The notes below the pieces were generated by a model. It was given only the letters and a program-made list of their open reading frames with translations, did not search any database and was not told the DNA's origin. 64,000 nucleotides of DNA from a virus. Location: positions 61,828-125,827 of IMG/VR virus record IMGVR_UViG_3300032770_000007; one strand, written 5' to 3'. Position 1 is the stretch's first letter. Each line of letters opens with the position of its first letter. Below are positions 1 to 64,000 of the stretch, piece by piece. The translations under genes and the position numbers were made by a program.

Positions 1-500
1 TTCAACGCTAAACTATGTTTTTGTTTAGATTCTTCACTAAGTGTCCAAGTTTTTCCAAGACAAGAATGATGACCTTTGCCGAACTGATTTCCCATCATTT
101 GAATTCTACGTTTTTCACGTATATCTAATCGTTGATTCATTTTAGCAGTTTGGGGTTTAGGTAATCCTTTATGACCCATACCAATTTTACGTTTATGTTC
201 TTCACTTTTAGGACCAGAAGTACCTTCTCCGCCATTAGTATGATTCAACAAAGGCCCTTGATCTAAATCTCTTCGCCCAAATATTGCTATTAGATCCTGT
301 TCAAACCAAAAAGCATCTGATTCAGAATCTACATAAGCGATTTCTATTAAATGATGTAATCCCATTTCATTTAGTATTCTAATACGACCTTGAACAAATT
401 TATTATGCGAACCAAGATCATATATCCGTTTACCTTGACCTTTACCAACATAAAAAGGAAGACGTGTTCTTGGATCAATGTATAGATACGTATAGAACAT
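1..500 (-). CDS. GIY-YIG-like homing endonuclease, 3' end outside window
   Basis: The reading frame opens with ATG at 500 and runs off the left edge, so at least 166 residues are visible and the C-terminus is missing. The N-terminus (MFYTYLYIDPRTRLPFYVGK) fits the first strands of the GIY-YIG nuclease fold, with the variant second motif YVGKG followed by a conserved Arg, and a Glu in the FEQDLI segment that could be the metal-binding residue. Downstream are short Ser/Thr/Lys/Gly-rich segments such as KPKSEEHKRKI and LGKTWTLSEESKQKHS that look like NUMOD3 DNA-binding modules. The combination is typical of free-standing homing endonucleases of T4-like phages. Family assignment is by eye; specificity is unknown. 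Confidence 0.75.
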   Translation of the reverse strand, partial: MFYTYLYIDPRTRLPFYVGKGQGKRIYDLGSHNKFVQGRIRILNEMGLHHLIEIAYVDSESDAFWFEQDLIAIFGRRDLDQGPLLNHTNGGEGTSGPKSEEHKRKIGMGHKGLPKPQTAKMNQRLDIREKRRIQMMGNQFGKGHHSCLGKTWTLSEESKQKHSLAL

Positions 501-524
501 TATATACTGAATATGTGAAAGAGT

Positions 525-902
525 TTAGGCTTTGAGTTTGCTTTCTGCTTCGAGAGCTCTTTGACGCCAGTAATCTCTTCTTCTATAGGCCATTGCTATC
601 ATTTGCTCAACACAGCTGGTGCCATCACCAGGCCAAGCAGGCACACTACCTTGATGTAATAAAGCATCTAGAATAGCAATCATGCAATCAGCACTATTAT
701 ATTCTATATCATAATCAGCTACCCAACAATCACCATTCCATCCTCTCCAAAGTGCCTGATACATTCCATGCTTATAATCATATTTTTCTTTAAACAACGC
801 ATCAAAGTTCTTACTAATTTTTCCCTCAGCCACAGCCTTATCATAGGCTGCTTCAATCTCAGGATTATATGTCTTTTTATAGTTTTCTAGAGTATCACTC
901 AT
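525..902 (-). CDS. Hypothetical protein, 125 aa
   Basis: I do not recognise this protein. The start at 902 (MSDTLENYKK) is chosen because its ATG overlaps the stop of the o-spanin gene as ATGA; an upstream Met at 944 would run deep into that gene. The protein is soluble-looking, rich in Tyr, Trp and acidic residues (HGMYQALWRGWNGDCW), with a charged helical C-terminus (YRRRDYWRQRALEAESKLKA). It is the last gene of the lysis operon and is probably co-translated with the spanins, but nothing shows a lysis role. Confidence 0.6.
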   Translation of the reverse strand: MSDTLENYKKTYNPEIEAAYDKAVAEGKISKNFDALFKEKYDYKHGMYQALWRGWNGDCWVADYDIEYNSADCMIAILDALLHQGSVPAWPGDGTSCVEQMIAMAYRRRDYWRQRALEAESKLKA

Positions 903-1174
903 TTGCCACCCTTGGTAATATTTTTGGCAGTGTTTATTATCCATTGCTGGAGATTGGTAAGTTCTGTAGCATTTTCCTTGGCTATTTCATTGTTCTTTGT
1001 AGCTATAGATAATGCTGTCTTAGCATCAGTTCCAGCATCCCCAGGTATGGTTAATAGAGGCTTAGCAGGAACCATTATTTCTGCTGGAGGAGTGGGCATG
1101 TATGGAGTTTGTACTTCTACTCTGGTAGTGGTACAGCCAACCAATAATAGAGACAATAATATAAGTAATCTCAT
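899..1174 (-). CDS. o-spanin (Rz1-like outer-membrane lipoprotein)
   Basis: The 91-residue product begins MRLLILLSLLLVGC, a lipoprotein signal peptide with lipobox LVGC at residues 11-14, followed by a Pro-rich stretch (TPYMPTPPAEIMVPAKP). This is the architecture of Rz1-type spanins, which are lipidated, sorted to the outer membrane and pair with an inner-membrane partner to fuse the two membranes in the last step of lysis. Its start overlaps the stop of the upstream i-spanin gene by four bases, the usual Rz/Rz1 tandem arrangement. No sequence identity with T4 PseT.3 is claimed; the call rests on lipobox, size and context. Confidence 0.75.
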   Translation of the reverse strand: MRLLILLSLLLVGCTTTRVEVQTPYMPTPPAEIMVPAKPLLTIPGDAGTDAKTALSIATKNNEIAKENATELTNLQQWIINTAKNITKGGK

Positions 1175-1563
1175 TTGGTTGCTCCTGTTACTGATTGATT
1201 ATACAAGTCTACCCATTCTTGACTTAGAGCACAAGAAGTAGTTCCATTTTGATTTGTAAGTATAGTCAATGAATTTGCTGCTATCTCAGCCAACTTCTTT
1301 TGAATAGCAGCATTTGAATCTTGTAAGGTTTTGATTTGACCTTGTAACTGATTCACTGAAGTCGCATCAACGACAGTCTGCGTTTTTTGAATATCAATAG
1401 TCTTGTTCTGATCTTTGATTATTTGAGCAGCCTGTTTAGCTTCTTCATGCTGTTCACCTTTTATCCAACCACCACAAAATGCTCCTCCTACGATCAGGAT
1501 TATTAGTCCTACTCGTATCAAAAGAGCATAAGGTTCTGGTATTAAACTTTCAATGAGATTCAT
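1171..1563 (-). CDS. i-spanin (Rz-like inner-membrane subunit)
   Basis: The 130-residue protein has one N-terminal membrane segment (about residues 14-32, ALLIRVGLIILIVGGAFCGG) followed by a long periplasmic coiled-coil region (roughly 37-95) rich in Gln, Lys and Glu, and two Cys at most. This matches class II Rz spanins: signal-anchor plus coiled coil that spans the periplasm and contacts the outer-membrane lipoprotein. It lies between the holin-like gene and the o-spanin gene and overlaps the latter by 4 bp. Confidence 0.75.
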   Translation of the reverse strand: MNLIESLIPEPYALLIRVGLIILIVGGAFCGGWIKGEQHEEAKQAAQIIKDQNKTIDIQKTQTVVDATSVNQLQGQIKTLQDSNAAIQKKLAEIAANSLTILTNQNGTTSCALSQEWVDLYNQSVTGATK

Positions 1564-1578
1564 AATAAAAACTCCATA

Positions 1579-1866
1579 TTAGCCATTCTGGCTTGATGTA
1601 TTTTGTCCTGGCTCTGTATCCTGCTTAAGTTTGATAGTTACTCCAGCTGCACCCATGATCGTACCAAAACCAATAGACCAATTTATATAGTCAAATGGTA
1701 GACCCTTATGAAGGACATTCCAGGCTGTCATTGCTAGGTAAAATATTGAACCAAAGAACCAAGATACTCTGGCTAGATCATATGTCTGTCCATCAATACC
1801 AGTCAAACAATGCTTGATTAAAGTATCAAGCAACTTAGGAAGTTTAGGAAATTTTATTCTTCTCAT
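1579..1866 (-). CDS. Putative holin, two membrane segments
   Basis: This 95-residue protein has a basic N-terminus (MRRIKFPKLPKLL), two likely transmembrane helices (about 36-50 FFGSIFYLAMTAWNV and 62-78 WSIGFGTIMGAAGVTIK) and a charged, polar C-terminus. Its start overlaps the endolysin stop (ATGA at 1866-1863) and it is followed by the spanin genes, so its place in the cassette is that of a holin. Holins are too diverse for sequence alone to prove this; any small membrane protein could look the same. Confidence 0.6.
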   Translation of the reverse strand: MRRIKFPKLPKLLDTLIKHCLTGIDGQTYDLARVSWFFGSIFYLAMTAWNVLHKGLPFDYINWSIGFGTIMGAAGVTIKLKQDTEPGQNTSSQNG

Positions 1867-2351
1867 ATAGCCTGCCCATCAGTTACCCAATATTTGTAGT
1901 TGTGAAAAAACTGTCCCTGTGTTGCTGCTCCAAGAGGAGTGTTATAATATTCCTTGTAATAGTTCCAAAGACCATTCAAATCAGTGGCAGAAGGTAATGT
2001 ACCAGGTTTTCTGGCATAATGTACTCTGGCCATTGCGATGGCATATGGATCATTATTTATGAGAACTTCTGCGGTATTGTTTCCGCCTGCCAAATCTTTG
2101 ATTTGTCCTGATAGATCATCATGATATTTGAGATAATTTGTCCAGATATCATCATGGTCCTCTTTTTCCATTTGAAATATGCCTCTAGCAGGACCATTGC
2201 TCTGAACTCTAAATGTTCCAAAGGCACTTTCCTGCGCACAGGTAGCCAATAGAAGTTCTTCAGCATTTGAGCTGTAAAGATTTAGTGGTTTGAGAGTTGA
2301 TTCAATCAGATATCTTAAATTTGATGGAGTATATGGCAAATAGGTAGTCAC
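1863..2351 (-). CDS. Endolysin, lysozyme/lytic-transglycosylase-like
   Basis: The 162-residue protein contains LLATCAQESAFGTFRVQ (residues 34-50), a classic beginning of the lysozyme-like SLT fold with Glu41 as the predicted catalytic acid, then GPARGIFQME, the substrate-binding segment of goose-type/SLT lysozymes. The C-terminal half (NGLWNYYKEYYNTPLGAAT) recalls phage muramidases. It would cleave peptidoglycan glycan strands after holin triggering. No signal peptide or membrane segment is seen. The start is GTG at 2351 with GAGGTG just upstream. It leads the lysis cassette. Confidence 0.75.
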   Translation of the reverse strand: MTTYLPYTPSNLRYLIESTLKPLNLYSSNAEELLLATCAQESAFGTFRVQSNGPARGIFQMEKEDHDDIWTNYLKYHDDLSGQIKDLAGGNNTAEVLINNDPYAIAMARVHYARKPGTLPSATDLNGLWNYYKEYYNTPLGAATQGQFFHNYKYWVTDGQAI

Positions 2352-2359
2352 TTCTCACC

Positions 2360-2563
2360 TCATAAATTATCACTTACCAATCCATTAACATTATATGGTG
2401 GCTTTGCTCTTTTCAAAAACTTTTTGGTTCTGTCTTTGAAGTTTTTCTTCATTTTCATCACTGGATCAAAACCAGCTACTGGACCAGCAGCAGGAGCAGC
2501 ATTGGTGAAGCCACCAGTACCAGCTGCCATTACAGCACCGCCATCTTCTTTGATTATCTTCAT
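2360..2563 (-). CDS. Small virion-type protein copying the capsid N-arm
   Basis: A 67-residue protein with two parts. Residues 14-36 (AGTGGFTNAAPAAGPVAGFD) are nearly the same as residues 71-90 of the major capsid protein encoded at 49581-50993. This is preceded by I-K-E at residues 4-6, which fits the T4 prohead-protease consensus (I/L-x-E, cleavage after Glu). The C-terminal half is strongly basic (MKMKKNFKDRTKKFLKRAK). I infer a capsid-associated protein processed by gp21 that docks where the capsid N-arm normally sits. It overlaps the next gene by 4 bp. Function is unproven. Confidence 0.65.
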   Translation of the reverse strand: MKIIKEDGGAVMAAGTGGFTNAAPAAGPVAGFDPVMKMKKNFKDRTKKFLKRAKPPYNVNGLVSDNL

Positions 2564-2946
2564 TTAAGTTCTTTCAAAACCTCTATGGCTTTTGGATCCA
2601 GATTATATTCATCCACTACTATATCTTGTCCATTCACTCCATAAACAACTGGAGGAGCAAAACCCAAATAATCTACAAATGGCAACAGTACCTCTAAATC
2701 TTTATGCTCTAACTTGAAGAATAATAATCTTGTCCCTTCTGGTCCAAATACATTATAGAATATTACCAAATGGTTCAAGATTAATCGTTCTTTCAAAATT
2801 CCTGTTGTATAATATTTCGTCAATAACCTCTTGATATATTGTATACGATTTATATCTTCTTCAAATTCATTCCAAACCGCATTTGGTTTGTCATATGCTT
2901 TTGCTGCTATCAATAAAAAGTTGTTCGCGGTAACATTATCTATCAC
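2560..2946 (-). CDS. Conserved T4-like phage protein (DUF7207-like)
   Basis: The 128-residue sequence (MIDNVTANNFLLIAAKAYDK, then INRIQYIKRLLTKYYTTG and LKERLILNHLVIFYNVFGPE) resembles a family widely conserved in T4-like phages of aquatic bacteria, which I recall as DUF7207. Its role is unknown; it is usually found near late or DNA-metabolism genes. It is alpha-helical and soluble in appearance. It precedes the capsid-arm-like gene with an ATGA overlap, so the two are probably translationally coupled. Confidence 0.65.
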   Translation of the reverse strand: MIDNVTANNFLLIAAKAYDKPNAVWNEFEEDINRIQYIKRLLTKYYTTGILKERLILNHLVIFYNVFGPEGTRLLFFKLEHKDLEVLLPFVDYLGFAPPVVYGVNGQDIVVDEYNLDPKAIEVLKELK

Positions 2947-2950
2947 AATC

Positions 2951-3325
2951 TCACTCTATTTCTGCTTTGCGTGTCCTCAGGTGATGTTGCCCTTGCCAAA
3001 TCTGTTCTTCATCCCCACCCAGACTATCTAATATATCTAACTCTTCAGGTGTAGTCAGTGTTGCATATACATTATATTTAGCAGACACTTCTTCGTCCAA
3101 ATCAGTATCAAAAATGACATGTAGATAATAGGGAGGTTCTTCTATCCCATCAAATAAAATCTTGAAACATAATTCATCATCAAAGTTATCTATTACAGGA
3201 GCAGTTACTCCATGAGTTTCTAACTTGAGAGCAACAGCATGCCAGGCATCTGGAATGCTATCAAATGTTTGATCTGATAAAGTATCCAGATCATTGTTTA
3301 GATTATCTACATCAGCTTCTAACAT
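2951..3325 (-). CDS. Hypothetical acidic protein, 124 aa
   Basis: Unrecognised. The protein is strongly acidic (many Asp/Glu, for example MLEADVDNLNNDLDTLSD and DTDLDEEVSAKYN), with no membrane segment and a basic last ten residues. It lies 2 bp downstream of the nucleotidase gene and 4 bp upstream of the DUF7207-like gene, so it belongs to the same transcription unit. Confidence 0.6.
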   Translation of the reverse strand: MLEADVDNLNNDLDTLSDQTFDSIPDAWHAVALKLETHGVTAPVIDNFDDELCFKILFDGIEEPPYYLHVIFDTDLDEEVSAKYNVYATLTTPEELDILDSLGGDEEQIWQGQHHLRTRKAEIE

Positions 3326-3327
3326 AT

Positions 3328-3855
3328 CTAAAATCCATGTAGTTTGAGTTTTGAAATGGAATCTGCGGCCGAAGTATGGAGGATTCCTATACCTCTATTC
3401 TTCATCCATTCCTGAATATTTTGATTTGTATCATCAATAAGAATATTACTTATCACGTTTCTGTTCTCTATTTTGGTAGCATAGTTCTGTTTATGTTCTC
3501 TAAAGACAGCATGAAAATGATCTTTAGGTATACCAAGATACTTTTCACACCAAATCCATTTACCTTCACGAGCATATCTTTGAGAACTTTCTGATGGTGG
3601 TTCACCATTGATCCCTCTAGGAACTGCTGTCAAAATATGTGGCTCATAAGGAACAACATAGTTCCATAGAGTATGAAAGTCTCTAGTTGGTGGTAGATTT
3701 TCCCAAAAGTTAGGACATTCAAATACTCTATGATTTCTGGCTAACTTTTCTTGCCTCGAAACAGGAGCATTCCAATCTATTCCGGTTAGTAGTTTTACTC
3801 CTCTTACAAAATCAACCAGGACCCCATCCATATCAACATATAGCGTAGCACGCAT
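3328..3855 (-). CDS. HAD-family 5'(3')-deoxyribonucleotidase-like phosphatase
   Basis: The N-terminus YVDMDGVLVDF (residues 6-16) is HAD motif I (DxDGVLxDF), with Asp8 the predicted nucleophile and Asp10 the acid/base. The C-terminal LIDDTNQNIQEW (about 138-149) fits motif IV (DD). The spacing and the DMDGVLVDF signature are those of 5'-nucleotidase C type (NT5C), which dephosphorylates deoxynucleoside monophosphates. The first residues overlap the stop of the upstream 535-aa gene by one base. Likely role: dNMP pool adjustment; some phage relatives act on other phosphate esters. Confidence 0.75.
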   Translation of the reverse strand: MRATLYVDMDGVLVDFVRGVKLLTGIDWNAPVSRQEKLARNHRVFECPNFWENLPPTRDFHTLWNYVVPYEPHILTAVPRGINGEPPSESSQRYAREGKWIWCEKYLGIPKDHFHAVFREHKQNYATKIENRNVISNILIDDTNQNIQEWMKNRGIGILHTSAADSISKLKLHGF

Positions 3856-5462
3856 TATCTACCTCTATTTCCTAATGCTGATATTGCTTTGCTCTTGTTT
3901 AGTTTCAAAGTTGGTTTAGTATCAATAGGATTTGCTTTTGAACCAGTAGCAGTATAGCCACGGAACTGACCCAAGAACTTCTTGCGCTTACCTTCATCAA
4001 TAATCATATCTTCTTTGAGTGTCTTAGCGCGATCCTTTCTAACTATATGAAACTCTCCAGCATCATCCCTAATATGTAGTTCAGTTTTGAAAGGAACCAA
4101 TTGGCTGAAGGTATGTTCACGATGAACACTATGAACAGTCCCTGTTTTGTAACTATTTGTCTCAGGATGAAAATATTTCACTTTTTTACCAACCCAAGGA
4201 TGATTATTGATTTGACCTGCTTTGGTTATTCTACCTTCATCAATGATCATATCTTCATTCAATTCAAAATGAGAAATAGTTGACAGTTTTTCAGGAGTTG
4301 GATGACCAACTAAAGCATGATGATATAACTTGACATTTTTTACATTGTGTGCTTTTTCAACGTGAGTAATACGTTGAGCCATTGTCCATCCTGGAGAATG
4401 AGTAAAAGTATTATCATATGTCTTTTGAAGTTCCATACGAGTTGGTCCTGTATGTGCTTCTGTTATTCCATGCTGTTTACGCAATCTCATAATACCACCA
4501 TGAGCCACATTGCCTGGTGCTACATACTTATGAGCATCCTTGATGTGCTGAGCATGATAATGAGTACCGCCACCAGGTGTAGAATATTGTCTTTCAGAAG
4601 CATTTAGTTTATCAACAATACCCTTTGCTTCTGTTGGTGTATAGAGTTTTGGTTCATCACTTTTTGGCCAGGCATTCTGACGACCACGACCAGCATTACC
4701 TATCACTACATGAGTTGCTTCTTCTTCATTCATTATTGATTCAGCAATCCAACCACCTACATGCCAATGAGTCTTACCTTTATGAGCATGTAATGGTCCC
4801 CATTTCTTAGTATGATCTAAATGATAATCATGAATTTTATTTAGATCGGTATGTGGCGTCTGATGATGTTCAACTTTAGCACGGGATAGCTGAGTATCTT
4901 CATCATATGCACCACCTTCACCATGCTTAAAGCCGCTTCTATGAACATTATTGATATGATCTTGAACATGCTTTACGGTTGGAAATTTGTCAATAGGAAA
5001 GTTAGCATTATAATTATGTGCACCTTCTGTTAAAGATTCTTCTTTCAACTTTTTGTTAGCCAAAGCCACTCCCTTGGCTCTTTTGTCTGCCATCTTCTTA
5101 TGCTTTTCTGCACTAATGTTATCAATACCATATTGATTGGCATAATCTACAGCATGCTTGATTCCAGAGACCTGTGCTTTCCAACGATAGTTGTCAAGAG
5201 TTTTCTTTGAGATTTCTGTTATAGTTTCTTCATCCATGTCAGTATATCTTTTTCTTTCTTCATCATGATGTGCGGTCACTTCTGATTTGGCAACAGGATA
5301 GTTACTCAAACCATTGTTGATCAAAACGTGGGAACCAAAGTCTTGTTTCACGACTCCAAAACCACCCACATGCTTCACGCACGTGCCCACCCAATCAGAA
5401 GGATGGCCATCTTTCCAACCTTCTGTTAGTGTTTCTAATCTGATCTGTAGGAATGATTTCAT
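3855..5462 (-). CDS. Predicted processed virion/internal protein, 535 aa
   Basis: His-rich, basic protein without a recognised enzyme domain. It begins MKSFLQIRLETLTEG, similar to the T4 capsid-targeting sequence, and contains at least seven more I/L-x-E sites followed by small or acidic residues: LTE-G, ITE-I, LTE-G, IAE-S, ITE-A, LNE-D, IDE-G (twice), LKE-D. The T4 prohead protease gp21 cleaves after Glu in this context, so the protein may be cut into several peptides in the prohead. Residues near 82-145 (ITEISKKTLDNY ... GVALANKKLKE) repeat a module seen in the protein at 55214-55963. Two near-identical blocks EDMIIDEG occur near the C-terminus. Function unknown. Confidence 0.65.
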   Translation of the reverse strand: MKSFLQIRLETLTEGWKDGHPSDWVGTCVKHVGGFGVVKQDFGSHVLINNGLSNYPVAKSEVTAHHDEERKRYTDMDEETITEISKKTLDNYRWKAQVSGIKHAVDYANQYGIDNISAEKHKKMADKRAKGVALANKKLKEESLTEGAHNYNANFPIDKFPTVKHVQDHINNVHRSGFKHGEGGAYDEDTQLSRAKVEHHQTPHTDLNKIHDYHLDHTKKWGPLHAHKGKTHWHVGGWIAESIMNEEEATHVVIGNAGRGRQNAWPKSDEPKLYTPTEAKGIVDKLNASERQYSTPGGGTHYHAQHIKDAHKYVAPGNVAHGGIMRLRKQHGITEAHTGPTRMELQKTYDNTFTHSPGWTMAQRITHVEKAHNVKNVKLYHHALVGHPTPEKLSTISHFELNEDMIIDEGRITKAGQINNHPWVGKKVKYFHPETNSYKTGTVHSVHREHTFSQLVPFKTELHIRDDAGEFHIVRKDRAKTLKEDMIIDEGKRKKFLGQFRGYTATGSKANPIDTKPTLKLNKSKAISALGNRGR

Positions 5463-5920
5463 TACTTTGATCCTTGATCCTTTGCTTTGGTCCTCAATGC
5501 TGAATATTTCTGAGCAACACGACTCTGGGCTGGACCTATGTGAATAGGTTCTTTGTTCTTTTTATTATCAAGGAGATGAGTTCCCTTGAAATCTTCTCTA
5601 ACAGGATTCACTGGCTCAGCCGCTGCTGCTACCTGAGCAGTTCTCACTGTTCTGATTAGTTGATCATGAAGTTTGTGTTGAAATTCAGCAGCCTTCAAGT
5701 GAGCCTCAGCAGCACCCTTATAATCTCCTAGCATACCCAAACGAGTTGCCTCATTTGCATATTGTCTTGCTAGTTCACCACAATTTTCACCATCATAGGC
5801 ACCAGAACCAGAAATACTGATCTCCTCTGCCATGGCTGGATCAATCTTTGACTTTCTTGCCTCAGCATAAGCTTCTTTGAAACTCTGACTTACTTTATTA
5901 TCTTCTGAAAAAATACTCAT
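5462..5920 (-). CDS. Hypothetical virion-cluster protein, 152 aa
   Basis: Unrecognised. The middle (GELARQYANEATRLGMLGDY, followed by KGAAEAHLKAAEFQHKLHDQ) is a helical, TPR-like pair of helices: 'A-x-x-Y-x-x-A' with a repeat-like AAEAHLKAAEF. The ends are polar and the C-terminus is basic. It overlaps the 535-aa gene start by one base and follows the nucleotidyltransferase-kinase gene by 2 bp, so it probably belongs to the same set of late virion-associated genes. Confidence 0.6.
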   Translation of the reverse strand: MSIFSEDNKVSQSFKEAYAEARKSKIDPAMAEEISISGSGAYDGENCGELARQYANEATRLGMLGDYKGAAEAHLKAAEFQHKLHDQLIRTVRTAQVAAAAEPVNPVREDFKGTHLLDNKKNKEPIHIGPAQSRVAQKYSALRTKAKDQGSK

Positions 5921-5922
5921 GT

Positions 5923-8301
5923 TTACTTAGTCTCCCAGAACTTGATGTCTGTGGGCTTCAAACCCTCTTGTAATGTAATAGCACCTTTGCGTTCAAACTT
6001 CAAACAGGTTACATTGTCTCCATCTTTCACATAGACGTTATACTGCTTATTTGAACGAAATGGTTTATTAGTCTTTATGACTCTACCTTCATATATAGTC
6101 TCTTCACCTTCTACTCCCCAATCTTCATAGACTTCAGGAGTTGTATATGAAAGATCAGGTGATTTCAAAGAATAATCTTGACGAAAATCTTTGAATGATT
6201 TCTCTTCACTATTCATGCTCATGGTTGTAGAAATGCCCTGGTTACTACCATCAGCCTTTACAGAACTAGTTCTAAATGTCTTTACAGCTTTCTTTGGTTT
6301 ACCTGGTTTGACTGCTTCATCCATCCACCAAACCTTTGGTTTGATATGATGCCAAATATTTTTGTGTTTTTCATGGTGAGAATGAACAGCAGCAATCGCT
6401 TCTTCATATTCTGCCTGTCTTCCATGACCTTCAGCTTTACTTACTTCATGTGCAAGACGATTATGTTCCTTCTGGACATCGGCAATATGTGTTTTGAATT
6501 CCTTATGCTTTGTGCGCTTTGCTAGTTTTTCAAGTCTATCTTGTTCTCTTGATTTTTGTTTATTGGCCTTATTTTCAGCAGCCCATTGAGCAAATACTCC
6601 ATGACCTTCACCAATCGTGCCAACACCAGCCATGTCATCCCCTTGACGAGCATCAGTATGAGTTGCTGGAGCCTTGGCTGCTTTTCTAGGCTTATATTTT
6701 ACATTGGCCGTGCCTGGAGTTGCGGCCAATGGATTTGTTCCATTGGCACCTTGAGCAGCAAAAGCACCACCAACACTATCTGATGGACGGATTGTGCCAA
6801 GAGTTGAAGGAGCCTTCACAGGAGTTACACCTGATGGCTTATTTTGGTTACTAGTTTTCCAAAGAGTAGCCTCTGATGTAGAAGTTATTCCAGCACCAAT
6901 ATCAGCATGAAAAGTTGAGTTGCCAGGAATGGCTGTCCCTGGCAACTTTGTTACCTTGGTTTTACGAAACTTCTTGAAACCTGTTTCTTCTTTCAAACGA
7001 CTTGCACCAGTGCTAGAAGGATCATGGGGACCAGTAGCTATGACCTTTGGAGCATAGGGAACCTGGATAGTTGAAGCATTAGTTCTTAGTCTACCAGTCT
7101 TAGTATCTCTTACAAATCTGCTTGATTTATTATTTTTCTGATTAGGATTTTTAGGAGTTGGTTGTGAAGTGGTATTCGTTGATACTGATGTTCCTGGAGT
7201 TTCATTCAAAAACTCTGCTACTGTTTCATTGATAGATTTTTGACCAGTATAGAAACCAGTGATCAAATCATTTAGTTCATCAAACCATAGTTGTGTTTGT
7301 TCTGTTCTCAAAGGACTGCTATTATCAAAGATAGTAAACAGATTGAATTCATCATTCAGAACTTTAGCATTATATAAAGAACGAGTATATTTCTCTAATC
7401 TAACTTCTTCAGTGATAGTCTTGGCACCTAGTTTGATTCTTTGCTCATTTCTTGCCTGACTAACTTCATCAGTTGTGTAAACATATACACCAGCAGTTCT
7501 ATAGCCTACTGTCTCAAGCACTTTCTTGGTTAAAGTTATCTTCTTGAAATCATCAGCATTACCATTGACAATCAATGGCTCACCTTGATTGACTTCTGCA
7601 ACATTCTTTTGTTCATTGATAGCCTTGTAGAGTTTTTCTAGATTTATCTCAACCAGACTTTCATCATTGAGAACAGTTTCCCTTAGGAGAGCATCCTTGC
7701 CTGATCCTGGACCACCAATAAGGAACAAAGCAGTATACTGTTCAGCCTTTAGACCTTTTCTTGTTGCCATGTATAACTCTTTCGCATGTTGCTTGCTTGG
7801 AACTCCTTTACGGAAACTTTCAAAATCACCTTTTTGAGCATGCTCTCGCATCTTTGAAGCACTCATACCTTCAACACCTTCTGAATCAGGATCTCTATGA
7901 CCAGCTGAAACAACATGAATATTATCAAAGGTATATTCATGTCCATTATATTTATGAAGTAGGTTATGAAAGGACTTGACTCTGTCTTCACCCACAACCA
8001 TTGTAACTCTTTTATGTCCCATCTTTTGTAAATGCTTCATTGCATCCAATGGTGTCTTGATCTCAGCACCAGGATGAACATTTGTCCCTGGCAACATTGA
8101 TTGAATGAAATGAACTTTGTCTCTGTGGGTTAGAGGATTTTTCTTGTTGTCATGGGTACCAGAAACAAATACATAATGATTTGCCCCATGATGTCTAGCT
8201 AACTGTTTGACGTGGTTTATTAGTTTGGCATGTCCTGATGTTGGTGGGTTCATCCTACCGAACGTAAACACCGCCGCTTCTTTGACTTCTGGTTTTTCCA
8301 T
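5923..8301 (-). CDS. Bifunctional nucleotidyltransferase / P-loop kinase with long basic tail
   Basis: Residues 9-185 form an HxGH-class nucleotidyltransferase (cytidylyltransferase-like fold): FTFGRMNPPTSGHAKLI with TSGH at 21-24, and MSASKMR at 146-152 for the ISSTxxR motif. Residues 190 to about 350 form a P-loop kinase with Walker A GGPGSGKD at 196-203. This domain order resembles NadR (NMN adenylyltransferase plus ribosylnicotinamide kinase), and related phage proteins are common in aquatic T4-like phages, but the true substrate is unknown. Residues 370-792 are low-complexity, Pro/Thr/Lys-rich and then His-rich, unlike any enzyme and suggestive of a virion-packaged protein. A CATAAATA late-promoter-like box lies 31 bp upstream. 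Confidence 0.7.
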   Translation of the reverse strand: MEKPEVKEAAVFTFGRMNPPTSGHAKLINHVKQLARHHGANHYVFVSGTHDNKKNPLTHRDKVHFIQSMLPGTNVHPGAEIKTPLDAMKHLQKMGHKRVTMVVGEDRVKSFHNLLHKYNGHEYTFDNIHVVSAGHRDPDSEGVEGMSASKMREHAQKGDFESFRKGVPSKQHAKELYMATRKGLKAEQYTALFLIGGPGSGKDALLRETVLNDESLVEINLEKLYKAINEQKNVAEVNQGEPLIVNGNADDFKKITLTKKVLETVGYRTAGVYVYTTDEVSQARNEQRIKLGAKTITEEVRLEKYTRSLYNAKVLNDEFNLFTIFDNSSPLRTEQTQLWFDELNDLITGFYTGQKSINETVAEFLNETPGTSVSTNTTSQPTPKNPNQKNNKSSRFVRDTKTGRLRTNASTIQVPYAPKVIATGPHDPSSTGASRLKEETGFKKFRKTKVTKLPGTAIPGNSTFHADIGAGITSTSEATLWKTSNQNKPSGVTPVKAPSTLGTIRPSDSVGGAFAAQGANGTNPLAATPGTANVKYKPRKAAKAPATHTDARQGDDMAGVGTIGEGHGVFAQWAAENKANKQKSREQDRLEKLAKRTKHKEFKTHIADVQKEHNRLAHEVSKAEGHGRQAEYEEAIAAVHSHHEKHKNIWHHIKPKVWWMDEAVKPGKPKKAVKTFRTSSVKADGSNQGISTTMSMNSEEKSFKDFRQDYSLKSPDLSYTTPEVYEDWGVEGEETIYEGRVIKTNKPFRSNKQYNVYVKDGDNVTCLKFERKGAITLQEGLKPTDIKFWETK

Positions 8302-8330
8302 CGCAAACTCTGTGTTGCCTGTATAATCAA

Positions 8331-9494
8331 CTATTTATGCTTTGAGAGATTTATTCTACTAAAGCCTTCTCTATTGACTAGTTTTGAAGGAAAACCATGA
8401 TGAATGGCCACAAATCCTTCTCCTGGACCTTCTCTACCATCAACACTGGTCACATAATGATTGGTCTTATCTAGAGCATCAATAAGAACATTCTTGGCTT
8501 GTTGTAAGTGATGATGTAGATCAAAGAGGCTTTGATATTTTTCATGGTGTTCATCCATGTGATTGAGATGAGACAGAAGTTGTTCTTTCTTCTTCAATCT
8601 ACCTGCCACAGTTTTCAACTTATCAGCCTCTTGTTTGTAATAGTTTGTAATAGAAGCCTTTAGACCAATGGCTGTAGGTTTCTCACCATTTCTTACAGTA
8701 TCATTGATATATTTCTTGATGAAGTTAGCATGACCTACTGTTTCTTTGAATGTCTCTGGATGAGCCTTTAGATAGGTCTTTTCAGCATCAGTTATATGTT
8801 TGGTGAAATTATTATCAAAATCTTCTCCACCCAAAGATTTATCCAAATGGAAATTAGGATCAATCAAATGAACTGATCTGCTACCACGAAAGTTGTGCAA
8901 ATCTGGTTCAAATCCAGCCGTCATTGATCCTAAATCTTTCCCATGATATTTGGTATGGACTACTATACCTATTTGAGCATGCTTAATCTTTTCTGCTTCT
9001 GGATCTTTCTTTTTGATACTATACATCAAGGTATTTGGAGTGAAATGATATGCCTTATCATCCTCATGTATAGTATCTTTATTGTACATGAAATCACCCT
9101 GATAAACTCCTGTATGAGGAACTACTCTTACCAAATGTTCTCTAGCTGATTTTAGTTTGGCTGCTAACTCTGGTCTATCAGAATAATGCTTTTCAATATC
9201 AGCTTCTGTGAAGTTTAAAGTTGGTTTGTCAGAAAGAACAGCCTTGGTGCCAACAAAGAACTTACCAGTCTTAGGATCATGCCCAAAGACGATAGAAGGA
9301 CTACCATCAAACTTTGTAGTGATTTTTGTAGTGGATGGTTTGCCTAAAATACGATCATGAACAGAATGAAGGAGGTCTTTGACATGTTGGTACCCACGAG
9401 CATCATCCTGCAAAATATGATCTTCTACATGCTCTAAGTGTTTCAGTTTTCCAAAAGAATCTAAACTCTCTGCAATATATTGTTTGAAACTCAC
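8331..9494 (-). CDS. DUF6267-like protein, predicted ligase-fold nucleotidyltransferase with capsid-targeting N-terminus
   Basis: The 387-residue protein begins MSFKQYIAESLDSF, which closely matches the T4 internal-protein capsid-targeting peptide (MKTYQEFIAE type), with predicted cleavage after Glu9. It carries TTKFDGSPSIVFG at about 59-71: K61-F-D-G64 fits motif I (KxDG) of covalent nucleotidyltransferases such as DNA and RNA ligases. GVYQGDFMY is a candidate motif III, and EGFVAI (359-364) plus SKLVNR (370-375) fit motifs IV and V. I recall this family as DUF6267. Activity is inferred from motifs only. The start overlaps the stop of the upstream gene (ATGA). Confidence 0.65.
   Translation of the reverse strand: MSFKQYIAESLDSFGKLKHLEHVEDHILQDDARGYQHVKDLLHSVHDRILGKPSTTKITTKFDGSPSIVFGHDPKTGKFFVGTKAVLSDKPTLNFTEADIEKHYSDRPELAAKLKSAREHLVRVVPHTGVYQGDFMYNKDTIHEDDKAYHFTPNTLMYSIKKKDPEAEKIKHAQIGIVVHTKYHGKDLGSMTAGFEPDLHNFRGSRSVHLIDPNFHLDKSLGGEDFDNNFTKHITDAEKTYLKAHPETFKETVGHANFIKKYINDTVRNGEKPTAIGLKASITNYYKQEADKLKTVAGRLKKKEQLLSHLNHMDEHHEKYQSLFDLHHHLQQAKNVLIDALDKTNHYVTSVDGREGPGEGFVAIHHGFPSKLVNREGFSRINLSKHK
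8332..8339 (-). promoter_or_regulatory. Late-promoter-like box CATAAATA
   Basis: On the minus strand the sequence reads CATAAATAGTTG, one mismatch from the T4 late-promoter -10 TATAAATA. It lies 31 bp before the ATG of the 792-aa virion-type protein, overlapping the end of the upstream gene. The phage encodes a gp55-like late sigma that recognises this element in T4. Confidence 0.5.
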
Positions 9495-9676
9495 TCTATC
9501 TCCGTTATCTTATCTTTCTTGATTAATGTTAAAATCGTTTCAGTCAAAGCAATCTCATGTCTAACATAATTCATTTCTATCAATAACTTATCCAAACATT
9601 CTTGATAATAGGCCAACTCTTTTTCCTTTCGTTTCTTTAGATCCAAGACGTCTTTGAGTAAAATAATTTGACCCAT
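9491..9676 (-). CDS. Small coiled-coil protein, 61 aa
   Basis: The start at 9676 (MGQIILLKDVLDLKKRKEKE) is preferred because it begins just after the stop of the upstream epimerase gene; an in-frame Met at 9736 would add 20 residues inside that gene. Neither start has a good Shine-Dalgarno sequence. The product is a charged amphipathic helix from end to end, likely a short coiled coil. Function unknown. Confidence 0.5.
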   Translation of the reverse strand: MGQIILLKDVLDLKKRKEKELAYYQECLDKLLIEMNYVRHEIALTETILTLIKKDKITEIE

Positions 9677-9680
9677 AAGC

Positions 9681-10547
9681 TTATGCGAGCAAAGTATTGT
9701 ATAGGTTCTCTCCCAAATATTTAGCATTATAGCCAAGTGATGTAAGTTTGTCTATGTTCATGTAGAAAGATTTGATTTGCACCAGATCATGGAACTCTTT
9801 TGGTTTGATGAATTTGATCATACTTTTTGAACCAAGTACTCTTCTAGCATAGTAAAGAATATCTGCAAAATACCAAGATTGGCCATTACCAATGTTATAA
9901 ATCTCATCATATTTGCCTTGATCTATGACAAGATTTATTGCATTTACGCAATCTTCAATATGGATATAATCTCTATAAAACCTACCATCATTATATACCT
10001 CAATGTCCCTCTCTGCCTTGATCTCATTGATGAGATATTGTAATGCATTCTTCTTTTGGGATACTTTCTTGTCTCCTGGACCCACAACATTAGCAAGTCT
10101 AAGAATACGATAGTTTAATCCAAAGGTTTCACAATAAGAAATCAATAACTGTTCAGCACATCGCTTGGTTATGCTATAAAATCCTTTTGGATCACAAATA
10201 GCATCCTCTTTTACATCCTCTGGTACTTGTTGATTGCCATATACGAACCAGGAAGAGATTAGATTATATACACAATCAGCAGATTTGACATTACGCGCGA
10301 ACTTACGCCAGTTATCCAAAGTGGTCATCAATACATTCAGATTTGTATCTATGTCTAAATGAGAGTTATCAAAAATATTGTAGTTGTGAACTGTTGAAAT
10401 AAAGTTGATAACATTGGGTGTATAGATTTCATAGTCATCACGATGATTTCTACTTGACCAGTTAGGATCATGGGTACTCGCATCCAGACTATTCCAATAA
10501 TGACTCCCTACAAAACCAAAACCACCCAGAACAGTTATTGCTTTCAT
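9681..10547 (-). CDS. NAD(P)-dependent sugar epimerase/reductase (extended SDR)
   Basis: The start at 10547 (MKAITVLGGFGFVGSHYW) overlaps the upstream stop as ATGA. GGFGFVG at 8-14 is the Rossmann glycine motif; YSITK (about 124-128 of the shortened protein) supplies the catalytic Tyr-x-x-x-Lys; SSWFVYG precedes it as the Ser region. It is an extended short-chain dehydrogenase of the NDP-sugar epimerase/dehydratase superfamily. As third gene after a 4,6-dehydratase and an E1-type 3-dehydrase, it is in the place of the 4-ketoreductases or epimerases that finish 3,6-dideoxyhexoses (RfbS, RfbJ or RfbE type). Which sugar is made cannot be read from sequence. Confidence 0.75.
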   Translation of the reverse strand: MKAITVLGGFGFVGSHYWNSLDASTHDPNWSSRNHRDDYEIYTPNVINFISTVHNYNIFDNSHLDIDTNLNVLMTTLDNWRKFARNVKSADCVYNLISSWFVYGNQQVPEDVKEDAICDPKGFYSITKRCAEQLLISYCETFGLNYRILRLANVVGPGDKKVSQKKNALQYLINEIKAERDIEVYNDGRFYRDYIHIEDCVNAINLVIDQGKYDEIYNIGNGQSWYFADILYYARRVLGSKSMIKFIKPKEFHDLVQIKSFYMNIDKLTSLGYNAKYLGENLYNTLLA

Positions 10548-11884
10548 ACTGGATCCCAAGAAGCAAATACCTCTCCAATATATTTGATAATTTGATCATT
10601 ATAGAAAGGAGGGCACCCAATAAAGAATACATGGGATAATGCCATGTTAGCATTTGGAAACTTAGTAGCATCACCTAAATGCTTATATCCAGGATGGACC
10701 AAAATGTTCCCAGCAAAATAGTTTCTAGTTTGAACCTTATTTGCTTCTAAATGATTGACTAAAGATTGTTTGGTTTCTGGATCATTGCAAATAATAGGCA
10801 CCCCAAACCAAGAAGGTTCAGATATTATTTTAGTATTATATATTGATTCAAAAGGTATTGCTGTTCTAATGCCATCATAATAGTTAACAATCTCTTCTAA
10901 CTTCAAGAAGTTTTCTTTTCTTTTACGTTCAATTTCTGGCCATTTTTCCAGTTGGGCCAAACCAATGGCTCCCTGAAGATCAAGAGGCTTAAGATTATAG
11001 CCCATGTTCTCAAATATGTATTTGTGATCCATGACCACATCCACACCTTCATCCTCAAGCCATTTTGAAAATCTGGTGCCACAGGTTCCACAGGCCAAAA
11101 GATTGGCCTGACCTACACAATGACAGGCTCTACCCCACCAAGATACACTACGAGCAGTCTTCATCAGTTCTTCATCATCAGAACACACCATACCACCTTC
11201 ACCTGTAGTGATATGATGAGCAGGATAGAATGAAGTAGTCCAAGCAGTATAAAAGTCTGTAATAAGTTTACCATTCCATTTTGAACCCAGACTGTCGCAG
11301 TTATCACCAATCAACATTACTCCATATCTCTTTGAAATATCGAGTAGCTTGTCCATGTTTGGAGGATTGCCAAGCACAGGACTTACAAAAATAGCCTTGG
11401 TTTTCTCTGTCAATGCTGAGCGTATATCTCCAACATTAAAGTTCAAAGTAGCCATTTCAATATCAACAAAGACTGGCTTCAGACCATTTTGAACAATAGG
11501 AGCAATGGTTGTAGGAAATCCAACAGGAGATACTATGATCTCATCTCCATCTACCCAACCAAATCTTTTCTTCAGAGCAGTAATTAAAACGAGATTAGCA
11601 GAACTACCACTATTGACCATGTGGGAATGTTTGACATTGAACACTTTAGAGAATATATTCTGGAATCTAAAAACATATGTTCCAGTAGTCAACCAAGAAC
11701 CAGTTAGAAAAGCTTCCATGGCCATTTCAAGTTCCCTATGATCCCAATAAGGACCAGAATAAGGAATCAATGTCTTGCCTGGAACAAAATCTTTCATTCC
11801 ATGAAGATACTTTGGCTTGGCTAATCTAGCCAATTTTTCTATGTGGTGATAGATAGTATGAGTATCTACTCTTTCTATATTCAC
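10544..11884 (-). CDS. E1-type NDP-4-keto-6-deoxyglucose 3-dehydrase (RfbH/ColD-like)
   Basis: A 446-residue DegT/DnrJ/EryC1/StrS-fold protein. Instead of the usual PLP-lysine it has SFYPAHHITTGEGG (218-231), with His223 at the position where E1/RfbH and ColD carry a catalytic His, so it should bind PMP and dehydrate C3 of a 4-keto-6-deoxy sugar. Cys196-X57-Cys254-X1-Cys256-X8-Cys265 nearly matches the E1 [2Fe-2S] motif C-X57-C-X1-C-X7-C, with one extra residue in the last gap. These features separate it from ordinary sugar aminotransferases. It overlaps both neighbours by 4 bp. No E3-like reductase gene is seen nearby; a host reductase may serve. Confidence 0.8.
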   Translation of the reverse strand: MNIERVDTHTIYHHIEKLARLAKPKYLHGMKDFVPGKTLIPYSGPYWDHRELEMAMEAFLTGSWLTTGTYVFRFQNIFSKVFNVKHSHMVNSGSSANLVLITALKKRFGWVDGDEIIVSPVGFPTTIAPIVQNGLKPVFVDIEMATLNFNVGDIRSALTEKTKAIFVSPVLGNPPNMDKLLDISKRYGVMLIGDNCDSLGSKWNGKLITDFYTAWTTSFYPAHHITTGEGGMVCSDDEELMKTARSVSWWGRACHCVGQANLLACGTCGTRFSKWLEDEGVDVVMDHKYIFENMGYNLKPLDLQGAIGLAQLEKWPEIERKRKENFLKLEEIVNYYDGIRTAIPFESIYNTKIISEPSWFGVPIICNDPETKQSLVNHLEANKVQTRNYFAGNILVHPGYKHLGDATKFPNANMALSHVFFIGCPPFYNDQIIKYIGEVFASWDPV

Positions 11885-12891
11885 TTCTTTGCTCCTAGTT
11901 TATATCGCTCTATCTGCTGCTGACTTTTATACCAGTTGATTGTCTTCCTCAATCCTTCTACTAATGGTGTTTGCGCAGGTAGTTCTCCCAATGAACGTAA
12001 TTTTTCTGTTTCTACTCTATATTTCAAATCATGACCCAATCTATCATTTACCATTTCAATATCAACTGTAGAATCCATCATATTCAAAATCAAATCAACC
12101 AAATCTAGATTATTGATGTCTGGTCCAGGACCACCAATATTATATTTTTCTCCAACCATCCCTTCTTTGATTATAAGATCAAGTGCCTTACAAACATCAG
12201 TTACATATACCCAATCCCTTTCATTCAGTCCACTTCCATATATAGGAATATTTTTGCCATTTAAGGCATTTGTAATAGTTTTAGCAATAAATTTTTCTAC
12301 ATGCTGTCTTGGTCCATAGGTATTGGAGCCATTTGTAATGGTATATGGCACCTGATAAGTAGATCCCCAGGCTATGACAAAACATTCAGCTGCAGCCTTA
12401 GAAGCAGCATATGGAGAGTTTGGATGAAATGGATCATGCTCCATGAATGGAGCTGGACCATCAGGATCTCTACCAAGAGGCAAACTACCATATACCTCAT
12501 CAGTTGAAATATGAATTAGTTTTGATTTATGTTTAGCTATTCTAAGAGCCTCTAAAAGATGGATAGTACCATTGATATTTGTTTTGATGAATGGAGCTTT
12601 ATCATTGATAGAGTTATCTACATGGGTCTCAGCAGCAAAATGAACAGTATGTTGTGGTTTATATTCATCAATAATATTTGCTATACTCTCAATATTCCAA
12701 TCCCAAACAAGATCACAATAAGCATAATGTTTATATCTAGTAGTATCTATACCAAACAAATTGTGGTTATGGGCCGCATAAGTCATTTTGTCTATGTTGA
12801 GGATGAACAAATCTTGATATTTGCTCATCATATAATGAATAAAATTAGAACCAATAAAGCCACAACCACCCGTAACTAACATATATTTCAT
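11881..12891 (-). CDS. NDP-glucose 4,6-dehydratase
   Basis: The 336-residue protein is an extended SDR with GGCGFIG at 8-14, HISTDEVYG (about 127-135, the Thr-Asp-Glu catalytic triplet of RmlB-type dehydratases) and YAASKAAAE (Tyr-x-x-x-Lys). It is closest in look to dTDP-glucose 4,6-dehydratase (RmlB/RfbB) and would convert NDP-glucose to NDP-4-keto-6-deoxyglucose. It is the first gene of the sugar operon and feeds the E1-type dehydrase. Known E1 enzymes use CDP sugars, so this enzyme may act on CDP-glucose despite the RmlB-like motifs; this is inference. Confidence 0.85.
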   Translation of the reverse strand: MKYMLVTGGCGFIGSNFIHYMMSKYQDLFILNIDKMTYAAHNHNLFGIDTTRYKHYAYCDLVWDWNIESIANIIDEYKPQHTVHFAAETHVDNSINDKAPFIKTNINGTIHLLEALRIAKHKSKLIHISTDEVYGSLPLGRDPDGPAPFMEHDPFHPNSPYAASKAAAECFVIAWGSTYQVPYTITNGSNTYGPRQHVEKFIAKTITNALNGKNIPIYGSGLNERDWVYVTDVCKALDLIIKEGMVGEKYNIGGPGPDINNLDLVDLILNMMDSTVDIEMVNDRLGHDLKYRVETEKLRSLGELPAQTPLVEGLRKTINWYKSQQQIERYKLGAKK

Positions 12892-12908
12892 AATATAAAT
12901 CCTTTATT

Positions 12909-14186
12909 TTACTTGTTCATTCTAAATGATATTTTCTTTAGTCCTGGCATACCAGCATTAGCATTGTATTCAAATCGAAAATCTGAACTATCGAAATCTT
13001 TGACCAAATATTCTACAGTCTTGAGAGTCTTGTTGATCTTCATAAAAATCTGGGTCACTTTGATTTTCTTGGCTGCATCATTTAGCACACTTAAATAGGT
13101 GTTATTTTTATTTAGTTCATCAATCAAATGATAACCTAGAGGAGATATTATTAATCCCCATCTCTTGGCCTTGTTCTTGACTATTCTATCTGCTATTTCA
13201 TCTGATGCTCTTCTGTTTGCTGACTGATAGAATCCTTCTAGATCACTCAATATGGCTCTGAATGTTCTATATCCACTCAACGCATTTTCGCAATCTTGAG
13301 CAGTAAAATCTTTTTTGAAAAAATGTTTCTTTAGCCAAAGATAACCAGGAGTACCAATATCTCTTGAAGCAGAAATAATACCATCAACCACACTATTATC
13401 TTTGATGGCTATCACTGCCTTTCGAGCATTTTCTTTTTGACCACTAAACTTCATCTTTTCTAATTCATTAGCAATAGTATCTATACTAGGTGGGGCACCT
13501 TCATTGGCTTTGGCTGATATAGATATCTTTTCATTCTTATCAACATTAGCAATGTAGTCTACCAATCTTTGATTTGATGCTATAGGATAAGTTATGGATT
13601 GTACTTTTGGTTTATATACTACCATGAACCATAATGCTCCAGACACTTCACCAAAATCTTTTGCTATTACATTCAAATCTGAATCACTAATAGTTTCTAT
13701 GGCCTTGGATTGAATTTTACCAGATCCCAAAGAGGCTTGTAAAAGATCACCAAGAAATTTCTTCACATTATCATCTACAGACCTGATATTATGAATACAG
13801 TTTATCGCCTTGTTTAGAAATTGGTTTCTATCTAGTGTCTGTCCACCCAATCCTAGTTTATCAGGAGTGAGATCCTTTGGTCTAATAGATCCAGTTGATC
13901 TTGTAGCCAGAACAAAGTAAATCTTGTCACCTTTTTTAGCACCTTGTATATCTTGAAGTATGGTTAGTTCTTTAGTAGGATATGAACCAGAAATCTTTTG
14001 ACTGCTATCTTGTAAGTTAGAAGGTAAGATTGAATTTAGGAGTTTCGCTACATCACCTTTATAGCTAATACGGAGGTGTGGACCACCTCTGGATGATTTA
14101 ATCGGTTCAATGCCTTTCTTTTCTAGATGATATTTGAAATAGTTTATGATAGATATTTGATTTTCTTTTTTCGTAACTACCGTCAT
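12909..14186 (-). CDS. Hypothetical protein, 425 aa
   Basis: The start at 14186 (MTVVTKKENQIS) is chosen because AAAGGAC stands about 9 bp upstream. I do not recognise a family. The protein is Lys/Ser/Ile-rich with no membrane segment. The stretch ISISAKANEGAPPSIDTI near the middle is glycine/proline-rich and acidic-basic mixed, and may be a functional motif. An exact T4 late-promoter -10 (TATAAATA) lies 51 bp upstream, so late expression and a possible virion role are inferred. Confidence 0.6.
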   Translation of the reverse strand: MTVVTKKENQISIINYFKYHLEKKGIEPIKSSRGGPHLRISYKGDVAKLLNSILPSNLQDSSQKISGSYPTKELTILQDIQGAKKGDKIYFVLATRSTGSIRPKDLTPDKLGLGGQTLDRNQFLNKAINCIHNIRSVDDNVKKFLGDLLQASLGSGKIQSKAIETISDSDLNVIAKDFGEVSGALWFMVVYKPKVQSITYPIASNQRLVDYIANVDKNEKISISAKANEGAPPSIDTIANELEKMKFSGQKENARKAVIAIKDNSVVDGIISASRDIGTPGYLWLKKHFFKKDFTAQDCENALSGYRTFRAILSDLEGFYQSANRRASDEIADRIVKNKAKRWGLIISPLGYHLIDELNKNNTYLSVLNDAAKKIKVTQIFMKINKTLKTVEYLVKDFDSSDFRFEYNANAGMPGLKKISFRMNK

Positions 14187-14236
14187 GACAAGTCCTTTTT
14201 TTGAAAGAAATATCATATATGTCAATGATTTAGTGT

Positions 14237-14244
14237 TATTTATA
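14237..14244 (-). promoter_or_regulatory. Late promoter TATAAATA
   Basis: The minus strand carries the exact T4 late-promoter element TATAAATA, 51 bp before the preferred ATG at 14186 and in the gap after the gp41 gene. In T4 this element is bound by gp55-RNA polymerase. Confidence 0.65.
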
Positions 14245-14269
14245 AAGATTCTCGTATCAAATATAAAAT

Positions 14270-15694
14270 TTATACTATTCCATCAAACTTTTTCTTAGAA
14301 AGATCAGTTATCGTCTTCATAACTTCTACAATATCAGTATTTTTTATAAAATCATCTGGGTCTGGTGTTTGATGAGCATCCTGAATGTTTTGTTGTTTAT
14401 CATCAACATCATAAAGTCTTTGTTTATCTCTATCTACTCCAACTACAAATCGTTTGTTTCTAGTCACATCAGCATATCTTGATTTGATTTGTTTCACGAC
14501 CAATTGATTGAGTTTTTCTAGTTCTTCTGAATTGATCATCACTACCATCCAGTCTGCAGTGGCTGGTAAACCAAAGCTTTCAGCCACATCAGTCATATCT
14601 GGATCAGAACTAGAGAACCCATCCCTGGTAAGCTGAGTGGCTGTCAATATTGGTAGATCAGTTTCTACAGCCAATCCTCTGAATTCTTCAGCAATGGCCT
14701 TGATATAGGTGTAACTATTGATATTAGAACCAGGCTTGATTCTGCTTGAACAACAGATATTGATATAGTCAATGATGACAATATCCGGATAAAACTTCTT
14801 CTTCAACTTACATTCATTCAGGAGTGCTTTGAAATGATGGGCCCCAGCTGAGGCTGTAGGATATTCTTTGACGATTAGCTTGCCTTTGATATTCTGTTTA
14901 AGCTTACCAATCTTGCGATCATAATCTTCTTTGGTAATGCTTTCTATATCATCCAAACCAATATTCAAAAGATTAGCATCAATCCTTTGTGCTATCCTCT
15001 CTTGTGCCATTTCTAGGGTGATATAGAGAACATTAAGATTTTGAGCCAAGTAAGAAGAGGCCATGTGACAAAGAGCAAGTGTTTTGCCAACATTCACTCC
15101 ACCAAGCAAAACATTTAGTGTCTTCTTAGGCAACCCACCCTTGGTTATCTTATTGAACATTGTTAGATCAAATGGAACTCTTTGCTCTATATGATGATAG
15201 TATTCATAACGACTATTAGCATCCTCAAGATAATCATGTCCCACATTTGGATCGAAGGAAATAGCCAAGGCATCAGAAAGAATCTTTGGAATCATCCCTT
15301 TGCCTTTGTTCTTATCTTGACCATCCATGATGTGAATACTGTCAAGGATAGCATTATGAAGAGCTCGTTCCTGGCAGAACTTCTCTGTTTCATCTATTAG
15401 CCACTTTAGGTCTTTTGTTTCTGCTGGCTTTGATACTTCTTTTATTAGATTAGAAACAGATTTGAAATCCGTCTCACTAATCTTATCCTTTCCATTGAAG
15501 ATAACAGAAAGTGCCTCACTGGTTGGAGGCATGTTATATTTGGTTATGTAAGAATGAATTTCCTCAAATAAAAGTTTTTCTGCATTGTCTCCAAAAAATT
15601 CACTCTTCAGATACGGAATTACTTTTCTTATGTAAGGCTCTGTTTGTATCAGGTTCTTCAAAATAAGTGTTTCGATCTTCACAATATTCCTCAC
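14270..15694 (-). CDS. 41: Replicative DNA helicase, gp41 (DnaB-like)
   Basis: The 474-residue protein aligns by eye over its whole length with T4 gp41: N-terminal helical domain (DLKWLIDETEKFCQERALHN), Walker A GGVNVGKT at 198-205, LEMAQERIAQRIDANLL (T4 MEMAEEVCAKRIDANML), Walker B region IVIIDYINI, and VKQIKSRYADVTRNKRF near the C-terminus. It forms the hexameric 5'-3' helicase of the replisome and works with the primase. Its first 95 bp overlap the end of the preceding small gene, an unusually long overlap for this genome. Confidence 0.95.
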   Translation of the reverse strand: MRNIVKIETLILKNLIQTEPYIRKVIPYLKSEFFGDNAEKLLFEEIHSYITKYNMPPTSEALSVIFNGKDKISETDFKSVSNLIKEVSKPAETKDLKWLIDETEKFCQERALHNAILDSIHIMDGQDKNKGKGMIPKILSDALAISFDPNVGHDYLEDANSRYEYYHHIEQRVPFDLTMFNKITKGGLPKKTLNVLLGGVNVGKTLALCHMASSYLAQNLNVLYITLEMAQERIAQRIDANLLNIGLDDIESITKEDYDRKIGKLKQNIKGKLIVKEYPTASAGAHHFKALLNECKLKKKFYPDIVIIDYINICCSSRIKPGSNINSYTYIKAIAEEFRGLAVETDLPILTATQLTRDGFSSSDPDMTDVAESFGLPATADWMVVMINSEELEKLNQLVVKQIKSRYADVTRNKRFVVGVDRDKQRLYDVDDKQQNIQDAHQTPDPDDFIKNTDIVEVMKTITDLSKKKFDGIV

Positions 15695-16040
15695 CAGGCT
15701 TTATACCCATTTGAATAGTTTCTTCATCACTATATAATCGCTCTAATATATCTAAGAGTATATGATGAGCAATCTTGCGAAATTTTTTATGGTTGATTTG
15801 TCTAATAGTCAAATATGAATATATAGCTGTTTCAAATCTAATGCTGTGTTTTCTTATAGAAACTTTGGTAAAATAGAAAGTAATGCCTTTGAATTTACCC
15901 CTCAATATTCTCCAAACCTGGACTGGTGCTCTATCTCTCAATCCTGAGTTTTCTGGCGGATAATGAATACATTCAGGACGATAATATCTTCCCTGGGCAT
16001 AATACCAATGATCAAACTTCTGTTTCATCAACAGGAACAT
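15600..16040 (-). CDS. Hypothetical protein between uvsX and gene 41, 146 aa
   Basis: Several starts are possible inside the end of uvsX. MFLLMKQKFDHW at 16040 is chosen because GGAGAAGGTG stands just upstream; MKQKFDHW at 16028 is the alternative. The product is basic and Tyr/His/Ile-rich, with acidic C-terminus (YSDEETIQMGIKPGEEYCED). In T4 the gene in this position is 40, but I see no clear similarity. It overlaps uvsX by 29 bp and gene 41 by 95 bp, which argues for caution, although the frame is long and closes cleanly. Confidence 0.5.
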   Translation of the reverse strand: MFLLMKQKFDHWYYAQGRYYRPECIHYPPENSGLRDRAPVQVWRILRGKFKGITFYFTKVSIRKHSIRFETAIYSYLTIRQINHKKFRKIAHHILLDILERLYSDEETIQMGIKPGEEYCEDRNTYFEEPDTNRALHKKSNSVSEE

Positions 16041-17073
16041 TTTCACCTTCTCCATATTTGAATAGCTTACCAGCAGCCACATCAATAGCATCAAGAACAG
16101 ACTTATCAAACCACTTCTCAGGTTCTCTATAGATTACACTTTCAAATCCAGACTTACCATTTGGAAACTTATACTTGGTGCTGATCTTTTCTACCACACC
16201 ACCCTGTTCAGCAATATCAAGTAAACCATAATATCTGTCTAAACCTCTTGTATGATCAAATAGAGTAATGATCTTCTTTTCTTCACGAGTAAATCTGGAC
16301 TTATCTATCTTTACAGATATTAGAGCACCTGTAACCTGGTTGTCTGTATCCTTCTTCTTTGATTTGCTAAGATAGGTAATAATAGAAGCAGCATACTTCA
16401 GGCCACCACCACCAGACATTTCCTTTGTTGGTACATAGGACCCAACAACCTCATATGTATGATTGGTTACGATCATTGGTACTTTAGCTCTATTCAACTT
16501 CAACGTGATTGCTCTGAAAGCACCACGAATAAGTTGAGTTCTGGTCATGTCTCTGGTATCTTTACCTTCAGCCATGTCATTGACTTCTTTATTAGTAGAA
16601 ACATTACCAAGGCTATCTAAAATGATTAGTAATGGTTTTCTATCTGATTCAGGAGTACTCAAATAATCATTCAAGACTTTGATGGCCTGAGTTCTAAACT
16701 CTTGAATGGTGATGACAGGTAAAATAAAGAATCTTTCTGTATCTATTGATCTAGCCTTGAGCAAATCTGTTGTTTGTTTGCTATTATCCAAAGCACCTTC
16801 ACTTTCAAAACAAATCACTGCTCCATCTTCATACATTTCTTGAAAGTGTCGAGCAATGGATAAGGCATAGAAACTTTTGCCTGTGCTTTCTTCACCAGCC
16901 AGAGCAGTTACCTTATTGTTCGGCATACCGCCATAGATAGTACCAGATAAAAGAGCATTCAAAGCATAAGAACCAGTATCAACAAACTGAGCTACATTTT
17001 CTAAACCTTCAGAAACTTTATGAGCAAACTCATTACCTGCTTTTTGTACTAACTGTTCAAAGAACTTTGGCAT
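16012..17073 (-). CDS. uvsX: RecA-like recombinase UvsX
   Basis: The 353-residue protein shows the RecA core: Walker A GEESTGKS at 60-67, FESEGALD (catalytic Glu region), LLIILDSLGNVST (Walker B), and TNHTYEVVGSYVPTKEMSGG (loop L2 and the Gln/His switch region), as in T4 UvsX. It catalyses strand exchange in recombination-dependent replication together with the UvsY-like protein encoded at 47778-48227. The C-terminus overlaps the next gene. Confidence 0.95.
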   Translation of the reverse strand: MPKFFEQLVQKAGNEFAHKVSEGLENVAQFVDTGSYALNALLSGTIYGGMPNNKVTALAGEESTGKSFYALSIARHFQEMYEDGAVICFESEGALDNSKQTTDLLKARSIDTERFFILPVITIQEFRTQAIKVLNDYLSTPESDRKPLLIILDSLGNVSTNKEVNDMAEGKDTRDMTRTQLIRGAFRAITLKLNRAKVPMIVTNHTYEVVGSYVPTKEMSGGGGLKYAASIITYLSKSKKKDTDNQVTGALISVKIDKSRFTREEKKIITLFDHTRGLDRYYGLLDIAEQGGVVEKISTKYKFPNGKSGFESVIYREPEKWFDKSVLDAIDVAAGKLFKYGEGENVPVDETEV

Positions 17074-17440
17074 TTGATTTCTTACCTTCTATCACATAAA
17101 CAATCTTTGGTGGATCTCTTAGACCTTTTAGAACTCTTATAGCTTCACTCTTACCAGTTACTTGGACTACTTCTCTCCAGTCATTATCCCACCATTCTTT
17201 ACCTCTACCATAAACTTTTTTCCTTAAAACTGGTGGCCAATATTTTTGCACTGACCAGGTATCTGCTGGTAATGGTACTGTTGTACCATCACGCCATATT
17301 GTTGGTACTGTTCCGCAAGTTATATTTGTCTTATGATAAAATGCAGTAACAATAGATACTAAACGATAACCTTGTTCCCAATCATCTGGTCGTTTAGGTT
17401 CTGGAGGATCTATTGAAGCTTTTCTATTAAACCAAATCAT
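17057..17440 (-). CDS. Hypothetical Trp-rich protein, 127 aa
   Basis: Unrecognised. Begins MIWFNRKASIDPPEPKRPDD and is rich in Trp, Pro and basic residues (TWSVQKYWPPVLRKKVYGRG). It has no membrane segment. Its start overlaps the small membrane-protein gene upstream and its end overlaps uvsX by 17 bp, so it sits in the polymerase-to-uvsX operon. Confidence 0.6.
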   Translation of the reverse strand: MIWFNRKASIDPPEPKRPDDWEQGYRLVSIVTAFYHKTNITCGTVPTIWRDGTTVPLPADTWSVQKYWPPVLRKKVYGRGKEWWDNDWREVVQVTGKSEAIRVLKGLRDPPKIVYVIEGKKSNAKVL

Positions 17441-17600
17441 GATTTACCTTTTTACCTTTATCAAGACCAACATAATATCCAGATATGTAACTACCCAATA
17501 GACAACCCATTATTATCCAATACTGAAGTGTATTTGTTACGTCTACGATAGTGAAACAAGCAATCGAAAGAAAAACAAAATAAAGTATATACGCAATCAT
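17427..17600 (-). CDS. Small membrane protein, 57 aa
   Basis: An ATG at 17600 overlaps the DNA polymerase stop (ATGA), with GAGG about 10 bp upstream inside the polymerase gene. The product MIAYILYFVFLSIACFTIVD continues to a second hydrophobic stretch (YWIIMGCLLGSYISGYYVG) and a basic tail (DKGKKVNHDLV): two membrane helices, short C-terminal tail. It ends inside the next gene. One of several tiny membrane proteins in the replication region. Function unknown. Confidence 0.65.
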   Translation of the reverse strand: MIAYILYFVFLSIACFTIVDVTNTLQYWIIMGCLLGSYISGYYVGLDKGKKVNHDLV

Positions 17601-20149
17601 GAGAAAAAATCCTCTAAACTATCTGTTTCTTCTAACTGCCAACCAATAGCATCCAAAATAATCATCAAAGGTTGAATGAATGTCTTATTGAATTGGGCTT
17701 CATAATCAATATATTTCTCTAATCCAAATTCATCTGGAATTTGGTCTAAGAAAGCAATCACCTTGGATTGAAATGGATTGGGCTCTTTCAATAAGATATA
17801 TTTGATCTTATCTCTTGCCTTGATCAACTCATATTTCTTATCCAAACCAAAATATTGAATATAGTGATTGAAAACCAATGCACCTTTCACATGGATAGGA
17901 GTGCCTGTTCTATATATAGTCTTTTTGTCTGTATAGTCATCCAACAAGTCACTCATTCCAGTAGGTGAGGCTATCTTAATCATGGGCTGTATTTTGAATT
18001 CTTTTCTAAAACTTTCAACAAAGGTTATGAGTTTGACTTTGTCTTTGTGAGATAGAATAAAACTCACAGCCTCTTTCAACTTATCTCTACAAAATTTTGG
18101 TCTATCAGTTCTAACTGCAGCCCAACCAGTAATCTTGATATCTGGTTTATCATATTCAACACCTTCATTATTATAGACACTAAGAATATAGTTCTTCTTG
18201 GCGGCCCAAATGGCTTGGTCTGCTATGGCCTCTCTCTTCATGATCATTTTTTGATCATAGGCATTCACATAGGTAGCCAGGTCTATATAAGATTGATCTA
18301 TGAATGGTCTAATCTTTTGTTCACAAATTCTATCAATCGTTGCTACTATCTCTTTTGGATCTTTGTCTTCTATACCCAACTTCTTAATCAAAGGAGCCAA
18401 AGACAAATATACAGAATCAGTATCAGAAGCTAGAACATAATCTGTATTAGAAGTACCAAGAACTTTGTTAAGATATTGATTGATAGATTTCTGGATCCAA
18501 CGAATAGACAGCTGCCCAGAAAGTGTAACAGCCTCTGCTATTCTTACATCAAAGAAGCGAAAGTATTTGTTAGCAATAGAACCATAGGCACTATTCAGAG
18601 TAACCTTGAGTGCCATTTGAAGTGACTTATATCTCCCTGCAAGAGCCTTTAGCCTGACTTTCTCATTAGGGTCTGTAGTATGCTCTATTTCCTTCTTTGT
18701 TTCTATTTCTAAGTTTTTATATCTGGCTCTTTCTTTGAACATTTCCTCCATGATTTCCCCAAGAAAACCTCTCTTATCAGTTCTAAACAACTGACCATTT
18801 GGAGTCAAAGTAAGCTTCTTAGAAGTCAACCAAGAAAGATCAGGTTGTCTATTCAAAAGAGTATCTACATTGATTGGGTTTACTCTCATCCATTCTTTTA
18901 TATCTTCATCATAATCATCAGGCTGAACTAAAGTTTCTGGTGATAGATTGTACATCATTATCAAATGTGGATACAGAGAAGTCAAGTCAAAACTCACTAA
19001 CCAGTTATACCAACCAGGTCTGGGTTCTTTTACATAGGCACCTTCAATGGCCTGCCATTTAGCACCATCAGTAGAAGGAGGAACTATTATAGAACGTTCT
19101 TTAAGCTTGTTATAAATCCTAGCATCCCAAATACGACCCTGGGATAACACATCATCAATATTGACTTTGTTCATATAGGCCAGTGTCATGGCCAGATTAA
19201 CCAAACGCAATTTGTCTTCTATTCCAACAACCAACTCAACATCATTGATGTTATATTCTATGAATAGTTGATGGTTTTGAGTTCTGAGCTGATGGAGATC
19301 CTTGTAACCCAAAGAACGATAATCAACCTTATGCTTCCCTAGCTCTACTGTTGCTATGTTCTCCAACATATAAGATTCTTGATTGGGTTGAGGAGCATAT
19401 TTCTTATACAAAGCAATATAATCTAAAGAGTTTATGCCTTGGAGAGTATATGTTTGAAACTCTCTATTACCCAATCTTTGAGACCAAGTATTAATGTTAT
19501 TCCAGGGAGATAGTTTTGCTGCTGTAGCTGCTCCTAATAGTTTTGTAATCCTATTAACCAAATATGGAATATCAAAGATTTCAGTATTCCAACCAGTCAG
19601 AACATCAGGACAACAGCCATTCCAAAGAGCCAGAAATTTCTGAATAAGGTCTATTTCATCCTTACATTGAAAGTATTTGATATCATTCCTCTTTGAAACA
19701 AAAGGTTCATAACCAAATACAAAGTAAGTATCCATCAAATGAACTGTAATGGCTGTGATCTGTTGATCTGCCTTTTCAGGCATAGGGAAACCATTAGAAC
19801 TATCTACTTCAATATCAATGATGCCTGTTGTTATTTTGCTAGCATCAAAGTCAATAATGCCTGGAAAATTGTCTGCTATGAAAGCATATTGCCAGCGCTG
19901 ATTACCATAGATTTTGAAGTTAGAAACACCTTCATATTGTTTTACAAATGCTCTAGCATCCCAAATGGTCTGGAACTGTTTCTCTTCAAGATTGAAACCT
20001 TCTAAAGAAGTCCATTTGGTAAGCCTGTTTGTATTTACATACAACTTAGGCTTGTAAGTTATCTTCTTCTTGACTTTTTGGCCATCCTGAATTCCCCGAT
20101 ACAGAATATCCTTGCCATCCAAGACAACTGAAGTGTAAAAATCAGACAT
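17597..20149 (-). CDS. 43: Family B DNA polymerase, gp43
   Basis: The 850-residue enzyme has the 3'-5' exonuclease motif Exo I (GIIDIEVDSS, DIE at 112-114), polymerase motif A (SFDLTSLYP, Asp about 388), motif B (KVTLNSAYGS, about 515-524) and motif C (SDTDS, about 575-579), all intact. Length and order match T4 gp43 (898 aa) with slightly shorter linkers. It is the replicative polymerase and works with the gp45 clamp and the gp44/gp62 loader encoded nearby; the C-terminus (SLEDFFS) fits the clamp-binding PIP-like tail of gp43. Confidence 0.97.
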   Translation of the reverse strand: MSDFYTSVVLDGKDILYRGIQDGQKVKKKITYKPKLYVNTNRLTKWTSLEGFNLEEKQFQTIWDARAFVKQYEGVSNFKIYGNQRWQYAFIADNFPGIIDFDASKITTGIIDIEVDSSNGFPMPEKADQQITAITVHLMDTYFVFGYEPFVSKRNDIKYFQCKDEIDLIQKFLALWNGCCPDVLTGWNTEIFDIPYLVNRITKLLGAATAAKLSPWNNINTWSQRLGNREFQTYTLQGINSLDYIALYKKYAPQPNQESYMLENIATVELGKHKVDYRSLGYKDLHQLRTQNHQLFIEYNINDVELVVGIEDKLRLVNLAMTLAYMNKVNIDDVLSQGRIWDARIYNKLKERSIIVPPSTDGAKWQAIEGAYVKEPRPGWYNWLVSFDLTSLYPHLIMMYNLSPETLVQPDDYDEDIKEWMRVNPINVDTLLNRQPDLSWLTSKKLTLTPNGQLFRTDKRGFLGEIMEEMFKERARYKNLEIETKKEIEHTTDPNEKVRLKALAGRYKSLQMALKVTLNSAYGSIANKYFRFFDVRIAEAVTLSGQLSIRWIQKSINQYLNKVLGTSNTDYVLASDTDSVYLSLAPLIKKLGIEDKDPKEIVATIDRICEQKIRPFIDQSYIDLATYVNAYDQKMIMKREAIADQAIWAAKKNYILSVYNNEGVEYDKPDIKITGWAAVRTDRPKFCRDKLKEAVSFILSHKDKVKLITFVESFRKEFKIQPMIKIASPTGMSDLLDDYTDKKTIYRTGTPIHVKGALVFNHYIQYFGLDKKYELIKARDKIKYILLKEPNPFQSKVIAFLDQIPDEFGLEKYIDYEAQFNKTFIQPLMIILDAIGWQLEETDSLEDFFS

Positions 20150-20152
20150 TCT

Positions 20153-20467
20153 TTAACCAGTAATAAGTTGCTTGCTTGGTGTTACTAGATTGCTTGTTTG
20201 TTGTTTGTAAACAGAGGTGAGTTGTTCTGTTGGTCTGGCATAATAAACGATATGAGTTCTTTGAAACTCTTTCATTTTTCCAGACAAGGGATTATAGGGT
20301 AACAAACCATATCCAATCCTCTTGGTATCTTGATCTAACTGATAAACAATAGTAAGGATATTATCTAAATGAATTTCTTTATCATTTATTAATTTTACAA
20401 GTCCAATAAGTTCTTCACCTGTAATCAATTTGATTACGGCAACATCATCAATTTTAAATTCTATCAT
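20153..20467 (-). CDS. Sm-like (LSM-type) phage protein, 104 aa
   Basis: Residues 8-60 (VAVIKLITGEELIGLVKLIN then IHLDNILTIVYQ) follow the Sm1 pattern: a bent strand with a conserved G-E-E, then a second strand. LLPYNPLSG resembles the PWxP segment of related phage proteins. I recall a family of short Sm-like proteins in aquatic T4-like phages; their partner RNA or protein is unknown. A second member is encoded at 45632-46024. Confidence 0.55.
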   Translation of the reverse strand: MIEFKIDDVAVIKLITGEELIGLVKLINDKEIHLDNILTIVYQLDQDTKRIGYGLLPYNPLSGKMKEFQRTHIVYYARPTEQLTSVYKQQTSNLVTPSKQLITG

Positions 20468-20697
20468 ATAACCTCATTATTTGCTGTGAGTGCTTCCTGC
20501 GTCGCATCATCCACTACTTCACCAGATCCAAATTTGGCTCTCATCTTTTTATTTCTAACTTCAATCTCATTGCAATGAGCAGAAATAAATATCCGTCTAA
20601 TCTCGCCATCTCTATGAGGATCACCAGTACTAGATAGTGATAACATTCTCTTAAATCTACGAGGCAACTTTGCCTGGTAGTCTGATCTATTCGCCAT
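20464..20697 (-). CDS. Hypothetical basic protein, 77 aa
   Basis: Unrecognised. Arg/Lys-rich N-terminus (MANRSDYQAKLPRRFKRMLS), mixed middle (DPHRDGEIRRIFISAHCNE) and an acidic C-terminal tail (EVVDDATQEALTANNEVI). It overlaps both neighbours by 4-11 bp. Confidence 0.6.
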   Translation of the reverse strand: MANRSDYQAKLPRRFKRMLSLSSTGDPHRDGEIRRIFISAHCNEIEVRNKKMRAKFGSGEVVDDATQEALTANNEVI

Positions 20698-21430
20698 TTA
20701 CTTTCACCAAATCCTTACCCATAGTCAATACTTCTTCACATTTTGTTTTGAACCGATCAAACTGACCTTCATGGAAACTCTGGAACATATGCCACACCAT
20801 ATCTTCTCCACCAACAGGAAACCCATAGGTCGTGCCAATTCCATAATGATATTCTGGTTGTTCATCCTTCAATGGCCAATAAGGCCTGGTATCAGTTTCC
20901 CAGGCCATCCGAAATGGAGGAGCATCAAAACGTTTTGGCATTATTAATGCTACTGGCACACCAGCTTCTTCTGCTTTAAATGTCCATTCTTCTGCTACAT
21001 CCCCCCTGGCTGTGGGTCTGGCTGATGGCTTGCCAATCTTGAGAAAAGTATCTATTGACAATGCTACAGCAGGAGATCCAGCATATATGTGCTGATTGTT
21101 CTGTATATGATTGGATCTCTGAGCATTACCAACTATATTACCTTGTTTTGCTGTAAGAATATACTCATCCATTGCAGCAGGATGTAGAGGGATACAGTCT
21201 ATATCCATGAACATTACCACATCAGGAGAACCAAGCTTTTGTGTAATATCATTCTTAGGATCAATACAAGCATTCATCACAAAATCCATGGAGCTTCCAT
21301 GATCTGATTGTGTCTGAATATAAAAGAACTTGTAATTTTTCTGATTGAATTTTTGATTTACTTTAGCATGAAGTTCCAACATTTCTCTGGGTATGTTGGA
21401 CATATAAAATGCGATAATTGCTGCGTTCAT
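20687..21430 (-). CDS. Putative glycosyltransferase (GT-A-like)
   Basis: A 247-residue protein with VVMFMDIDCIPL (about 70-81), containing a D-x-D motif of the kind that binds metal and nucleotide sugar in GT-A glycosyltransferases, preceded by a Rossmann-like N-terminus. YGFPVGGEDMVWHMFQSFH near the C-terminus has the E-D of an acceptor-side motif. It lies with another glycosyltransferase and a methyltransferase, so a role in making or attaching a surface or DNA glycan is plausible. The exact family is not certain. Confidence 0.6.
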   Translation of the reverse strand: MNAAIIAFYMSNIPREMLELHAKVNQKFNQKNYKFFYIQTQSDHGSSMDFVMNACIDPKNDITQKLGSPDVVMFMDIDCIPLHPAAMDEYILTAKQGNIVGNAQRSNHIQNNQHIYAGSPAVALSIDTFLKIGKPSARPTARGDVAEEWTFKAEEAGVPVALIMPKRFDAPPFRMAWETDTRPYWPLKDEQPEYHYGIGTTYGFPVGGEDMVWHMFQSFHEGQFDRFKTKCEEVLTMGKDLVKVNGE

Positions 21431-21978
21431 ATATTTTTCCGTTTTGGTTTCTTCATAGATTGTTTTACGATACTAGATCGACCACGTTCATAACCACCAC
21501 AAGGGATTTCACCTTTCTTTATTCTGATTTCTTCTACACCATTCGTTATCCACATAGTATCATAATGCGGATGTTCACCTGGTTTATAAGTCTTACCAAA
21601 CATAGGATTATTTTTACCAGAAAAATCTGCATGATATTTCTTCAAATTTTCTCTATGATCCAAAGACTTGGGTTTACGCATCTTCTGTTTAGTTGCGGCA
21701 GATTTCTTTATACCAGTTGTTGATTTTGAAATCTTTCTTTTTATTTCATCTGACATAGGATGACTATTAGCTATTTTAGCGGCCAAGATTATAGCTTCAG
21801 CACGTCCTATTTGACCACTCAATGTTTTCCAAGCAATCCAATCTTTGGCATCCTTCATTATAATAGCGCGATTTCTATGAGCTAATGCGTGTTGAATGAT
21901 AGTTAGTGGATAAAGATTTTCTTTATCATTTGTGCCACCCGCATGCTTGGGTATAATATGATGATTATGTAATATCAT
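21427..21978 (-). CDS. HNH homing endonuclease
   Basis: The 183-residue protein begins with HHIIPKHAGGTNDKENLYPL (residues 6-25) and QHALAHR, a compact HNH nuclease (HH, then N, then H). NUMOD3-like segments follow (MSDEIKRKISKSTTG, NNPMFGKTYKPGEH), and the end (MWITNGVEEIRIKKGEIPCG then GYERGR) is a module shared with two GIY-YIG endonucleases in this window. Its stop overlaps the start of the glycosyltransferase gene (ATGA). It is a mobile gene inserted in the glycosyltransferase group. Confidence 0.85.
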   Translation of the reverse strand: MILHNHHIIPKHAGGTNDKENLYPLTIIQHALAHRNRAIIMKDAKDWIAWKTLSGQIGRAEAIILAAKIANSHPMSDEIKRKISKSTTGIKKSAATKQKMRKPKSLDHRENLKKYHADFSGKNNPMFGKTYKPGEHPHYDTMWITNGVEEIRIKKGEIPCGGYERGRSSIVKQSMKKPKRKNI

Positions 21979-22605
21979 TTACAGCGGTTTTATCCATACA
22001 AATTTTTCACCTTTTTTCATATAACCAGGAACCATTTCTGCTGCAGCAGTAGCAACAGGACCATAGTTGATATCATCACCTATTAGAACACCACCTGGTC
22101 TCAAAATGGGTAACCAGTTCTTTAGATCCAATTTAACTGATTCATAATCATGAGCAGCATCAATATAAATGATGTCTGCTAGAATCTGTGCTCTTTTTAT
22201 AACTACAGCAGCATTTATTGAATCAATAGGGAAAGGAGTAATAATGTTCTGTAAACCAGTCTGAATAATATTAGAAAGAAACTGCCTATAAACATTTGGT
22301 CTTCCATTTTCAAAAATAACCATGGGAGCTGCCCCACCACGCCAATGCTCTTCTGAACCCAAGAAGGTATCAACACAAACTACTTCTACATTAGGATTTT
22401 GCATTATAGCCAGGTTAGCCATGTGACGAGCACTTGCGCCCATCCAGGTGCCAACTTCTATAATAAGTTCTGGTTTTATAATGTTGATATATTCAGCAAA
22501 AACTACAGAATGTGATGCCCAACCATGAGCATTCAATGGCAAAATAGGTTCAGGATTTAGATATGGATCATGCGTCCCAAATAGATACTGTCTTACTTTA
22601 CCCAA
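21979..22605 (-). CDS. Class I SAM methyltransferase (TylF/cephalosporin hydroxylase-like)
   Basis: The 208-residue protein has LIIEVGTWMGASARHMANLA (about 47-66), a glycine motif of SAM-dependent methyltransferases, VVCVDTFLGSEEHW (acidic residue at the end of the second strand), and DIIYIDAAHDYESVKLDL then LRPGGVLIGDD, which match the Methyltransf_24/TylF-like family. Members methylate hydroxyls of sugars or small molecules. The position between two glycosyltransferases suggests glycan decoration. The substrate is unknown. Confidence 0.75.
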   Translation of the reverse strand: MGKVRQYLFGTHDPYLNPEPILPLNAHGWASHSVVFAEYINIIKPELIIEVGTWMGASARHMANLAIMQNPNVEVVCVDTFLGSEEHWRGGAAPMVIFENGRPNVYRQFLSNIIQTGLQNIITPFPIDSINAAVVIKRAQILADIIYIDAAHDYESVKLDLKNWLPILRPGGVLIGDDINYGPVATAAAEMVPGYMKKGEKFVWIKPL

Positions 22606-23327
22606 GGGAGTTTTCCATTATATTTTTGTAGCATAGCTTCATTACCTCTAGAGAAGAAATCTGCTTTGACAGATAGAGCAGAGTTTCCCACAGTATAATT
22701 CACTGTGTATTTATGGCTGCTATGACATTGGGATCCAACTTTATCTAAACCATATTTCATTGCTCTATCTACTTCCATTTGGCCAGGTTCTCTAAACTTG
22801 CGATGCATTAGAGGAGTGATAGCCAAAGCAAGAACCTTTGGTAAGAAATAACAATTCATATCTACAAAATAGTCATTAGGGTTTAGAATAGAAGGCCATT
22901 CACCCAGACTCTCACAGTTATCCTGACATAGAAAAGTTCCAGATTGATCTATTATATTTCTAAATGAATAAACCCAATGCATTCCCCATGGAAACTCTTT
23001 CAATCTATCAAAACAAGATTGAATGTGATCTGGTGTGAAAGTGTTATCATCATCCAAAAAACAAACAATATCACCTTTGGCCAAATATACACCAGCCGCC
23101 AGATTGCGATGACCATTATATCTATCTTTACCAGTAGAATAGGGTAAAGCCACTATGCTGATTTCCTTTGGTTGATCTGGTAAAGCAGCAAGAACCATGT
23201 TATGATATGGTGACCCATCAACAACCAACAAATGCTGAATATCTGAATAAGTTTGATTTTGTACAGATTGAAGACAGTTTTTCAACAGAGGACTACCCAC
23301 TGTTGATGTAATCACAGTTACTTTCAT
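22593..23327 (-). CDS. Glycosyltransferase family 2
   Basis: The 244-residue protein begins MKVTVITSTVGSPLLKNCLQ, the GT2 N-terminus, and has ARGDIVCFLDDDNTFTPDH-like sequence (KGDIVCFLDDDNTF, about 85-98) with the D-x-D metal site. It therefore is a GT-A family 2 glycosyltransferase using a nucleotide sugar. It overlaps the methyltransferase gene by 13 bp. Acceptor unknown. Confidence 0.85.
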   Translation of the reverse strand: MKVTVITSTVGSPLLKNCLQSVQNQTYSDIQHLLVVDGSPYHNMVLAALPDQPKEISIVALPYSTGKDRYNGHRNLAAGVYLAKGDIVCFLDDDNTFTPDHIQSCFDRLKEFPWGMHWVYSFRNIIDQSGTFLCQDNCESLGEWPSILNPNDYFVDMNCYFLPKVLALAITPLMHRKFREPGQMEVDRAMKYGLDKVGSQCHSSHKYTVNYTVGNSALSVKADFFSRGNEAMLQKYNGKLPWVK

Positions 23328-23328
23328 A

Positions 23329-23424
23329 TTACTTCTTCTTATTCTTCCAACGTTTCAATCTCTTCTTACTACCTATTTTAGCACGACCCTTACCACGTCT
23401 ATTCAACCCCACACCACTACCCAT
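23329..23424 (-). CDS. Very basic small protein, 31 aa
   Basis: ATG at 23424 follows a strong Shine-Dalgarno sequence (GAGGAGAAATAA). The product MGSGVGLNRRGKGRAKIGSK ends with KKRLKRWKNKKK, so about 45 percent of its residues are Lys or Arg. It ends 1 bp before the glycosyltransferase start. A nucleic-acid-binding peptide is possible; no family is recognised. Confidence 0.6.
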   Translation of the reverse strand: MGSGVGLNRRGKGRAKIGSKKRLKRWKNKKK

Positions 23425-23434
23425 TTATTTCTCC

Positions 23435-23737
23435 TCACCCAATACGATAATATTTTGTATTTCCTGAAAATATAGTATTGCCTGAATATGATATTGTAAC
23501 AGAAGCAACCTTTTCATAGTTTTGATCCCAATAATAAGCAGTTAGTGGTTCCTTTATCAATAACTCACCACCAGATACCATGCCCAATTGTGGTATACCT
23601 GCATCATATCCTATTTTGATAGAATATGGTTCACAGGTATACTTTAGTCCTTTTTCAGTAAGTTCTGTAATGGTAAGTATTCTATTAGAATGCTTTTCTA
23701 GAAACTTATCACCAACTTTTACATTATCAAAAATCAT
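23435..23737 (-). CDS. Hypothetical beta-rich protein, 100 aa
   Basis: Unrecognised. MIFDNVKVGDKFLEKHSNRI is followed by alternating hydrophobic segments, suggesting a small beta-barrel (KVGDKFL is a common opening of such folds). It overlaps the vWA gene by 4 bp at its start. Confidence 0.6.
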   Translation of the reverse strand: MIFDNVKVGDKFLEKHSNRILTITELTEKGLKYTCEPYSIKIGYDAGIPQLGMVSGGELLIKEPLTAYYWDQNYEKVASVTISYSGNTIFSGNTKYYRIG

Positions 23738-24510
23738 AAAGTTGTTTTACTTTCTGTATTTGATGTTCCTTTGATTGATGTATTTGACATTCCAGCAATC
23801 ATTTCACGGTCTTCTGCTGTAAAGTTCAATGCACCAGCAGTAGCAATTGCGCCCCTAGCAGAACGATACATTTTCACCTTTTCACCCAAAGTGGTATAGG
23901 TGCCACCAACAGAAGCAGCATCACAAGTATATTGGGCTGATGAGTTAAAATTAAATCCCATAGCAACACCTTCAGCAATAGCATCCATGTTAGCACCCAG
24001 GAACAAAAATCCCCAAGAATAAACACTCTGTTGATGCTTTATCATTTCTTGGATTTTGGCCTTAGTAAATCTTGTAGAAGCATTCTCTTGACCATCAGTA
24101 ATAACCACAAAAAGAACCTTAGCTGGTCTGACAGCTTCTGGCATTTCAGCCAACTTGGCTCCAGTCTTTAAAATAGCATCACCAATACTATCAAGTAATG
24201 GGGTGCTGCCACCAGGGACAAATGTTTTATCTGATAGAGGCTCAACGACCTGAATATTACTAAAATCATTTAAAATAGTAATGGGATTGTGAATATAAGG
24301 GACCACAGGCATTGCAATCCCACTCCAGGCACCAGCTCCTGGAGTAAATTTACCTGAACTAAAATGGATCTGAGTTAGAGTTGCCTTGCCAGGTGCCTCT
24401 TGCTGCTGCTTCAAAAATGTATTGAAACCACCAATAGTATCTTCTCTAATATTAGCCATAGAGCCTGAACTGTCTAGAACGACAGTGATATGTGTATAAT
24501 CTTGGTTCAT
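23734..24510 (-). CDS. von Willebrand factor A domain protein
   Basis: The 258-residue protein is a single vWA domain: VLDSSGSMANI at 11-21 with the D-x-S-x-S MIDAS motif (Asp13, Ser15, Ser17), the MIDAS threonine in PGGSTPLLDS, and VVITDGQENAS for the MIDAS Asp. A C-terminal region (TAEDREMIAGMSNTSIKGT) is Ser/Thr-rich. vWA proteins mediate metal-dependent protein contacts; a companion MoxR ATPase is encoded elsewhere (36829-38229) but beside a different vWA protein. Role unknown. Confidence 0.8.
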   Translation of the reverse strand: MNQDYTHITVVLDSSGSMANIREDTIGGFNTFLKQQQEAPGKATLTQIHFSSGKFTPGAGAWSGIAMPVVPYIHNPITILNDFSNIQVVEPLSDKTFVPGGSTPLLDSIGDAILKTGAKLAEMPEAVRPAKVLFVVITDGQENASTRFTKAKIQEMIKHQQSVYSWGFLFLGANMDAIAEGVAMGFNFNSSAQYTCDAASVGGTYTTLGEKVKMYRSARGAIATAGALNFTAEDREMIAGMSNTSIKGTSNTESKTTL

Positions 24511-25304
24511 TATTCTACCTCTATTTCAAAATATTTGTTACAATCAAAGTTTGGATTTTCATTACCATAACCATGAGGATTACATAGAACTCTACATTCG
24601 CCAATCATGTAATCCATACTATCATGAGTGTGTCCATGCACCCAATACTTTATAACAGGGTTATTTATGATGAAATCTTCTAGTTGGGTATTGTGAAATG
24701 CATAGTTAATCTGATTATCTTCGCCACCCCATTTTGGATGAGAAGATTTCATTGATGGAGTATGATGCGTCATTATAATAAACTTTTCATTTGGTTCTGT
24801 AGAGTCAATACACTCCTTCAGAAAAGTTGTATGTTCTCTATTGAGCACCCAGGCATCATCTGGAGTGAAAGCTTTATCACCATTTCTAATAGCCTGATGA
24901 TCATTCATTCCCCAATGAGCTGCAGCCATAGCTTCTGAGTCACTATTATTATAATCTGTCCATAATGAACTCATTAATAACGTCCAATCTTTAGCCAATG
25001 ATATACTAAAATCATTATGAAGATTGAAGAATGGATATTCCTCAACTCTATCTAATAGATTATCAAAACTAGTTTGAATATTCCCACCATAATATTCATG
25101 ATTGCCTGGGATCATGAAAACTTGTTTGTATTTGCTAAATTCATGTTCCATGAGTTCAAAGAACTTATGAGCCTCACCACGTCTTACAAGACTATTGATG
25201 ACAACTATATCTCCAGCAAGCAATAGAACATCACCACCAGGAAGAGTAAAGTTCTTCCTTAGTCCATGTTCGCAATGGAGATCAGAAACATAACTTATTT
25301 TCAT
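24510..25304 (-). CDS. Calcineurin-like metallophosphoesterase
   Basis: The start at 25304 (MKISYVSDLHCEHG) overlaps the dCMP deaminase stop as ATGA. The protein has the metallophosphoesterase motifs D-x-H (SDLH, Asp8 and His10), GD-x (LLAGDIVV), GNHE (MIPGNHEYYGG), H (MTHHTP) and GHTH-type (WVHGHTHDSM). It is an intracellular phosphoesterase of 264 residues; substrate not predictable, though phages use such enzymes on nucleotides, RNA ends or cyclic nucleotides. Confidence 0.85.
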   Translation of the reverse strand: MKISYVSDLHCEHGLRKNFTLPGGDVLLLAGDIVVINSLVRRGEAHKFFELMEHEFSKYKQVFMIPGNHEYYGGNIQTSFDNLLDRVEEYPFFNLHNDFSISLAKDWTLLMSSLWTDYNNSDSEAMAAAHWGMNDHQAIRNGDKAFTPDDAWVLNREHTTFLKECIDSTEPNEKFIIMTHHTPSMKSSHPKWGGEDNQINYAFHNTQLEDFIINNPVIKYWVHGHTHDSMDYMIGECRVLCNPHGYGNENPNFDCNKYFEIEVE

Positions 25305-25843
25305 ACTACGCATGGTATATAATTTGTATTAATAGCAGCAACTGGTCTATCACCAGGGATTATCCATGGCCATGGAATAGTTGTTCTCAAAACACCAGCC
25401 TCTTTGAACATGACTCCAGCATAATTCAAATCATAATGAACGCCTTTACCTATGCCAGCAAAAGTAACATCAGGCCCAATGACTTCAATAATACCTGATT
25501 GGATGAATGCTCTGGAACAGGCTTCACAAGGAGAAGGATCCCAGTTCAAATAGGCTCTAGCTCCTCTGAGTTGAATACCTTTTCTAGCAGCATTATAGCA
25601 AGCATTTCTCTCAGCATGCTCTACCCAAGAGTATTTCTGAGGACGTTCCCAACGATCAAACTTATAGAGAGTATCACACCAATGGCCTTCAATCTCAATC
25701 ACTCCTCGAGGGAAACCATTGAAACCAATACTAAGCACAACGTTGTCTTCATCAACTATAACACAACCAACTTTGGTTGATGGGTCTTTAGATTTCTGTG
25801 CTACCATGATTGCCATCGTAATAAAATATTCATCCCAATTCAT
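25301..25843 (-). CDS. dCMP deaminase
   Basis: The 180-residue zinc enzyme has the deaminase signatures HAERNACYNAA (H76-A-E78) and DPSPCEACSRAF (Cys106, Cys109), with the N-terminal KDPSTKVGCVIVD typical of dCMP deaminase. It converts dCMP to dUMP, which supplies thymidylate. In T4 this enzyme (gene cd) is allosteric; whether this one has the extra regulatory zinc site is not clear. It fits a phage that needs much dTTP or a thymine derivative for its DNA. Confidence 0.9.
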   Translation of the reverse strand: MNWDEYFITMAIMVAQKSKDPSTKVGCVIVDEDNVVLSIGFNGFPRGVIEIEGHWCDTLYKFDRWERPQKYSWVEHAERNACYNAARKGIQLRGARAYLNWDPSPCEACSRAFIQSGIIEVIGPDVTFAGIGKGVHYDLNYAGVMFKEAGVLRTTIPWPWIIPGDRPVAAINTNYIPCVV

Positions 25844-26408
25844 TATTTTTCCTCATCATATCTAGATATACATCATGCTGATACCAAATCCCAGTCTTTG
25901 GATCAGGTACAAATCCCCAATCCATGTTGTGGGTTTTTCCTCTGGTAAAGAGAGTCCAGGTCTCTCCAGGATTTGGAACTTCTACCCAATGGAGATCCTG
26001 TGGCACAGTAATCTTATCAGGCATGCCATTAAGATAAGAGACCCATTTACCACCTCTAACAAATCTTGAATGCCCAGGACCACGCCAATGAGTACCCCAG
26101 GGAGTATGCTCCCAGTAACCACCTTTCAAAATGATGGAGTGATACCAAAACCATGGATGATTATGAAAGACTGGATCATCAGAACGCAAAAACCTATGCA
26201 AAAAGGTATTGAATGGAATATCTTTGCGTTCACGCTTGACACTATCGGGCCAAACTAGATAATATCTTTCTAAGTATTCTTCTACATCATCTCGATCTTT
26301 GATGATGAGTTTTCTACCTTTCTTATCTAGTTGATTTAGAGCATATTTTACAAGAGATTTCATCATACCATTATATAAAGAATATCTGTAAGAGTCAATG
26401 AATTCCAA
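25830..26408 (-). CDS. Cupin-like protein, 192 aa or shorter
   Basis: PVFHNHPWFWYHSIILKGGYWEH (segments around 78-100) and VEVPNPGETWTLFTRG then KTHNMDWGFV fit the two conserved motifs of a small cupin (double-stranded beta-helix) protein, with His residues that could hold a metal. The start is unclear: TTG at 26408 overlaps the small gene upstream, and ATG at 26366 would shorten it by 14 residues; neither has a good Shine-Dalgarno sequence. Function unknown; it could modify a sugar or nucleotide. Confidence 0.55.
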   Translation of the reverse strand: MEFIDSYRYSLYNGMMKSLVKYALNQLDKKGRKLIIKDRDDVEEYLERYYLVWPDSVKRERKDIPFNTFLHRFLRSDDPVFHNHPWFWYHSIILKGGYWEHTPWGTHWRGPGHSRFVRGGKWVSYLNGMPDKITVPQDLHWVEVPNPGETWTLFTRGKTHNMDWGFVPDPKTGIWYQHDVYLDMMRKNNELG

Positions 26409-26505
26409 CTATTCTGAGTATCAACCAATACAAAAACCATAATGTAAGTGTTATCCCTGCTCCGATCCCAGCAATGAATATACACATTGCCAAGAGAAGG
26501 GACAT
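26395..26505 (-). CDS. Small membrane protein, 36 aa
   Basis: ATG at 26505 lies 11 bp after the RegA stop and runs to TGA at 26395. The product MSLLLAMCIFIAGIGAGITL ends with TLWFLYWLILRIVGIH: almost entirely hydrophobic, one long or two short membrane helices. It is one of several tiny membrane-protein genes next to the clamp-loader operon. No database family recognised. Confidence 0.5.
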   Translation of the reverse strand: MSLLLAMCIFIAGIGAGITLTLWFLYWLILRIVGIH

Positions 26506-26515
26506 AAATCACCCA

Positions 26516-26902
26516 TTAATTTTTGTTATTTCCGATAGAATATTTAGCCACTAGTGTCCAGTTACCCTTGTCTTTGAAAGGGATTATTTTAATCTGAGAC
26601 ATATTAATCTGTTCTTTGATGCTTTCTGGATTGACCACAGTTATCAAACCCCACTGCTGCAATAGATCACAAATCTTGTTTCTGCGAGCAATGTCATTAT
26701 CATCCAAAGAACTAGGTTTGCCATCAAGCAAAAACATTTCTTTGAAATGTACGAGATAGTAATTGCCTCTTTTATGGAGTATATGACAAGATTGATATAG
26801 AGTATTGGCTTGTTTATTTGCCACACCTATTCTTGTCAATGTTTCTCGAACTTTGAGGAAGTCATCATCATTAGCCAACTTTATTTCTACACCCACATCC
26901 AT
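26516..26902 (-). CDS. regA: Translational repressor RegA
   Basis: The start at 26902 (MDVGVEIKLANDDDFLKVRE) has GGAG 6 bp upstream and matches the N-terminus of T4 RegA. The body (ETLTRIGVANKQANTLYQSC, HILHKRGNYYLVHFKEMF, IARRNKICDLLQQWGLI) aligns throughout with T4 RegA. RegA binds the start regions of early phage mRNAs and represses their translation. It sits directly after gene 62, as in the T4 order 45-44-62-regA-43, although here gene 43 is several kilobases further on. Confidence 0.95.
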   Translation of the reverse strand: MDVGVEIKLANDDDFLKVRETLTRIGVANKQANTLYQSCHILHKRGNYYLVHFKEMFLLDGKPSSLDDNDIARRNKICDLLQQWGLITVVNPESIKEQINMSQIKIIPFKDKGNWTLVAKYSIGNNKN

Positions 26903-26935
26903 GACAGTCTCCAATCTTATTGTTAGTCACTGTCA

Positions 26936-26943
26936 TATTTATG
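26936..26943 (-). promoter_or_regulatory. Late-promoter-like box CATAAATA before regA
   Basis: The same CATAAATA octamer as before gp22 and the 792-aa protein stands 33 bp upstream of the regA start, in the gap after gp62. In T4, regA is not a classical late gene, so this may be a chance match. Confidence 0.3.
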
Positions 26944-26946
26944 GTA

Positions 26947-27327
26947 TTACAAATCCTGATATAACTTCCTGATGGAACTAAGTTGTTCTTCAGTAAGGAT
27001 ATTCAATGCCTGGAGAGCCTTGGTTTGAGAATAACCAAAATGCCTCATGACTAGTTTGATATCTTCATTATTCTGTTTCTTTGGCCAAGGTACAAAGTTT
27101 CTCTTGCGCGCTCGAATAGACTTCAAAAGATACTCATACTGAGCCTTCTTAGGCAAATGATAGAGCCCATTCATTTCATTAGCAAAGAATAAACAATCCT
27201 GATGAAGTGATAGGGCTCTATTGACCATGAAAGCATTATAGTCTTTCTCATCCAATTCATCTCGAATGAGATATTTCTTGGTTTCCATTATAGAAGGAAG
27301 CCATTCCTTGAAGAGATCAATTGCCAT
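26947..27327 (-). CDS. 62: Clamp loader small subunit gp62
   Basis: The 126-residue protein (DEKDYNAFMVNRALSLHQDC, LFFANEMNGLYHLPKKAQYE, RARKRNFVPWPKK) matches the short form of gp62 found in cyanophage-like T4 relatives. With gp44 it forms the loader that places the gp45 clamp on primer junctions. It lies between regA and gene 44, the conserved order, but several tiny genes separate it from gene 44. Confidence 0.85.
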   Translation of the reverse strand: MAIDLFKEWLPSIMETKKYLIRDELDEKDYNAFMVNRALSLHQDCLFFANEMNGLYHLPKKAQYEYLLKSIRARKRNFVPWPKKQNNEDIKLVMRHFGYSQTKALQALNILTEEQLSSIRKLYQDL

Positions 27328-27328
27328 T

Positions 27329-27424
27329 TTATTTGAAAATATAGATTATGGATGTGCAACTAGCCATCCCCAAAAACATCAATGTGAGACAAATCCAGGC
27401 TACTATTTGAACTCGTTCACTCAT
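27329..27424 (-). CDS. Small membrane protein, 31 aa
   Basis: ATG at 27424 follows AAAGAGATAAT and ends with TAA 1 bp before gp62. The product MSERVQIVAWICLTLMFLGM then ASCTSIIYIFK has one membrane helix with a short polar N-terminus, and a Cys preceded by small residues (LGMASC) that faintly recalls a lipobox. Function unknown. Confidence 0.5.
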   Translation of the reverse strand: MSERVQIVAWICLTLMFLGMASCTSIIYIFK

Positions 27425-27425
27425 A

Positions 27426-27611
27426 TTATCTCTTTGGTAATGGAGTTACTGTGAGTTTATCATAGGTCTCCATAATCTTCTCAAGTTCTTCATGAGTTAG
27501 ATTACTAACAGAAGCGATTTCTGTAATAGACCAGGCTCTGATTTCTATGTTCCAGTTGATAAACACAGACCAGGTTCCATCATCATTCATTTCTAGTTTG
27601 ACTTTTCTCAT
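27426..27611 (-). CDS. Hypothetical protein, 61 aa
   Basis: The start at 27611 (MRKVKLEMNDDGTWSVFINW) is set by AAGGATTGATT directly upstream. A beta-strand-rich N-terminus is followed by helices (NLTHEELEKIMETYDKL). Unrecognised. Confidence 0.6.
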   Translation of the reverse strand: MRKVKLEMNDDGTWSVFINWNIEIRAWSITEIASVSNLTHEELEKIMETYDKLTVTPLPKR

Positions 27612-27613
27612 AA

Positions 27614-27793
27614 TCAATCCTTATTGCGATTACCTTCTTTCACCATCATAAAAATGAAAAAAGAAAATACACCAATCATACACAATATTTGTACTACAAC
27701 TGGAGGTAAAAACATTATGGCTAATGCGGATAATCCCAGTGCAACCCACAATATGAGAATCCCTATCAAACCTGCTTTAGTCGATGTTTTCAT
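27614..27793 (-). CDS. Small membrane protein, 59 aa
   Basis: ATG at 27793 overlaps the upstream stop (ATGA). MKTSTKAGLIGILILWVALG and LPPVVVQILCMIGVFSFFIF supply two membrane helices, followed by a basic tail MMVKEGNRNKD. No family recognised. It is part of the run of tiny genes between gp62 and gp44. Confidence 0.6.
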   Translation of the reverse strand: MKTSTKAGLIGILILWVALGLSALAIMFLPPVVVQILCMIGVFSFFIFMMVKEGNRNKD

Positions 27794-28008
27794 GGTGTAT
27801 TACAGTTTGCTGTTGTTTCAGTCACGGTAACAGTATCATTCAATGTTCTGTCTACCTGATCCTGAAGCTCATTCATTTCATCTTCAGTCAGATTAACTGT
27901 TTCTAAAATAGAAGTCAGCCATTTGGCTGTATATTGTTTATCTCCAACAATCAATATTGTTGGCGTGTTATTTATTACGTCTGGAGGAGTGTATATAATC
28001 TTTCTCAT
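27790..28008 (-). CDS. Hypothetical protein, 72 aa
   Basis: Unrecognised. A short beta-strand region (MRKIIYTPPDVINNTPTILI) is followed by an acidic helical part (LTEDEMNELQDQVDRTLND) and a Thr-rich tail. Overlaps both neighbours by 4 bp. Confidence 0.55.
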   Translation of the reverse strand: MRKIIYTPPDVINNTPTILIVGDKQYTAKWLTSILETVNLTEDEMNELQDQVDRTLNDTVTVTETTANCNTP

Positions 28009-28334
28009 TTACCTTTACCTTCAACCTGATCTGTATGAGTACCTTCAACTGCAAAAACTGAATAGATAGCTATTGATGCCATTGTTACAAAAAATGAAAG
28101 AAATATCCACATCGTTACATTAGGAAAATAGACTATCCCTGATATAAATGCTAAGAGAAATAACCAAAGTCCAATAACCGCAATAATACCTCTCATATAA
28201 AGTGCTACAGAAATCCATAAAAAGACACATATGCCCAAAGCACTCCAAAAACTCAAAAATATAAACAATGTTATATGGGTGCCTATTATGGCCCAAAATA
28301 GAAGAATGTATAATATTGCTTTTAGGCGACTCAT
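28005..28334 (-). CDS. Membrane protein, four predicted helices, 109 aa
   Basis: About four membrane helices cover residues 5-100 (LKAILYILLFWAIIG, LFIFLSFWSALGICVFLWIS, GIIAVIGLWLFLLAFISGI, VTMWIFLSFFVTMASIAIYS), with a soluble polar tail (VEGTHTDQVEGKGK). Overlaps gene 44 by 4 bp at its start. Function unknown; perhaps links replication proteins to the membrane, but that is speculation. Confidence 0.6.
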   Translation of the reverse strand: MSRLKAILYILLFWAIIGTHITLFIFLSFWSALGICVFLWISVALYMRGIIAVIGLWLFLLAFISGIVYFPNVTMWIFLSFFVTMASIAIYSVFAVEGTHTDQVEGKGK

Positions 28335-29275
28335 TCTTTCATCTCACACTGTAGCATTATTTCACTAAACAAAGCCATTAGATTGATTTCTTTATCAGAG
28401 CAGAATGCTCCTCGGTACATGTACTGACCAAGCAATACAACAGCAGCAGGGACAAACTCTGGTTTGATAGCATCACCCAAATGGTCATAAACCTCACGCA
28501 TTATCTTATCAGTATCATTATCAGAGTGCTGTCCGACCCATTTTCTCAACTGACGAAAATCTTTTCTCTTCAACAAACTCATAACTTCTGTAATATTGCT
28601 GTTTGTTAGATTAGTAAGAATACCAACATCAATCTTTCCAGAAACAGAATATCTTTGTAACTCATTCAATACCCGACGAAAGTCAGGAAAGAACTTCATT
28701 ATCAACTGAGCAACTGTATTGGTATCATATTCAACATTTTCTTGAGCCAATATCTGCTTTACTCGTTTGAAAAACAAAGCAGCCAGACTTTGTTTCTGTT
28801 CTGATGTGATACTAAAGTCTATCACAGCACAACGAGAATGGAGAGGTGGAATCAAACGGTTTTTATAGTTACAAGTAAAGACAAAAGAACAGTTTCCAGC
28901 AAATTCTTCTATTACTCCACGAAAGGCTGGTTGCGTGCTATTAGGATTAAGGTAATCTGCCTCATCAATAATAACAACCTTACGACCACCAGTCAAAGAT
29001 ACCGCACTAGCATAGCCAACTATCTTGCCTCTAAGGGTATCTATATTACTTTCATTACTACCATTGATCATTATATGATCTAGACCAAGTTCATCGCAAA
29101 GAGCCTTGGCTACAGTAGTTTTGCCCATGCCTGATCCTCCAGCCAGGATCATATTAGGGATTTCATTCTTGGTTACATAGGTCTGGAAAGTTTGTTTCAA
29201 GTCATCAGGAAGGATACAATCCGCAATCAAATGTGGTCTGTACTTTTCAACCCAAAGCAAATGTTCATCAATCAT
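28331..29275 (-). CDS. 44: Clamp loader large subunit gp44 (AAA+ ATPase)
   Basis: The 314-residue protein opens LLWVEKYRPHLIADCILPDD, the gp44/RFC box, and has Walker A GGSGMGKT at 46-53, Walker B KVVIIDEADYL (DEAD at 104-107) and sensor 1 SFVFTCNYKNRL with LHSRC (SRC arginine finger). It is the ATPase of the gp44-gp62 clamp loader. Confidence 0.95.
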   Translation of the reverse strand: MIDEHLLWVEKYRPHLIADCILPDDLKQTFQTYVTKNEIPNMILAGGSGMGKTTVAKALCDELGLDHIMINGSNESNIDTLRGKIVGYASAVSLTGGRKVVIIDEADYLNPNSTQPAFRGVIEEFAGNCSFVFTCNYKNRLIPPLHSRCAVIDFSITSEQKQSLAALFFKRVKQILAQENVEYDTNTVAQLIMKFFPDFRRVLNELQRYSVSGKIDVGILTNLTNSNITEVMSLLKRKDFRQLRKWVGQHSDNDTDKIMREVYDHLGDAIKPEFVPAAVVLLGQYMYRGAFCSDKEINLMALFSEIMLQCEMKE

Positions 29276-29278
29276 ATA

Positions 29279-29383
29279 TTACCTTGTACTTAGCGGACCA
29301 TACTGTAAACCATACCACCAGCCACCACCCAAATAGAAGTAGGGAACAAAATAACTAGAATCACTTGGTACAGTTGTGCCCAT
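29279..29383 (-). CDS. Gly/Tyr/Trp-rich microprotein, 34 aa
   Basis: ATG at 29383 overlaps the gp45 stop (TAATG). The product MGTTVPSDSSYFVPYFYLGG then GWWYGLQYGPLSTR is aromatic- and glycine-rich and ends 3 bp before gene 44. It lies in a position where most T4 relatives have no gene. Real translation is unproven; the only evidence is an intact frame and exact fit between two genes. Confidence 0.4.
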   Translation of the reverse strand: MGTTVPSDSSYFVPYFYLGGGWWYGLQYGPLSTR

Positions 29384-30072
29384 TAGGCTGCTTCCGCATT
29401 AGATTGACCAAACTCACTAAGATTCTTTTCAACAGCAACCCAATAGGTAACATTCTTTGAAGAGAACTTAGAAATACCCTTGGAAGCGATTTCAACTGTA
29501 TAGTCACCAGGCAGCAATCTAAGATTTTCTACCTTCAATACAAACTTGAAATCCTGTCCTGAAGTATTCTCTCCAATGAACAAAGTGCTATCATCAACAC
29601 CTTCTCCCTTGGCATCAGCAGCAGAGATCACAACATTCTTACCATCATTCTGAATGATGACATGGGGACACTTCAATACTGAACCTGTTTCCTCAATCCA
29701 TTTCAAATCCCTTTCTGATAGATTGATCTTGACATCAAAAGTAGCAATATTGATCTGCTTATCTGGGGGTACAATGATCACCTTCACATCAGAATAACGA
29801 ACACGTGATCTTCTTGAACCAGCACTTGATAGTACAAGATACTCTTCAGCAAAATCTACTTCAGGATTTTCATGAAGTGATAGAACTCCAAGAACCTTAT
29901 TCAGATCATAGATACCAAACTCTTTGGGAAAATCTTCTGTAACTTCTGCTTGAGCAAGAACAGCCTTATTTGTAGAAATTGTTCTAAGAATATTGCCTGG
30001 CTTTACTACAAGTCCAGGATTAATACTCGAAAAGTTCTTTAAGATTTCTATCGTAGATTCACTAAGTTTCAT
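29383..30072 (-). CDS. 45: Sliding clamp gp45
   Basis: The 229-residue protein matches T4 gp45: MKLSESTIEILKNFSSINPG, LVVKPGNILRTISTNKAVLA, EFGIYDLNKVLGVLSL and FKFVLKVENLRLLPGDYTVE all have counterparts. It forms the trimeric clamp for gp43 and, in T4, activates late transcription together with gp55. Confidence 0.95.
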   Translation of the reverse strand: MKLSESTIEILKNFSSINPGLVVKPGNILRTISTNKAVLAQAEVTEDFPKEFGIYDLNKVLGVLSLHENPEVDFAEEYLVLSSAGSRRSRVRYSDVKVIIVPPDKQINIATFDVKINLSERDLKWIEETGSVLKCPHVIIQNDGKNVVISAADAKGEGVDDSTLFIGENTSGQDFKFVLKVENLRLLPGDYTVEIASKGISKFSSKNVTYWVAVEKNLSEFGQSNAEAA

Positions 30073-30125
30073 AATAACATTACCTCACATTTGATACTAT
30101 ATTATCCTCTGAATATCTCTAATAG

Positions 30126-30392
30126 TCAAGGCAACATAGTTCTATTCCAGTCAACTACTCTAAAACATGTTTTCCTATTATCATTATAATGATATTCTCT
30201 ACCCATGTCTATTGATGCATCATATTCATAAGTACTCAATAATCTGCCATCTTCATCATATAAAAATATAATACCCATATCCAGTAATGCAACAGTAATA
30301 TAGGTTTGATCTGTACCTATTCGATCAACATTAGCTAGAATGCCATACAATGTGAAAAGCTCTCTCAAAACAGAAAGCGTATTATCATTCAT
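30126..30392 (-). CDS. Hypothetical protein, 88 aa
   Basis: Unrecognised. A helical beginning (MNDNTLSVLRELFTLYGILA) is followed by beta-strands (TYITVALLDMGIIFLYDEDG). It begins inside the end of the dNMP kinase gene (4 bp overlap). A 53-bp gap follows before gp45, in which I see no clear regulatory site. Confidence 0.55.
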   Translation of the reverse strand: MNDNTLSVLRELFTLYGILANVDRIGTDQTYITVALLDMGIIFLYDEDGRLLSTYEYDASIDMGREYHYNDNRKTCFRVVDWNRTMLP

Positions 30393-31018
30393 TTAAAAAA
30401 TTCAACTACTTTGGCAACTATAGATTTCAGACTATCCAGTGAATAATCATTTTTGATAACCATTTCTACATGACTATTACACCAATCCCATTCTGAAATA
30501 TGAGGAAGTTGTTTGAAAATATGTTCTCGTATTTCTGGTAGATATCTATTTTGTTTATACATAATAGCCATCTGCATCCATTCTGGATCTGGTCCTCTTT
30601 TGACTCTGACAATATGCGCGCCTGCTATCTTATTGAGAGCATAGATTTCATTTTCAAATCTAACATCAGTGATTACATAATTTTTCTTTAGGTCAAGTCT
30701 ATTGATCAGACTTGAAGTCCAAAGATTATTACCAAAGATTTGTCTACCTGCTTCTGTTCCCATCCATTGTAAGGCCAAGCGAGGAGTGAATTCTGGTTTA
30801 TTAAGTTCCTTGGCCCAATAATCATCAACGGTATCTCGCCATCTTCTTGACTCATCCGTATCACCTTCAAGAAGCTTTCTATCCCAACCAAAAATGATCG
30901 AAACTGCATCTTTTAATGGTTTGGCAAAAGCCTCTGGAGTAAAACCATGATCTTTCTTAAGTAACTCTCCAACAGTGCTTTTACCAGAACCAATTAAGCC
31001 TATCAAACCAATAATCAT
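30389..31018 (-). CDS. 1: Deoxynucleoside monophosphate kinase (T4 gp1-like)
   Basis: The 209-residue P-loop kinase has Walker A GLIGSGKS (residues 5-12) and the dNMP-kinase signature region LALQWMGTEAGRQIFGNNLW, as in T4 gp1. T4 gp1 phosphorylates dTMP, dGMP and hydroxymethyl-dCMP, and so serves phages with modified bases. Here it heads the gene group that includes the predicted DNA-modification enzymes, though gp1-like kinases are also found in phages with plain DNA. Confidence 0.9.
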   Translation of the reverse strand: MIIGLIGLIGSGKSTVGELLKKDHGFTPEAFAKPLKDAVSIIFGWDRKLLEGDTDESRRWRDTVDDYWAKELNKPEFTPRLALQWMGTEAGRQIFGNNLWTSSLINRLDLKKNYVITDVRFENEIYALNKIAGAHIVRVKRGPDPEWMQMAIMYKQNRYLPEIREHIFKQLPHISEWDWCNSHVEMVIKNDYSLDSLKSIVAKVVEFFK

Positions 31019-31021
31019 AGT

Positions 31022-31423
31022 TTATAATCCATAATATGTTTTAGTAATCTCTTCAATAATATATCTTTTTTTATTTTGTAAAAAGTTTTCAAAATCTTCT
31101 ACTATTTGATCTGAAGCGATTTGATCTGAAGCGAGATCATATCCATATTCATATTGTACATTTATAGGATAACGAAAATGTCCTCCGTATCTTGTTATTT
31201 TATTGACTTCTATACAATCATAAGGATGTATGTATGGGACAGAAGGAGTCAAAAATTCTGAATGATTTAACCATTTCCAATGACACCAAAGAGTTACTAG
31301 ATTAACTGATCCCATCATGACAATGTATTGTTCATAAGATATAGAAGGAATATATGGTCTCAATATTCCTTCAATTTCTGATACAGAAGCAAAGACGTGC
31401 TTCTGAAGAAGTTGTTCCATCAT
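31022..31423 (-). CDS. Hypothetical protein, 133 aa
   Basis: Unrecognised, aromatic-rich (SISYEQYIVMM, LVTLWCHWKWLNHSEF). It contains an exact 15-bp tandem duplication giving two copies of the pentapeptide ASDQI (see repeat at 31104-31133). It lies between the dNMP kinase and glycosyltransferase genes. Confidence 0.55.
   Translation of the reverse strand: MMEQLLQKHVFASVSEIEGILRPYIPSISYEQYIVMMGSVNLVTLWCHWKWLNHSEFLTPSVPYIHPYDCIEVNKITRYGGHFRYPINVQYEYGYDLASDQIASDQIVEDFENFLQNKKRYIIEEITKTYYGL
31104..31133 (-). repeat. 15-bp tandem duplication inside a gene
   Basis: Two adjacent exact copies of the 15-mer atttgatctgaagcg (plus-strand reading) keep the reading frame and duplicate five residues. It looks like recent slippage. 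Confidence 0.85.
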
Positions 31424-31435
31424 AGAAAAAGATTT

Positions 31436-32350
31436 TTATAGCTTTCCTAAATGATTGGCTACAGCTGGCATGTCACCAGTAAATGCATAGGTACCAATGT
31501 GGTGCGTACGCATCCAAGGACACAACCAAACTTTACCACCCATGTTGCGCCAGTTCTGACAGAATGTATAATCTTCTGAAAGATAGCGATCAGAACCACC
31601 AACTTCCTTGGCTACTCCATCTACATTAATTGATCTCTTGCGATCAATCAAGCAATCAAAGAAAGCATGAATATAACGACTGCCATCAAAATGAGCCTGT
31701 CCAATATGGTCTGGCTTATAACGATATTCAGGATACTGGACCATGTATCTTTCAAATACTTCTTTCTTGACCATCATGTAACCAGTACCAATTTCCATGA
31801 CTTCAATAGGTTCGCCAATATTGAATTGACCTGTACCAGCCACAGCATTGAATACATAATCACCAACCAGCTTTTCTAGTTCTTCTGGTTTGATAGAGTT
31901 TTCTTCTGCGGATTTAGCCAGGTCAGCTGGTGTTGGGTTGCTGCCCTGAGCCAACTCAGTAACTCCTTTCCAGTTCAAACTACGTACAATGGCTTCTTTG
32001 ATAGCCCACCATTTGATTGACTTCTTTGGATATGGAGCACCAACGATATCCTTATCCATGGCTAAGAGAGTTAGAACGTCTCTTGGATCAAAATGAATAT
32101 CAGCATCGATGAAAAGTAAATGAGAATATCCTGATCTTAGAAATTCATCACAAAGATAGTTTCTGGCTCTAGTGATTAAGCTCTCATTGAAGATAAAAGA
32201 AAATCTGCTTTCAATACCAAACTGTTGGCACATGCCTTGAAGATCAAGACAAGACTTGGCATACATACCATGAGAAAATCCACCATACATGGGAGTAGCA
32301 ATAAACAGTTTTCTACTGGCGAGTTGTTCTCTTGTTATTTCTAAATTCAT
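31436..32350 (-). CDS. Glycosyltransferase-like protein (GT-A fold)
   Basis: The 304-residue protein has LFIATPMYGGFSHGMYAKS at the N-terminus and SHLLFIDADIHFDPRDVLTL (about 81-100) with the D-x-D metal motif, then IVGAPYPKK. Such proteins are known in phages near surface-glycan or DNA-modification genes. C-terminal YLSEDYTFCQNWRNMGGKVW (E-D acceptor motif) completes a GT-A domain. Because it lies directly before the kinase of the modification cluster, it might attach sugar to a hydroxymethylated base; this is inference. Confidence 0.7.
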   Translation of the reverse strand: MNLEITREQLASRKLFIATPMYGGFSHGMYAKSCLDLQGMCQQFGIESRFSFIFNESLITRARNYLCDEFLRSGYSHLLFIDADIHFDPRDVLTLLAMDKDIVGAPYPKKSIKWWAIKEAIVRSLNWKGVTELAQGSNPTPADLAKSAEENSIKPEELEKLVGDYVFNAVAGTGQFNIGEPIEVMEIGTGYMMVKKEVFERYMVQYPEYRYKPDHIGQAHFDGSRYIHAFFDCLIDRKRSINVDGVAKEVGGSDRYLSEDYTFCQNWRNMGGKVWLCPWMRTHHIGTYAFTGDMPAVANHLGKL

Positions 32351-32360
32351 ATTATACCCT

Positions 32361-32939
32361 CTATATCAATTCAACCACTTCATCGGTGTCATGTAGTTCA
32401 AGACGCAACCAATTCACAATATCGACTAAATCAGCCTCATTATTATTGGTCATTTCAGTTATATAGTCCATCAAAACAAAGGATGAACTAATGTTGCTGT
32501 ATTTAGTATCCCTGCCCTTGATAAACTTCTCAGATTGAGTATCTTTTCTATCTATATGTCTTCTTTCTAAAATCATTGGATCTGTATGTATTAATAATAT
32601 TTTAAGATCCAATTTTCCTTCATCAACCAGTTCTGCAGCCTTTTCTAAAAATGAAGCAGTGAATAATCTATCACCTTCAAATAAGATATTGCCTGGACAC
32701 TCTTTCAAAAACATTATGGCTTCAGGCTGAACTGCCATGGATAGTTTATCAGTACCAGCAAACTGTTCATTCAAATCTGAGTAGTCTCCCAATATGTAAA
32801 GCTGATACTTGGGATCATACATTGTTTTGACGAGTTTTCTGGGTTCCTTGACTTCTAGTTCTCTATCAGCCAGGAACCTCTTCATAATACTTGTTTTGCC
32901 TGTAGCTGGCAGACCACCAATAGCTATCATTTTTTTCAT
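32361..32939 (-). CDS. P-loop kinase, candidate 5-hydroxymethyluracil DNA kinase
   Basis: The 192-residue protein has Walker A GGLPATGKTS (8-17), LFEGDRLFTASF (about 92-103) and IHTDPMILERRHIDR (nucleoside-kinase-like lid with Arg residues). Short P-loop kinases that phosphorylate 5-hydroxymethyluracil in DNA are one part of known thymine-hypermodification pathways (phages phi-W-14, M6, SP10). The gene overlaps the pyrophosphorylase-like gene upstream by 4 bp, which supports the same pathway. Other kinase substrates are possible. Confidence 0.6.
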   Translation of the reverse strand: MKKMIAIGGLPATGKTSIMKRFLADRELEVKEPRKLVKTMYDPKYQLYILGDYSDLNEQFAGTDKLSMAVQPEAIMFLKECPGNILFEGDRLFTASFLEKAAELVDEGKLDLKILLIHTDPMILERRHIDRKDTQSEKFIKGRDTKYSNISSSFVLMDYITEMTNNNEADLVDIVNWLRLELHDTDEVVELI

Positions 32940-34042
32940 TCAAACACCAATTCATTCACATTATGATAATACTTACTATTGAAACTATTTTCAAATACTG
33001 GAAAATCCTGATCCATCATTATCACTTCACCAGTCAATCTAAAATGATTTTGTTTCTCTTTTGATAGACCTGTTTGTTTGTGAGTAGGATCAGATGGATT
33101 ATCTTCTACTCGTAAGTATATAGGCAGAGTATCTTTACGTAGTTCGCGTTGATTATCAAATCTAAATCCCCAACGTTCTTCTGCCTTTTGGATCCTCTTA
33201 TAATGCATATCCAAATATACACCAGGATATCGGCGATCCTTTCTAAACCAGGATTTGTAACAACACATTGTACTTTCTAGTGTAAAGTAGGAATTATCTG
33301 GATGTGGATATTGTTCTGAACATTCTTTCAGAAGTCGTTCTCCTTCTTGTTCTAGCCAAGGAAGAACTTTGCTATAATCTCCATTGAAACCTGGATTCAA
33401 TGTTTCATGCCAATCCAAATCATCCCTGCCCAATATTTTACACAATCCATTTCTATGTGATTTGCTGCCATTTATATCATCCAAAAATAGACTATCACAA
33501 TCAATAGGCAGACCAGCAATCCTTAAATATTCCAAATAAGAAAAGGTGGATAATCTACCAAATAGAAAAAACTTTTCCATCACGTAGTTCCATAATCTAC
33601 GGAACCGGATATAGTTATCTCCATCAGTACCACAAACAGATTCAAAAAACTTGGATTGTGTCTGGCCATCAAGATTTGTAAGATATGATAAAACAATATC
33701 ACCAATCTTTGATTTGGTATATTTCCTATCCATGTCCCATTCTAGTTTGTGCCAATGTCTCATTACAAAACTATGAAGTTGATCTGCCTCATTCTTGGTA
33801 GGCAAATCTGGAAAATACCTAAGCAAAGTTTCTGTAGTTACTATGTTTTGACAAACCCCATTTAGAAAACAGGCCCAGAGTAATCGTTCTTTAGACCAAG
33901 CAAATCTATTAGCCAAATAAGGAAAAGCAGCATAAACAAAGCCTGGATGTGCTTTGTGCTTATTATGAAAATAGTAGAATCGTTTAAAGACTTCTCGACG
34001 ATTGATGGGTAAACGATAATCTTGATTAGCTAATAAAATCAT
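32936..34042 (-). CDS. Alpha-glutamyl/putrescinyl thymine pyrophosphorylase-like protein
   Basis: The start at 34042 (MILLANQDYRLPINRREVFK) overlaps the upstream stop (ATGA) with GGAGG before it. The 368-residue protein resembles the family proposed by Iyer and co-workers as alpha-glutamyl/putrescinyl thymine pyrophosphorylases, relatives of DNA-glycosylase-fold proteins that transfer an amino acid or amine to 5-pyrophosphoryloxymethyl uracil in DNA. Recognisable stretches are FGRLSTFSYLEYLRIAGLP, GSKSHRNGLCKILGRDDLDW, LESTMCCYKSWFRKDRRYPG and VYLDMHYKRI. I place it by memory of the family; no search was done. Cleaving transfer of the amine would follow base phosphorylation. Confidence 0.55.
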   Translation of the reverse strand: MILLANQDYRLPINRREVFKRFYYFHNKHKAHPGFVYAAFPYLANRFAWSKERLLWACFLNGVCQNIVTTETLLRYFPDLPTKNEADQLHSFVMRHWHKLEWDMDRKYTKSKIGDIVLSYLTNLDGQTQSKFFESVCGTDGDNYIRFRRLWNYVMEKFFLFGRLSTFSYLEYLRIAGLPIDCDSLFLDDINGSKSHRNGLCKILGRDDLDWHETLNPGFNGDYSKVLPWLEQEGERLLKECSEQYPHPDNSYFTLESTMCCYKSWFRKDRRYPGVYLDMHYKRIQKAEERWGFRFDNQRELRKDTLPIYLRVEDNPSDPTHKQTGLSKEKQNHFRLTGEVIMMDQDFPVFENSFNSKYYHNVNELVFE

Positions 34043-35031
34043 CCAACCTTGCCTCCTATAATCCAAAACATAGATTTACTCTTGTTTATATGAGCAAATA
34101 AATGAGAATGATCTAGCATAAAGTTCCATGCCTTGGACTCATAACGAGGATGAAAATCTATATTTTCATATTGTGCTTCTACTAGTTCATTATAAGTGCT
34201 ATAGCCATCTTTACAATATGAACAACTCTTTTCACCACAACCATTTTGAGCATCAAAGTGTTCTATTTGAATATCTTTTTTATACAAACTATTGATGAAA
34301 CTAAAATCAAAGATAAAGTCTGGATCATAACTATGCACTTTACCAATAGTGACTAATCTATCTCTAACATAAATTGGATTATTAGAACCAAGATTACCTA
34401 CACCAATCATTACAACTCTTTTTATATTTCTTGGATTGAGTGCCAGGCCATGAAGAACACTTACAATGCTGTTACAAGAACCAGCGGAGATAATCAATGT
34501 ATCAACTTCATCAGGTATGTTTGATACCTGAAAGGCACTCACACTATGAAACTTGGCTATGTACTCTGCTTCACCTGTTACTGTAATATTTGTTTCTAAA
34601 TGAAAGAGTTCTGGTGTTACGAGACCTTCAGCCTTGGCTTCTAATGTTTTGGCATAACCCACATTAGACACAACGAACTCAGCACCAAACTTTTGAGCCA
34701 TTTCAAGCATGGGATAGTTTATAATAGTTTGAGTTCCTGTTACATCAATATCTTTGAGACCATAATGATTACAAATAGCAGCAACCATTGGGTGTTGAGG
34801 AGAACCAGAAACAGCTCCATGAACAACTCCTGTCTTACCTTCTTTCACAGCCTTTTCATGGATTAGCCAAATACATTGTCGGCATTTGGTGCCATTGATG
34901 GAATTTGGACCAAGAGGAGCAAAGAAATCTTCCCTCTTGAACCACATATGACCAACTTTTTCTACTGGAGTTAGATCATACAAATGCTGATGCCAAGCAT
35001 CAGTCCATGGGGTCAATACAGATCGTGTCAC
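34039..35031 (-). CDS. Fold-type II PLP-dependent enzyme (ACC deaminase/cysteine desulfhydrase-like)
   Basis: The 330-residue protein starts with GTG at 35031, with GGAG about 9 bp upstream. Lys49 in GPNSINGTKCRQ is the predicted PLP-lysine, VHGAVSGSPQHPMVAA resembles the substrate loop, and IISAGSCNSIVS (180-191) is the phosphate-binding Ser/Gly turn of fold-type II enzymes. An unusual insertion carries Cys265, Cys270 and Cys273 (NGCGEKSCSYCKDG), a possible metal or Fe-S site. PLP enzymes that edit amino-acid groups on hypermodified thymine occur in related clusters, and this gene overlaps the pyrophosphorylase-like gene. Confidence 0.7.
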   Translation of the reverse strand: MTRSVLTPWTDAWHQHLYDLTPVEKVGHMWFKREDFFAPLGPNSINGTKCRQCIWLIHEKAVKEGKTGVVHGAVSGSPQHPMVAAICNHYGLKDIDVTGTQTIINYPMLEMAQKFGAEFVVSNVGYAKTLEAKAEGLVTPELFHLETNITVTGEAEYIAKFHSVSAFQVSNIPDEVDTLIISAGSCNSIVSVLHGLALNPRNIKRVVMIGVGNLGSNNPIYVRDRLVTIGKVHSYDPDFIFDFSFINSLYKKDIQIEHFDAQNGCGEKSCSYCKDGYSTYNELVEAQYENIDFHPRYESKAWNFMLDHSHLFAHINKSKSMFWIIGGKVG

Positions 35032-35051
35032 AGAGCAGCTCTCCTTCCCTT

Positions 35052-35228
35052 CTATACCAAGTCAAATGGATATAGGTGGTCTCGTCGAAAGATTCTATCT
35101 AATATTCTTTGTGAGTAAACTCTTTCACAAAATGGGCATTTCCATTCCATGGTTTCAGGAAATTGTAAGAGTAAATAGGGAGGAGGGGATTGATAAGAGC
35201 AAGGAGCTTCAATACAGGTATATCTCAT
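35052..35228 (-). CDS. Zinc-ribbon-like small protein, 58 aa
   Basis: ATG at 35228 overlaps the stop of the dioxygenase gene (ATGA), and the frame ends at TAG 35052, just before the Shine-Dalgarno of the PLP gene. It has two Cys pairs, CIEAPC at residues 5-10 and CPFC at 31-34, in the pattern of a zinc ribbon, and a basic end (QRILDRIFRRDH). It is in the middle of the modification cluster and may guide one of the enzymes to DNA. No family assigned. Confidence 0.6.
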   Translation of the reverse strand: MRYTCIEAPCSYQSPPPYLLLQFPETMEWKCPFCERVYSQRILDRIFRRDHLYPFDLV

Positions 35229-36496
35229 TCAAAAAGTTCCTCTAAGGTTGTGTAAGATTTAGTTTTTGTAATCAAATGTTCTTGATGTCTAGATCTTAAG
35301 AAGTCATACCATTCTTTAGTCTCAAACATAGACTGACTAACACCATTCCAACCATCTCTAGCCAGTACATGATTTGGATCTTTGCGTCTGTGTTCTACGA
35401 AATCATATCTGGCATCTTCGTATTCTTTTGTGCCCAATTCTAGCATATCCTCACGAAAGTAACACACAAGACTTATTCTCTCATGATCATCACCAGTTAT
35501 AGGAGTATTACCATGGATATACTCATGATTGTTGACCAGGAGCAGATCACCTGGTCTCAAATTCACAGCAGCTCTGATTTCTGGAAGTATTAGATATCCT
35601 CCCTGATAGTTTTTGTTCTTAGCCACAACAGAAAGATTACTAAATCCAGAGTTCAAATCTCCAGCATCTCTGTGAGCAGCTGTTCTGAAGTTTTTATTAA
35701 CAGTTATTGTAGTGAACACAGTACCTGGAATAACAAACTCTGGATCTAGTTTTTTAGCACACTCTAGTTGATTGGCAAATCTATTAGGTAACATTTCATA
35801 GAAACTTAGACTTAGTTTTTGTAAGAATGGAAAAGACAATTGGAACTTATCATAGTTGTGAGCAGTGTAACTAGTTGCTCTACCATAAGGAATACGAGGA
35901 TAGCGTCCAAAGTATCCAGCCACCCCACTTTCTACTGGATTGGCATAAGAGGTATCACTTATGAAAGTGTCTAATACCCATTTGGCTGCTTTTCTAATAT
36001 CTTCTGGTTCTGTGAAAGTAACTACTGCTCGTAGCCATCTGTTCCAATCAAAGTCATGCTTCTTGGTTTCAGAAGTCAACCAAACTTCTCCACGACATTC
36101 TGGATCCTTCTTTGCTCTGGCTCGTAAAGTTTCAATATCCTGTGGAATAGGTAATGTTTCAACTTTGCTTAAGAATTTGAGAATTTCTCTTTGTTCTGGA
36201 GTAAGCCATTCCCTCCCTTGAAGTTTCTTTCCCTTCGGACCAGCAGCCACTCCTCTATTTTGAGATTGTTTGGCTGCTTCTTTCAAACCATCATAGGCTC
36301 CAATCTGGTCTGCATCACTGAACCAATTCTTACGGAACTTCAGAATAATATTCTCTTCATCAGCTCTTTTATTATCAAATGGATCTTTGCGGTAAACATC
36401 ACAATCTTCTTCTAATAAAACATCGTAATGTTTTTCATCTAGGAATGTTTGAAGGAGATGCTCGCAATCAATCTTAGACAAGAATAGTGTTTTCAT
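35225..36496 (-). CDS. TET/JBP-like 2-oxoglutarate, Fe(II)-dependent dioxygenase
   Basis: ATG at 36496 gives 423 residues; an upstream GTG would add 9. Residues 262-350 hold TTITVNKNFRTAAHRDAGDL (H275-x-D277 iron ligands), GFSNLSVVA, NYQGGYLILPEIRAAVNLRP, GDLLLVNNHEYIHGNTP (third ligand His328) and HERISLVCYF (Arg340 for 2-oxoglutarate). The order is that of the TET/JBP family; JBP1/JBP2 oxidise thymine to 5-hydroxymethyluracil, and phage relatives oxidise methylcytosine. This activity would give the hydroxymethyl base that the kinase and transferase next door need. The N-terminal 200 residues are unrecognised. Confidence 0.8.
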   Translation of the reverse strand: MKTLFLSKIDCEHLLQTFLDEKHYDVLLEEDCDVYRKDPFDNKRADEENIILKFRKNWFSDADQIGAYDGLKEAAKQSQNRGVAAGPKGKKLQGREWLTPEQREILKFLSKVETLPIPQDIETLRARAKKDPECRGEVWLTSETKKHDFDWNRWLRAVVTFTEPEDIRKAAKWVLDTFISDTSYANPVESGVAGYFGRYPRIPYGRATSYTAHNYDKFQLSFPFLQKLSLSFYEMLPNRFANQLECAKKLDPEFVIPGTVFTTITVNKNFRTAAHRDAGDLNSGFSNLSVVAKNKNYQGGYLILPEIRAAVNLRPGDLLLVNNHEYIHGNTPITGDDHERISLVCYFREDMLELGTKEYEDARYDFVEHRRKDPNHVLARDGWNGVSQSMFETKEWYDFLRSRHQEHLITKTKSYTTLEELFE

Positions 36497-36529
36497 ATTT
36501 TCTCTTAGATAACCCACCCACACTATATA

Positions 36530-36563
36530 GACAAAATAAAAATGGGGTCACAAAAGTGACCCC
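36530..36563 (-). terminator. Rho-independent terminator
   Basis: Minus strand: GGGGTCAC-TTTT-GTGACCCC perfect 8-bp stem followed by ATTTTTATTTTG. It would stop transcription coming from the MoxR/vWA unit before the dioxygenase gene. Confidence 0.8.
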
Positions 36564-36691
36564 GAAGTGAGGCTTGCGCCTCTTGCGCGTCCAGGAGACG
36601 TTTGGACTGCGCTTATCCGTTGCGACTGCTACGGGTTCCTTGATGTTAGATATATTCTACCTTCAATATCCGTAAGAGTCAAATGTCAGCA
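36564..36691 (-). ncRNA. GC-rich structured 3' untranslated region or small RNA
   Basis: No gene is seen here. The DNA is clearly more GC-rich than its surroundings and, on the minus strand, shows GTCCA-n9-TGGAC and GAGGC-GCAA-GCCTC (a GNRA tetraloop hairpin) just before the terminator. This could be a processed small RNA. No tRNA could be folded. Confidence 0.35.
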
Positions 36692-36829
36692 TCATTTCTT
36701 CTCATCCCAGGACTTACAAGCTAAGACAAGCATGAGGAAACTAACTCCAAATCCTAACAAGGATAGTCTAGTTTCAACATGGCTTGTTATGAACAATGAG
36801 CCCAAGCACCACAGTACATTTTTGTTCAT
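36692..36829 (-). CDS. Small membrane protein, 45 aa
   Basis: ATG at 36829 overlaps the stop of the MoxR gene (TAATG). MNKNVLWCLGSLFITSHVET followed by RLSLLGFGVSFLMLVLACKS and WDEKK gives two hydrophobic helices and a charged end. No family recognised. Confidence 0.5.
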   Translation of the reverse strand: MNKNVLWCLGSLFITSHVETRLSLLGFGVSFLMLVLACKSWDEKK

Positions 36830-38229
36830 TAGATTGTCGTCCCACCAACCATGTTGTTTTCCACCAGCCGACGCACCATGTCCTCAAACTGATTTACCTG
36901 CGTTGGACTGGGCATTTGGGTCAAAGGCCTAAATGACTTGTTGCCATGTGAGTAGACTGAGAGGTGTTCTGTGCCATTGATGAGTTCATTCTTGATAATG
37001 ACTGCCTTCTTGTAGGCATGGGTCAATTTACCACTCAGAGGTACATACTCAATGTCTGTGGTGGCAGCCGTCTGCTGAACAGTTTCTGGCTTTGCTTCTT
37101 GTGGGCTAGGATCCACATCCAGCTTATCATACAGGTCCAGAAAACCCTTAGCAACCTCTGCATCAAATCGATTCAGGCACAGCTTGATGGCCTTCTTCTT
37201 GTTCTTGAAGATGGCATATGCCTTGGCAATGTGAACCAGGCGGCGAGTACTGATGACTTCATCAACAGCATCATCCTGATAAGAACGGCGGATCTGGTCA
37301 GCCCACTCCACCAGAACTTTGATGAACCGGTCAATACCTTCCTCACCATCCAAACCAAGCTGCTTGAAGTTCTTTTGAAGAATCTTGGTCTCTGTGTCAG
37401 CGTTAGGATATTCCTGTTCTACCGTGATGGCAAATCGCTCCAGGAATGCCTCATTCAGAACATTGGCACCGATGAACCGACCATCACTTGAACCCTTACC
37501 CTTGGTGTTGGCTGTGGCAATGACCTGGAAGCCTGGTTGTGGATAGACAACCGTGTTAGTCTTCTTATCCAGGAATGGCTTGCCCTCCAGCACTGGCTGG
37601 AGGCACAGGAGATGCTCTGAACCATAGTCCGTCTCATCCAGAAGGAGGATGGCGCCACGACGCATGGCAGTCAGCACCGGACCTTCGCGGCGAACAGTAT
37701 TACCATTCACGAGCTCATAGGCACCGAAGAGATCAAGCTCATCAGTATTCTTGGTAATGTTCACGCGCACCACTTCACGACCCAGGCAAGCAGCCACCTG
37801 AAGTGCCATGAGTGTTTTTCCATTACCACTCAGGCCTGTGATGTAGATGGGATAGAAAATCTTGGAGTTGATGATATTCTTCAGATCAGTGTAGAAACCG
37901 AAGGGCACATAAGTGGGATCCTTCGGTGGCACAAAAGAATCAGAAATGATCATTTCTGTCTCTGGTGTTACAGCCAAATGAACTGCTGCTGGCACAGGGA
38001 CGGATACTGATGCTGGAGTAATGACTGGATTGGTTCCCTTGCAGCGATACTTGCCCCAGCCTGCGCTCCTTGACTTGTTGTAGGTCAGGAAGTAGGGATA
38101 GGGTAGACCATTGGCCTTGCAGAATTCATTGATCTGCTTGTTGGTGACCACATCAGTCTTGAAGTGTTCTGAAATCCGATTACAGAACTCTTCCTGGCTG
38201 GCGCTATCAGGATAGTTAGGCTTTCGCAT
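36829..38229 (-). CDS. MoxR/CobS-type AAA+ ATPase
   Basis: The 466-residue protein has an AAA_5 core: Walker A GLSGNGKT (132-139), Walker B ILLLDETDYG (Asp199/Glu200 region), FQVIATANTKGKG (sensor 1) and a helical C-terminal half. Relatives in aquatic T4-like phages are labelled CobS, but cobalt insertion is unlikely without other cobalamin genes. It is paired with a vWA-domain protein (38320-40605), the MoxR-vWA arrangement used for protein remodelling. Codon choice is visibly more GC-rich than in flanking genes. N-terminal 120 residues are family-specific and unknown. Confidence 0.75.
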   Translation of the reverse strand: MRKPNYPDSASQEEFCNRISEHFKTDVVTNKQINEFCKANGLPYPYFLTYNKSRSAGWGKYRCKGTNPVITPASVSVPVPAAVHLAVTPETEMIISDSFVPPKDPTYVPFGFYTDLKNIINSKIFYPIYITGLSGNGKTLMALQVAACLGREVVRVNITKNTDELDLFGAYELVNGNTVRREGPVLTAMRRGAILLLDETDYGSEHLLCLQPVLEGKPFLDKKTNTVVYPQPGFQVIATANTKGKGSSDGRFIGANVLNEAFLERFAITVEQEYPNADTETKILQKNFKQLGLDGEEGIDRFIKVLVEWADQIRRSYQDDAVDEVISTRRLVHIAKAYAIFKNKKKAIKLCLNRFDAEVAKGFLDLYDKLDVDPSPQEAKPETVQQTAATTDIEYVPLSGKLTHAYKKAVIIKNELINGTEHLSVYSHGNKSFRPLTQMPSPTQVNQFEDMVRRLVENNMVGGTTI

Positions 38230-38270
38230 CGATTTGTCTCCGACTCACAAAATGTTATTCAACAGAGGGT

Positions 38271-38310
38271 ATTTTACCACAAGTCAACCACAAAGTAAAG
38301 CACTATAATT
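38271..38310 (-). promoter_or_regulatory. Sigma70-like promoter with extended -35, MoxR gene
   Basis: Minus strand: TATAGTGC-TTTACT, 17-bp spacer, TAAAAT, about 40 bp before the MoxR start. The -35 block is identical with two others at 40.65 and 40.77 kb. The consensus TTTACT-17-TAnnAT is close to host sigma70, as for T4 early promoters. Confidence 0.7.
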
Positions 38311-38319
38311 TATCAGTTA

Positions 38320-40605
38320 TCAATCACTTAGACGGTCCTCAAGACCATCAATAGTGGATATATCCTGGGCAAACTGGCTCAGGATGATCCTGGATGCCTT
38401 CTTCATCTGTTGATGATTTGTGAATGCCTTTTGAAGGACATCCTGACCCTTTTTGGTCTGTGTGTTCTCAAACTTACGAGAAGTGAAGTCATCCTCATAA
38501 CCCATGAACTTGGTGCTCACGTAATAATAGTTATCAAACCCAAGAACAGGCATGGCTACAAAACCATATTCCTTCAGATTCTTCATTTTCTCTCTATTGC
38601 TCTGCTCATCCTTAGTAGAAGTTCGATTGCGGATCTGAGCCTCAATCTCATTGGAACTGCAAATGTAGTATCCAATATGACGACACCCAGTGATCTGCTT
38701 GACCAACTCAGTCAAAGAAGCTTGAAGTGTCACGTAGTCATAAGCATCTGACGATACAAACTGGCCAGTGATAGGATCAGTGATGATTACTTTCGTCAGA
38801 TTCTTTTGACAAGTTTCTGACCTTACTGCTGAAGGCAGGTTAATGCCATTACCAGCACCATCAGTCAGGTAGATCACATTTACAATGTCTACCTTGGTAT
38901 TCATTTTGAACTCTTCAATCATCGTCCTTGATGTCATAACTGCCTCACTCAGAGGAGTGCCAGACATTGAAAGACCAGTCGTCGTTGAGTGACTGAATCC
39001 CTCCAATCCTTTTTGTACCACTTGATATTCTTCTGATTGGGGATCCATTCCAGCAGATAAAGAATGCACCGCCGCAAAGAAGGACAGCATTTTGTATGCT
39101 CGTCTTTGAAGACTGGCTGGAATGTTAGAAGACATCAGATGCCTCAAATGAAAGCCTGGACTATGAACAGGCAGATCACGCGGCATTGAGCTGAACTTGG
39201 CACCACCTTTGCGTGTAGGCATTGAACCATAGTCATTCCGGTCAGCAAAACCATAAACGTCGAAGGGGATTTTGACTTTCTGACAAAAAGCAGTCAGGAT
39301 GATGATCTGCTCTATTGAATGGAACATGTAGTCTCCATTCATTGAACCAGACATATCCAGAAACATAATCATGCCATGGCTTTTGCCCTTTGGCACTTCT
39401 GTGATGCGGCGGAACACATCAGACGTGAACTTGTACTGAGACAACCGGCGCATGTCCAGTTCACCAGAGCGATGAGTCTGTGCGCGGTAATATTGCCGCG
39501 CATCCTTCTTCATTTCAAACTCTTTGACCAACACGTTGATGTGATCTCTGTGCTTTTTCATGAAATAACTCAACAGCATTTCACTGCGATTGTGATATTC
39601 AGGCAACTTGCTTTGAATGGCTGCTTCAAAAAAACTCACAACATTATTGACATCATAGATCATTTTGTTGTGGTTGACACGAGGTAGAGTGACATTAGCA
39701 ACTGAGTGGCTGCTAGTGTCCATCAACTCTTTTTCCTTTTGACGGAAAATCTTGTCTGTAACAGCAGTTGGCTTAACTTTGGACTTGCCATGATCTGGAC
39801 TACCCTGTTCCGCATCAACTACATTTGATGACTTTTGGTCTTCTCCATCATTCTGTTCATTAGGATCCTGGCCTTCAGCATCAGAGCTTTGGCCATCTTG
39901 AGCCTCGCCTTCTTCACCATCCTGGCCATCACCACGCTCACGCTTGCCCTTTTTGGTGCCATCCTTAGCAGCAGCCAGGTCATCAAGATTCTGAATGGCT
40001 CCCCTTTCCTGCTGGCAGGCCACATAGATTTCACGAGCCAGTTTGAGCACTTGCTCAAATGTGTCTGCCTCATCCAACCGACGAACGAAATCTTTTTCCT
40101 TCTTATTGAACTGAACACCAACCAGTGCACCAATCTTGAAATAGAGATTGATGCGGTCAATCAGATTAAGTTCATTCAGGTCAATGTCCTTGACACCAAA
40201 AAAATCACGATCAAAAAGTTCTTTGTAACCCTGTACAAAGGATTTACGAAGGCCAGGAAACTTATTCTTGATTTTCTTTTCAATCCTGGCATCCTCACAG
40301 ACGTTCAGGAAAAACTTGAAGTTTTCATCAAAGCATGAAGCATCATGCGCATGATTTTCTTTGCATTGCATTATTGCATCATGCCAACCTTCTGCTGGAG
40401 TGTTGAGAGCATGACCCACTTCATGACCCATGAGGAGATCATAAAGTTCGGGTGATGTGTCTTTCCAGTCAGGGACATGAAGGACGCGCTCTTTCATATC
40501 AAAGAATGCGGTCCTGATGCCTTCATGAAACACCTGGATATTCTCTGCGGCCATTAGCTTGGCAAGCAGAGATTTGGTGGTTACTAAACTGGTCTTTCTA
40601 GCCAA
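38320..40605 (-). CDS. Metallopeptidase-like (HEVGH) plus vWA domain protein, CobT-like
   Basis: The 761-residue protein starts with TTG at 40605, with AGGAGA 6 bp upstream. Residues 1-200 carry HEVGHALNTP (HExxH at 61-65) and NVCEDARIEKKIKNKF (Glu104 region, possible third zinc ligand), resembling a zinc metallopeptidase. Residues 220-275 are acidic low complexity (Asp, Glu, Gln, Gly). Residues 410-760 are a vWA domain with MIDAS DMSGSMN (Asp417, Ser419, Ser421). CobT and its relatives have the acidic linker plus vWA but no HExxH. Works presumably with the MoxR-type ATPase. Confidence 0.75.
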   Translation of the reverse strand: MARKTSLVTTKSLLAKLMAAENIQVFHEGIRTAFFDMKERVLHVPDWKDTSPELYDLLMGHEVGHALNTPAEGWHDAIMQCKENHAHDASCFDENFKFFLNVCEDARIEKKIKNKFPGLRKSFVQGYKELFDRDFFGVKDIDLNELNLIDRINLYFKIGALVGVQFNKKEKDFVRRLDEADTFEQVLKLAREIYVACQQERGAIQNLDDLAAAKDGTKKGKRERGDGQDGEEGEAQDGQSSDAEGQDPNEQNDGEDQKSSNVVDAEQGSPDHGKSKVKPTAVTDKIFRQKEKELMDTSSHSVANVTLPRVNHNKMIYDVNNVVSFFEAAIQSKLPEYHNRSEMLLSYFMKKHRDHINVLVKEFEMKKDARQYYRAQTHRSGELDMRRLSQYKFTSDVFRRITEVPKGKSHGMIMFLDMSGSMNGDYMFHSIEQIIILTAFCQKVKIPFDVYGFADRNDYGSMPTRKGGAKFSSMPRDLPVHSPGFHLRHLMSSNIPASLQRRAYKMLSFFAAVHSLSAGMDPQSEEYQVVQKGLEGFSHSTTTGLSMSGTPLSEAVMTSRTMIEEFKMNTKVDIVNVIYLTDGAGNGINLPSAVRSETCQKNLTKVIITDPITGQFVSSDAYDYVTLQASLTELVKQITGCRHIGYYICSSNEIEAQIRNRTSTKDEQSNREKMKNLKEYGFVAMPVLGFDNYYYVSTKFMGYEDDFTSRKFENTQTKKGQDVLQKAFTNHQQMKKASRIILSQFAQDISTIDGLEDRLSD

Positions 40606-40627
40606 GGCAGTCTCCTATTTACAGGCT

Positions 40628-40665
40628 ATCATACTCTCTATTAAGAAAGAAGTAAAGCACTATAA
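40628..40665 (-). promoter_or_regulatory. Sigma70-like promoter with extended -35, vWA gene
   Basis: Minus strand: TTTATAGTGC-TTTACT, 17-bp spacer, TATGAT; the start codon of the HEVGH/vWA gene is 23 bp beyond the -10 box. Same -35 block as at 38.3 and 40.77 kb. Confidence 0.75.
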
Positions 40666-40694
40666 ATGATTTAGAATCAACCATTTATAGTGCT
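40656..40694. repeat. 13-bp perfect inverted repeat
   Basis: AGCACTATAAATG and its exact complement CATTTATAGTGCT are separated by 13 bp. The left arm is the upstream part of the promoter -35 block. As RNA from the upstream promoter it would form a hairpin just before the second promoter; as DNA it could be an operator. Confidence 0.7.
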
Positions 40695-40750
40695 AGGCGG
40701 GATTATTTCTTCTTGGAACCTTGAAAGCTTGTTTTCCATTTCAGCCCGCT

Positions 40751-40790
40751 ATTGTAGTGTATTTACCTTCAGAAGTAAAGCACTATAACT
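40751..40790 (-). promoter_or_regulatory. Sigma70-like promoter with extended -35, upstream copy
   Basis: Minus strand: TTATAGTGC-TTTACT, 17-bp spacer, TACAAT. It lies about 145 bp before the vWA gene start and gives a leader with GC-rich inverted segments (GCGGG / CCCGC around 40697-40749). No protein gene of useful size is found in the leader. Confidence 0.65.
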
Positions 40791-40799
40791 TATATGATA

Positions 40800-41642
40800 T
40801 CAACCACTTAGATTGCCTTCAGGAATGGAAATAACTAGCTTTTCTGCCTTTGGTTGTTCCACAGGTTTATTCATAACCATAGTTTTAGCCTTTTCCTTTT
40901 GCTGTTGCTGCATTACTTTTTTTATTCGACGCAGATTGGCCTTCACTTTGCCTTTAGCATGAGTGATTTCAGATTTGCTCAAATAGCTCGTATATCTTAT
41001 GCCCATCAAATGATCATACTCATGAAGGAAAACTCGAGCAGTCAAACCATCAAATGATTTGTTTTGAAATTGACCATTGATATTATAATAGCAAACATCC
41101 ACATGCTGTGGTCTCTTGACCTTCAAAAATAAACCAGGATAACTCAAACAACCTTCATTTTCTTTTGTTTCTGCTCCTGATACATTAAGGATTCTAGGAT
41201 TGATGATTGGTTCTACATATTGACCCGAACCCATGACAAAAATCTTATAACGCAAACCAACCTGATTGGCTGCTAATCCTAATCCCAACTTTCTCATCAT
41301 TGTTTCTATCATACTCATAACAATATAAGAAATATCACCTGGAGGATTTCTAAAGTCCCAAGGAATGGCTGGCAAGTCAAGAATACTATTATATTCATCA
41401 ACTACATTGAATATTTCATATTCATAGGTGATGTTGTTTATTATCTTGACTATTCTTTTTTCACTAGGAACAAATTTTGGTGCAGGTTCTGATGAAGATT
41501 TTTCTGGAGTCAAGCCTATATCATCCAAAAATATTGGAGGCTCTGACATCCACTCTAATGGAGTAATGGGAGCATTCATGAGATCCCGCATAGTATCAAT
41601 CATTACACCTTCAGGATTACTATTAAAGCTTGGTTCTGTCAT
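40800..41642 (-). CDS. Peptide deformylase with N-terminal extension
   Basis: The C-terminal two thirds are a complete peptide deformylase: GLGLAANQVG (motif 1), NEGCLSYPG (motif 2, zinc Cys) and FLHEYDHLMG (motif 3, HExxH-type HEYDH). It removes the N-formyl group of new proteins using a metal ion. The first 85 residues are an unfamiliar acidic, Pro-rich extension, and the last 40 are charged. Phage deformylases are common in aquatic phages; here the gene overlaps gp46 by 4 bp. Confidence 0.9.
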   Translation of the reverse strand: MTEPSFNSNPEGVMIDTMRDLMNAPITPLEWMSEPPIFLDDIGLTPEKSSSEPAPKFVPSEKRIVKIINNITYEYEIFNVVDEYNSILDLPAIPWDFRNPPGDISYIVMSMIETMMRKLGLGLAANQVGLRYKIFVMGSGQYVEPIINPRILNVSGAETKENEGCLSYPGLFLKVKRPQHVDVCYYNINGQFQNKSFDGLTARVFLHEYDHLMGIRYTSYLSKSEITHAKGKVKANLRRIKKVMQQQQKEKAKTMVMNKPVEQPKAEKLVISIPEGNLSG

Positions 41643-43348
41643 ACTAAAATCTCCGAAAAATTGCCCACCAATTCAAAACGAATAATATTGTTAAACTTAT
41701 CAGCCAAAATCTCTCCTCGATGACTAATCAAGAAAGTATTGGTCTCATTACCAAACGTGTTTAACAATCGCATAAATTCATCCATTCCATCAGCATCCAA
41801 AGAACCATCCAATATTTCATCTAAAATCAATAGATTGGTGTTGACTGAGTTTTTTACCTTGGCTACTGCTCTCCAGGTAAATAACAAACTCAAATCAATA
41901 CGTCTCTTCTGTCCTTCTGAAAAGTTCTCATAAGAAAACTTATCTCTATGTCTTGATCTAATCGTTTCATTGAACTCTTCATCAATATTGAAGTTGACAA
42001 AGAAATCCATGGCCGAAAGATACTTATTGATCATTTTATTTATCACAGGCAGATATTGTTTGATGATCTTGGCTTTGATGCCATTATCTTTTAACAACAA
42101 TGCTGCTGTATCTAAGTATGTCTTATTATCAATAGCCTCTTTGCGTTGATTGTTCTGTTGTTCTAAATCTGAATATAACTGTTTAGACACTTCCAACAAA
42201 TCATCACTAATAGGCTTCTTATTTGAAAGATCATTTATTTCCACTAATAATAATCCTACATATCTTTGAATTTCTGAGATTTGTGATTGTAGTTTAGTTA
42301 GTTCAGATTGATGCGCAGTAATCTTCAGCTGTATTTGCTTGATCTTTTCTAATCTGGTTTCTAGCTTCTGTTGATGTAGTTCTAGATCAGACAGACCAGC
42401 TGAAAATTCCTGGATCTTGATATTACACTCTCCTATGACCTGCTCTTTGTTGTCTATGTCTTGATGACAACGAGGACAAGTTTCATTTTCATTGAAGAAA
42501 GTGATTTCTCTATTCAACTTTTCTAAATTGTTGGTTATTTGAATATTGTATTTCTCTAGTTTAGTAATACGTTCTAATACGCTAGGATTATCAGCTATTT
42601 GAGCCTGAAGACTATCTACATGCTTTTGTACTAACTTAGCATCATTGGTTAGAGTATTAATCCTGGTTTGCCATTCTTCTAAATCAGCCTGCTTCTTAGT
42701 TATTTGTTCTATTGTGATCTTTTTACTATCATTGATATGACGTTTTTGTAGTTCTATCTTCTCCAATATGGTAGATATTTGGGCTTTGATCTTATATAGC
42801 AATTCATCCAAAGATTTGATTTTGGTTTTGATAACCTTATTCATTGTGCTAAAGATTTCTATGTCTAGCAAATCTTCAATAATAGCTCGGCGATCTTGGG
42901 GAACCAATCTCATAAATGGAGTGAATGAAGTGCTACCTACCACAACAATCTGAGTGAAGGACTTCATGTTGAAGCCTAAAATTTGTTTTTCTAAATGCTT
43001 TTGATAGTCTCTATTTGCTGCTTCTTGATTTAGTAAAACATCATTTTGATAGATTTGGAATATAGAAGGTTTCATACCTCTAATAACTTTGTAATGGGTG
43101 CTGCCTACTCTGAACTCTACTTCAACACAAGTTCCAGCATCATTGATTGAGTTTATTAGACCAGGTAGATTGATATCTCGATAGGGTCTACCAAACAAAC
43201 CATAACAAAGAGCATCAATAATAGTACTCTTGCCCGCACCATTCTTACCAATGATCAAAGTCATTGGGTTTTGGTCAAGCTTTATTTCAATCCAGGCATT
43301 ACCTGTAGAAAGAAAATTCATCCATTTTACAGAGTTGAAAATGATCAA
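41639..43348 (-). CDS. 46: Recombination nuclease subunit gp46 (Rad50/SbcC-like)
   Basis: The 569-residue SMC-like ATPase has Walker A IIGKNGAGKST (33-42), coiled-coil arms with a zinc hook CPRCHQDI near residue 298, the ABC signature FSEGQKRRIDLSLLF and Walker B LLILDEILDGSLD. As in T4 it partners with gp47 to resect DNA ends for recombination and to degrade host DNA. The start overlaps the end of gene 47. Confidence 0.95.
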   Translation of the reverse strand: MIIFNSVKWMNFLSTGNAWIEIKLDQNPMTLIIGKNGAGKSTIIDALCYGLFGRPYRDINLPGLINSINDAGTCVEVEFRVGSTHYKVIRGMKPSIFQIYQNDVLLNQEAANRDYQKHLEKQILGFNMKSFTQIVVVGSTSFTPFMRLVPQDRRAIIEDLLDIEIFSTMNKVIKTKIKSLDELLYKIKAQISTILEKIELQKRHINDSKKITIEQITKKQADLEEWQTRINTLTNDAKLVQKHVDSLQAQIADNPSVLERITKLEKYNIQITNNLEKLNREITFFNENETCPRCHQDIDNKEQVIGECNIKIQEFSAGLSDLELHQQKLETRLEKIKQIQLKITAHQSELTKLQSQISEIQRYVGLLLVEINDLSNKKPISDDLLEVSKQLYSDLEQQNNQRKEAIDNKTYLDTAALLLKDNGIKAKIIKQYLPVINKMINKYLSAMDFFVNFNIDEEFNETIRSRHRDKFSYENFSEGQKRRIDLSLLFTWRAVAKVKNSVNTNLLILDEILDGSLDADGMDEFMRLLNTFGNETNTFLISHRGEILADKFNNIIRFELVGNFSEILV

Positions 43349-44437
43349 GTAATGTCTCTTATATTATCAAAATTCAAAGCATCAAGATAGATATCTCTCA
43401 TTATTCCCTTGAGTTTGTCTTTATCCAGACTAGTATCTACACCATCAATAACTTTAGAAATAATAGTGATAGTATCATCAGCTTGGTCTATCACATCATC
43501 ATCAGAGATATTAGTATCACTGAAATCTTCAACTATAGATATATCAACTGGCTGTGCTATAGATAAACTATCCATGAAAGCATCAAATAACACAGGATTG
43601 TTCTTTTGTTGAATGATTACCTTTACAATATTATTAGCATACAGACTATAGTCTGCTGAAGTGATATTCTCTAGGGTTTCATTTGTGTCATCATAGATAA
43701 TCTTGTGATGGATACGGAAAGGATTCTCTATAAACTCTAACTCTCTGGTAGAAGTATCAAATATATGAAAGCCTCTTGTATCATCATAATCAGCCCAGGT
43801 CATTTCACCAGGAGAGCCTACATAGAAGATATGTCCATCAGTTGAACGATGATGAAAATGACCAGATATCACCATTTCATATTTGTTGAGTTCTCCTCTA
43901 GTCATACCCTCTACACAGGTATGACCTCTCTCCATTTCAAATCCTTGTATTTGAAAATGTCCAAAGCAAATCTCTGATTTACTATTCTGAATGAACTGTT
44001 TGATTTGTTGTTCATTATCAGGACAGATCCAGGGAATAAAATCTATGGGGATTTCATCGAATGTAATGGTGGTAGGAGTATTATAAAAGTTGATGAAACC
44101 ATGAGAAATATATTCTTTCAAAAGAAGATTGATTGAGTTTACTTCAAGAGTATTCCTGTAATAGATATCATGATTACCAGGATAAGTATGAAGTTTAAGT
44201 GGTTTGAATGGTTTTGAAAATTCATTAAAGAAATATTCTTTGCTTAGGTGAAGTGTATTGAAGTTGACAAACTTTCTACGATCAAATAGATCACCAGTTT
44301 GTATGACTTCTGTAATATCATTGTCCCATAGATATGGAAAGAAAACTTGCTCATAAAACTTTCGATAATAGTCATGAAAAGCAAGTTTATCACTACGCAT
44401 TCCGAAAGTGGGTGTCGCCCAAGATAGCAATCTTCAT
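43345..44437 (-). CDS. 47: Recombination nuclease subunit gp47 (Mre11/SbcD-like), needs +1 frameshift
   Basis: From ATG at 44437, behind a strong AAGGAGG, the first frame gives MKIAILGDTHF (first metal motif D-x-H) and then RNA-stop. One base later the other frame continues with GMRSDKLAFHDYYRKFYEQV, the exact continuation expected for gp47, and runs to the stop at 43345 through TGDLFDRRK, YPGNHDIYYR and ISGHFHHRS (the further metallophosphoesterase motifs). The extra base is the C at 44404 in CAC-TTT-C-GGA. Either it is a +1 programmed frameshift (UUU sliding to UUC before a CGG codon), or an inactivating mutation or sequence error. With the shift, 363 residues. Confidence 0.85.
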
Positions 44438-45078
44438 GGTTGACCCTCCTTGCCTTTTGGCCGTTGAAAAGTTCTACCCCAAACCCAACCATTGGGTAAA
44501 GGTGTATTAGAAAAAATCATTTTAGACTTGGTACCGTCAGTAATCCAACGCATCCCTTTATTAGATCCATAAACATTTCCTGGTTTGAATTCTGTTGATG
44601 GAGAAGAATGTTGGCCTTTATGAGATAAACTTAGTTTTTCAATATGTTCTTCTGATAGAGTTTTATTAGTATTCCAAGGTTTAATCCCTTTACGTTTTTT
44701 GCTCCATTCCTGTTTCGTTTTTTCAGAATGTTTATAGCCTTTATGTGAACCTATGGGAGGACTTCCACCACCAGGACACAAATTATAGTTGCTATTTGAT
44801 TTTACATATTCTTCAGTAACTATATCTGCTTCTGCTTTCTTTGCTTCTTCTATTGTTTCAAAAATCTGTAAATCTACTCTATAAAAATGTTCTTTACCGT
44901 GCAATTTGATTGCTTCTTTTAGAGATTGTTTATCTGGATTGATAGATTTTGCCTTGATTTTATTTATTTCAGATTTCCAATCTCCACTACCAAGATATCC
45001 TGGAGTATTGTTATTTGTAATACCATGGTATGTTTTACCATTAATACTACAAGTTGTTACATAAAGTACATAACTCAT
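44434..45078 (-). CDS. GIY-YIG homing endonuclease
   Basis: The 214-residue protein begins MSYVLYVTTCSINGKTYHGI (variant GIY), with PGYLGSGDW (YIG-like), conserved EHFYR, and the catalytic Glu region EEAKKAEADIV. NUMOD3-like segments follow (KHSEKTKQEWSKKRKG, LSEEHIEKLSLSHKGQ). It ends with RWITDGTKSKMIFSNTPLPN and GWVWGR, the C-terminal module shared with two other homing genes here. Its last codons provide the Shine-Dalgarno sequence and overlap the ATG of gp47. Confidence 0.85.
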   Translation of the reverse strand: MSYVLYVTTCSINGKTYHGITNNNTPGYLGSGDWKSEINKIKAKSINPDKQSLKEAIKLHGKEHFYRVDLQIFETIEEAKKAEADIVTEEYVKSNSNYNLCPGGGSPPIGSHKGYKHSEKTKQEWSKKRKGIKPWNTNKTLSEEHIEKLSLSHKGQHSSPSTEFKPGNVYGSNKGMRWITDGTKSKMIFSNTPLPNGWVWGRTFQRPKGKEGQP

Positions 45079-45632
45079 TCGTCTACGAACCTTTCTACAC
45101 CTTTCTTGGCTTTGGCTGTCTTGGCTTTTGCTTTATCTAAGTTCTTTTCAAACTTACCAATGAACTCACTAATGTTATCATATAGCTGTCCTTGCTGGAT
45201 ATTATCTTCGCCATTTTCTTCTAGTTCTGCTACTTCAGCATCATCCAGAACACCTGATTGTTGGGCCATTTTGTATTTGGTGTATAGTTCTTTCTTTTCA
45301 AGCCAAATACGTCTACTGAATGCATAGATACAATATTGGGTGAAATATCCAAAAGGATTTTTTGATGGATGATTGGGGTCAAAGTTATCAAAGTAACGAA
45401 TACAGTTTTCTATAGCATCACTTACCATTATATCACGAAAGGTATAGTTGCTATAGCAAGGTTTTCTAGCCACATTTTCTGCTATTAACATCAAACAATT
45501 TGCTATGTAATCTGAAATCTTAGGCTTTGGCTTCTTGGCCTTGGCTGCTTTCTTACACTTGGCTTTGTATGCTATTATTGCTTCTAAAAATGCTTTTTTA
45601 TCTATGTAGTTTACAGTAGTTTTGTTTACCAT
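45075..45632 (-). CDS. 55: Late transcription sigma factor gp55
   Basis: The 185-residue protein resembles T4 gp55: SDYIANCLMLIAENVARKPC, SDAIENCIRYFDNFDP, NPFGYFTQYCIYAFSRRIWL (region like the sigma2 segment). It recognises the TATAAATA late -10 box in complex with host RNA polymerase and gp45. The end is Lys/Ala-rich, suited to clamp binding. Several late-type boxes are found in this window. Confidence 0.9.
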   Translation of the reverse strand: MVNKTTVNYIDKKAFLEAIIAYKAKCKKAAKAKKPKPKISDYIANCLMLIAENVARKPCYSNYTFRDIMVSDAIENCIRYFDNFDPNHPSKNPFGYFTQYCIYAFSRRIWLEKKELYTKYKMAQQSGVLDDAEVAELEENGEDNIQQGQLYDNISEFIGKFEKNLDKAKAKTAKAKKGVERFVDE

Positions 45633-46024
45633 TAATTGATTTTTTTCTTTGGTCCGAAAACACTCTCCAAACGCTTTAGTGCTTTTTCCATCGATGTTTC
45701 TGAACTATCTACTCCTTCTGTAGGAGTTTCTTTATTATTGAAAGTATATAGACGCTTGGCGTACTGTTCCAGACTATTGGCAACCTTTTCTATGATGGGA
45801 ACAGTATATAGTATTTGTTTACTTTCAACAACCACGTCTTGAGCATCAGTGCATAATACAGGCAACCAGGGATACAGGATTAGCTCTGGTCCTTTGTCTG
45901 TTTTATCCACGATGACCTGTAGAGGCAAACGTAACTCTGTAAATCCAGGATTTCCCTCATGAACATCAGCCACGATGTTATCCCCATTAATAAATCTAAT
46001 ATAACGAAAATTTCTTTTACTCAT
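45632..46024 (-). CDS. Sm-like (LSM-type) phage protein, 130 aa
   Basis: The start at 46024 (MSKRNFRYIRFINGDNIVAD) has GGAGG 5 bp upstream. The first 75 residues follow the same layout as the protein at 20153-20467: IRFINGDNIVADV, LRLPLQVIV, ILYPWLPV, so an Sm-like barrel is likely. The C-terminus is Lys-rich. It stands between uvsW and gene 55. Partner unknown. Confidence 0.5.
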   Translation of the reverse strand: MSKRNFRYIRFINGDNIVADVHEGNPGFTELRLPLQVIVDKTDKGPELILYPWLPVLCTDAQDVVVESKQILYTVPIIEKVANSLEQYAKRLYTFNNKETPTEGVDSSETSMEKALKRLESVFGPKKKIN

Positions 46025-46025
46025 T

Positions 46026-47504
46026 TCAACCTCCAAGGTTGATATTGTATACTTTAACTTTGAACTGTTCTCTTTGATATAGTTTCATTCTTTCAACATA
46101 ATGTAGGAGAGTATAGTTAGTATCTCCTCCTGTCCTCAAATCATCAGCAATATCAAATAAAATAGCTTCTGACTTTGTTTCAGAAACTCTTAAGCCTCTA
46201 CCAATAGACTGTAAGACTCTAATCTTAGACTTACTTGGTGATGCAAATATTATACTATGAATATTCCTAATAGATACGCCTTCTTGATAAACTCCATAAC
46301 TTGCTATAATGATAGCATTTGTTTCTTTTTCTATAATCTTTCTGTAACTCTCTCTAATCTCTACATCAGTGTAACCATAGATAAAATAGATTGGTCTGCC
46401 AGAATCTTTGAGTAGATTATAAAGCAATTTGCCATGCTTCTCGACTAACTGGAATAATATAAGAGTATTACCTTTAAGACTTAGAGCAAGATTTTTAATG
46501 AAGTTATTTCTCTTTTGATGCTGAACCAAAAACTCTAACTCTTCATAATAGTCTGTTGGAATGACAAGTCGGCATTCTTTTTCAGGATATTTCAATACCA
46601 GACATTTGATTGTCAAATCACTACTGATACCTTTCTCAATCATTTCCTTATTTGTGGCGATTTTGACAATAGGACCAAAATATCCTTCAAGAGTTAGACG
46701 AGGTATGTTCCCATCTTGCACAGATCCAGTAGTACCAATCCTGTATTTGGCATTTACCAATTGACCCATGATTTTGATTAGAGATTTAGATTGAAAGTGG
46801 TGAGCCTCATCTCCTATTACATAATCAAATTGCTTAAACCACATTTCATCATCCAAATCATAGACACTTTGCCAGGTAGAGATAACAATAGGCTTTCCTG
46901 TATATTTCTCTTGTCCTGAATAGATTTTATTTACCAGTCCATCAGCATCCCACTTATTGACAGTGCTATATTCTTTGAAATCATTATAGAGTTGTTCTAC
47001 CAGACCCACATTAGGAACAATAATAAGTCCTCTGAGGTTTTTCTGTTGAAGGTATCTACAGATAGCATATATTATATAAGACTTACCAGAGTTTGTTGCT
47101 GACTCAAGTATGCAGCGTTTATATCTAAGAGATTTTGTAATGCCGAGGAGTTGGTGTTCATGTGGTTCTAATAGTTTACCATTAGACCAAATCTTCAAAT
47201 CAGAACACAGATTTTGAGCATCCACTAAAGCGAAGTTATCGGCTAGATATTGATAACCTTCTATTACATGGTTTCTTTCTTTAGCAAAAATATGCACATG
47301 CCTAAGAAGACCAGCTGGTAGTCTCTTACTTCGTTTGTTATATAATCTTATGAAACCATCCCATTTGCGATCTCGATAGAGAGGAGAATGCCAGGCATCT
47401 GGGACTTTGAAAGAGAAAAATTCCCAAAGTTCATGCTGAATATCAGGATCAGAATGAACTTTTATATAAGCATCATTTAGTTTCTCGATTAGTATTTTAC
47501 TCAT
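46026..47504 (-). CDS. uvsW: Helicase UvsW
   Basis: The 492-residue SF2 helicase has motif I SATNSGKS, motif Ia VPNVGLVEQ, motif II GDEAHHF (DEAH), motif III GTTGSV, and C-terminal motifs IASYGVYQEG and QSIGRGLR. The N-terminus (KVHSDPDIQHELWEFFSFKV) matches the small DNA-binding domain of T4 UvsW. UvsW drives branch migration and R-loop removal, shifting the phage from origin- to recombination-dependent replication. Confidence 0.95.
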   Translation of the reverse strand: MSKILIEKLNDAYIKVHSDPDIQHELWEFFSFKVPDAWHSPLYRDRKWDGFIRLYNKRSKRLPAGLLRHVHIFAKERNHVIEGYQYLADNFALVDAQNLCSDLKIWSNGKLLEPHEHQLLGITKSLRYKRCILESATNSGKSYIIYAICRYLQQKNLRGLIIVPNVGLVEQLYNDFKEYSTVNKWDADGLVNKIYSGQEKYTGKPIVISTWQSVYDLDDEMWFKQFDYVIGDEAHHFQSKSLIKIMGQLVNAKYRIGTTGSVQDGNIPRLTLEGYFGPIVKIATNKEMIEKGISSDLTIKCLVLKYPEKECRLVIPTDYYEELEFLVQHQKRNNFIKNLALSLKGNTLILFQLVEKHGKLLYNLLKDSGRPIYFIYGYTDVEIRESYRKIIEKETNAIIIASYGVYQEGVSIRNIHSIIFASPSKSKIRVLQSIGRGLRVSETKSEAILFDIADDLRTGGDTNYTLLHYVERMKLYQREQFKVKVYNINLGG

Positions 47505-47565
47505 TTAATATGCTAGAAATATTATAGATAATATTTGAGGGGTTTTCATCACTTGTTAAGGCTTC

Positions 47566-47775
47566 TTAGATCTTTTCTAGTTTTCGATTAGGACCAGTAT
47601 TATAGATACATTTCCAAAAGTTATTAGCTGCTTCTGGTTCTTTACCAAGTTGTAATATCTCAACTGTGCCATCTTTTGTATCTATATCTACTATGGGGCC
47701 ATTGGCTCCATAGATAATAAGATGCGAAGCTCGTGATAAAGAATCATTAAGTGTTATTACATTATTTTGTTCCAT
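47566..47775 (-). CDS. Hypothetical protein, 69 aa
   Basis: The start at 47775 (MEQNNVITLNDSLSRASHLI) has AGGA 8 bp upstream and lies 2 bp beyond the uvsY stop. Small beta-rich protein (LIIYGANGPIVDID, GTVEILQLG). Unrecognised. Confidence 0.6.
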   Translation of the reverse strand: MEQNNVITLNDSLSRASHLIIYGANGPIVDIDTKDGTVEILQLGKEPEAANNFWKCIYNTGPNRKLEKI

Positions 47776-47777
47776 AT

Positions 47778-48227
47778 TTATTGTCCTGCTATGAACCGCT
47801 CCCACTCCATGTATGATCTCAGCTGCCACGTCCTGGCATTCAACTCTTTCAAAATACTTTCACAGACCCTAACAAGTTCATCATGGACAGCTTTCTTTTT
47901 GACTAGAACCATGATTTCATTATCAGCATCCACATATTCTTTTATCTCACCCTTGAGAACAAACTTGAATGGAGTTAGACCATATTTTTCTAACTCTTTC
48001 TGATCCATTTTACCACCATAATAATCATACTTACGTTTCCTAAGAGCAATCAAATCTTGATCAATCTTTCTAGACAACAATGAATGCTTACTCAAAACAC
48101 GTACATATTTGGCATGTAGTCTTGGAATATTGATGAGTTCTTTACCAGGTTCAGTGCTATCTAAAATAGCATCCTGATCCCAGGTATTCAAAAGTTCTGT
48201 GATTGGGTCAATGACTTCACTCATCAC
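47778..48227 (-). CDS. uvsY: Recombination mediator UvsY
   Basis: Matches T4 UvsY by eye in its C-terminal two thirds: LLSRKIDQDLIALRKRKYDY, YYGGKMDQKELEKYGLTPF, DADNEIMVLVKKKAVHDELV and the end SYMEWERFIAGQ (T4 DMRAFEAGK). UvsY loads UvsX on single-stranded DNA covered by gp32. Confidence 0.85.
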   Translation of the reverse strand: MMSEVIDPITELLNTWDQDAILDSTEPGKELINIPRLHAKYVRVLSKHSLLSRKIDQDLIALRKRKYDYYGGKMDQKELEKYGLTPFKFVLKGEIKEYVDADNEIMVLVKKKAVHDELVRVCESILKELNARTWQLRSYMEWERFIAGQ

Positions 48228-48255
48228 AACATTATAATATCAATATTTGTAATAG

Positions 48256-48807
48256 TCAAGCAGTCAGATTATTGTCAATATTCGTAAATGTATAATAAGA
48301 ATAAACAAATGAAGCTGATACTGTTAGAATAGCATCAGCTGATACTTCTGTATCCATCTCAACAGGACCAAGATTAACAGGAAAACAATCCAGAAAAGCA
48401 AATTTGATTTCTTGATTATTCTTGGCGGTATAGATAGATAACTGAGCATCAGAGTATGGTGGTCTGATACCTGTAGAAGGAGGACCACCAGAACCCAAAG
48501 GAGGAGCATTATTTGCCAGCTCACGATATTGAGCAGCTGATACTGGTCTACCAATACCCATCATCCAGTTGAAAATATTATACCAGGCATTCATTTCAGC
48601 ATCAACTAAGAAAGTAACAGTCAATGGTTCATATTGAACTTTGGTTCCTGGAACCTTAAGATTAACAAATGGGGTTGGTTGGGTTGCTGTGCCTAGCATA
48701 ATGCCTGGTACTGCTACCTTTGTACAATAAAAAACTGTGTTGGCTATTCTATCAAATGAAAGACTAAATTTAGTCTTTTGTAAGAGATTTTGAGATAGAT
48801 TTGTCAT
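48256..48807 (-). CDS. gp19-like tail tube/baseplate paralogue, 183 aa
   Basis: The start at 48807 (MTNLSQNLLQKTKFSLSFDR) overlaps the homing-gene stop (ATGA). VAVPGIMLGTATQPTPFVNL, VTFLVDAEMNAWYNIFNWM and DCFPVNLGPVEMDTEVSADA follow the plan of the gp19 tail tube fold. A separate true gp19 is at 58283-58840. Copies like this beside gene 23 are frequent in aquatic T4-like phages and are called structural proteins; exact place in the virion is unknown. Confidence 0.7.
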   Translation of the reverse strand: MTNLSQNLLQKTKFSLSFDRIANTVFYCTKVAVPGIMLGTATQPTPFVNLKVPGTKVQYEPLTVTFLVDAEMNAWYNIFNWMMGIGRPVSAAQYRELANNAPPLGSGGPPSTGIRPPYSDAQLSIYTAKNNQEIKFAFLDCFPVNLGPVEMDTEVSADAILTVSASFVYSYYTFTNIDNNLTA

Positions 48808-49361
48808 GCTATTATCCAAGAACCACCAACCCAACGTTTCCCTTTATTATGAGCTGGTTTATTGCGTTTATATGGAGCAAATGGTGACAGAAATACTCTA
48901 CCTCTCCAATAACCTTCTGGTGGTATTTTATCCTTATGCACTTTAATATTTATGGTGCCATTTGTATACCAATATTGATTTCTGCTATACTGATTTCCTT
49001 TAGAATGTAATAATGGTTTACCTTTCTTTGATTTACTAATATTTGCAGCTTTTTCTGGAGTACAAGGTCCTCCATCTCCTCCAGGAGTCATATTATAACC
49101 TTTACCATATGTTTGATATTCTTTGATAAAATATGGTTCCATTATATTTTTGGTATGGTTTTCATCTTTAGACATATAAATTTCTTGAACTTCAAATGCT
49201 TCCCAACCATGTTTGCGAATAGCTTGATGAAGATTATACATAGAACCCCTTTTGGCATTTGATCTATGTTCAGCTATCCGTTTATCAATAGAACAAGAAG
49301 TAAAACCTATGTATTGTTTACCATTCTTCTTATTCTTTATCAAATATATTGTACAAAACAT
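48804..49361 (-). CDS. GIY-YIG homing endonuclease
   Basis: Clear GIY-YIG nuclease: CTIYLIKNKKNGKQYIGFTS (residues 3-22), KRIAEHRSNA (conserved Arg), FEVQEIYMSKDE, then EPYFIKEY (catalytic Glu) and GYNMTPGGDGG. NUMOD3-like segment TPEKAANISKSKKGKPLL. It ends with the shared module YWYTNGTINIKVHKDKIPPE and GYWRGR. It lies between the capsid gene and the gp19-like gene, coupled to the latter by an ATGA overlap. Confidence 0.9.
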   Translation of the reverse strand: MFCTIYLIKNKKNGKQYIGFTSCSIDKRIAEHRSNAKRGSMYNLHQAIRKHGWEAFEVQEIYMSKDENHTKNIMEPYFIKEYQTYGKGYNMTPGGDGGPCTPEKAANISKSKKGKPLLHSKGNQYSRNQYWYTNGTINIKVHKDKIPPEGYWRGRVFLSPFAPYKRNKPAHNKGKRWVGGSWIIA

Positions 49362-49383
49362 TTTAAATATTATATAAAAGAAA

Positions 49384-49401
49384 GACCATCATATGATGGT
49401 C
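49384..49401. terminator. 18-bp perfect palindrome, likely terminator
   Basis: GACCATCAT-ATGATGGTC is perfectly self-complementary, flanked by AA on one side and TT on the other, and is followed on the minus strand by CTTTCTTTTATATAA. It may act as a terminator or processing site before the homing endonuclease gene. Confidence 0.5.
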
Positions 49402-49415
49402 TTATATTTAGGTTT

Positions 49416-49490
49416 GGCCATATAGTTCAATGAGCTAGAACGTTCTATAATTAGTCCGAAAGATGTCTAGTGCAAATCTAGACTATGGCC
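49416..49490 (+). other. tRNA-like inverted repeats, probably degenerate
   Basis: On the plus strand a 7-bp acceptor-like pair GGCCATA/TATGGCC (49416-49422 and 49484-49490), a D-arm GTTC-n9-GAAC and a T-arm GTCTAG-TGCAAAT-CTAGAC stand in the right order and spacing. The region between (49442-49464) does not fold a proper anticodon arm, the D-loop lacks the usual GG, and the 3' end reads TTCCA. It may be a decayed tRNA gene. Confidence 0.35.
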
Positions 49491-49510
49491 TTCCATTTAG
49501 TTACACAGAA

Positions 49511-49537
49511 TACAAAAGAGGGATGTTTCCATCCCTC
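49511..49537 (-). terminator. Rho-independent terminator after gene 23
   Basis: Minus strand: GAGGGATG-GAAA-CATCCCTC (8 bp stem, GNRA-type tetraloop) followed by TTTTGTA. It closes the capsid transcript 44 bp after the stop of gene 23. Confidence 0.85.
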
Positions 49538-49580
49538 CTTCATTTGGCCTTTTAGGCTCTTGTTGGTATAAGAACAAATC

Positions 49581-50993
49581 TCATTTTAGATTGCTTACAA
49601 TAGCCTTACGGTAGTATAGGTTACTGTTGGCAGTTAGAGCTCCTAGTCCCTGTGTGTAACCCTGTGCGAATGGGTTAGCAACCAAGCCATAACGGGTCTT
49701 GAAACCAATCTTAGGCTGATAGGTGTTAGGATCAATTGCACGTACCATCTGCAATGGAACATAAGGACAGTAGAACAAACCTGCATCGTAGGCATTTGAT
49801 CCACGGTATCCAGCAACATAGTAGTCTGCGCCTGATACTGAGTAAGGATCAACGAATACCTTCACCTTACCATTTAGGATGCCAAGGAATGTGCCTCTCT
49901 CATAGTCATCAGGCATTGCAACACCACCAGTAAGTTTATCGAACTTGCTTAGGTAGTCAAGCATTCCTGACATAGCCAGAGCCGATCCCACGTCTGAAGA
50001 GACGATAAGGATATTGCCCTTTCCTCTACGAGTATCCTTCTCGATTCTGTTACATTCTCTTTCAATCTGGAATACCAGACCCTTATAAGCTTCAACTGCC
50101 CATCTACCATATGAGTCACCAGTGAATGATGAACCAGTAAATGGTGTCAAGTTGAATGTACCTACAGAGGTTGATGTCTGAGCACCAACTGATGAGGTAA
50201 TGTAAATATTACGGATAACTTCACGATTGATTTCAGCCAACAGTTCTGTTGAAAGAATGTTAGCCAATTCTGTCTCAGCATCAAGACCATGAATGGCCTT
50301 CAAATCCTGTGCCAGTTCAAGGGTGTATCCAGCCTGCAAGCCACGGCCATTTGCTGTAACCGTAACTTTTTCGATTGAGAAACCCATGTTCTGCAAAGTT
50401 GTACCGCCACCCAAATCTTCTAGGTTAGCAGTTGGCCAGCCACCACCAGCACCATAGGCTGTGTTGCTACCACCAGGATTAGCATTCTGAGCTGAAGCAT
50501 TTGAAAGAGGACCAACAAATGCTAGTGATAGATTACCACCATAATTGTTAGCTTCCTGATACAGAGCTTCATTGTTTACACCATTGATCTGTGCGTTTGA
50601 TGTAGCATATACAGAACGCATTGCGAAGATCAAACCAGTAGGACCGGTCATAGGCTGAACACCGCAGACATCATAGCCCATCAAAACAGGCATGTTTCTA
50701 CGGATCAAACTAATCAGGATTGGGTCAAAACCAGCAACTGGACCAGCTGCTGTTGCGGCAGTAGCATAACCACCTGTACCAGCAAAATTGACTGGAAGTG
50801 TTTCTGTGATCATTCCACCACCAACGAAACCACCTTCAACCAACTGACGACGCTCTTCAGCTAATGAACGCTCTGTGTTTTCCAACAGCACGGCGCAATG
50901 TAGTCTACGAGTAGCATCCTTGATCTTTGGAAGGTCTTCGTGATCCAATACTGGACCCCACTTCTTCAATAGTTCATCGTTATTATATCTCAT
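49581..50993 (-). CDS. 23: Major capsid protein gp23
   Basis: The 470-residue protein has the T4 gp23 plan: N-terminal propeptide with a prohead-protease site ITE-T at 62-64, then AAGPVAGFDPILISLIRRNM, VCGVQPMTGPTGLIFAMRSV, ANILSTELLAEINREVIRNI, GRGLQAGYTLELAQDLKAIH and the end FKTRYGLVANPFAQ. It forms the head lattice after cleavage by gp21. A strong Shine-Dalgarno sequence (CAGGAGAC) precedes it. Confidence 0.97.
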   Translation of the reverse strand: MRYNNDELLKKWGPVLDHEDLPKIKDATRRLHCAVLLENTERSLAEERRQLVEGGFVGGGMITETLPVNFAGTGGYATAATAAGPVAGFDPILISLIRRNMPVLMGYDVCGVQPMTGPTGLIFAMRSVYATSNAQINGVNNEALYQEANNYGGNLSLAFVGPLSNASAQNANPGGSNTAYGAGGGWPTANLEDLGGGTTLQNMGFSIEKVTVTANGRGLQAGYTLELAQDLKAIHGLDAETELANILSTELLAEINREVIRNIYITSSVGAQTSTSVGTFNLTPFTGSSFTGDSYGRWAVEAYKGLVFQIERECNRIEKDTRRGKGNILIVSSDVGSALAMSGMLDYLSKFDKLTGGVAMPDDYERGTFLGILNGKVKVFVDPYSVSGADYYVAGYRGSNAYDAGLFYCPYVPLQMVRAIDPNTYQPKIGFKTRYGLVANPFAQGYTQGLGALTANSNLYYRKAIVSNLK

Positions 50994-51022
50994 CGTTGTC
51001 TCCTGGACTCAAACAGATTGTG

Positions 51023-52240
51023 TTATGATCTTGCGACCTGTCTACTAATACCTTCAACATATCTTGCCATTGCACCACTTACTTCTTTCGTTTCAACTGG
51101 GGTTTCCAGTGATTCTGCCAAAGCAATTTGTGATTGTGGCTTCTTATTCACCTGGTTGTTAGAGAAATACTGACCACGTATAATGTTCAACTTTTCTCTA
51201 TATTCACCTTCTGTGGTGAACTCAACACTCTCTGTGAGCGTCCTGAATTTTTCTACTTGTGTGGCGGTGAGCCCTTCACAAACAGCAGAGATTAATTCGG
51301 TTTTCTTAGCTTCATTAATCTTTTTATTCAGTTCTACATTTGTATTTAGCGTTTCATTAATTTGAGCCTGTAGTTCCTCTACTTTAGCAGTCAAGGCTTC
51401 TACAACATCAACCTTCTCTTCTGGAATGTTCATGTTGTGCTCAACAAACAAATTACGCAAATCTTCAATAAACTCTTCAGTGATTTCGCTCTTTAGACCT
51501 GATGTAACAGCAACTTCATTCTTTGACATCCATTGCTCAACCATGTGGTCCAAATAACTATCAACCTGACTTTCTAGTTCTTCTTTGATTTCTTCTACTG
51601 CTTGTTCTGAAGCTTCAAGGATTTCCTTTTCAAGCTTTTCAACTACCATTACAGCACGTGTAATGACAGCAGCTTCAAATATAGTCTTTGCTTTTGTCTT
51701 GAAATCTTCTGATAGTTCAAAACCAGCAAACATTGCGGCCATGTCTTCTTCAACGGATAGAGACTTCATAGTCTCGCGAATACCTTCTAGACGAGCAACT
51801 CTTGCTGCTTCAATCTCTTCTGCTGTTGGAACAGTTTCTTCTTTATAAAGAGTATCAGCTGCTTCACCAGTTCCTGGAGCAGTATCAGCATTACCACTTT
51901 GTGTAGCTAGTGGTGGTTCTGCATCTGGTTCGCCTCTATTTGCGGCACCATCAGTATCATCCTTTTCTGGACCCTTGTGCATTGGTTCACCAGCAACAGC
52001 TGGTCCTTTTGGAGCAGCAGCCTGTGAACGATGTGCAGCAGTTACCTGACCAATATTTGTACCTTCAGGCTTTGTGGTTGTAGCACCACCCAAGTCTACA
52101 ACAGCACCTGCGGCTGCAACAGCACCAGGATCACTGCCACGCTCTGGCCCTCTATGCATTGGTTCTTGACCAGCCTTAGCAGAAGCCTGTAGGACGTCTA
52201 CGGCTGCTTCTGATAATGTTTTTCTTTTGGTGGTTGTCAT
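51023..52240 (-). CDS. 22: Prohead scaffold protein gp22
   Basis: Placed between gene 21 and gene 23 as in T4. The 405-residue protein is acidic, with a Gly/Ala/Pro-rich N-terminal 130 residues holding two repeats of EPMH-[RK]-GPE, followed by long coiled coil (VEKLEKEILEASEQAVEEIK, VEELQAQINETLNTNVELNK). It contains several I/L-x-E sites, as expected for a core protein degraded by the prohead protease. A CATAAATA box lies 26 bp upstream. Confidence 0.85.
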   Translation of the reverse strand: MTTTKRKTLSEAAVDVLQASAKAGQEPMHRGPERGSDPGAVAAAGAVVDLGGATTTKPEGTNIGQVTAAHRSQAAAPKGPAVAGEPMHKGPEKDDTDGAANRGEPDAEPPLATQSGNADTAPGTGEAADTLYKEETVPTAEEIEAARVARLEGIRETMKSLSVEEDMAAMFAGFELSEDFKTKAKTIFEAAVITRAVMVVEKLEKEILEASEQAVEEIKEELESQVDSYLDHMVEQWMSKNEVAVTSGLKSEITEEFIEDLRNLFVEHNMNIPEEKVDVVEALTAKVEELQAQINETLNTNVELNKKINEAKKTELISAVCEGLTATQVEKFRTLTESVEFTTEGEYREKLNIIRGQYFSNNQVNKKPQSQIALAESLETPVETKEVSGAMARYVEGISRQVARS

Positions 52241-52265
52241 ATCAAATCCTCTATGAGATCTCAGT

Positions 52266-52273
52266 TATTTATG
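52266..52273 (-). promoter_or_regulatory. Late-promoter-like box CATAAATA before gene 22
   Basis: Minus-strand CATAAATA, one mismatch from T4 TATAAATA, in the gap between genes 21 and 22 and 26 bp before the gene 22 start. Confidence 0.55.
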
Positions 52274-52284
52274 TATTCTCTTTT

Positions 52285-52929
52285 TTACAACTTGTTGATA
52301 AAATGGCTAAATGCTTTGAGTGTTGTTTCTTCCAAATTCTTACTCTTAGCATTCTTTACTTCTTGGTAGATAGCATGAATATCTGCTTCTTGAATTAGAC
52401 CATTATTCCAGACCCATTCCCTTTGTTCCATTAGTCCACGAACAAATGCATCAGGTGCTGAAGGATCGGCAACTATATCTGCACCAGTAGAAAGGTGATA
52501 GTCATCCTGGACCATGTTTATACCTTCTACCATTTTCAAAGAACCAACACCTCTTGAAGAAACACCAATTTGACCACCATCCTCAATGAGTGCTCTAACT
52601 GTATTTCCCATAGGTGTTTCTAATATTCTTGCTTTACCTATCCAGTTATTACCTTCTGATTTCAAATTAACAATACGATGAGAAGCACGATCAAGATTGA
52701 TAGTTGGACTTTCTGGATGACCTAGTTCGCCCCAGGCACAGTTACGATCAACTTTTTCCTTTAGATAACGTGCTACTTCACGTTCAAGAATAGCTCTTGG
52801 ATAGATACGGCTATTGCGATTTTTTTGTTCAGCCTGTAAGAAAACTCCCTCAATATAAAGGGATTTCTTACCTTCCTTTTCCTCAGTTAGGTAGCGAACG
52901 TCTTCTATTTGTTCAATCAATAAACGCAT
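52285..52929 (-). CDS. 21: Prohead protease gp21
   Basis: The 214-residue serine protease has WGELGHPESPTINLDRASHR (catalytic His in ELGHP) and GGQIGVSSRGVGSL (catalytic Ser in VSSRG), with YIEGVFLQAEQKNRNSRIYP at the N-terminus, as in T4 gp21. It cleaves head proteins after Glu in I/L-x-E sites. Confidence 0.95.
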   Translation of the reverse strand: MRLLIEQIEDVRYLTEEKEGKKSLYIEGVFLQAEQKNRNSRIYPRAILEREVARYLKEKVDRNCAWGELGHPESPTINLDRASHRIVNLKSEGNNWIGKARILETPMGNTVRALIEDGGQIGVSSRGVGSLKMVEGINMVQDDYHLSTGADIVADPSAPDAFVRGLMEQREWVWNNGLIQEADIHAIYQEVKNAKSKNLEETTLKAFSHFINKL

Positions 52930-53183
52930 TATAGTTTGTTAACTGTATTTGATACTGAATTGACTACGCCTTGAACTGTATTTGCTACGCCTGTTGCCTT
53001 TGCTTCAACTGAGGTAACTTGTTTCTTTACCCAATTATATACAGCAGGAACAACTACGCAAACAACACAACCTGCAACAAAACCTACAACTAGTGATACT
53101 AGATCCATGTGATGTACTCCGAAAGCAATGATTCCAATAAGAGTATTTAGTACATTCCAAATAGTTAGAATAAGTGTTAACAT
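52929..53183 (-). CDS. Two-helix membrane protein, 84 aa
   Basis: ATG at 53183 follows AGAGGATCAT; an internal ATG at 53108 also has GGAG upstream and would give a one-helix form. Helices: MLTLILTIWNVLNTLIGIIA and LVSLVVGFVAGCVVCVVVPA, then a Val/Thr/Asn-rich amphipathic tail (VANTVQGVVNSVSNTVNKL). It overlaps gene 21. It may anchor or assist prohead assembly at the membrane; unproven. Confidence 0.65.
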   Translation of the reverse strand: MLTLILTIWNVLNTLIGIIAFGVHHMDLVSLVVGFVAGCVVCVVVPAVYNWVKKQVTSVEAKATGVANTVQGVVNSVSNTVNKL

Positions 53184-53192
53184 ATGATCCTC

Positions 53193-53468
53193 TTACAGTC
53201 CTAGACTGTGTCTCCTACGCATACTTCTGGCTCTTTTCATCAATATTCTCGCTCTTTTTGACTTGAGTTTGAATTTTGCTCTTCTGGCTCCTCTCTTACG
53301 ATGAAGCTTTTCAGAAGCACTCATTCTTACAAGTTTTCCATGAGATAATCTAAATCCCTTTACATTAGAGATTTTGACATTTCTCTGAACTTTACCACCA
53401 CGTATTCTTATTCTTACCCTCTTTATTCTTGGACCTACTTCTGTTAGAAAGGTCGCAAAACTACCCAT
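53193..53468 (-). CDS. Very basic internal head protein with capsid-targeting N-terminus
   Basis: The start at 53468 (MGSFATFLTEVGPRIKRVRI) gives 91 residues. MGSFATFLTE fits the T4 capsid-targeting/protease-site plan, with cleavage after LTE predicted. The rest is full of Arg and Lys (RKRGARRAKFKLKSKRARI, MKRARSMRRRHSLGL), suiting DNA binding in the head. Similar short basic proteins precede gene 21 in aquatic T4-like phages, perhaps in the place of gp67/gp68. Confidence 0.75.
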   Translation of the reverse strand: MGSFATFLTEVGPRIKRVRIRIRGGKVQRNVKISNVKGFRLSHGKLVRMSASEKLHRKRGARRAKFKLKSKRARILMKRARSMRRRHSLGL

Positions 53469-53469
53469 T

Positions 53470-53943
53470 TTAGACGTAACCAAATGGTGGCTGATTTTCT
53501 ACATTTGCCCAAGCACCACAAAGGGTATTGGCTTTAAAGTTGACTATCAATGTATAAGTATCATTAGCATCCACATTGCTAACAAATAGATTGATATCTC
53601 CAGTAGCATTAGCACCAAGAGTATTTGGTATATAAACTTCAAAATCACCTGATTGATATTTACCCATGGTAACTATAGTCTGATTAGCATTAGCTCCAGA
53701 TGACTGAGCACTTGCATATTCTAATGATAAAAAACCATTAGCTATACCACAAGCAAAGGCTATTCTAGTTAATTCAATGATACAGTTACCAACTGAAGCA
53801 TTCGCGCCAGGTAATGTATTTGCAACAATAATCTTATTATTAGAAACTGCAGTTGTAGTGTTATATTGGCCAGTAACCTTGAATGTTGAAGTATAATCTT
53901 TGGTCCAAAGCTTTGTTGTAACTGGTGCATTGAATGTTGCCAT
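53470..53943 (-). CDS. Beta-rich virion protein, 157 aa
   Basis: Asn/Thr/Ala/Gly-rich, all-beta in appearance (MATFNAPVTTKLWTKDYTST, FEVYIPNTLGANATGDINLF). Such small proteins in head-gene clusters are usually head decoration or outer structural proteins. No definite family. Confidence 0.55.
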   Translation of the reverse strand: MATFNAPVTTKLWTKDYTSTFKVTGQYNTTTAVSNNKIIVANTLPGANASVGNCIIELTRIAFACGIANGFLSLEYASAQSSGANANQTIVTMGKYQSGDFEVYIPNTLGANATGDINLFVSNVDANDTYTLIVNFKANTLCGAWANVENQPPFGYV

Positions 53944-53944
53944 A

Positions 53945-54601
53945 TTATTTTTTCGCCTCTTTATTGACTAAATCACTGGCGAACTTCGCCACTTTCACTA
54001 ATCCCTCTGGACTACTATTTATCAATTCACTAAGTTTCATTTTATTTGAACTATTAACCTTGTGCCAGAGATCATGAACAGCCTTAGCAGTGACTGGATG
54101 AACTCTTGATGTTGCTCCATTATGGAATAGAACTTCATCCTCTTCACCTTTCCTAAGAATAGTATTTATTCGATGCATTGGTGTTTCTTGTAATACTTCT
54201 TCTTTCACATTTCCCTGTCCATAGTCATGAGACCAGGTACCTACCACTTGATCTCCATTATAAGCAATAGTGTGGCCTTTTGATTTACCAGCATAACCCA
54301 ATGGAGCACGATGACGTTGAATAGTTGTTGCTCCTTTTGATTTTACTTCATCTTCCCATTCACCGTACAAACGATGAGGAGCATTTTCTTTGATTGGTAA
54401 CATATTTGATGGTTTTAGTTTGCCCGTTGTATAATCATAAGGAATAGCGATAGAGATTGATAACTGAGGATTTGTATAAAGAGCTACTCTTTCTCCATTA
54501 GGATAGTTTCTAATAGCCATCCTTCTCATTTGTAATAACATTGGAGGATCAGCGGTTTCTAAAACCATATTTTCATGAATAAAGTTTCTAAAAGTTTTCA
54601 T
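53945..54601 (-). CDS. Internal-type protein with capsid-targeting N-terminus, 218 aa
   Basis: The start at 54601 (MKTFRNFIHENMVLETADPP) closely parallels T4 internal proteins (MKTYQEFIAE): predicted cleavage after IHE. Upstream codons belong to the homing gene that overlaps by 14 bp. The body has GYAGKSKGHTIAYNGDQVVG and a helical C-terminus (INSSPEGLVKVAKFASDLVN). No enzyme motif recognised. Predicted to be packaged in the head. Confidence 0.65.
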   Translation of the reverse strand: MKTFRNFIHENMVLETADPPMLLQMRRMAIRNYPNGERVALYTNPQLSISIAIPYDYTTGKLKPSNMLPIKENAPHRLYGEWEDEVKSKGATTIQRHRAPLGYAGKSKGHTIAYNGDQVVGTWSHDYGQGNVKEEVLQETPMHRINTILRKGEEDEVLFHNGATSRVHPVTAKAVHDLWHKVNSSNKMKLSELINSSPEGLVKVAKFASDLVNKEAKK

Positions 54602-55214
54602 TTGATATACTCTTACATTTATCAAAATGCCAACGTTTCATAACATTATATTGACCAATTTTGCCACAATGAATACATTCTATCTTTTTTCTAGCTAAAG
54701 AAACCTTTCTAAGTTTTTCTCTAACTTTTGGACGTTTGATCGGACTATTATCACCTCTAAACTTATTTGCTATTTCTTTATTGAACATAGGATTATCAGA
54801 AATCATCATTTCAGTATGACGTTTCATATATTCAATATTTGTATGTAAATGATGATTTGCCCCAGATTTTTTCAAAATAACTTCTGGTCGATACATAGGA
54901 TTATCTGTTTTCAAATATTGAACAAACTTTCTTTTCAACCAACCAAATTCTTTGTTATTTACTCGTTGTCCATATTTATCCCAACTCATTACTTTTACAG
55001 CCCATAATAATGATTTATTTCCTGGATATATCTTTACTAATAGTTGATGCGCGACATAGTGTTCTTCTGGTGTAAGAAATGCAATATTGTCCTTGGTGTA
55101 TTTGCCTCCTAAGCAACCAGGAACTATTCGATGTCGTTCAAAGTAACCAGTTTTTGGTTTTGTCTTTGGAGCACGATTTATAAGTTTGTCATAATGATAT
55201 TGATAGTTCATCAT
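54588..55214 (-). CDS. HNH-type homing endonuclease with C-terminal zinc finger
   Basis: The 208-residue protein has ERHRIVPGCLGGKYTKDNIA (26-45) and LTPEEHYVAHQLLVKIYPGN, the HNH of Mob-type phage endonucleases. The C-terminus has CIHCGKIGQYNVMKRWHFDK followed by C, a C2HC zinc finger. It lies inside the head-gene operon and overlaps the gene behind it. Lacks the W-x-T-N-G module found in three others. Confidence 0.85.
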   Translation of the reverse strand: MMNYQYHYDKLINRAPKTKPKTGYFERHRIVPGCLGGKYTKDNIAFLTPEEHYVAHQLLVKIYPGNKSLLWAVKVMSWDKYGQRVNNKEFGWLKRKFVQYLKTDNPMYRPEVILKKSGANHHLHTNIEYMKRHTEMMISDNPMFNKEIANKFRGDNSPIKRPKVREKLRKVSLARKKIECIHCGKIGQYNVMKRWHFDKCKSISNENF

Positions 55215-55963
55215 TACTTCTTGTGCTTTGAGAAATAAGCACCTAGCGCACGGCGAATGCGTTGTTTCTTGCTATCACCTTTAAACATTTTATTCTTTGA
55301 ATGAACAAAGTCATCAATATAGGTAGAAGCAGAAGCATTAGGAGAAAGAACTTCATTGATCTTGTTCAATCTAATAGTATCTTCTTTCAAACGTCTAGGA
55401 TTGCTTGGATCATGTGGCCATAAATGCTTCACAAAATATCCGTGCATTTTCATCATATGGTCTCGATTAGTTCCCTTCTTAGCCAAAGCATGTTCTTCTG
55501 GAGTTCCAAAATGCTTTGCCATAAGTATAGCATTCTTATCATGGAAGTTTTCATCTTCATTCTTGCGATACTGACGGATTAAAGCTTTGTGATTTATAGT
55601 CTCATTCACAACTTCTTCAGCAGCAATATTATCAATATTTTTGGTTCTTAGACCATCAATATTTTGCTTAGCATTTTCAACCGCAGACTTCTTGATTTTT
55701 GGAGTTGCTTCTTCTTTAGCAAGTTTTTTAGCAGCTAATCTAACACCAGCCAAACGTTTATTAGCAGTACGCTTTGCTGAAGAATCGTTTGGTGTTTGAG
55801 CAAGTTGATTCGGTGTTAATGTTGAAGCCTGATGTACTCTCATAGCATGATGTACTGCGGCATGCATCATAGCAGAGCTAGCAGCCTTATCAATATATCC
55901 GGCTAATGTCTTCTTATTGAGTTCAGTTATAACTGTTCTTATTGTTGATAGGGTCTTAGACAT
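55214..55963 (-). CDS. Internal/virion-type protein, 249 aa
   Basis: N-terminal part (VITELNKKTLAGYIDKAASS, then KRLAGVRLAAKKLAKEE) repeats a module found in the 535-aa protein at 3855-5462; this 'KKTL-x-x-Y' module is frequent in aquatic T4-like phage head proteins. I/L-x-E sites are present (ITE-L, INE-V). The C-terminus is basic (KKQRIRRALGAYFSKHKK). It is probably a processed head protein. Function unknown. Confidence 0.6.
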   Translation of the reverse strand: MSKTLSTIRTVITELNKKTLAGYIDKAASSAMMHAAVHHAMRVHQASTLTPNQLAQTPNDSSAKRTANKRLAGVRLAAKKLAKEEATPKIKKSAVENAKQNIDGLRTKNIDNIAAEEVVNETINHKALIRQYRKNEDENFHDKNAILMAKHFGTPEEHALAKKGTNRDHMMKMHGYFVKHLWPHDPSNPRRLKEDTIRLNKINEVLSPNASASTYIDDFVHSKNKMFKGDSKKQRIRRALGAYFSKHKK

Positions 55964-56503
55964 TTATTTCACGTGTCCAAAGTTGCGAGCAAAGTTTGCC
56001 ATTTTAGCAGCATGACCACCAGCAGCCAAACCTTTTTCAATATCAGCATGAGTAATAGGTTGATCCTCAGACTTACCCAACCAACGATGGAAGGCACCTT
56101 TTGCTATGTGGCCTACCTTTTCATCGATGGCTTCCCCACCAGCAGCTGGAAAAACTTCCTCTACACAAATGTGGCCTTCATTTCTCTCATTATACCAACG
56201 ACCCAGTTCCTCACCAGCACTTAATGCTACAAGGCAGTTTGGTTCCTGTGAATGAGCAGTTACTGCATCAGCACCATGCTCAGAAGCAGCCTGCTGCCAA
56301 GAATCAAAGTTATCAAACTTCATTTCGCCACCACCAGCAGATTCTGCTTCAGCATCAGCAACTTCATCTTCAAACAGTTTGCTGGCTATTTCTGCCTTCT
56401 TGGCTTCTAATGCCAAACCGATCTTTTCTCCAAGCACAGTTTCTAAATGTGTTTGAAAGTTGTGTGCCTGTTTTTGGTCTGCCATGTCTACAAATCTATT
56501 CAT
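55964..56503 (-). CDS. Prohead core-type protein (gp67/gp68 position), 179 aa
   Basis: The beginning (MNRFVDMADQKQAHNFQTHL, ETVLGEKIGLALEAKKAEIA) resembles the small prohead core proteins (gp67/gp68 type) with the typical ALEAKKAEIASKLFEDE ending. From residue 60 on a second part follows (FDNFDSWQQAASEHGADAVT; HAAKMANFARNFGHVK). It comes directly after the portal gene, as gene 67 does in T4. GAGGA stands before the start and a CCTAAATA box 40 bp upstream. Confidence 0.6.
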   Translation of the reverse strand: MNRFVDMADQKQAHNFQTHLETVLGEKIGLALEAKKAEIASKLFEDEVADAEAESAGGGEMKFDNFDSWQQAASEHGADAVTAHSQEPNCLVALSAGEELGRWYNERNEGHICVEEVFPAAGGEAIDEKVGHIAKGAFHRWLGKSEDQPITHADIEKGLAAGGHAAKMANFARNFGHVK

Positions 56504-56542
56504 TTGAGTTTCCTCTTATTCTAACTGCTTGGAGTTCTAAAC

Positions 56543-56550
56543 TATTTAGG
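56543..56550 (-). promoter_or_regulatory. Late-promoter-like box CCTAAATA
   Basis: Minus-strand CCTAAATA overlapping the portal stop codon, 40 bp before the prohead core gene. The same octamer precedes gene 18. Confidence 0.45.
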
Positions 56551-58201
56551 ATTTTGGTTGTTTCAAGAACTTCTGGGTAATATCATTCAAATCTGGAGTT
56601 TTTTGAGTAGGTTCAACCTCTTCTCCAGGCTTTTGTTCTGATCCTTCAACAGGTATTGGGGCACCAGGAGGCATTACAGGTGGCCAACCAGCCAATGGTG
56701 GATGTCCTGCCGCTTCTGCGTCTTTGAACTCTTGATCCATTTGCACCTGCATTTCTTCTATTTCATCATCAGATAGTCTAAGAATATTCTTCCAAACCCA
56801 AGTCTTTGAAAAGAATGTTCCCATGTAAGGCTGGATCACATTTAGTGTGTTTAGTCTTACAGTTAGGATTTCTACATCCTTCAGTTCAGCAAAGTTATTG
56901 TCTTCATGGTATTGATAGAAAATGTCCTGTTTGAACTGGTTCCATTCTTCTACTGTGCAAACACCTTTGAGTGCTAACTGTCTTTCCATGAGACTATCAA
57001 ACAATTCAGAGAACTTTGAACGCATTCTGTGAATGTACTTGTCAAACTTCACTTCATCTCTAGTGATCTCACCTGGTCTACCAATACCAAAAATTCCTTG
57101 TGGTTGCTCAATACGAGATTGTGGCAAACCAAGAGCTCTATACAACTGCTTCTGGAAATACAAAACATCATCCATTTGAGATAGATTTTGTCCTGCTGGA
57201 AGTGTTGTTATTTCTGTTGTTTGCTTACCATCACGTCTTGGCATCCAGAAATCTTCTAACATAGCAAAATGCTTTCTATCATCCCTTATTTCACCAGTAG
57301 AACTATCATAGGTAAGTTTGTTACGATAGTTGGTCATCATATTCTTTAAATACTGTTCAGCCTTCTGCTTATTCATTCCACCAACATCAATATAGAACAC
57401 TCTTCTTTCTGGTGCTCTGGTTACGCGATAGATAACAGTGGCATCTTCTACGAATCTCAGCTGATTGAGTGGTCTAATAGCCTTGTGAAGATAACTCAAA
57501 ATAGTATTCTTGATTGGATCAAAGATACCTGATGTGATCTGAACAACACTATCTTTTGATAGACGAACACCAGCAGCTACTGAAGTTTGAAATAGAGGAT
57601 TACCACTATTTGGATTAGTCATTAAAAGTTTATCATTATAGATATAGAACTCTTCTACTCCAGTGATAACTTCTGCTCCTTGAGCATTCTTTTCTTTTGT
57701 GACCTGACGAACTTTCTTGATCTTTCTACTATCAATATAGACTAATGTCTGAATGCCTTTTCTTGGATCATTGTCATCAATCACGACATTGTAATAAAGT
57801 CTGCCATCAATATACCATTTACGGAATATATCATCACCATGGTTATTGAAATCTAAGAGCTTGATGACATTATCAAACTCTTCTCTGATTAGTTGCTTGA
57901 TCTTGTCTGGTTCTTTTAGTTTATCAGTGTTGATCTTGACAATCTGTCCAGAATCTGTATCATGGACAATAGCCTCATCAATAATATCATTGATAGCATT
58001 CTCCATTTCTGGTTGAAGTGCCATCTGACGGTATTTGTGAATGAGATCAAGTTCAGAACGATAAGAAGCATCCAAATCAACATAGATACCACTAACTGGT
58101 GCTTCAACTATAATGGCGCCATCATCACCTTGTGGCGTGATTACAGTTTGAGGAATCTCATCCTCGTCTTCTCTTTTAATCTCAAAGCCAAAAAGTTTAA
58201 T
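56546..58201 (-). CDS. 20: Portal protein gp20, apparent AUU start
   Basis: The body is clear gp20: VDLDASYRSELDLIHKYRQM, IDEAIVHDTDSGQIVKINTD, IFRKWYIDGRLYYNVVIDDN, YIDSRKIKKVRQV. A TTG at 58075 would omit the conserved N-terminus. The frame in fact goes on upstream to KLFGFEIKREDEDEIPQTVI and TPQGDDGAIIVEAPVSGIYV, as in T4-like portals (LFGFEIK...). No ATG, GTG or TTG exists there before the in-frame stop; the only candidate is ATT at 58201, 8 bp after AAGGAG. With that start 551 residues. Confidence 0.9.
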   Translation of the reverse strand: MKLFGFEIKREDEDEIPQTVITPQGDDGAIIVEAPVSGIYVDLDASYRSELDLIHKYRQMALQPEMENAINDIIDEAIVHDTDSGQIVKINTDKLKEPDKIKQLIREEFDNVIKLLDFNNHGDDIFRKWYIDGRLYYNVVIDDNDPRKGIQTLVYIDSRKIKKVRQVTKEKNAQGAEVITGVEEFYIYNDKLLMTNPNSGNPLFQTSVAAGVRLSKDSVVQITSGIFDPIKNTILSYLHKAIRPLNQLRFVEDATVIYRVTRAPERRVFYIDVGGMNKQKAEQYLKNMMTNYRNKLTYDSSTGEIRDDRKHFAMLEDFWMPRRDGKQTTEITTLPAGQNLSQMDDVLYFQKQLYRALGLPQSRIEQPQGIFGIGRPGEITRDEVKFDKYIHRMRSKFSELFDSLMERQLALKGVCTVEEWNQFKQDIFYQYHEDNNFAELKDVEILTVRLNTLNVIQPYMGTFFSKTWVWKNILRLSDDEIEEMQVQMDQEFKDAEAAGHPPLAGWPPVMPPGAPIPVEGSEQKPGEEVEPTQKTPDLNDITQKFLKQPKS

Positions 58202-58224
58202 GTTCGCTACTCCTTAACCATCAC

Positions 58225-58258
58225 AAATAAAAAGGGCACTATTATACTTAGTGCCCTT
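58225..58258 (-). terminator. Rho-independent terminator after gene 19
   Basis: Minus strand: AAGGGCACT-n9-AGTGCCCTT followed by TTTATTTG, right after the tail tube gene and before the portal gene. Confidence 0.85.
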
Positions 58259-58282
58259 CTAAACCCAACCAAAAACAATGAT

Positions 58283-58840
58283 TTAGGCTGTAAGATCAGA
58301 TAGTGTTGGATCACCATAATCATTGACAGCGAAGGTCATTGCAAACTCTTCAATCGTATCATTTGCGCCCCAATCCAAATCAATAGGAGCAATATCCATT
58401 GGCCAAATGCCTCTGAATAGATAAGTCTTGATTACATTGCCAGCCTTACCATATTGATTAACAACTGCATCAACACCATAACCACCATCCAAAACTAGGG
58501 CATTAGGATTACGGATATTATTAGCAGGATCATTGATACCATTGAACCATAGTTCCATAGCATTTCTGATCAAGAAATCTTCATCATTGATAACCTGTAT
58601 TGACCAGTCCTGATATGTTCTATTACCAGCCAGTTTAACTTCACGACCAAAATAGAACAAAGGAGCCAAACCAACTGTTGAACCAGGTAGCTGAGCAGCC
58701 TTGCAAAGGAATGTCACTTTAGGTAGTGCAATACCCCCAAGTGTTACCCAGGTTGGAAATGCTAGAGTAACATCAAATAGATTTGGTCTTGCGCCATCTG
58801 ACTGAAGTTGTGATCTAAAATCATTTACATTAAATGCCAT
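58283..58840 (-). CDS. 19: Tail tube protein gp19
   Basis: The 185-residue protein follows gene 18 by 2 bp, as in T4. It shows MAFNVNDFRSQLQSDGARPN, VTFLCKAAQLPGSTVGLAPL, YFGREVKLAGNRTYQDWSIQ and a FAVNDYG end, all typical of gp19. It polymerises inside the sheath. Confidence 0.93.
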   Translation of the reverse strand: MAFNVNDFRSQLQSDGARPNLFDVTLAFPTWVTLGGIALPKVTFLCKAAQLPGSTVGLAPLFYFGREVKLAGNRTYQDWSIQVINDEDFLIRNAMELWFNGINDPANNIRNPNALVLDGGYGVDAVVNQYGKAGNVIKTYLFRGIWPMDIAPIDLDWGANDTIEEFAMTFAVNDYGDPTLSDLTA

Positions 58841-58842
58841 TC

Positions 58843-60567
58843 TTATGCTCCGACTGAACCTACTATGTAGTTGAAGTTTACACCATTGTCCACAGCAATA
58901 AAGTTCAAAAGTATATAGTTGATTGACTGGTTAGGTATGATGTAAATATCACCAACAAACTGATTAGCATTTATTACTGCTGGAGTATTGTTCGTGTCAT
59001 CGCAAACAACTCTAAAGCTGCTGATACCACGACGTCCCTGAACCTGACGTAGGAATGGTGTAACCAGGTTTACAAAAGTTGCTTGTGTAAAGGCATCATT
59101 GAACTCAAATAGTTCAGCCTGTGCTGCCTGTGACAGAGTCTTTTCAAGGACAATAAACAAACGACGAACATTAATGCGACTGAACACAGAAGCATAGTTA
59201 ATGAATGTCTTGTCTCCATATAGCACAGTACCCTGACCAGGGAATGTGACAACAGGATTTATAGCCTGTTGGTATAGACTGTTACGATCAACCAATCCTG
59301 GATTATAAGCCAGATTGATTACATTCAATAGCTGACCTCTACGGAAACCAGCTGGTGACCACCATGGGTCATTGGTATTGTCTGTACGAGCACACAAACC
59401 AGCGACGTCACCATTCAATGGATTCCAACGATACACATTGTTGTATGGATCATATTGATACTTCCAACCTGAGTCAATAAAGGCATAGGTTGAACGTGTA
59501 AGACCCGTTGTGTAGTTTATAATAGAAGCTGGTATGCCTGATGGAGCAGTCACATTAGCAAAAGGAGGAGAAGCAAATACTACAATGTCCTTACGATTGA
59601 TTGCAAGAGCAATTGCACCATTTGTTTCTATCTGACCACCACCACCAACCATGAATAGACTAATGTCTGTGGTAACAGGATCACTGAAGATGTTCTGTGC
59701 TGCTGTTGTATTACCTGATACGATTGTTCCATCAAATCCACCAGACAATGATGAGATATTAGCATTAGCATCAGAAGCTGCTGCAAGATTAACACCATTA
59801 GCTGTCTGGATTGTGACATCCCAACCATTTGCATTAGCATTAGGAATACCAAGATTGTAAATCCACTGAGAGTTCTGGTACAGATATTCCTTGTAATAGT
59901 TACTGATACCAGTTGGACCAATACAGTTGCTCAAACGACTCAGTGAAGGCCATCTCTCAAGAATAGAGTTTGCTGTACCAGTTATCTGACCCAATTTGTC
60001 AACAACAAGCACATGAAGCTCATCACCAGTTACTGTTCCATTAGTTACCTTTGTAACATAAGGAGAAGTATTTGGTGCAAAGCTGAATTGGTTAGCAAAG
60101 TTGTAAAGAGGATCAGAAGTATTTCCTGCATTTGCTGTCCAGGCTGTGCCATTAGCAAATACGATAACTTCAAGAGTATTACCTAGAGCTCCAGCATATC
60201 TTGCAGCAAATCTGTTTGATAGTGTACTTGGATAAACATTGTTGAAGTAATCTGTGGTATTCATGATCAACATTCCAGTGCCATTTGATGTAGCATTGAA
60301 TGTATTTGAACCCAAAGCACGAACTACTTCAAGGTCTTGTGAATACTGTAAGAAGTTCCAGGCTGTGAAGAAACTATTTGCTGTATTAGCATCAGGAGTT
60401 CCAAATATAGAACTCAACTGAGTTGTTGATGTGATCTCTGTAATCTGTAGAATAGGACCCCAGTTAAAGGTTCCTACCAAGGCACCCGTAGAAACACTAA
60501 CAGCAGGAACACCTGTTGTTGTATCTATTTCTGTGGTATATACGCCTGGTGATGTTGGGAATACCAT
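58843..60567 (-). CDS. 18: Tail sheath protein gp18
   Basis: The 574-residue protein begins MVFPTSPGVYTTEIDTTTGV and has the sheath-type C-terminus (SVFSRINVRRLFIVLEKTLS, FEFNDAFTQATFVNLVTPFL, YIIPNQSINYILLNFIA). It is the contractile sheath. GGAGAC stands before the start; CCTAAATA lies 45 bp upstream. Confidence 0.95.
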   Translation of the reverse strand: MVFPTSPGVYTTEIDTTTGVPAVSVSTGALVGTFNWGPILQITEITSTTQLSSIFGTPDANTANSFFTAWNFLQYSQDLEVVRALGSNTFNATSNGTGMLIMNTTDYFNNVYPSTLSNRFAARYAGALGNTLEVIVFANGTAWTANAGNTSDPLYNFANQFSFAPNTSPYVTKVTNGTVTGDELHVLVVDKLGQITGTANSILERWPSLSRLSNCIGPTGISNYYKEYLYQNSQWIYNLGIPNANANGWDVTIQTANGVNLAAASDANANISSLSGGFDGTIVSGNTTAAQNIFSDPVTTDISLFMVGGGGQIETNGAIALAINRKDIVVFASPPFANVTAPSGIPASIINYTTGLTRSTYAFIDSGWKYQYDPYNNVYRWNPLNGDVAGLCARTDNTNDPWWSPAGFRRGQLLNVINLAYNPGLVDRNSLYQQAINPVVTFPGQGTVLYGDKTFINYASVFSRINVRRLFIVLEKTLSQAAQAELFEFNDAFTQATFVNLVTPFLRQVQGRRGISSFRVVCDDTNNTPAVINANQFVGDIYIIPNQSINYILLNFIAVDNGVNFNYIVGSVGA

Positions 60568-60611
60568 GCTAACTGTCTCCGGATATTATGTGTTTAGTTA
60601 TCAATCATGAT

Positions 60612-60619
60612 TATTTAGG
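60612..60619 (-). promoter_or_regulatory. Late-promoter-like box CCTAAATA before gene 18
   Basis: Minus-strand CCTAAATAATC, two mismatches from TATAAATA, 45 bp before the tail sheath gene in a true intergenic gap. Confidence 0.5.
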
Positions 60620-60647
60620 GTTATTGATATTTGTCAAATATTTGTTA

Positions 60648-60914
60648 TTAGTGACCATTTCCGCCTATCCACCAGGTCTGAATGATGTGCCAAACACTTG
60701 CTATTACACCAGCAGCTCCCATGGCCAACCATTTTACTTTCTTCTGTGAGTCTTCTAACTTTGCGATGCGTTGTTCTGTTTCTTTATTGTCATCAGACAA
60801 ACTTTCAAGTTTATCACTGACTGAATTGATTGTGGAGTCTATGGAACCAAGCCTCTCTTTGATCTCTAAGAGAGAGTTTAGAACGAGGTCTTGTTTTTCC
60901 ATGGGTCTATTCAT
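60648..60914 (-). CDS. Coiled-coil plus C-terminal membrane segment protein (XhlA-like)
   Basis: The 88-residue protein is a coiled coil (residues 10-60; INSVSDKLESLSDDNKETEQ) followed by one membrane segment (WLAMGAAGVIASVWHIIQTW). This is the layout of the XhlA/haemolysin holin-like family. Here it is far from the lysis cassette, so a membrane-tethered structural or superinfection role is also possible. Confidence 0.55.
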   Translation of the reverse strand: MNRPMEKQDLVLNSLLEIKERLGSIDSTINSVSDKLESLSDDNKETEQRIAKLEDSQKKVKWLAMGAAGVIASVWHIIQTWWIGGNGH

Positions 60915-60937
60915 CTCTTATTCTTTCCAAGGCCATC

Positions 60938-60945
60938 TATTTAGC
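60938..60945 (-). promoter_or_regulatory. Late-promoter-like box GCTAAATA
   Basis: Minus-strand GCTAAATAGATG, 24 bp before the coiled-coil membrane protein gene and behind the terminator of the upstream unit. Confidence 0.4.
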
Positions 60946-60954
60946 ATTTCTCAC

Positions 60955-60990
60955 AGATAAAAGAAAACACCTGGCTCTCACCAGGTGTTC
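60955..60990 (-). terminator. Rho-independent terminator
   Basis: Minus strand: AACACCTGG-n6-CCAGGTGTT (9 bp) followed by TTCTTTTATC. Ends the transcript of the accessory genes at 61.1-63.9 kb. Confidence 0.85.
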
Positions 60991-60997
60991 TCTTAAG

Positions 60998-61039
60998 GGC
61001 AGCAGGTTGCTGCCTCCACCAGCCAGTTTAGGATCTGGC
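60998..61039 (-). ncRNA. Two further hairpins next to the terminator
   Basis: GGCAGCA-n3-TGCTGCC (60998-61014) and GCCAG-n8-CTGGC (61022-61039). With the terminator, three stems stand in a row in a gap of 142 bp without a gene. May be a stable 3' end or a small RNA. Confidence 0.35.
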
Positions 61040-61056
61040 AACCATTCTATTTATTT

Positions 61057-61305
61057 TCAATCTTCAAGTCGTCCTTTTTTAGTATATCGATATTTGAGAT
61101 AAGAGGAAGTCTTCATATTTTTCGTTTCTGTTATATATTGTTCGTAAGAAGCGATTAAGGCTCCTGATCCTTTATCATACACCAAAGAATGTTCTGGGAA
61201 ACGAAATACCCATACATCATCATATTCCTTATGTTGATCTACCATAATCCATTCACAATCAGATTGGTTCAATCTGAATTTTATTTCTTCTAGATTATAA
61301 TTCAT
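61057..61305 (-). CDS. Hypothetical protein, 82 aa
   Basis: Unrecognised, mixed alpha/beta (MNYNLEEIKFRLNQSDCEWI, VWVFRFPEHSLVYDKGSG), basic end (YLKYRYTKKGRLED). Overlaps the upstream gene by 4 bp. Confidence 0.55.
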   Translation of the reverse strand: MNYNLEEIKFRLNQSDCEWIMVDQHKEYDDVWVFRFPEHSLVYDKGSGALIASYEQYITETKNMKTSSYLKYRYTKKGRLED

Positions 61306-61595
61306 TTTACCCCAAACATGTTGTTTTTAAGAGCAACAGGATCAATCAATCCAATAGATTTAAGTCCATGAAAAATACGTAGACCATTTTCATAATAATA
61401 TTCAGAACAGAACTTTTCATTTGACCCAGATTTCTCATCCTTCTCTAAAGAATACTGCAATACTCCATTTTTGAAAGCCAAAGCAAAACCAGCAAAAATG
61501 ATTATCAAATAATCATTAGAAGTAGTGAAAATATGAAAATCTGGTACTTCACCACCATAAAGTTCTAAAATATCTCTCAACTCTTCTAACTTCAT
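61302..61595 (-). CDS. Hypothetical protein, 97 aa
   Basis: Unrecognised. Begins MKLEELRDILELYGGEVPDF; hydrophobic strand DYLIIIFAGFALAFKNG is followed by a charged part. Probably a small soluble alpha/beta protein. It follows the amidoligase-like gene by 3 bp. Confidence 0.55.
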   Translation of the reverse strand: MKLEELRDILELYGGEVPDFHIFTTSNDYLIIIFAGFALAFKNGVLQYSLEKDEKSGSNEKFCSEYYYENGLRIFHGLKSIGLIDPVALKNNMFGVK

Positions 61596-61598
61596 ACT

Positions 61599-62558
61599 CT
61601 ATACTCTCCTCTTGTTCTTGCCCCAACGAGGCAAAAGATTTCTATTGATGAAAACTTTATATGGAGCAAAGTCAATCCTGATGTCCTGACAAAGTTTCTT
61701 AAATCCATCAATAGCCTGTTGTGGCCGAATCATTTGCAACTCATGATCTGTAATCAATGCTACATTAGTTACATCTCCACGATGCATTCTGTTTTTAACC
61801 CATTTCACATAGGCCATGAGAAACTGTATTTGTAGTTTTTGTTCTTCCCAGGTAGGAGTCATCTCAAAGAAACGAAATTCAAAAGTATTGAGATGAAAAC
61901 AAGACCTGAACATATAATCTTTAGACCAGTCCATGAGTCCAATTATATCACAAGTAGGTGATATCTTAACTTTGACTGGATCAGTATTATAAATCAGTGA
62001 TAGTAAAACTCGAAATAACCCAGGTGAATAGAAGACTACGTCTCTATCAAGATTATCCTCTTCCAATAAGAGGTCTCTCATATATGTTTTCTTATTGATC
62101 AAAACATTCATGGAGTCAACTTCATCCTTCTCACCAAATACCCAGGGCAAGAATGGACGCATTATCAAATCCTTGGCCAATGCTACCTTCAAATATTTGT
62201 CTTTGATCCCCAAGTGAATGTGTGCTCCACCATCCACAGTTTCTGGATGTTTGGGATAACAATCATAAAAATTAAAAATATCACGTACAGCAATACACCA
62301 AGATTCTGCTTCTTGCATTGTGTATAGTTTTGGTGATGATACTTCTATACAATGTACATCATGATGACACGTATAATATTTGATATTTTTATTCTTGAGT
62401 TCTGTTTCAATCAAATCTGTTTTCTCTAATAATAGTACATCCATTTCCTGAGAATGTTGTTCATATAATTCATTGTATGGAGAAGGATTGAAATATTTTT
62501 CCTTGAACTCTGCCGGGACTCCTGTCAACTCAATACCCATGGGATAAGGCAAACGCAT
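61599..62558 (-). CDS. Amidoligase-like (COOH-NH2 ligase) protein, 319 aa
   Basis: MGIELTG (7-13) with a Glu, CIEVSSPKLYTMQEA, GGAHIHLGIKDKYLK (about 110-124) and FHLNTFEFRFFEMTPTWEEQ (about 225-245) fit the sequence plan of the amidoligase_2 branch of the glutamine-synthetase-like ligases: E-x-E, HxH-like HIHLG, and RxFE metal/ATP residues. Such enzymes join amines to carboxylates, for example to modify peptides or cell-wall components. Substrate here is unknown; the call is by motif. Confidence 0.5.
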   Translation of the reverse strand: MRLPYPMGIELTGVPAEFKEKYFNPSPYNELYEQHSQEMDVLLLEKTDLIETELKNKNIKYYTCHHDVHCIEVSSPKLYTMQEAESWCIAVRDIFNFYDCYPKHPETVDGGAHIHLGIKDKYLKVALAKDLIMRPFLPWVFGEKDEVDSMNVLINKKTYMRDLLLEEDNLDRDVVFYSPGLFRVLLSLIYNTDPVKVKISPTCDIIGLMDWSKDYMFRSCFHLNTFEFRFFEMTPTWEEQKLQIQFLMAYVKWVKNRMHRGDVTNVALITDHELQMIRPQQAIDGFKKLCQDIRIDFAPYKVFINRNLLPRWGKNKRRV

Positions 62559-62565
62559 AAATCAC

Positions 62566-62784
62566 TCAATGATCAGCACCAGTCTGATGAAGAAAAACGT
62601 TTTTGACTCTTTCAAAGTCAAAATCTAATGAAATAGTTAAAAACCCCTCTTTCCGTAGATTTGCCAAAGCACATGTTATGGAAGCATTGGCTGATGGTTT
62701 GCTATTGGCCCCACTATAATAACGTAAAGCTTCATTTAGAATAGAAAGTTCAACTCTATTGAGTCTTCTGGGATTTTGTGCCAT
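62566..62784 (-). CDS. Hypothetical protein, 72 aa
   Basis: The start at 62784 (MAQNPRRLNRVELSILNEAL) has AGGAG 7 bp upstream, against an upstream Met at 62826 inside the previous gene. Helical with a winged-helix feeling (SILNEALRYYSG, ITCALANLRKEGFLTIS), perhaps a small DNA-binding protein. Unproven. Confidence 0.5.
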   Translation of the reverse strand: MAQNPRRLNRVELSILNEALRYYSGANSKPSANASITCALANLRKEGFLTISLDFDFERVKNVFLHQTGADH

Positions 62785-62980
62785 TCTTTGACTCCTGTAC
62801 TCTTTTCCAATTTCTATAGTTGACAACTATTTCATCCAGCCACCAATTATTGACTAATGGCTTATCATTCTCTATAACAATACCATAACGTTCCCGGTTC
62901 TTGATTGCCCAGGCCACGAAATCAGAAGGATCAAAATCAGATAGCTCTGCTACCTTATGGAGTTTGTGCCAAAATGCCAT
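62756..62980 (-). CDS. Hypothetical protein, 74 aa
   Basis: Unrecognised. Trp-rich and basic (MAFWHKLHKVAELSDFDPSD, VNNWWLDEIVVNYRNWKRVQ). Overlaps the next gene by 29 bp and abuts the bL12-like gene. Confidence 0.55.
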   Translation of the reverse strand: MAFWHKLHKVAELSDFDPSDFVAWAIKNRERYGIVIENDKPLVNNWWLDEIVVNYRNWKRVQESKNGTKSQKTQ

Positions 62981-63280
62981 TCAACCTTCTCTATAGTCCC
63001 AATTATCACAGTCAATATTATACGTTTTCATGAGTTGCTTGATATGTTCAACAGCATCTCTTAGGCTACAGTTTGTTGCTTCTCTATATGCTTTGATAGC
63101 CTTAATTTTGGTGCCTTTAGTAATAGTTGCATTTGGTCCACCAAGCATGTCTATCAATATCGTATCAGTTGACTCACGACCATTCGCAATACCTTCCTGA
63201 TAGCCACGCATGAAGTCAGCATCATTCTCCAGTTCCTGGATAAGTCTACCAACCAAAACACCTATCCGTCTAGTATTCAT
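62981..63280 (-). CDS. Protein with ribosomal bL12 C-terminal-like segment
   Basis: The C-terminal half (GTKIKAIKAYREATNCSLRD, AVEHIKQLM) follows the pattern of the bL12 C-terminal domain (KI-x-x-IK-x-x-RE-x-T-x-x-x-L-K-x-A-x-x-x-V-E), which recruits translation factors. The N-terminal half is different (MNTRRIGVLVGRLIQELEND). Phages are known to carry bL12-like genes. It might tune translation; identity with true bL12 is partial. Confidence 0.5.
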   Translation of the reverse strand: MNTRRIGVLVGRLIQELENDADFMRGYQEGIANGRESTDTILIDMLGGPNATITKGTKIKAIKAYREATNCSLRDAVEHIKQLMKTYNIDCDNWDYREG

Positions 63281-63364
63281 TATCTCATCATTCCTGTAAT
63301 GGTTTCTATTGTATATTACTGTTTCCAGTATTCTGCCAAAAGTGGTCTATTCATATAAAGTCCA

Positions 63365-63547
63365 TTATTTTTTGATTCCAACAATTTCTTCTATATGAGG
63401 AGATATCAACTTTCCTTCTGAATTATATCTCAACAAAAAATGATAATCTGAAAAATGTATGGAAAGACCATAATGGTCTCCATATATTATAACTTTTATC
63501 CCTTCATCATGAAAGTAGCGTCTCAAAGATTCTATTGATTTGATCAT
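63365..63547 (-). CDS. Hypothetical protein, 60 aa
   Basis: Small protein, beta-rich middle (GIKVIIYGDHYGLSIHFSDY). Begins inside the upstream gene (4 bp overlap). Unrecognised. The 84-bp gap after it shows nothing clear. Confidence 0.5.
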   Translation of the reverse strand: MIKSIESLRRYFHDEGIKVIIYGDHYGLSIHFSDYHFLLRYNSEGKLISPHIEEIVGIKK

Positions 63548-63726
63548 AGATAATCAGCAACATTCCTAATGATGTCTTCTGGAGGAACGCAAAAAACTCC
63601 AAATCCCTTAGTGATAATACTGACTCCCTCTTCTGTGGTTTCCATGACTTTTCCAATCATGATCCCATCCCACATTTTGAACTCAACTAAAGGTCCAACC
63701 ACGACATCAAATTGTTCAAGTGTCAT
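63544..63726 (-). CDS. Hypothetical SH3-like small protein, 60 aa
   Basis: The start at 63726 (MTLEQFDVVVGPLVEFKMWD) follows AGGA by 7 bp and overlaps the upstream stop (ATGA). GKVMETTEEGVSIITKGFGV is typical of small beta-barrels. Unrecognised. Confidence 0.5.
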   Translation of the reverse strand: MTLEQFDVVVGPLVEFKMWDGIMIGKVMETTEEGVSIITKGFGVFCVPPEDIIRNVADYL

Positions 63727-63860
63727 TTTGACGTCCTGTGAAAAGTAAACCACTGAACATAACCATATGGCTTACCCTGTTTGGTCACCTTGATCTGAAC
63801 CCCAAGTGCCCAGCATGGTAACCAAAGAGGCATGAGAAGCAGCATGAATAACAGTTTCAT
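63723..63860 (-). CDS. Small secreted protein with signal peptide, 45 aa
   Basis: ATG at 63860 overlaps the upstream stop (ATGA), with AAGGTG before it. MKLLFMLLLMPLWLPCWALG is a signal peptide (cleavage after CWA likely); the mature part (VQIKVTKQGKPYGYVQWFTF) is about 26 residues. Function unknown; it would act in the periplasm or outer face. Confidence 0.55.
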   Translation of the reverse strand: MKLLFMLLLMPLWLPCWALGVQIKVTKQGKPYGYVQWFTFHRTSK

Positions 63861-64000
63861 AGTTTCACCTTAACATAACAACCAACATGGCTATAGACTA
63901 TTTCAATATCTTGTGGTGTTAGTTTATACTTTTCCTGAAACTGTTTTATGAGTTCCTCAAGTCTATCACCCAAAACAACTTTATCATTCCATAATTCATT
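63857..64000 (-). CDS. C-terminal fragment of a gene entering from the right edge
   Basis: Open frame from the right border to TGA at 63857 without a start codon inside, 47 residues seen (NELWNDKVVLGDRLEELIKQ, FQEKYKLTPQDIEIVYSHVG). Charged, helical. No function can be given from this part. Confidence 0.55.
   Translation of the reverse strand, partial: NELWNDKVVLGDRLEELIKQFQEKYKLTPQDIEIVYSHVGCYVKVKL

What the first reader, a model, noticed from the sequence alone, without database searches (positions are those of the whole stretch)
30389..36496. Predicted DNA-base hypermodification cluster built around a TET/JBP dioxygenase
Seen: five neighbouring genes with overlaps or near contact encode a TET/JBP-like dioxygenase (H275-x-D277, His328, Arg340), a 58-aa Cys-pair peptide, a PLP enzyme, a protein resembling thymine pyrophosphorylase/amino-acid transferase, and a P-loop kinase, followed by a DxD glycosyltransferase and a dNMP kinase. 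Established: JBP proteins oxidise thymine in DNA to 5-hydroxymethyluracil; DNA kinases and amino-acid transferases modify that base further in phages such as phi-W-14 and M6, where hydroxymethyluracil is made at nucleotide level. Inference: here oxidation would take place on DNA by the dioxygenase, replacing the usual dUMP hydroxymethylase, giving a distinct route to amino-acid or sugar-decorated thymine. No dUMP hydroxymethylase was seen in this window.
Basis: partly seen in the sequence, partly recalled or inferred. Interest (0 to 1): 0.88.

Follow-up and report, generated by a model that had tools for sequence, protein, structure and literature searches.

The report
TET-started thymine decoration genes in phage
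This phage carries a compact gene set predicted to oxidise thymine directly in its DNA with a TET-type enzyme and then attach and trim an amino acid there, replacing the nucleotide-level first step that the well-studied phages with decorated thymine use.

Summary
On the minus strand, 36496-32361, the order is TET/JBP dioxygenase, 58-aa zinc-ribbon-like peptide, PLP enzyme, amino-acid:DNA transferase (ADDT) and a kinase related to 5-hmdU DNA kinases. The PLP enzyme, ADDT and kinase are homologues of the Salmonella phage Vi01 (ViI) thymidine-hypermodification enzymes. The 125.8-kb record has no thymidylate-synthase-family hydroxymethylase and no C5-cytosine methyltransferase. It does encode ThyX, so it can make ordinary dTMP. 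I collected ADDT loci without choosing them for TET. Of the 35 with flanks on both sides, 31 have TET, 4 have the diverged hydroxymethylase, none has both and none has neither. The TET model (pLDDT 93) matches TET2, NgTET1, CcTet and CMD1 best. A tailoring slot, mostly between TET and ADDT, is exchanged between viruses. In 20 loci the whole kinase/ADDT branch is replaced by one glycosyltransferase. TET-primed modification was already predicted in print, so this is a strongly supported variant, not a new kind. Substrate (T rather than 5mC) and product remain biochemically untested. The downstream glycosyltransferase and dNMP kinase are not shown to belong.

The parts
35225..36496 (-). TET/JBP-type Fe(II)/2-oxoglutarate dioxygenase, 423 aa; predicted to oxidise the 5-methyl of thymine in DNA to 5hmU
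   Evidence: PF12851 3.3e-23; H275/D277/H328 invariant and R340 46/47 in viral homologues; AF2 pLDDT 93; the 26 best PDB matches are TET2, NgTET1, CcTet and CMD1
35052..35228 (-). 58-aa small protein with four Cys (CxxxxxC...CxxC), zinc-ribbon/treble-clef-like; role unknown
   Evidence: DUF4379 0.006, below cut-off; a counterpart with a similar Cys pattern at the same place in L099:8106-8285
34039..35031 (-). PLP enzyme (tryptophan-synthase-beta-like family), 330 aa; predicted to tailor (decarboxylate) the DNA-linked amino acid
   Evidence: PALP 2.4e-5, below cut-off; phrog_3650 3.5e-67, the family of Vi01_182; phmmer to Vi01_182 2.5e-53; candidate Schiff-base Lys49 in 34/34 homologues
32936..34042 (-). 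Amino acid:DNA transferase (ADDT), 368 aa from the ATG at about 34042 (376-aa ORF from a TTG at 34066)
   Evidence: PF18724 1.2e-16, above cut-off; phrog_3271 3.4e-65, the family of Vi01_199
32361..32939 (-). P-loop kinase, 192 aa, predicted 5-hmU DNA kinase
   Evidence: phrog_800 1.9e-11, the PHROG of the Vi01, M6 and phiW-14 kinases; Ploopntkinase3 1.7e-5, below cut-off; profile-profile with Vi01/M6/phiW-14/Montesquieu kinases 98.0%, E=1.6e-13; Walker A G/G/K 67/67
31436..32350 (-). DxD glycosyltransferase (phrog_1574), 304 aa; association with the pathway uncertain
   Evidence: Anp1-like 1.5e-6, just below cut-off; phrog_1574 9e-60; downstream of TET in 57 loci of both branches, but also in Sinorhizobium phages in which no TET relative was found
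31022..31423 (-). 133-aa protein of unknown function between the glycosyltransferase and the dNMP kinase
   Evidence: no Pfam family above cut-off and no PHROG
30389..31018 (-). Deoxynucleoside monophosphate kinase (T4 gp1-like); probably housekeeping
   Evidence: PF21448 6.1e-10, phrog_139 4.3e-45
36544..36563 (-). Terminator-like hairpin (GGGGTCAC-TTTT-GTGACCCC then T-rich) just upstream of TET, suggesting TET begins the operon
   Evidence: pattern scan and sequence; pattern matches are not proof

Best explanation
The cluster 36496-32361 is a post-replicative thymidine hypermodification operon. The phage makes and incorporates ordinary dTMP (ThyX). The TET/JBP dioxygenase then oxidises the 5-methyl of some thymines in DNA to 5-hydroxymethyluracil. 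The P-loop kinase phosphorylates that hydroxyl. The ADDT displaces the (pyro)phosphate with a free amino acid. The PLP enzyme tailors the attached amino acid, most likely by decarboxylation, as its Vi01 relative is thought to do. The expected product is an aminoalkyl-type 5-substituted deoxyuridine such as 5-(2-aminoethoxy)methyl-dU or a close relative (this exact product: about 0.35), which would protect phage DNA from host nucleases. Shown here: gene identities, absence of hydroxymethylase and C5-methyltransferase in the record, mutual exclusion with the hydroxymethylase, and a predicted TET fold. Inferred: every enzymatic step, the substrate T, and the product.
For: Families. TET fold and catalytic residues. 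Same PLP, ADDT and kinase families as Vi01. In Glutamicibacter phage Montesquieu the ADDT and PLP genes are adjacent, with kinase-type genes next to them and a hydroxymethylase gene nearby, and no TET. No PF00303 in the record, ThyX present, no PF00145 in the record or 26 related records. In 48 ADDT records: TET 38, PF00303 4, both 0. In 35 well-flanked loci: TET 31, hydroxymethylase 4, both 0, neither 0; Fisher 1.9e-5, 0.003 after merging at 90% identity. Kinase type follows: KIN with TET (26 loci), Vi/M6 type with hydroxymethylase (4). ADDT-KIN adjacency in 63 of 67. In 57 loci spanning TET to the glycosyltransferase, kinase and ADDT are kept together (37) or replaced together by one GT4 glycosyltransferase (20), never mixed, as expected if TET supplies a hydroxymethyl group that is either activated or glycosylated.
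Against: No biochemistry exists for this phage. The residue three after the metal Asp (D280; D in 30, N in 16 of 47) aligns with the Asn of TET2's HRDLHN; from memory this is the base-reading Asn/Asp of TET2/NgTET1, so the active site does not exclude 5mC. The record may be incomplete (linear, 125.8 kb), so absent genes are absent only from what is held. Vi01 has two kinase families (PF18748, PF18747) and phiW-14 goes through a pyrophosphate (PMC5977210), but one kinase was found here. ADDT is only about 29% identical to the Ackermannviridae enzyme, so the amino acid may differ. The ADDT query alignment held TET-linked sequences, so the 31:4 ratio is biased, though the exclusion is not; related loci are not independent. 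Decarboxylation by the PLP enzyme is from memory of Lee et al. 2022, which was not held.
Confidence: 0.8

Rival explanations
1. Cytosine route: TET oxidises 5-methylcytosine in DNA, and the kinase, ADDT and PLP enzyme decorate 5hmC, as phage TETs are known to do for cytosine (Burke et al. 2021, from memory).
For: The solved structures matched best are mostly 5mC dioxygenases; D280 sits where TET2 has the Asn of HRDLHN.
Against: No C5-cytosine methyltransferase in the record or in 26 other records examined, and in only 1 of 48 ADDT records, 65 kb from its TET. The partner enzymes are homologues of thymidine-pathway enzymes, and TET trades places with the uracil hydroxymethylase. A host methyltransferase could still supply 5mC.
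Confidence: 0.12
2. Sugar route: TET makes 5hmU and the adjacent DxD glycosyltransferase glycosylates it (base-J-like), alone or alongside the amino-acid branch.
For: The glycosyltransferase follows TET in 57 related loci. A sister arrangement has TET directly followed by a GT4 glycosyltransferase without kinase or ADDT.
Against: The window keeps intact kinase, ADDT and PLP genes. This glycosyltransferase also occurs in Sinorhizobium phages where no TET relative was found, and is missing downstream of KIN in 17 of 27 TET+KIN loci with room for it.
Confidence: 0.15
3. Only part of the cluster works in DNA modification; the PLP enzyme or 58-aa protein act elsewhere (for example amino-acid supply or regulation).
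For: The 58-aa protein was found in only one other locus, L099. PLP is replaced by other genes in many loci.
Against: A PLP enzyme of this family is in 38 of 79 ADDT loci, often touching its neighbours, and has a homologue in Vi01. Position and mutual exclusion with MT261 argue for a dedicated tailoring slot.
Confidence: 0.1

Closest known systems
Salmonella phage Vi01 (ViI; Ackermannviridae) thymidine hypermodification, 5-(2-aminoethoxy)methyl-dU
   Same: Homologous ADDT (Vi01_199), PLP enzyme (Vi01_182) and 5-hmdU DNA kinase (Vi01_061c).
   Different: Vi01 makes 5hmU at nucleotide level (diverged thymidylate-synthase-family enzyme, PF00303 7.9e-16, no TET) and its genes are scattered. Here TET replaces it, the genes form one operon, and one kinase was found.
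Mycobacteriophage Prince-type and Rhodococcus phage Tonitrus clusters (ParB, TET/JBP, ADDT/aGPT-Pplase2, kinase)
   Same: TET + ADDT + P-loop kinase, no hydroxymethylase in Prince; Tonitrus already called a thymidine hypermodification system (PMC11955845).
   Different: The annotated stretch of Prince (genes 1-10) lists no PLP enzyme; its TET matches the Pfam family only weakly (5.5e-6, below cut-off).
Caulobacter phage Cr30
   Same: TET 45%, kinase 40%, glycosyltransferase 45% identical; has a PF18724 ADDT.
   Different: Genes spread over about 15 kb; ADDT of another subgroup; a weak TAGT-like glycosyltransferase; no PLP hit in the 21 kb examined; carries a strongly canonical-looking PF00303 gene (3.9e-113).
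Phage TET cytosine hypermodification (Burke et al. 2021, from memory)
   Same: TET acts on phage DNA as entry to further decoration.
   Different: That route starts from 5mC; no C5-methyltransferase was found here.
Kinetoplastid base J (JBP1/2 + glucosyltransferase; from memory)
   Same: In-DNA thymine hydroxylation by a TET/JBP enzyme is the first step.
   Different: Base J is a sugar on 5hmU; here an amino-acid branch is predicted.

Membership tests
TET/JBP dioxygenases | Tet_JBP domain, HxD...H metal triad and 2OG Arg, TET fold | tested here: met
   PF12851 3.3e-23; H275, D277, H328 invariant, R340 46/47; pLDDT 93 model, top 26 PDB matches TET/CMD1
TET/JBP dioxygenases | Oxidation of thymine (JBP-like) rather than 5mC (TET-like) | tested here: inconclusive
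   Position D+3 is Asp/Asn; context favours thymine; activity not testable in silico
Phage thymidine hypermodification (Vi01/M6/phiW-14 type) | 5hmU from a thymidylate-synthase-family dUMP hydroxymethylase | tested here: not met
   PF00303 absent from the record, present in M6, Vi01, phiW-14, PWKp5, Montesquieu and VPALA
Phage thymidine hypermodification (Vi01/M6/phiW-14 type) | 5-hmdU DNA kinase | tested here: met
   Remote homology: phrog_800 1.9e-11, hhalign 98%, 1.6e-13 to known kinases; no direct PF18748 match, Ploopntkinase3 below cut-off
Phage thymidine hypermodification (Vi01/M6/phiW-14 type) | Amino acid:DNA transferase | tested here: met
   PF18724 1.2e-16, above cut-off; phrog_3271 shared with Vi01_199
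Phage thymidine hypermodification (Vi01/M6/phiW-14 type) | Tailoring PLP enzyme of the Vi01 family | tested here: met
   phmmer 2.5e-53 to Vi01_182; Lys49 34/34
Phage thymidine hypermodification (Vi01/M6/phiW-14 type) | Hypermodified thymine in virion DNA | not testable with these tools
   Needs LC-MS of nucleosides
Phage TET cytosine hypermodification | Phage C5-cytosine methyltransferase supplying 5mC | tested here: not met
   PF00145 0 of 27 records including this one; 1 of 48 ADDT records
Base J pathway | Dedicated glycosyltransferase acting on 5hmU | tested here: inconclusive
   A glycosyltransferase lies downstream but also occurs in phages without a TET relative

The most novel reading that the evidence does not exclude
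A widespread, biochemically undescribed class of viruses decorates thymine entirely in situ. TET oxidises T in DNA (possibly at chosen sequences), then an exchangeable slot (Vi-type PLP enzyme, 261-aa methyltransferase-like protein, GATase with GNAT or amidoligase-like protein, or a whole-branch swap to a GT4 glycosyltransferase) sets the final chemistry, giving several unseen nucleosides.
Probability: 0.55. Interest if true: 0.82.

Novelty: new variant of a known kind. Interest (0 to 1): 0.64.

Why it matters
If true, it is a second, independent entry to amino-acid-decorated DNA, by oxidation of the base in place. That would allow partial or sequence-selective decoration, needs no altered nucleotide pool, and would give thymine-acting TET enzymes plus a set of tailoring enzymes as DNA-chemistry tools. 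The pattern found makes the prediction directly testable in cultured phages carrying TET and ADDT (Cr30, mycobacteriophages).

Tried and rejected
First TET model from 12 close sequences was poor (pLDDT 47.7) and not used; a 47-sequence alignment fixed it. A six-sequence ADDT alignment was too diverse to search with. Single-protein scans with the window ADDT and PLP found one and no relatives; the three-sequence ADDT alignment found 223. A KIN profile did not hit Vi01/M6 kinases directly; profile-profile and PHROG membership did. No T4-type late promoter TATAAATA near the cluster (one match in the window, 14237, fewer than chance). No Rfam hit. Restriction data for DLP6 were inconclusive in the text held. 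Key papers (Iyer 2013, Lee 2018/2022, Burke 2021) could not be read, so statements about them are from memory or from citing papers. Considered and rejected: the PHROG label 'terminase small subunit' for the kinase (Pfam calls the Vi01 and M6 members 5-hmdU DNA kinase).
Full report
Setting. The window is bases 61,828-125,827 of a 125,827-base virus record with no end repeats, so possibly incomplete. It has T4-type core genes (portal gp20, capsid gp23, DNA polymerase, gp32, clamp and loader, UvsW/UvsY). Its dioxygenase is 45-51% identical to those of Caulobacter phage Cr30 and Stenotrophomonas phage DLP6.

The cluster. On the minus strand lie TET (36496-35225), a 58-aa four-Cys protein, a PLP enzyme, ADDT, a P-loop kinase, then a glycosyltransferase, a 133-aa unknown and a dNMP kinase, most of them touching or nearly so. 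Families: Tet_JBP 3.3e-23, PALP 2.4e-5 (below cut-off), ADDT PF18724 1.2e-16, Ploopntkinase3 1.7e-5 (below cut-off), DNMK 6e-10. A terminator-like hairpin lies just upstream of TET.

Links to characterised enzymes. In phage Vi01, whose DNA holds 5-(2-aminoethoxy)methyl-dU in about 40% of thymidines (PMC11721090), Pfam names Vi01_061c a 5-hmdU DNA kinase and Vi01_199 an amino acid:DNA transferase. The window PLP enzyme is homologous to Vi01_182 (phmmer 2.5e-53), ADDT shares phrog_3271 with Vi01_199, and the kinase shares phrog_800 with the Vi01, M6 and phiW-14 kinases. Profile-profile comparison of the kinase families gives 98% and 1.6e-13 over 127 columns, well beyond the P-loop. So the PLP enzyme, transferase and kinase match the Vi01 set; what is missing is the hydroxymethylase.

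The TET. With 47 sequences AlphaFold2 gives pLDDT 93. The 26 best PDB matches are TET2, NgTET1, CcTet and CMD1, all DNA dioxygenases. The base-reading position does not settle T against 5mC.

Source of 5hmU. The record lacks the thymidylate-synthase family and C5-cytosine methyltransferases but has ThyX, so ordinary thymine can be made. Among nine named phages examined, M6, Vi01, phiW-14, PWKp5, Montesquieu and VPALA have PF00303 and no TET; Prince and DLP6 have TET and no PF00303; Cr30 has TET plus a PF00303 protein scoring 373 bits, against 33-86 for the others, which I read as an ordinary thymidylate synthase.

Independent test. ADDT relatives were collected without regard to TET: 223 found in IMG/VR, 80 loci kept. 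In 48 larger records TET occurs in 38, PF00303 in 4, both in none. In 35 loci with at least 2.5 kb on both sides of ADDT the split is 31 TET, 4 hydroxymethylase, 0 both, 0 neither; after merging at 90% ADDT identity 25 and 2 (Fisher 1.9e-5 and 0.003). All ten loci with neither have ADDT within 1 kb of the start of the locus. The kinase subtype follows the source enzyme. The query contained TET-linked ADDTs, so the ratio is biased; the exclusion is not.

Modularity. Around the window-type TET in T4-like relatives, 37 loci have tailoring genes + ADDT + kinase and 20 have a GT4 glycosyltransferase instead of both, with no mixtures in 57 loci. In the wider ADDT set the tailoring slot holds either the Vi-type PLP enzyme (17 well-flanked TET loci) or a 261-aa protein with a methyltransferase-like motif (10), never both. 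On a quick TET tree the class changes at least 18 times against a minimum of 4; many branches are weak, so this is indicative. L099 has the same order TET-58aa-PLP-ADDT as the window, ADDT 70% identical. The PLP enzyme of the window is therefore one setting of an exchangeable slot.

Most likely mechanism. T in DNA to 5hmU (TET), to phosphorylated 5hmU (kinase), to amino-acyl adduct (ADDT), to trimmed adduct (PLP). Enzyme identities and gene content are shown; each reaction is inferred. phiW-14 passes through a pyrophosphoryl intermediate in DNA (PMC5977210); Vi01 has two kinase families while one was found here, which is unexplained.

What does not clearly belong. The glycosyltransferase also occurs in Sinorhizobium phages where no TET relative was found and is missing downstream of KIN in 17 of 27 TET+KIN loci with room for it. 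The dNMP kinase is a T4-type gene.

Prior art. A five-gene TET/ADDT/kinase cluster in Rhodococcus phage Tonitrus is already called a thymidine hypermodification system (PMC11955845), and Iyer et al. 2013 predicted TET/JBP-generated hydroxymethyl pyrimidines as starting points for complex bases (from memory; not held). What I found described nowhere in the papers held is the pairing with a Vi01-type PLP enzyme, the mutual exclusion with the hydroxymethylase over many loci, and the swap patterns. Hence 'new variant of a known kind'.

Noticed in passing
L155 (record G052, 305,782 bases; TET at record 210224): A virus record of jumbo-phage size carries TET + ADDT + kinase, although a 2021 survey (PMC7824862) reported no TET/JBP in jumbo phages known then.
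   Followed up: partly
L105 (record G023): The TET region holds one TGA and two TAG in frame: a broken gene or a recoded phage.
   Followed up: no
L030:11266-12600 and 19 similar loci: TET directly followed by a GT4 glycosyltransferase with no kinase/ADDT: possible glycosylated 5hmU (base-J-like) in T4-like phages.
   Followed up: partly
L025:11271-12822 and relatives: Glutamine amidotransferase (PF13522) followed by a 298-aa protein with GxEIEW/HxH/EFR motifs resembling amidoligases (no Pfam or PHROG hit): a possible amide-forming tailoring pair.
   Followed up: partly
L125:9163-9948 and about 28 others: Conserved 261-aa family (GxGx motif, LDxPNSS, WTDTSVTYP) in the same slot as the PLP enzyme; the L074 member has no Pfam or PHROG hit.
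   Followed up: partly
phrog_800 (M6 gp54, Vi01_061c, phiW-14 gp036, Cr30 gp114): PHROG and GenBank label these 'terminase small subunit', while Pfam calls the Vi01 and M6 members 5-hmdU DNA kinase: a spreading misannotation.
   Followed up: yes
window 36829-38229 and 38320-40605, minus strand: AAA+ (CbbQ/CobS-like) ATPase next to a 761-aa protein upstream of the cluster; the larger one may be a CobT/VWA-type partner (inference; ATPase).
   Followed up: no
L144:329-2527 (approximately): Two adjacent ADDT-like genes, the second only distantly similar.
   Followed up: no
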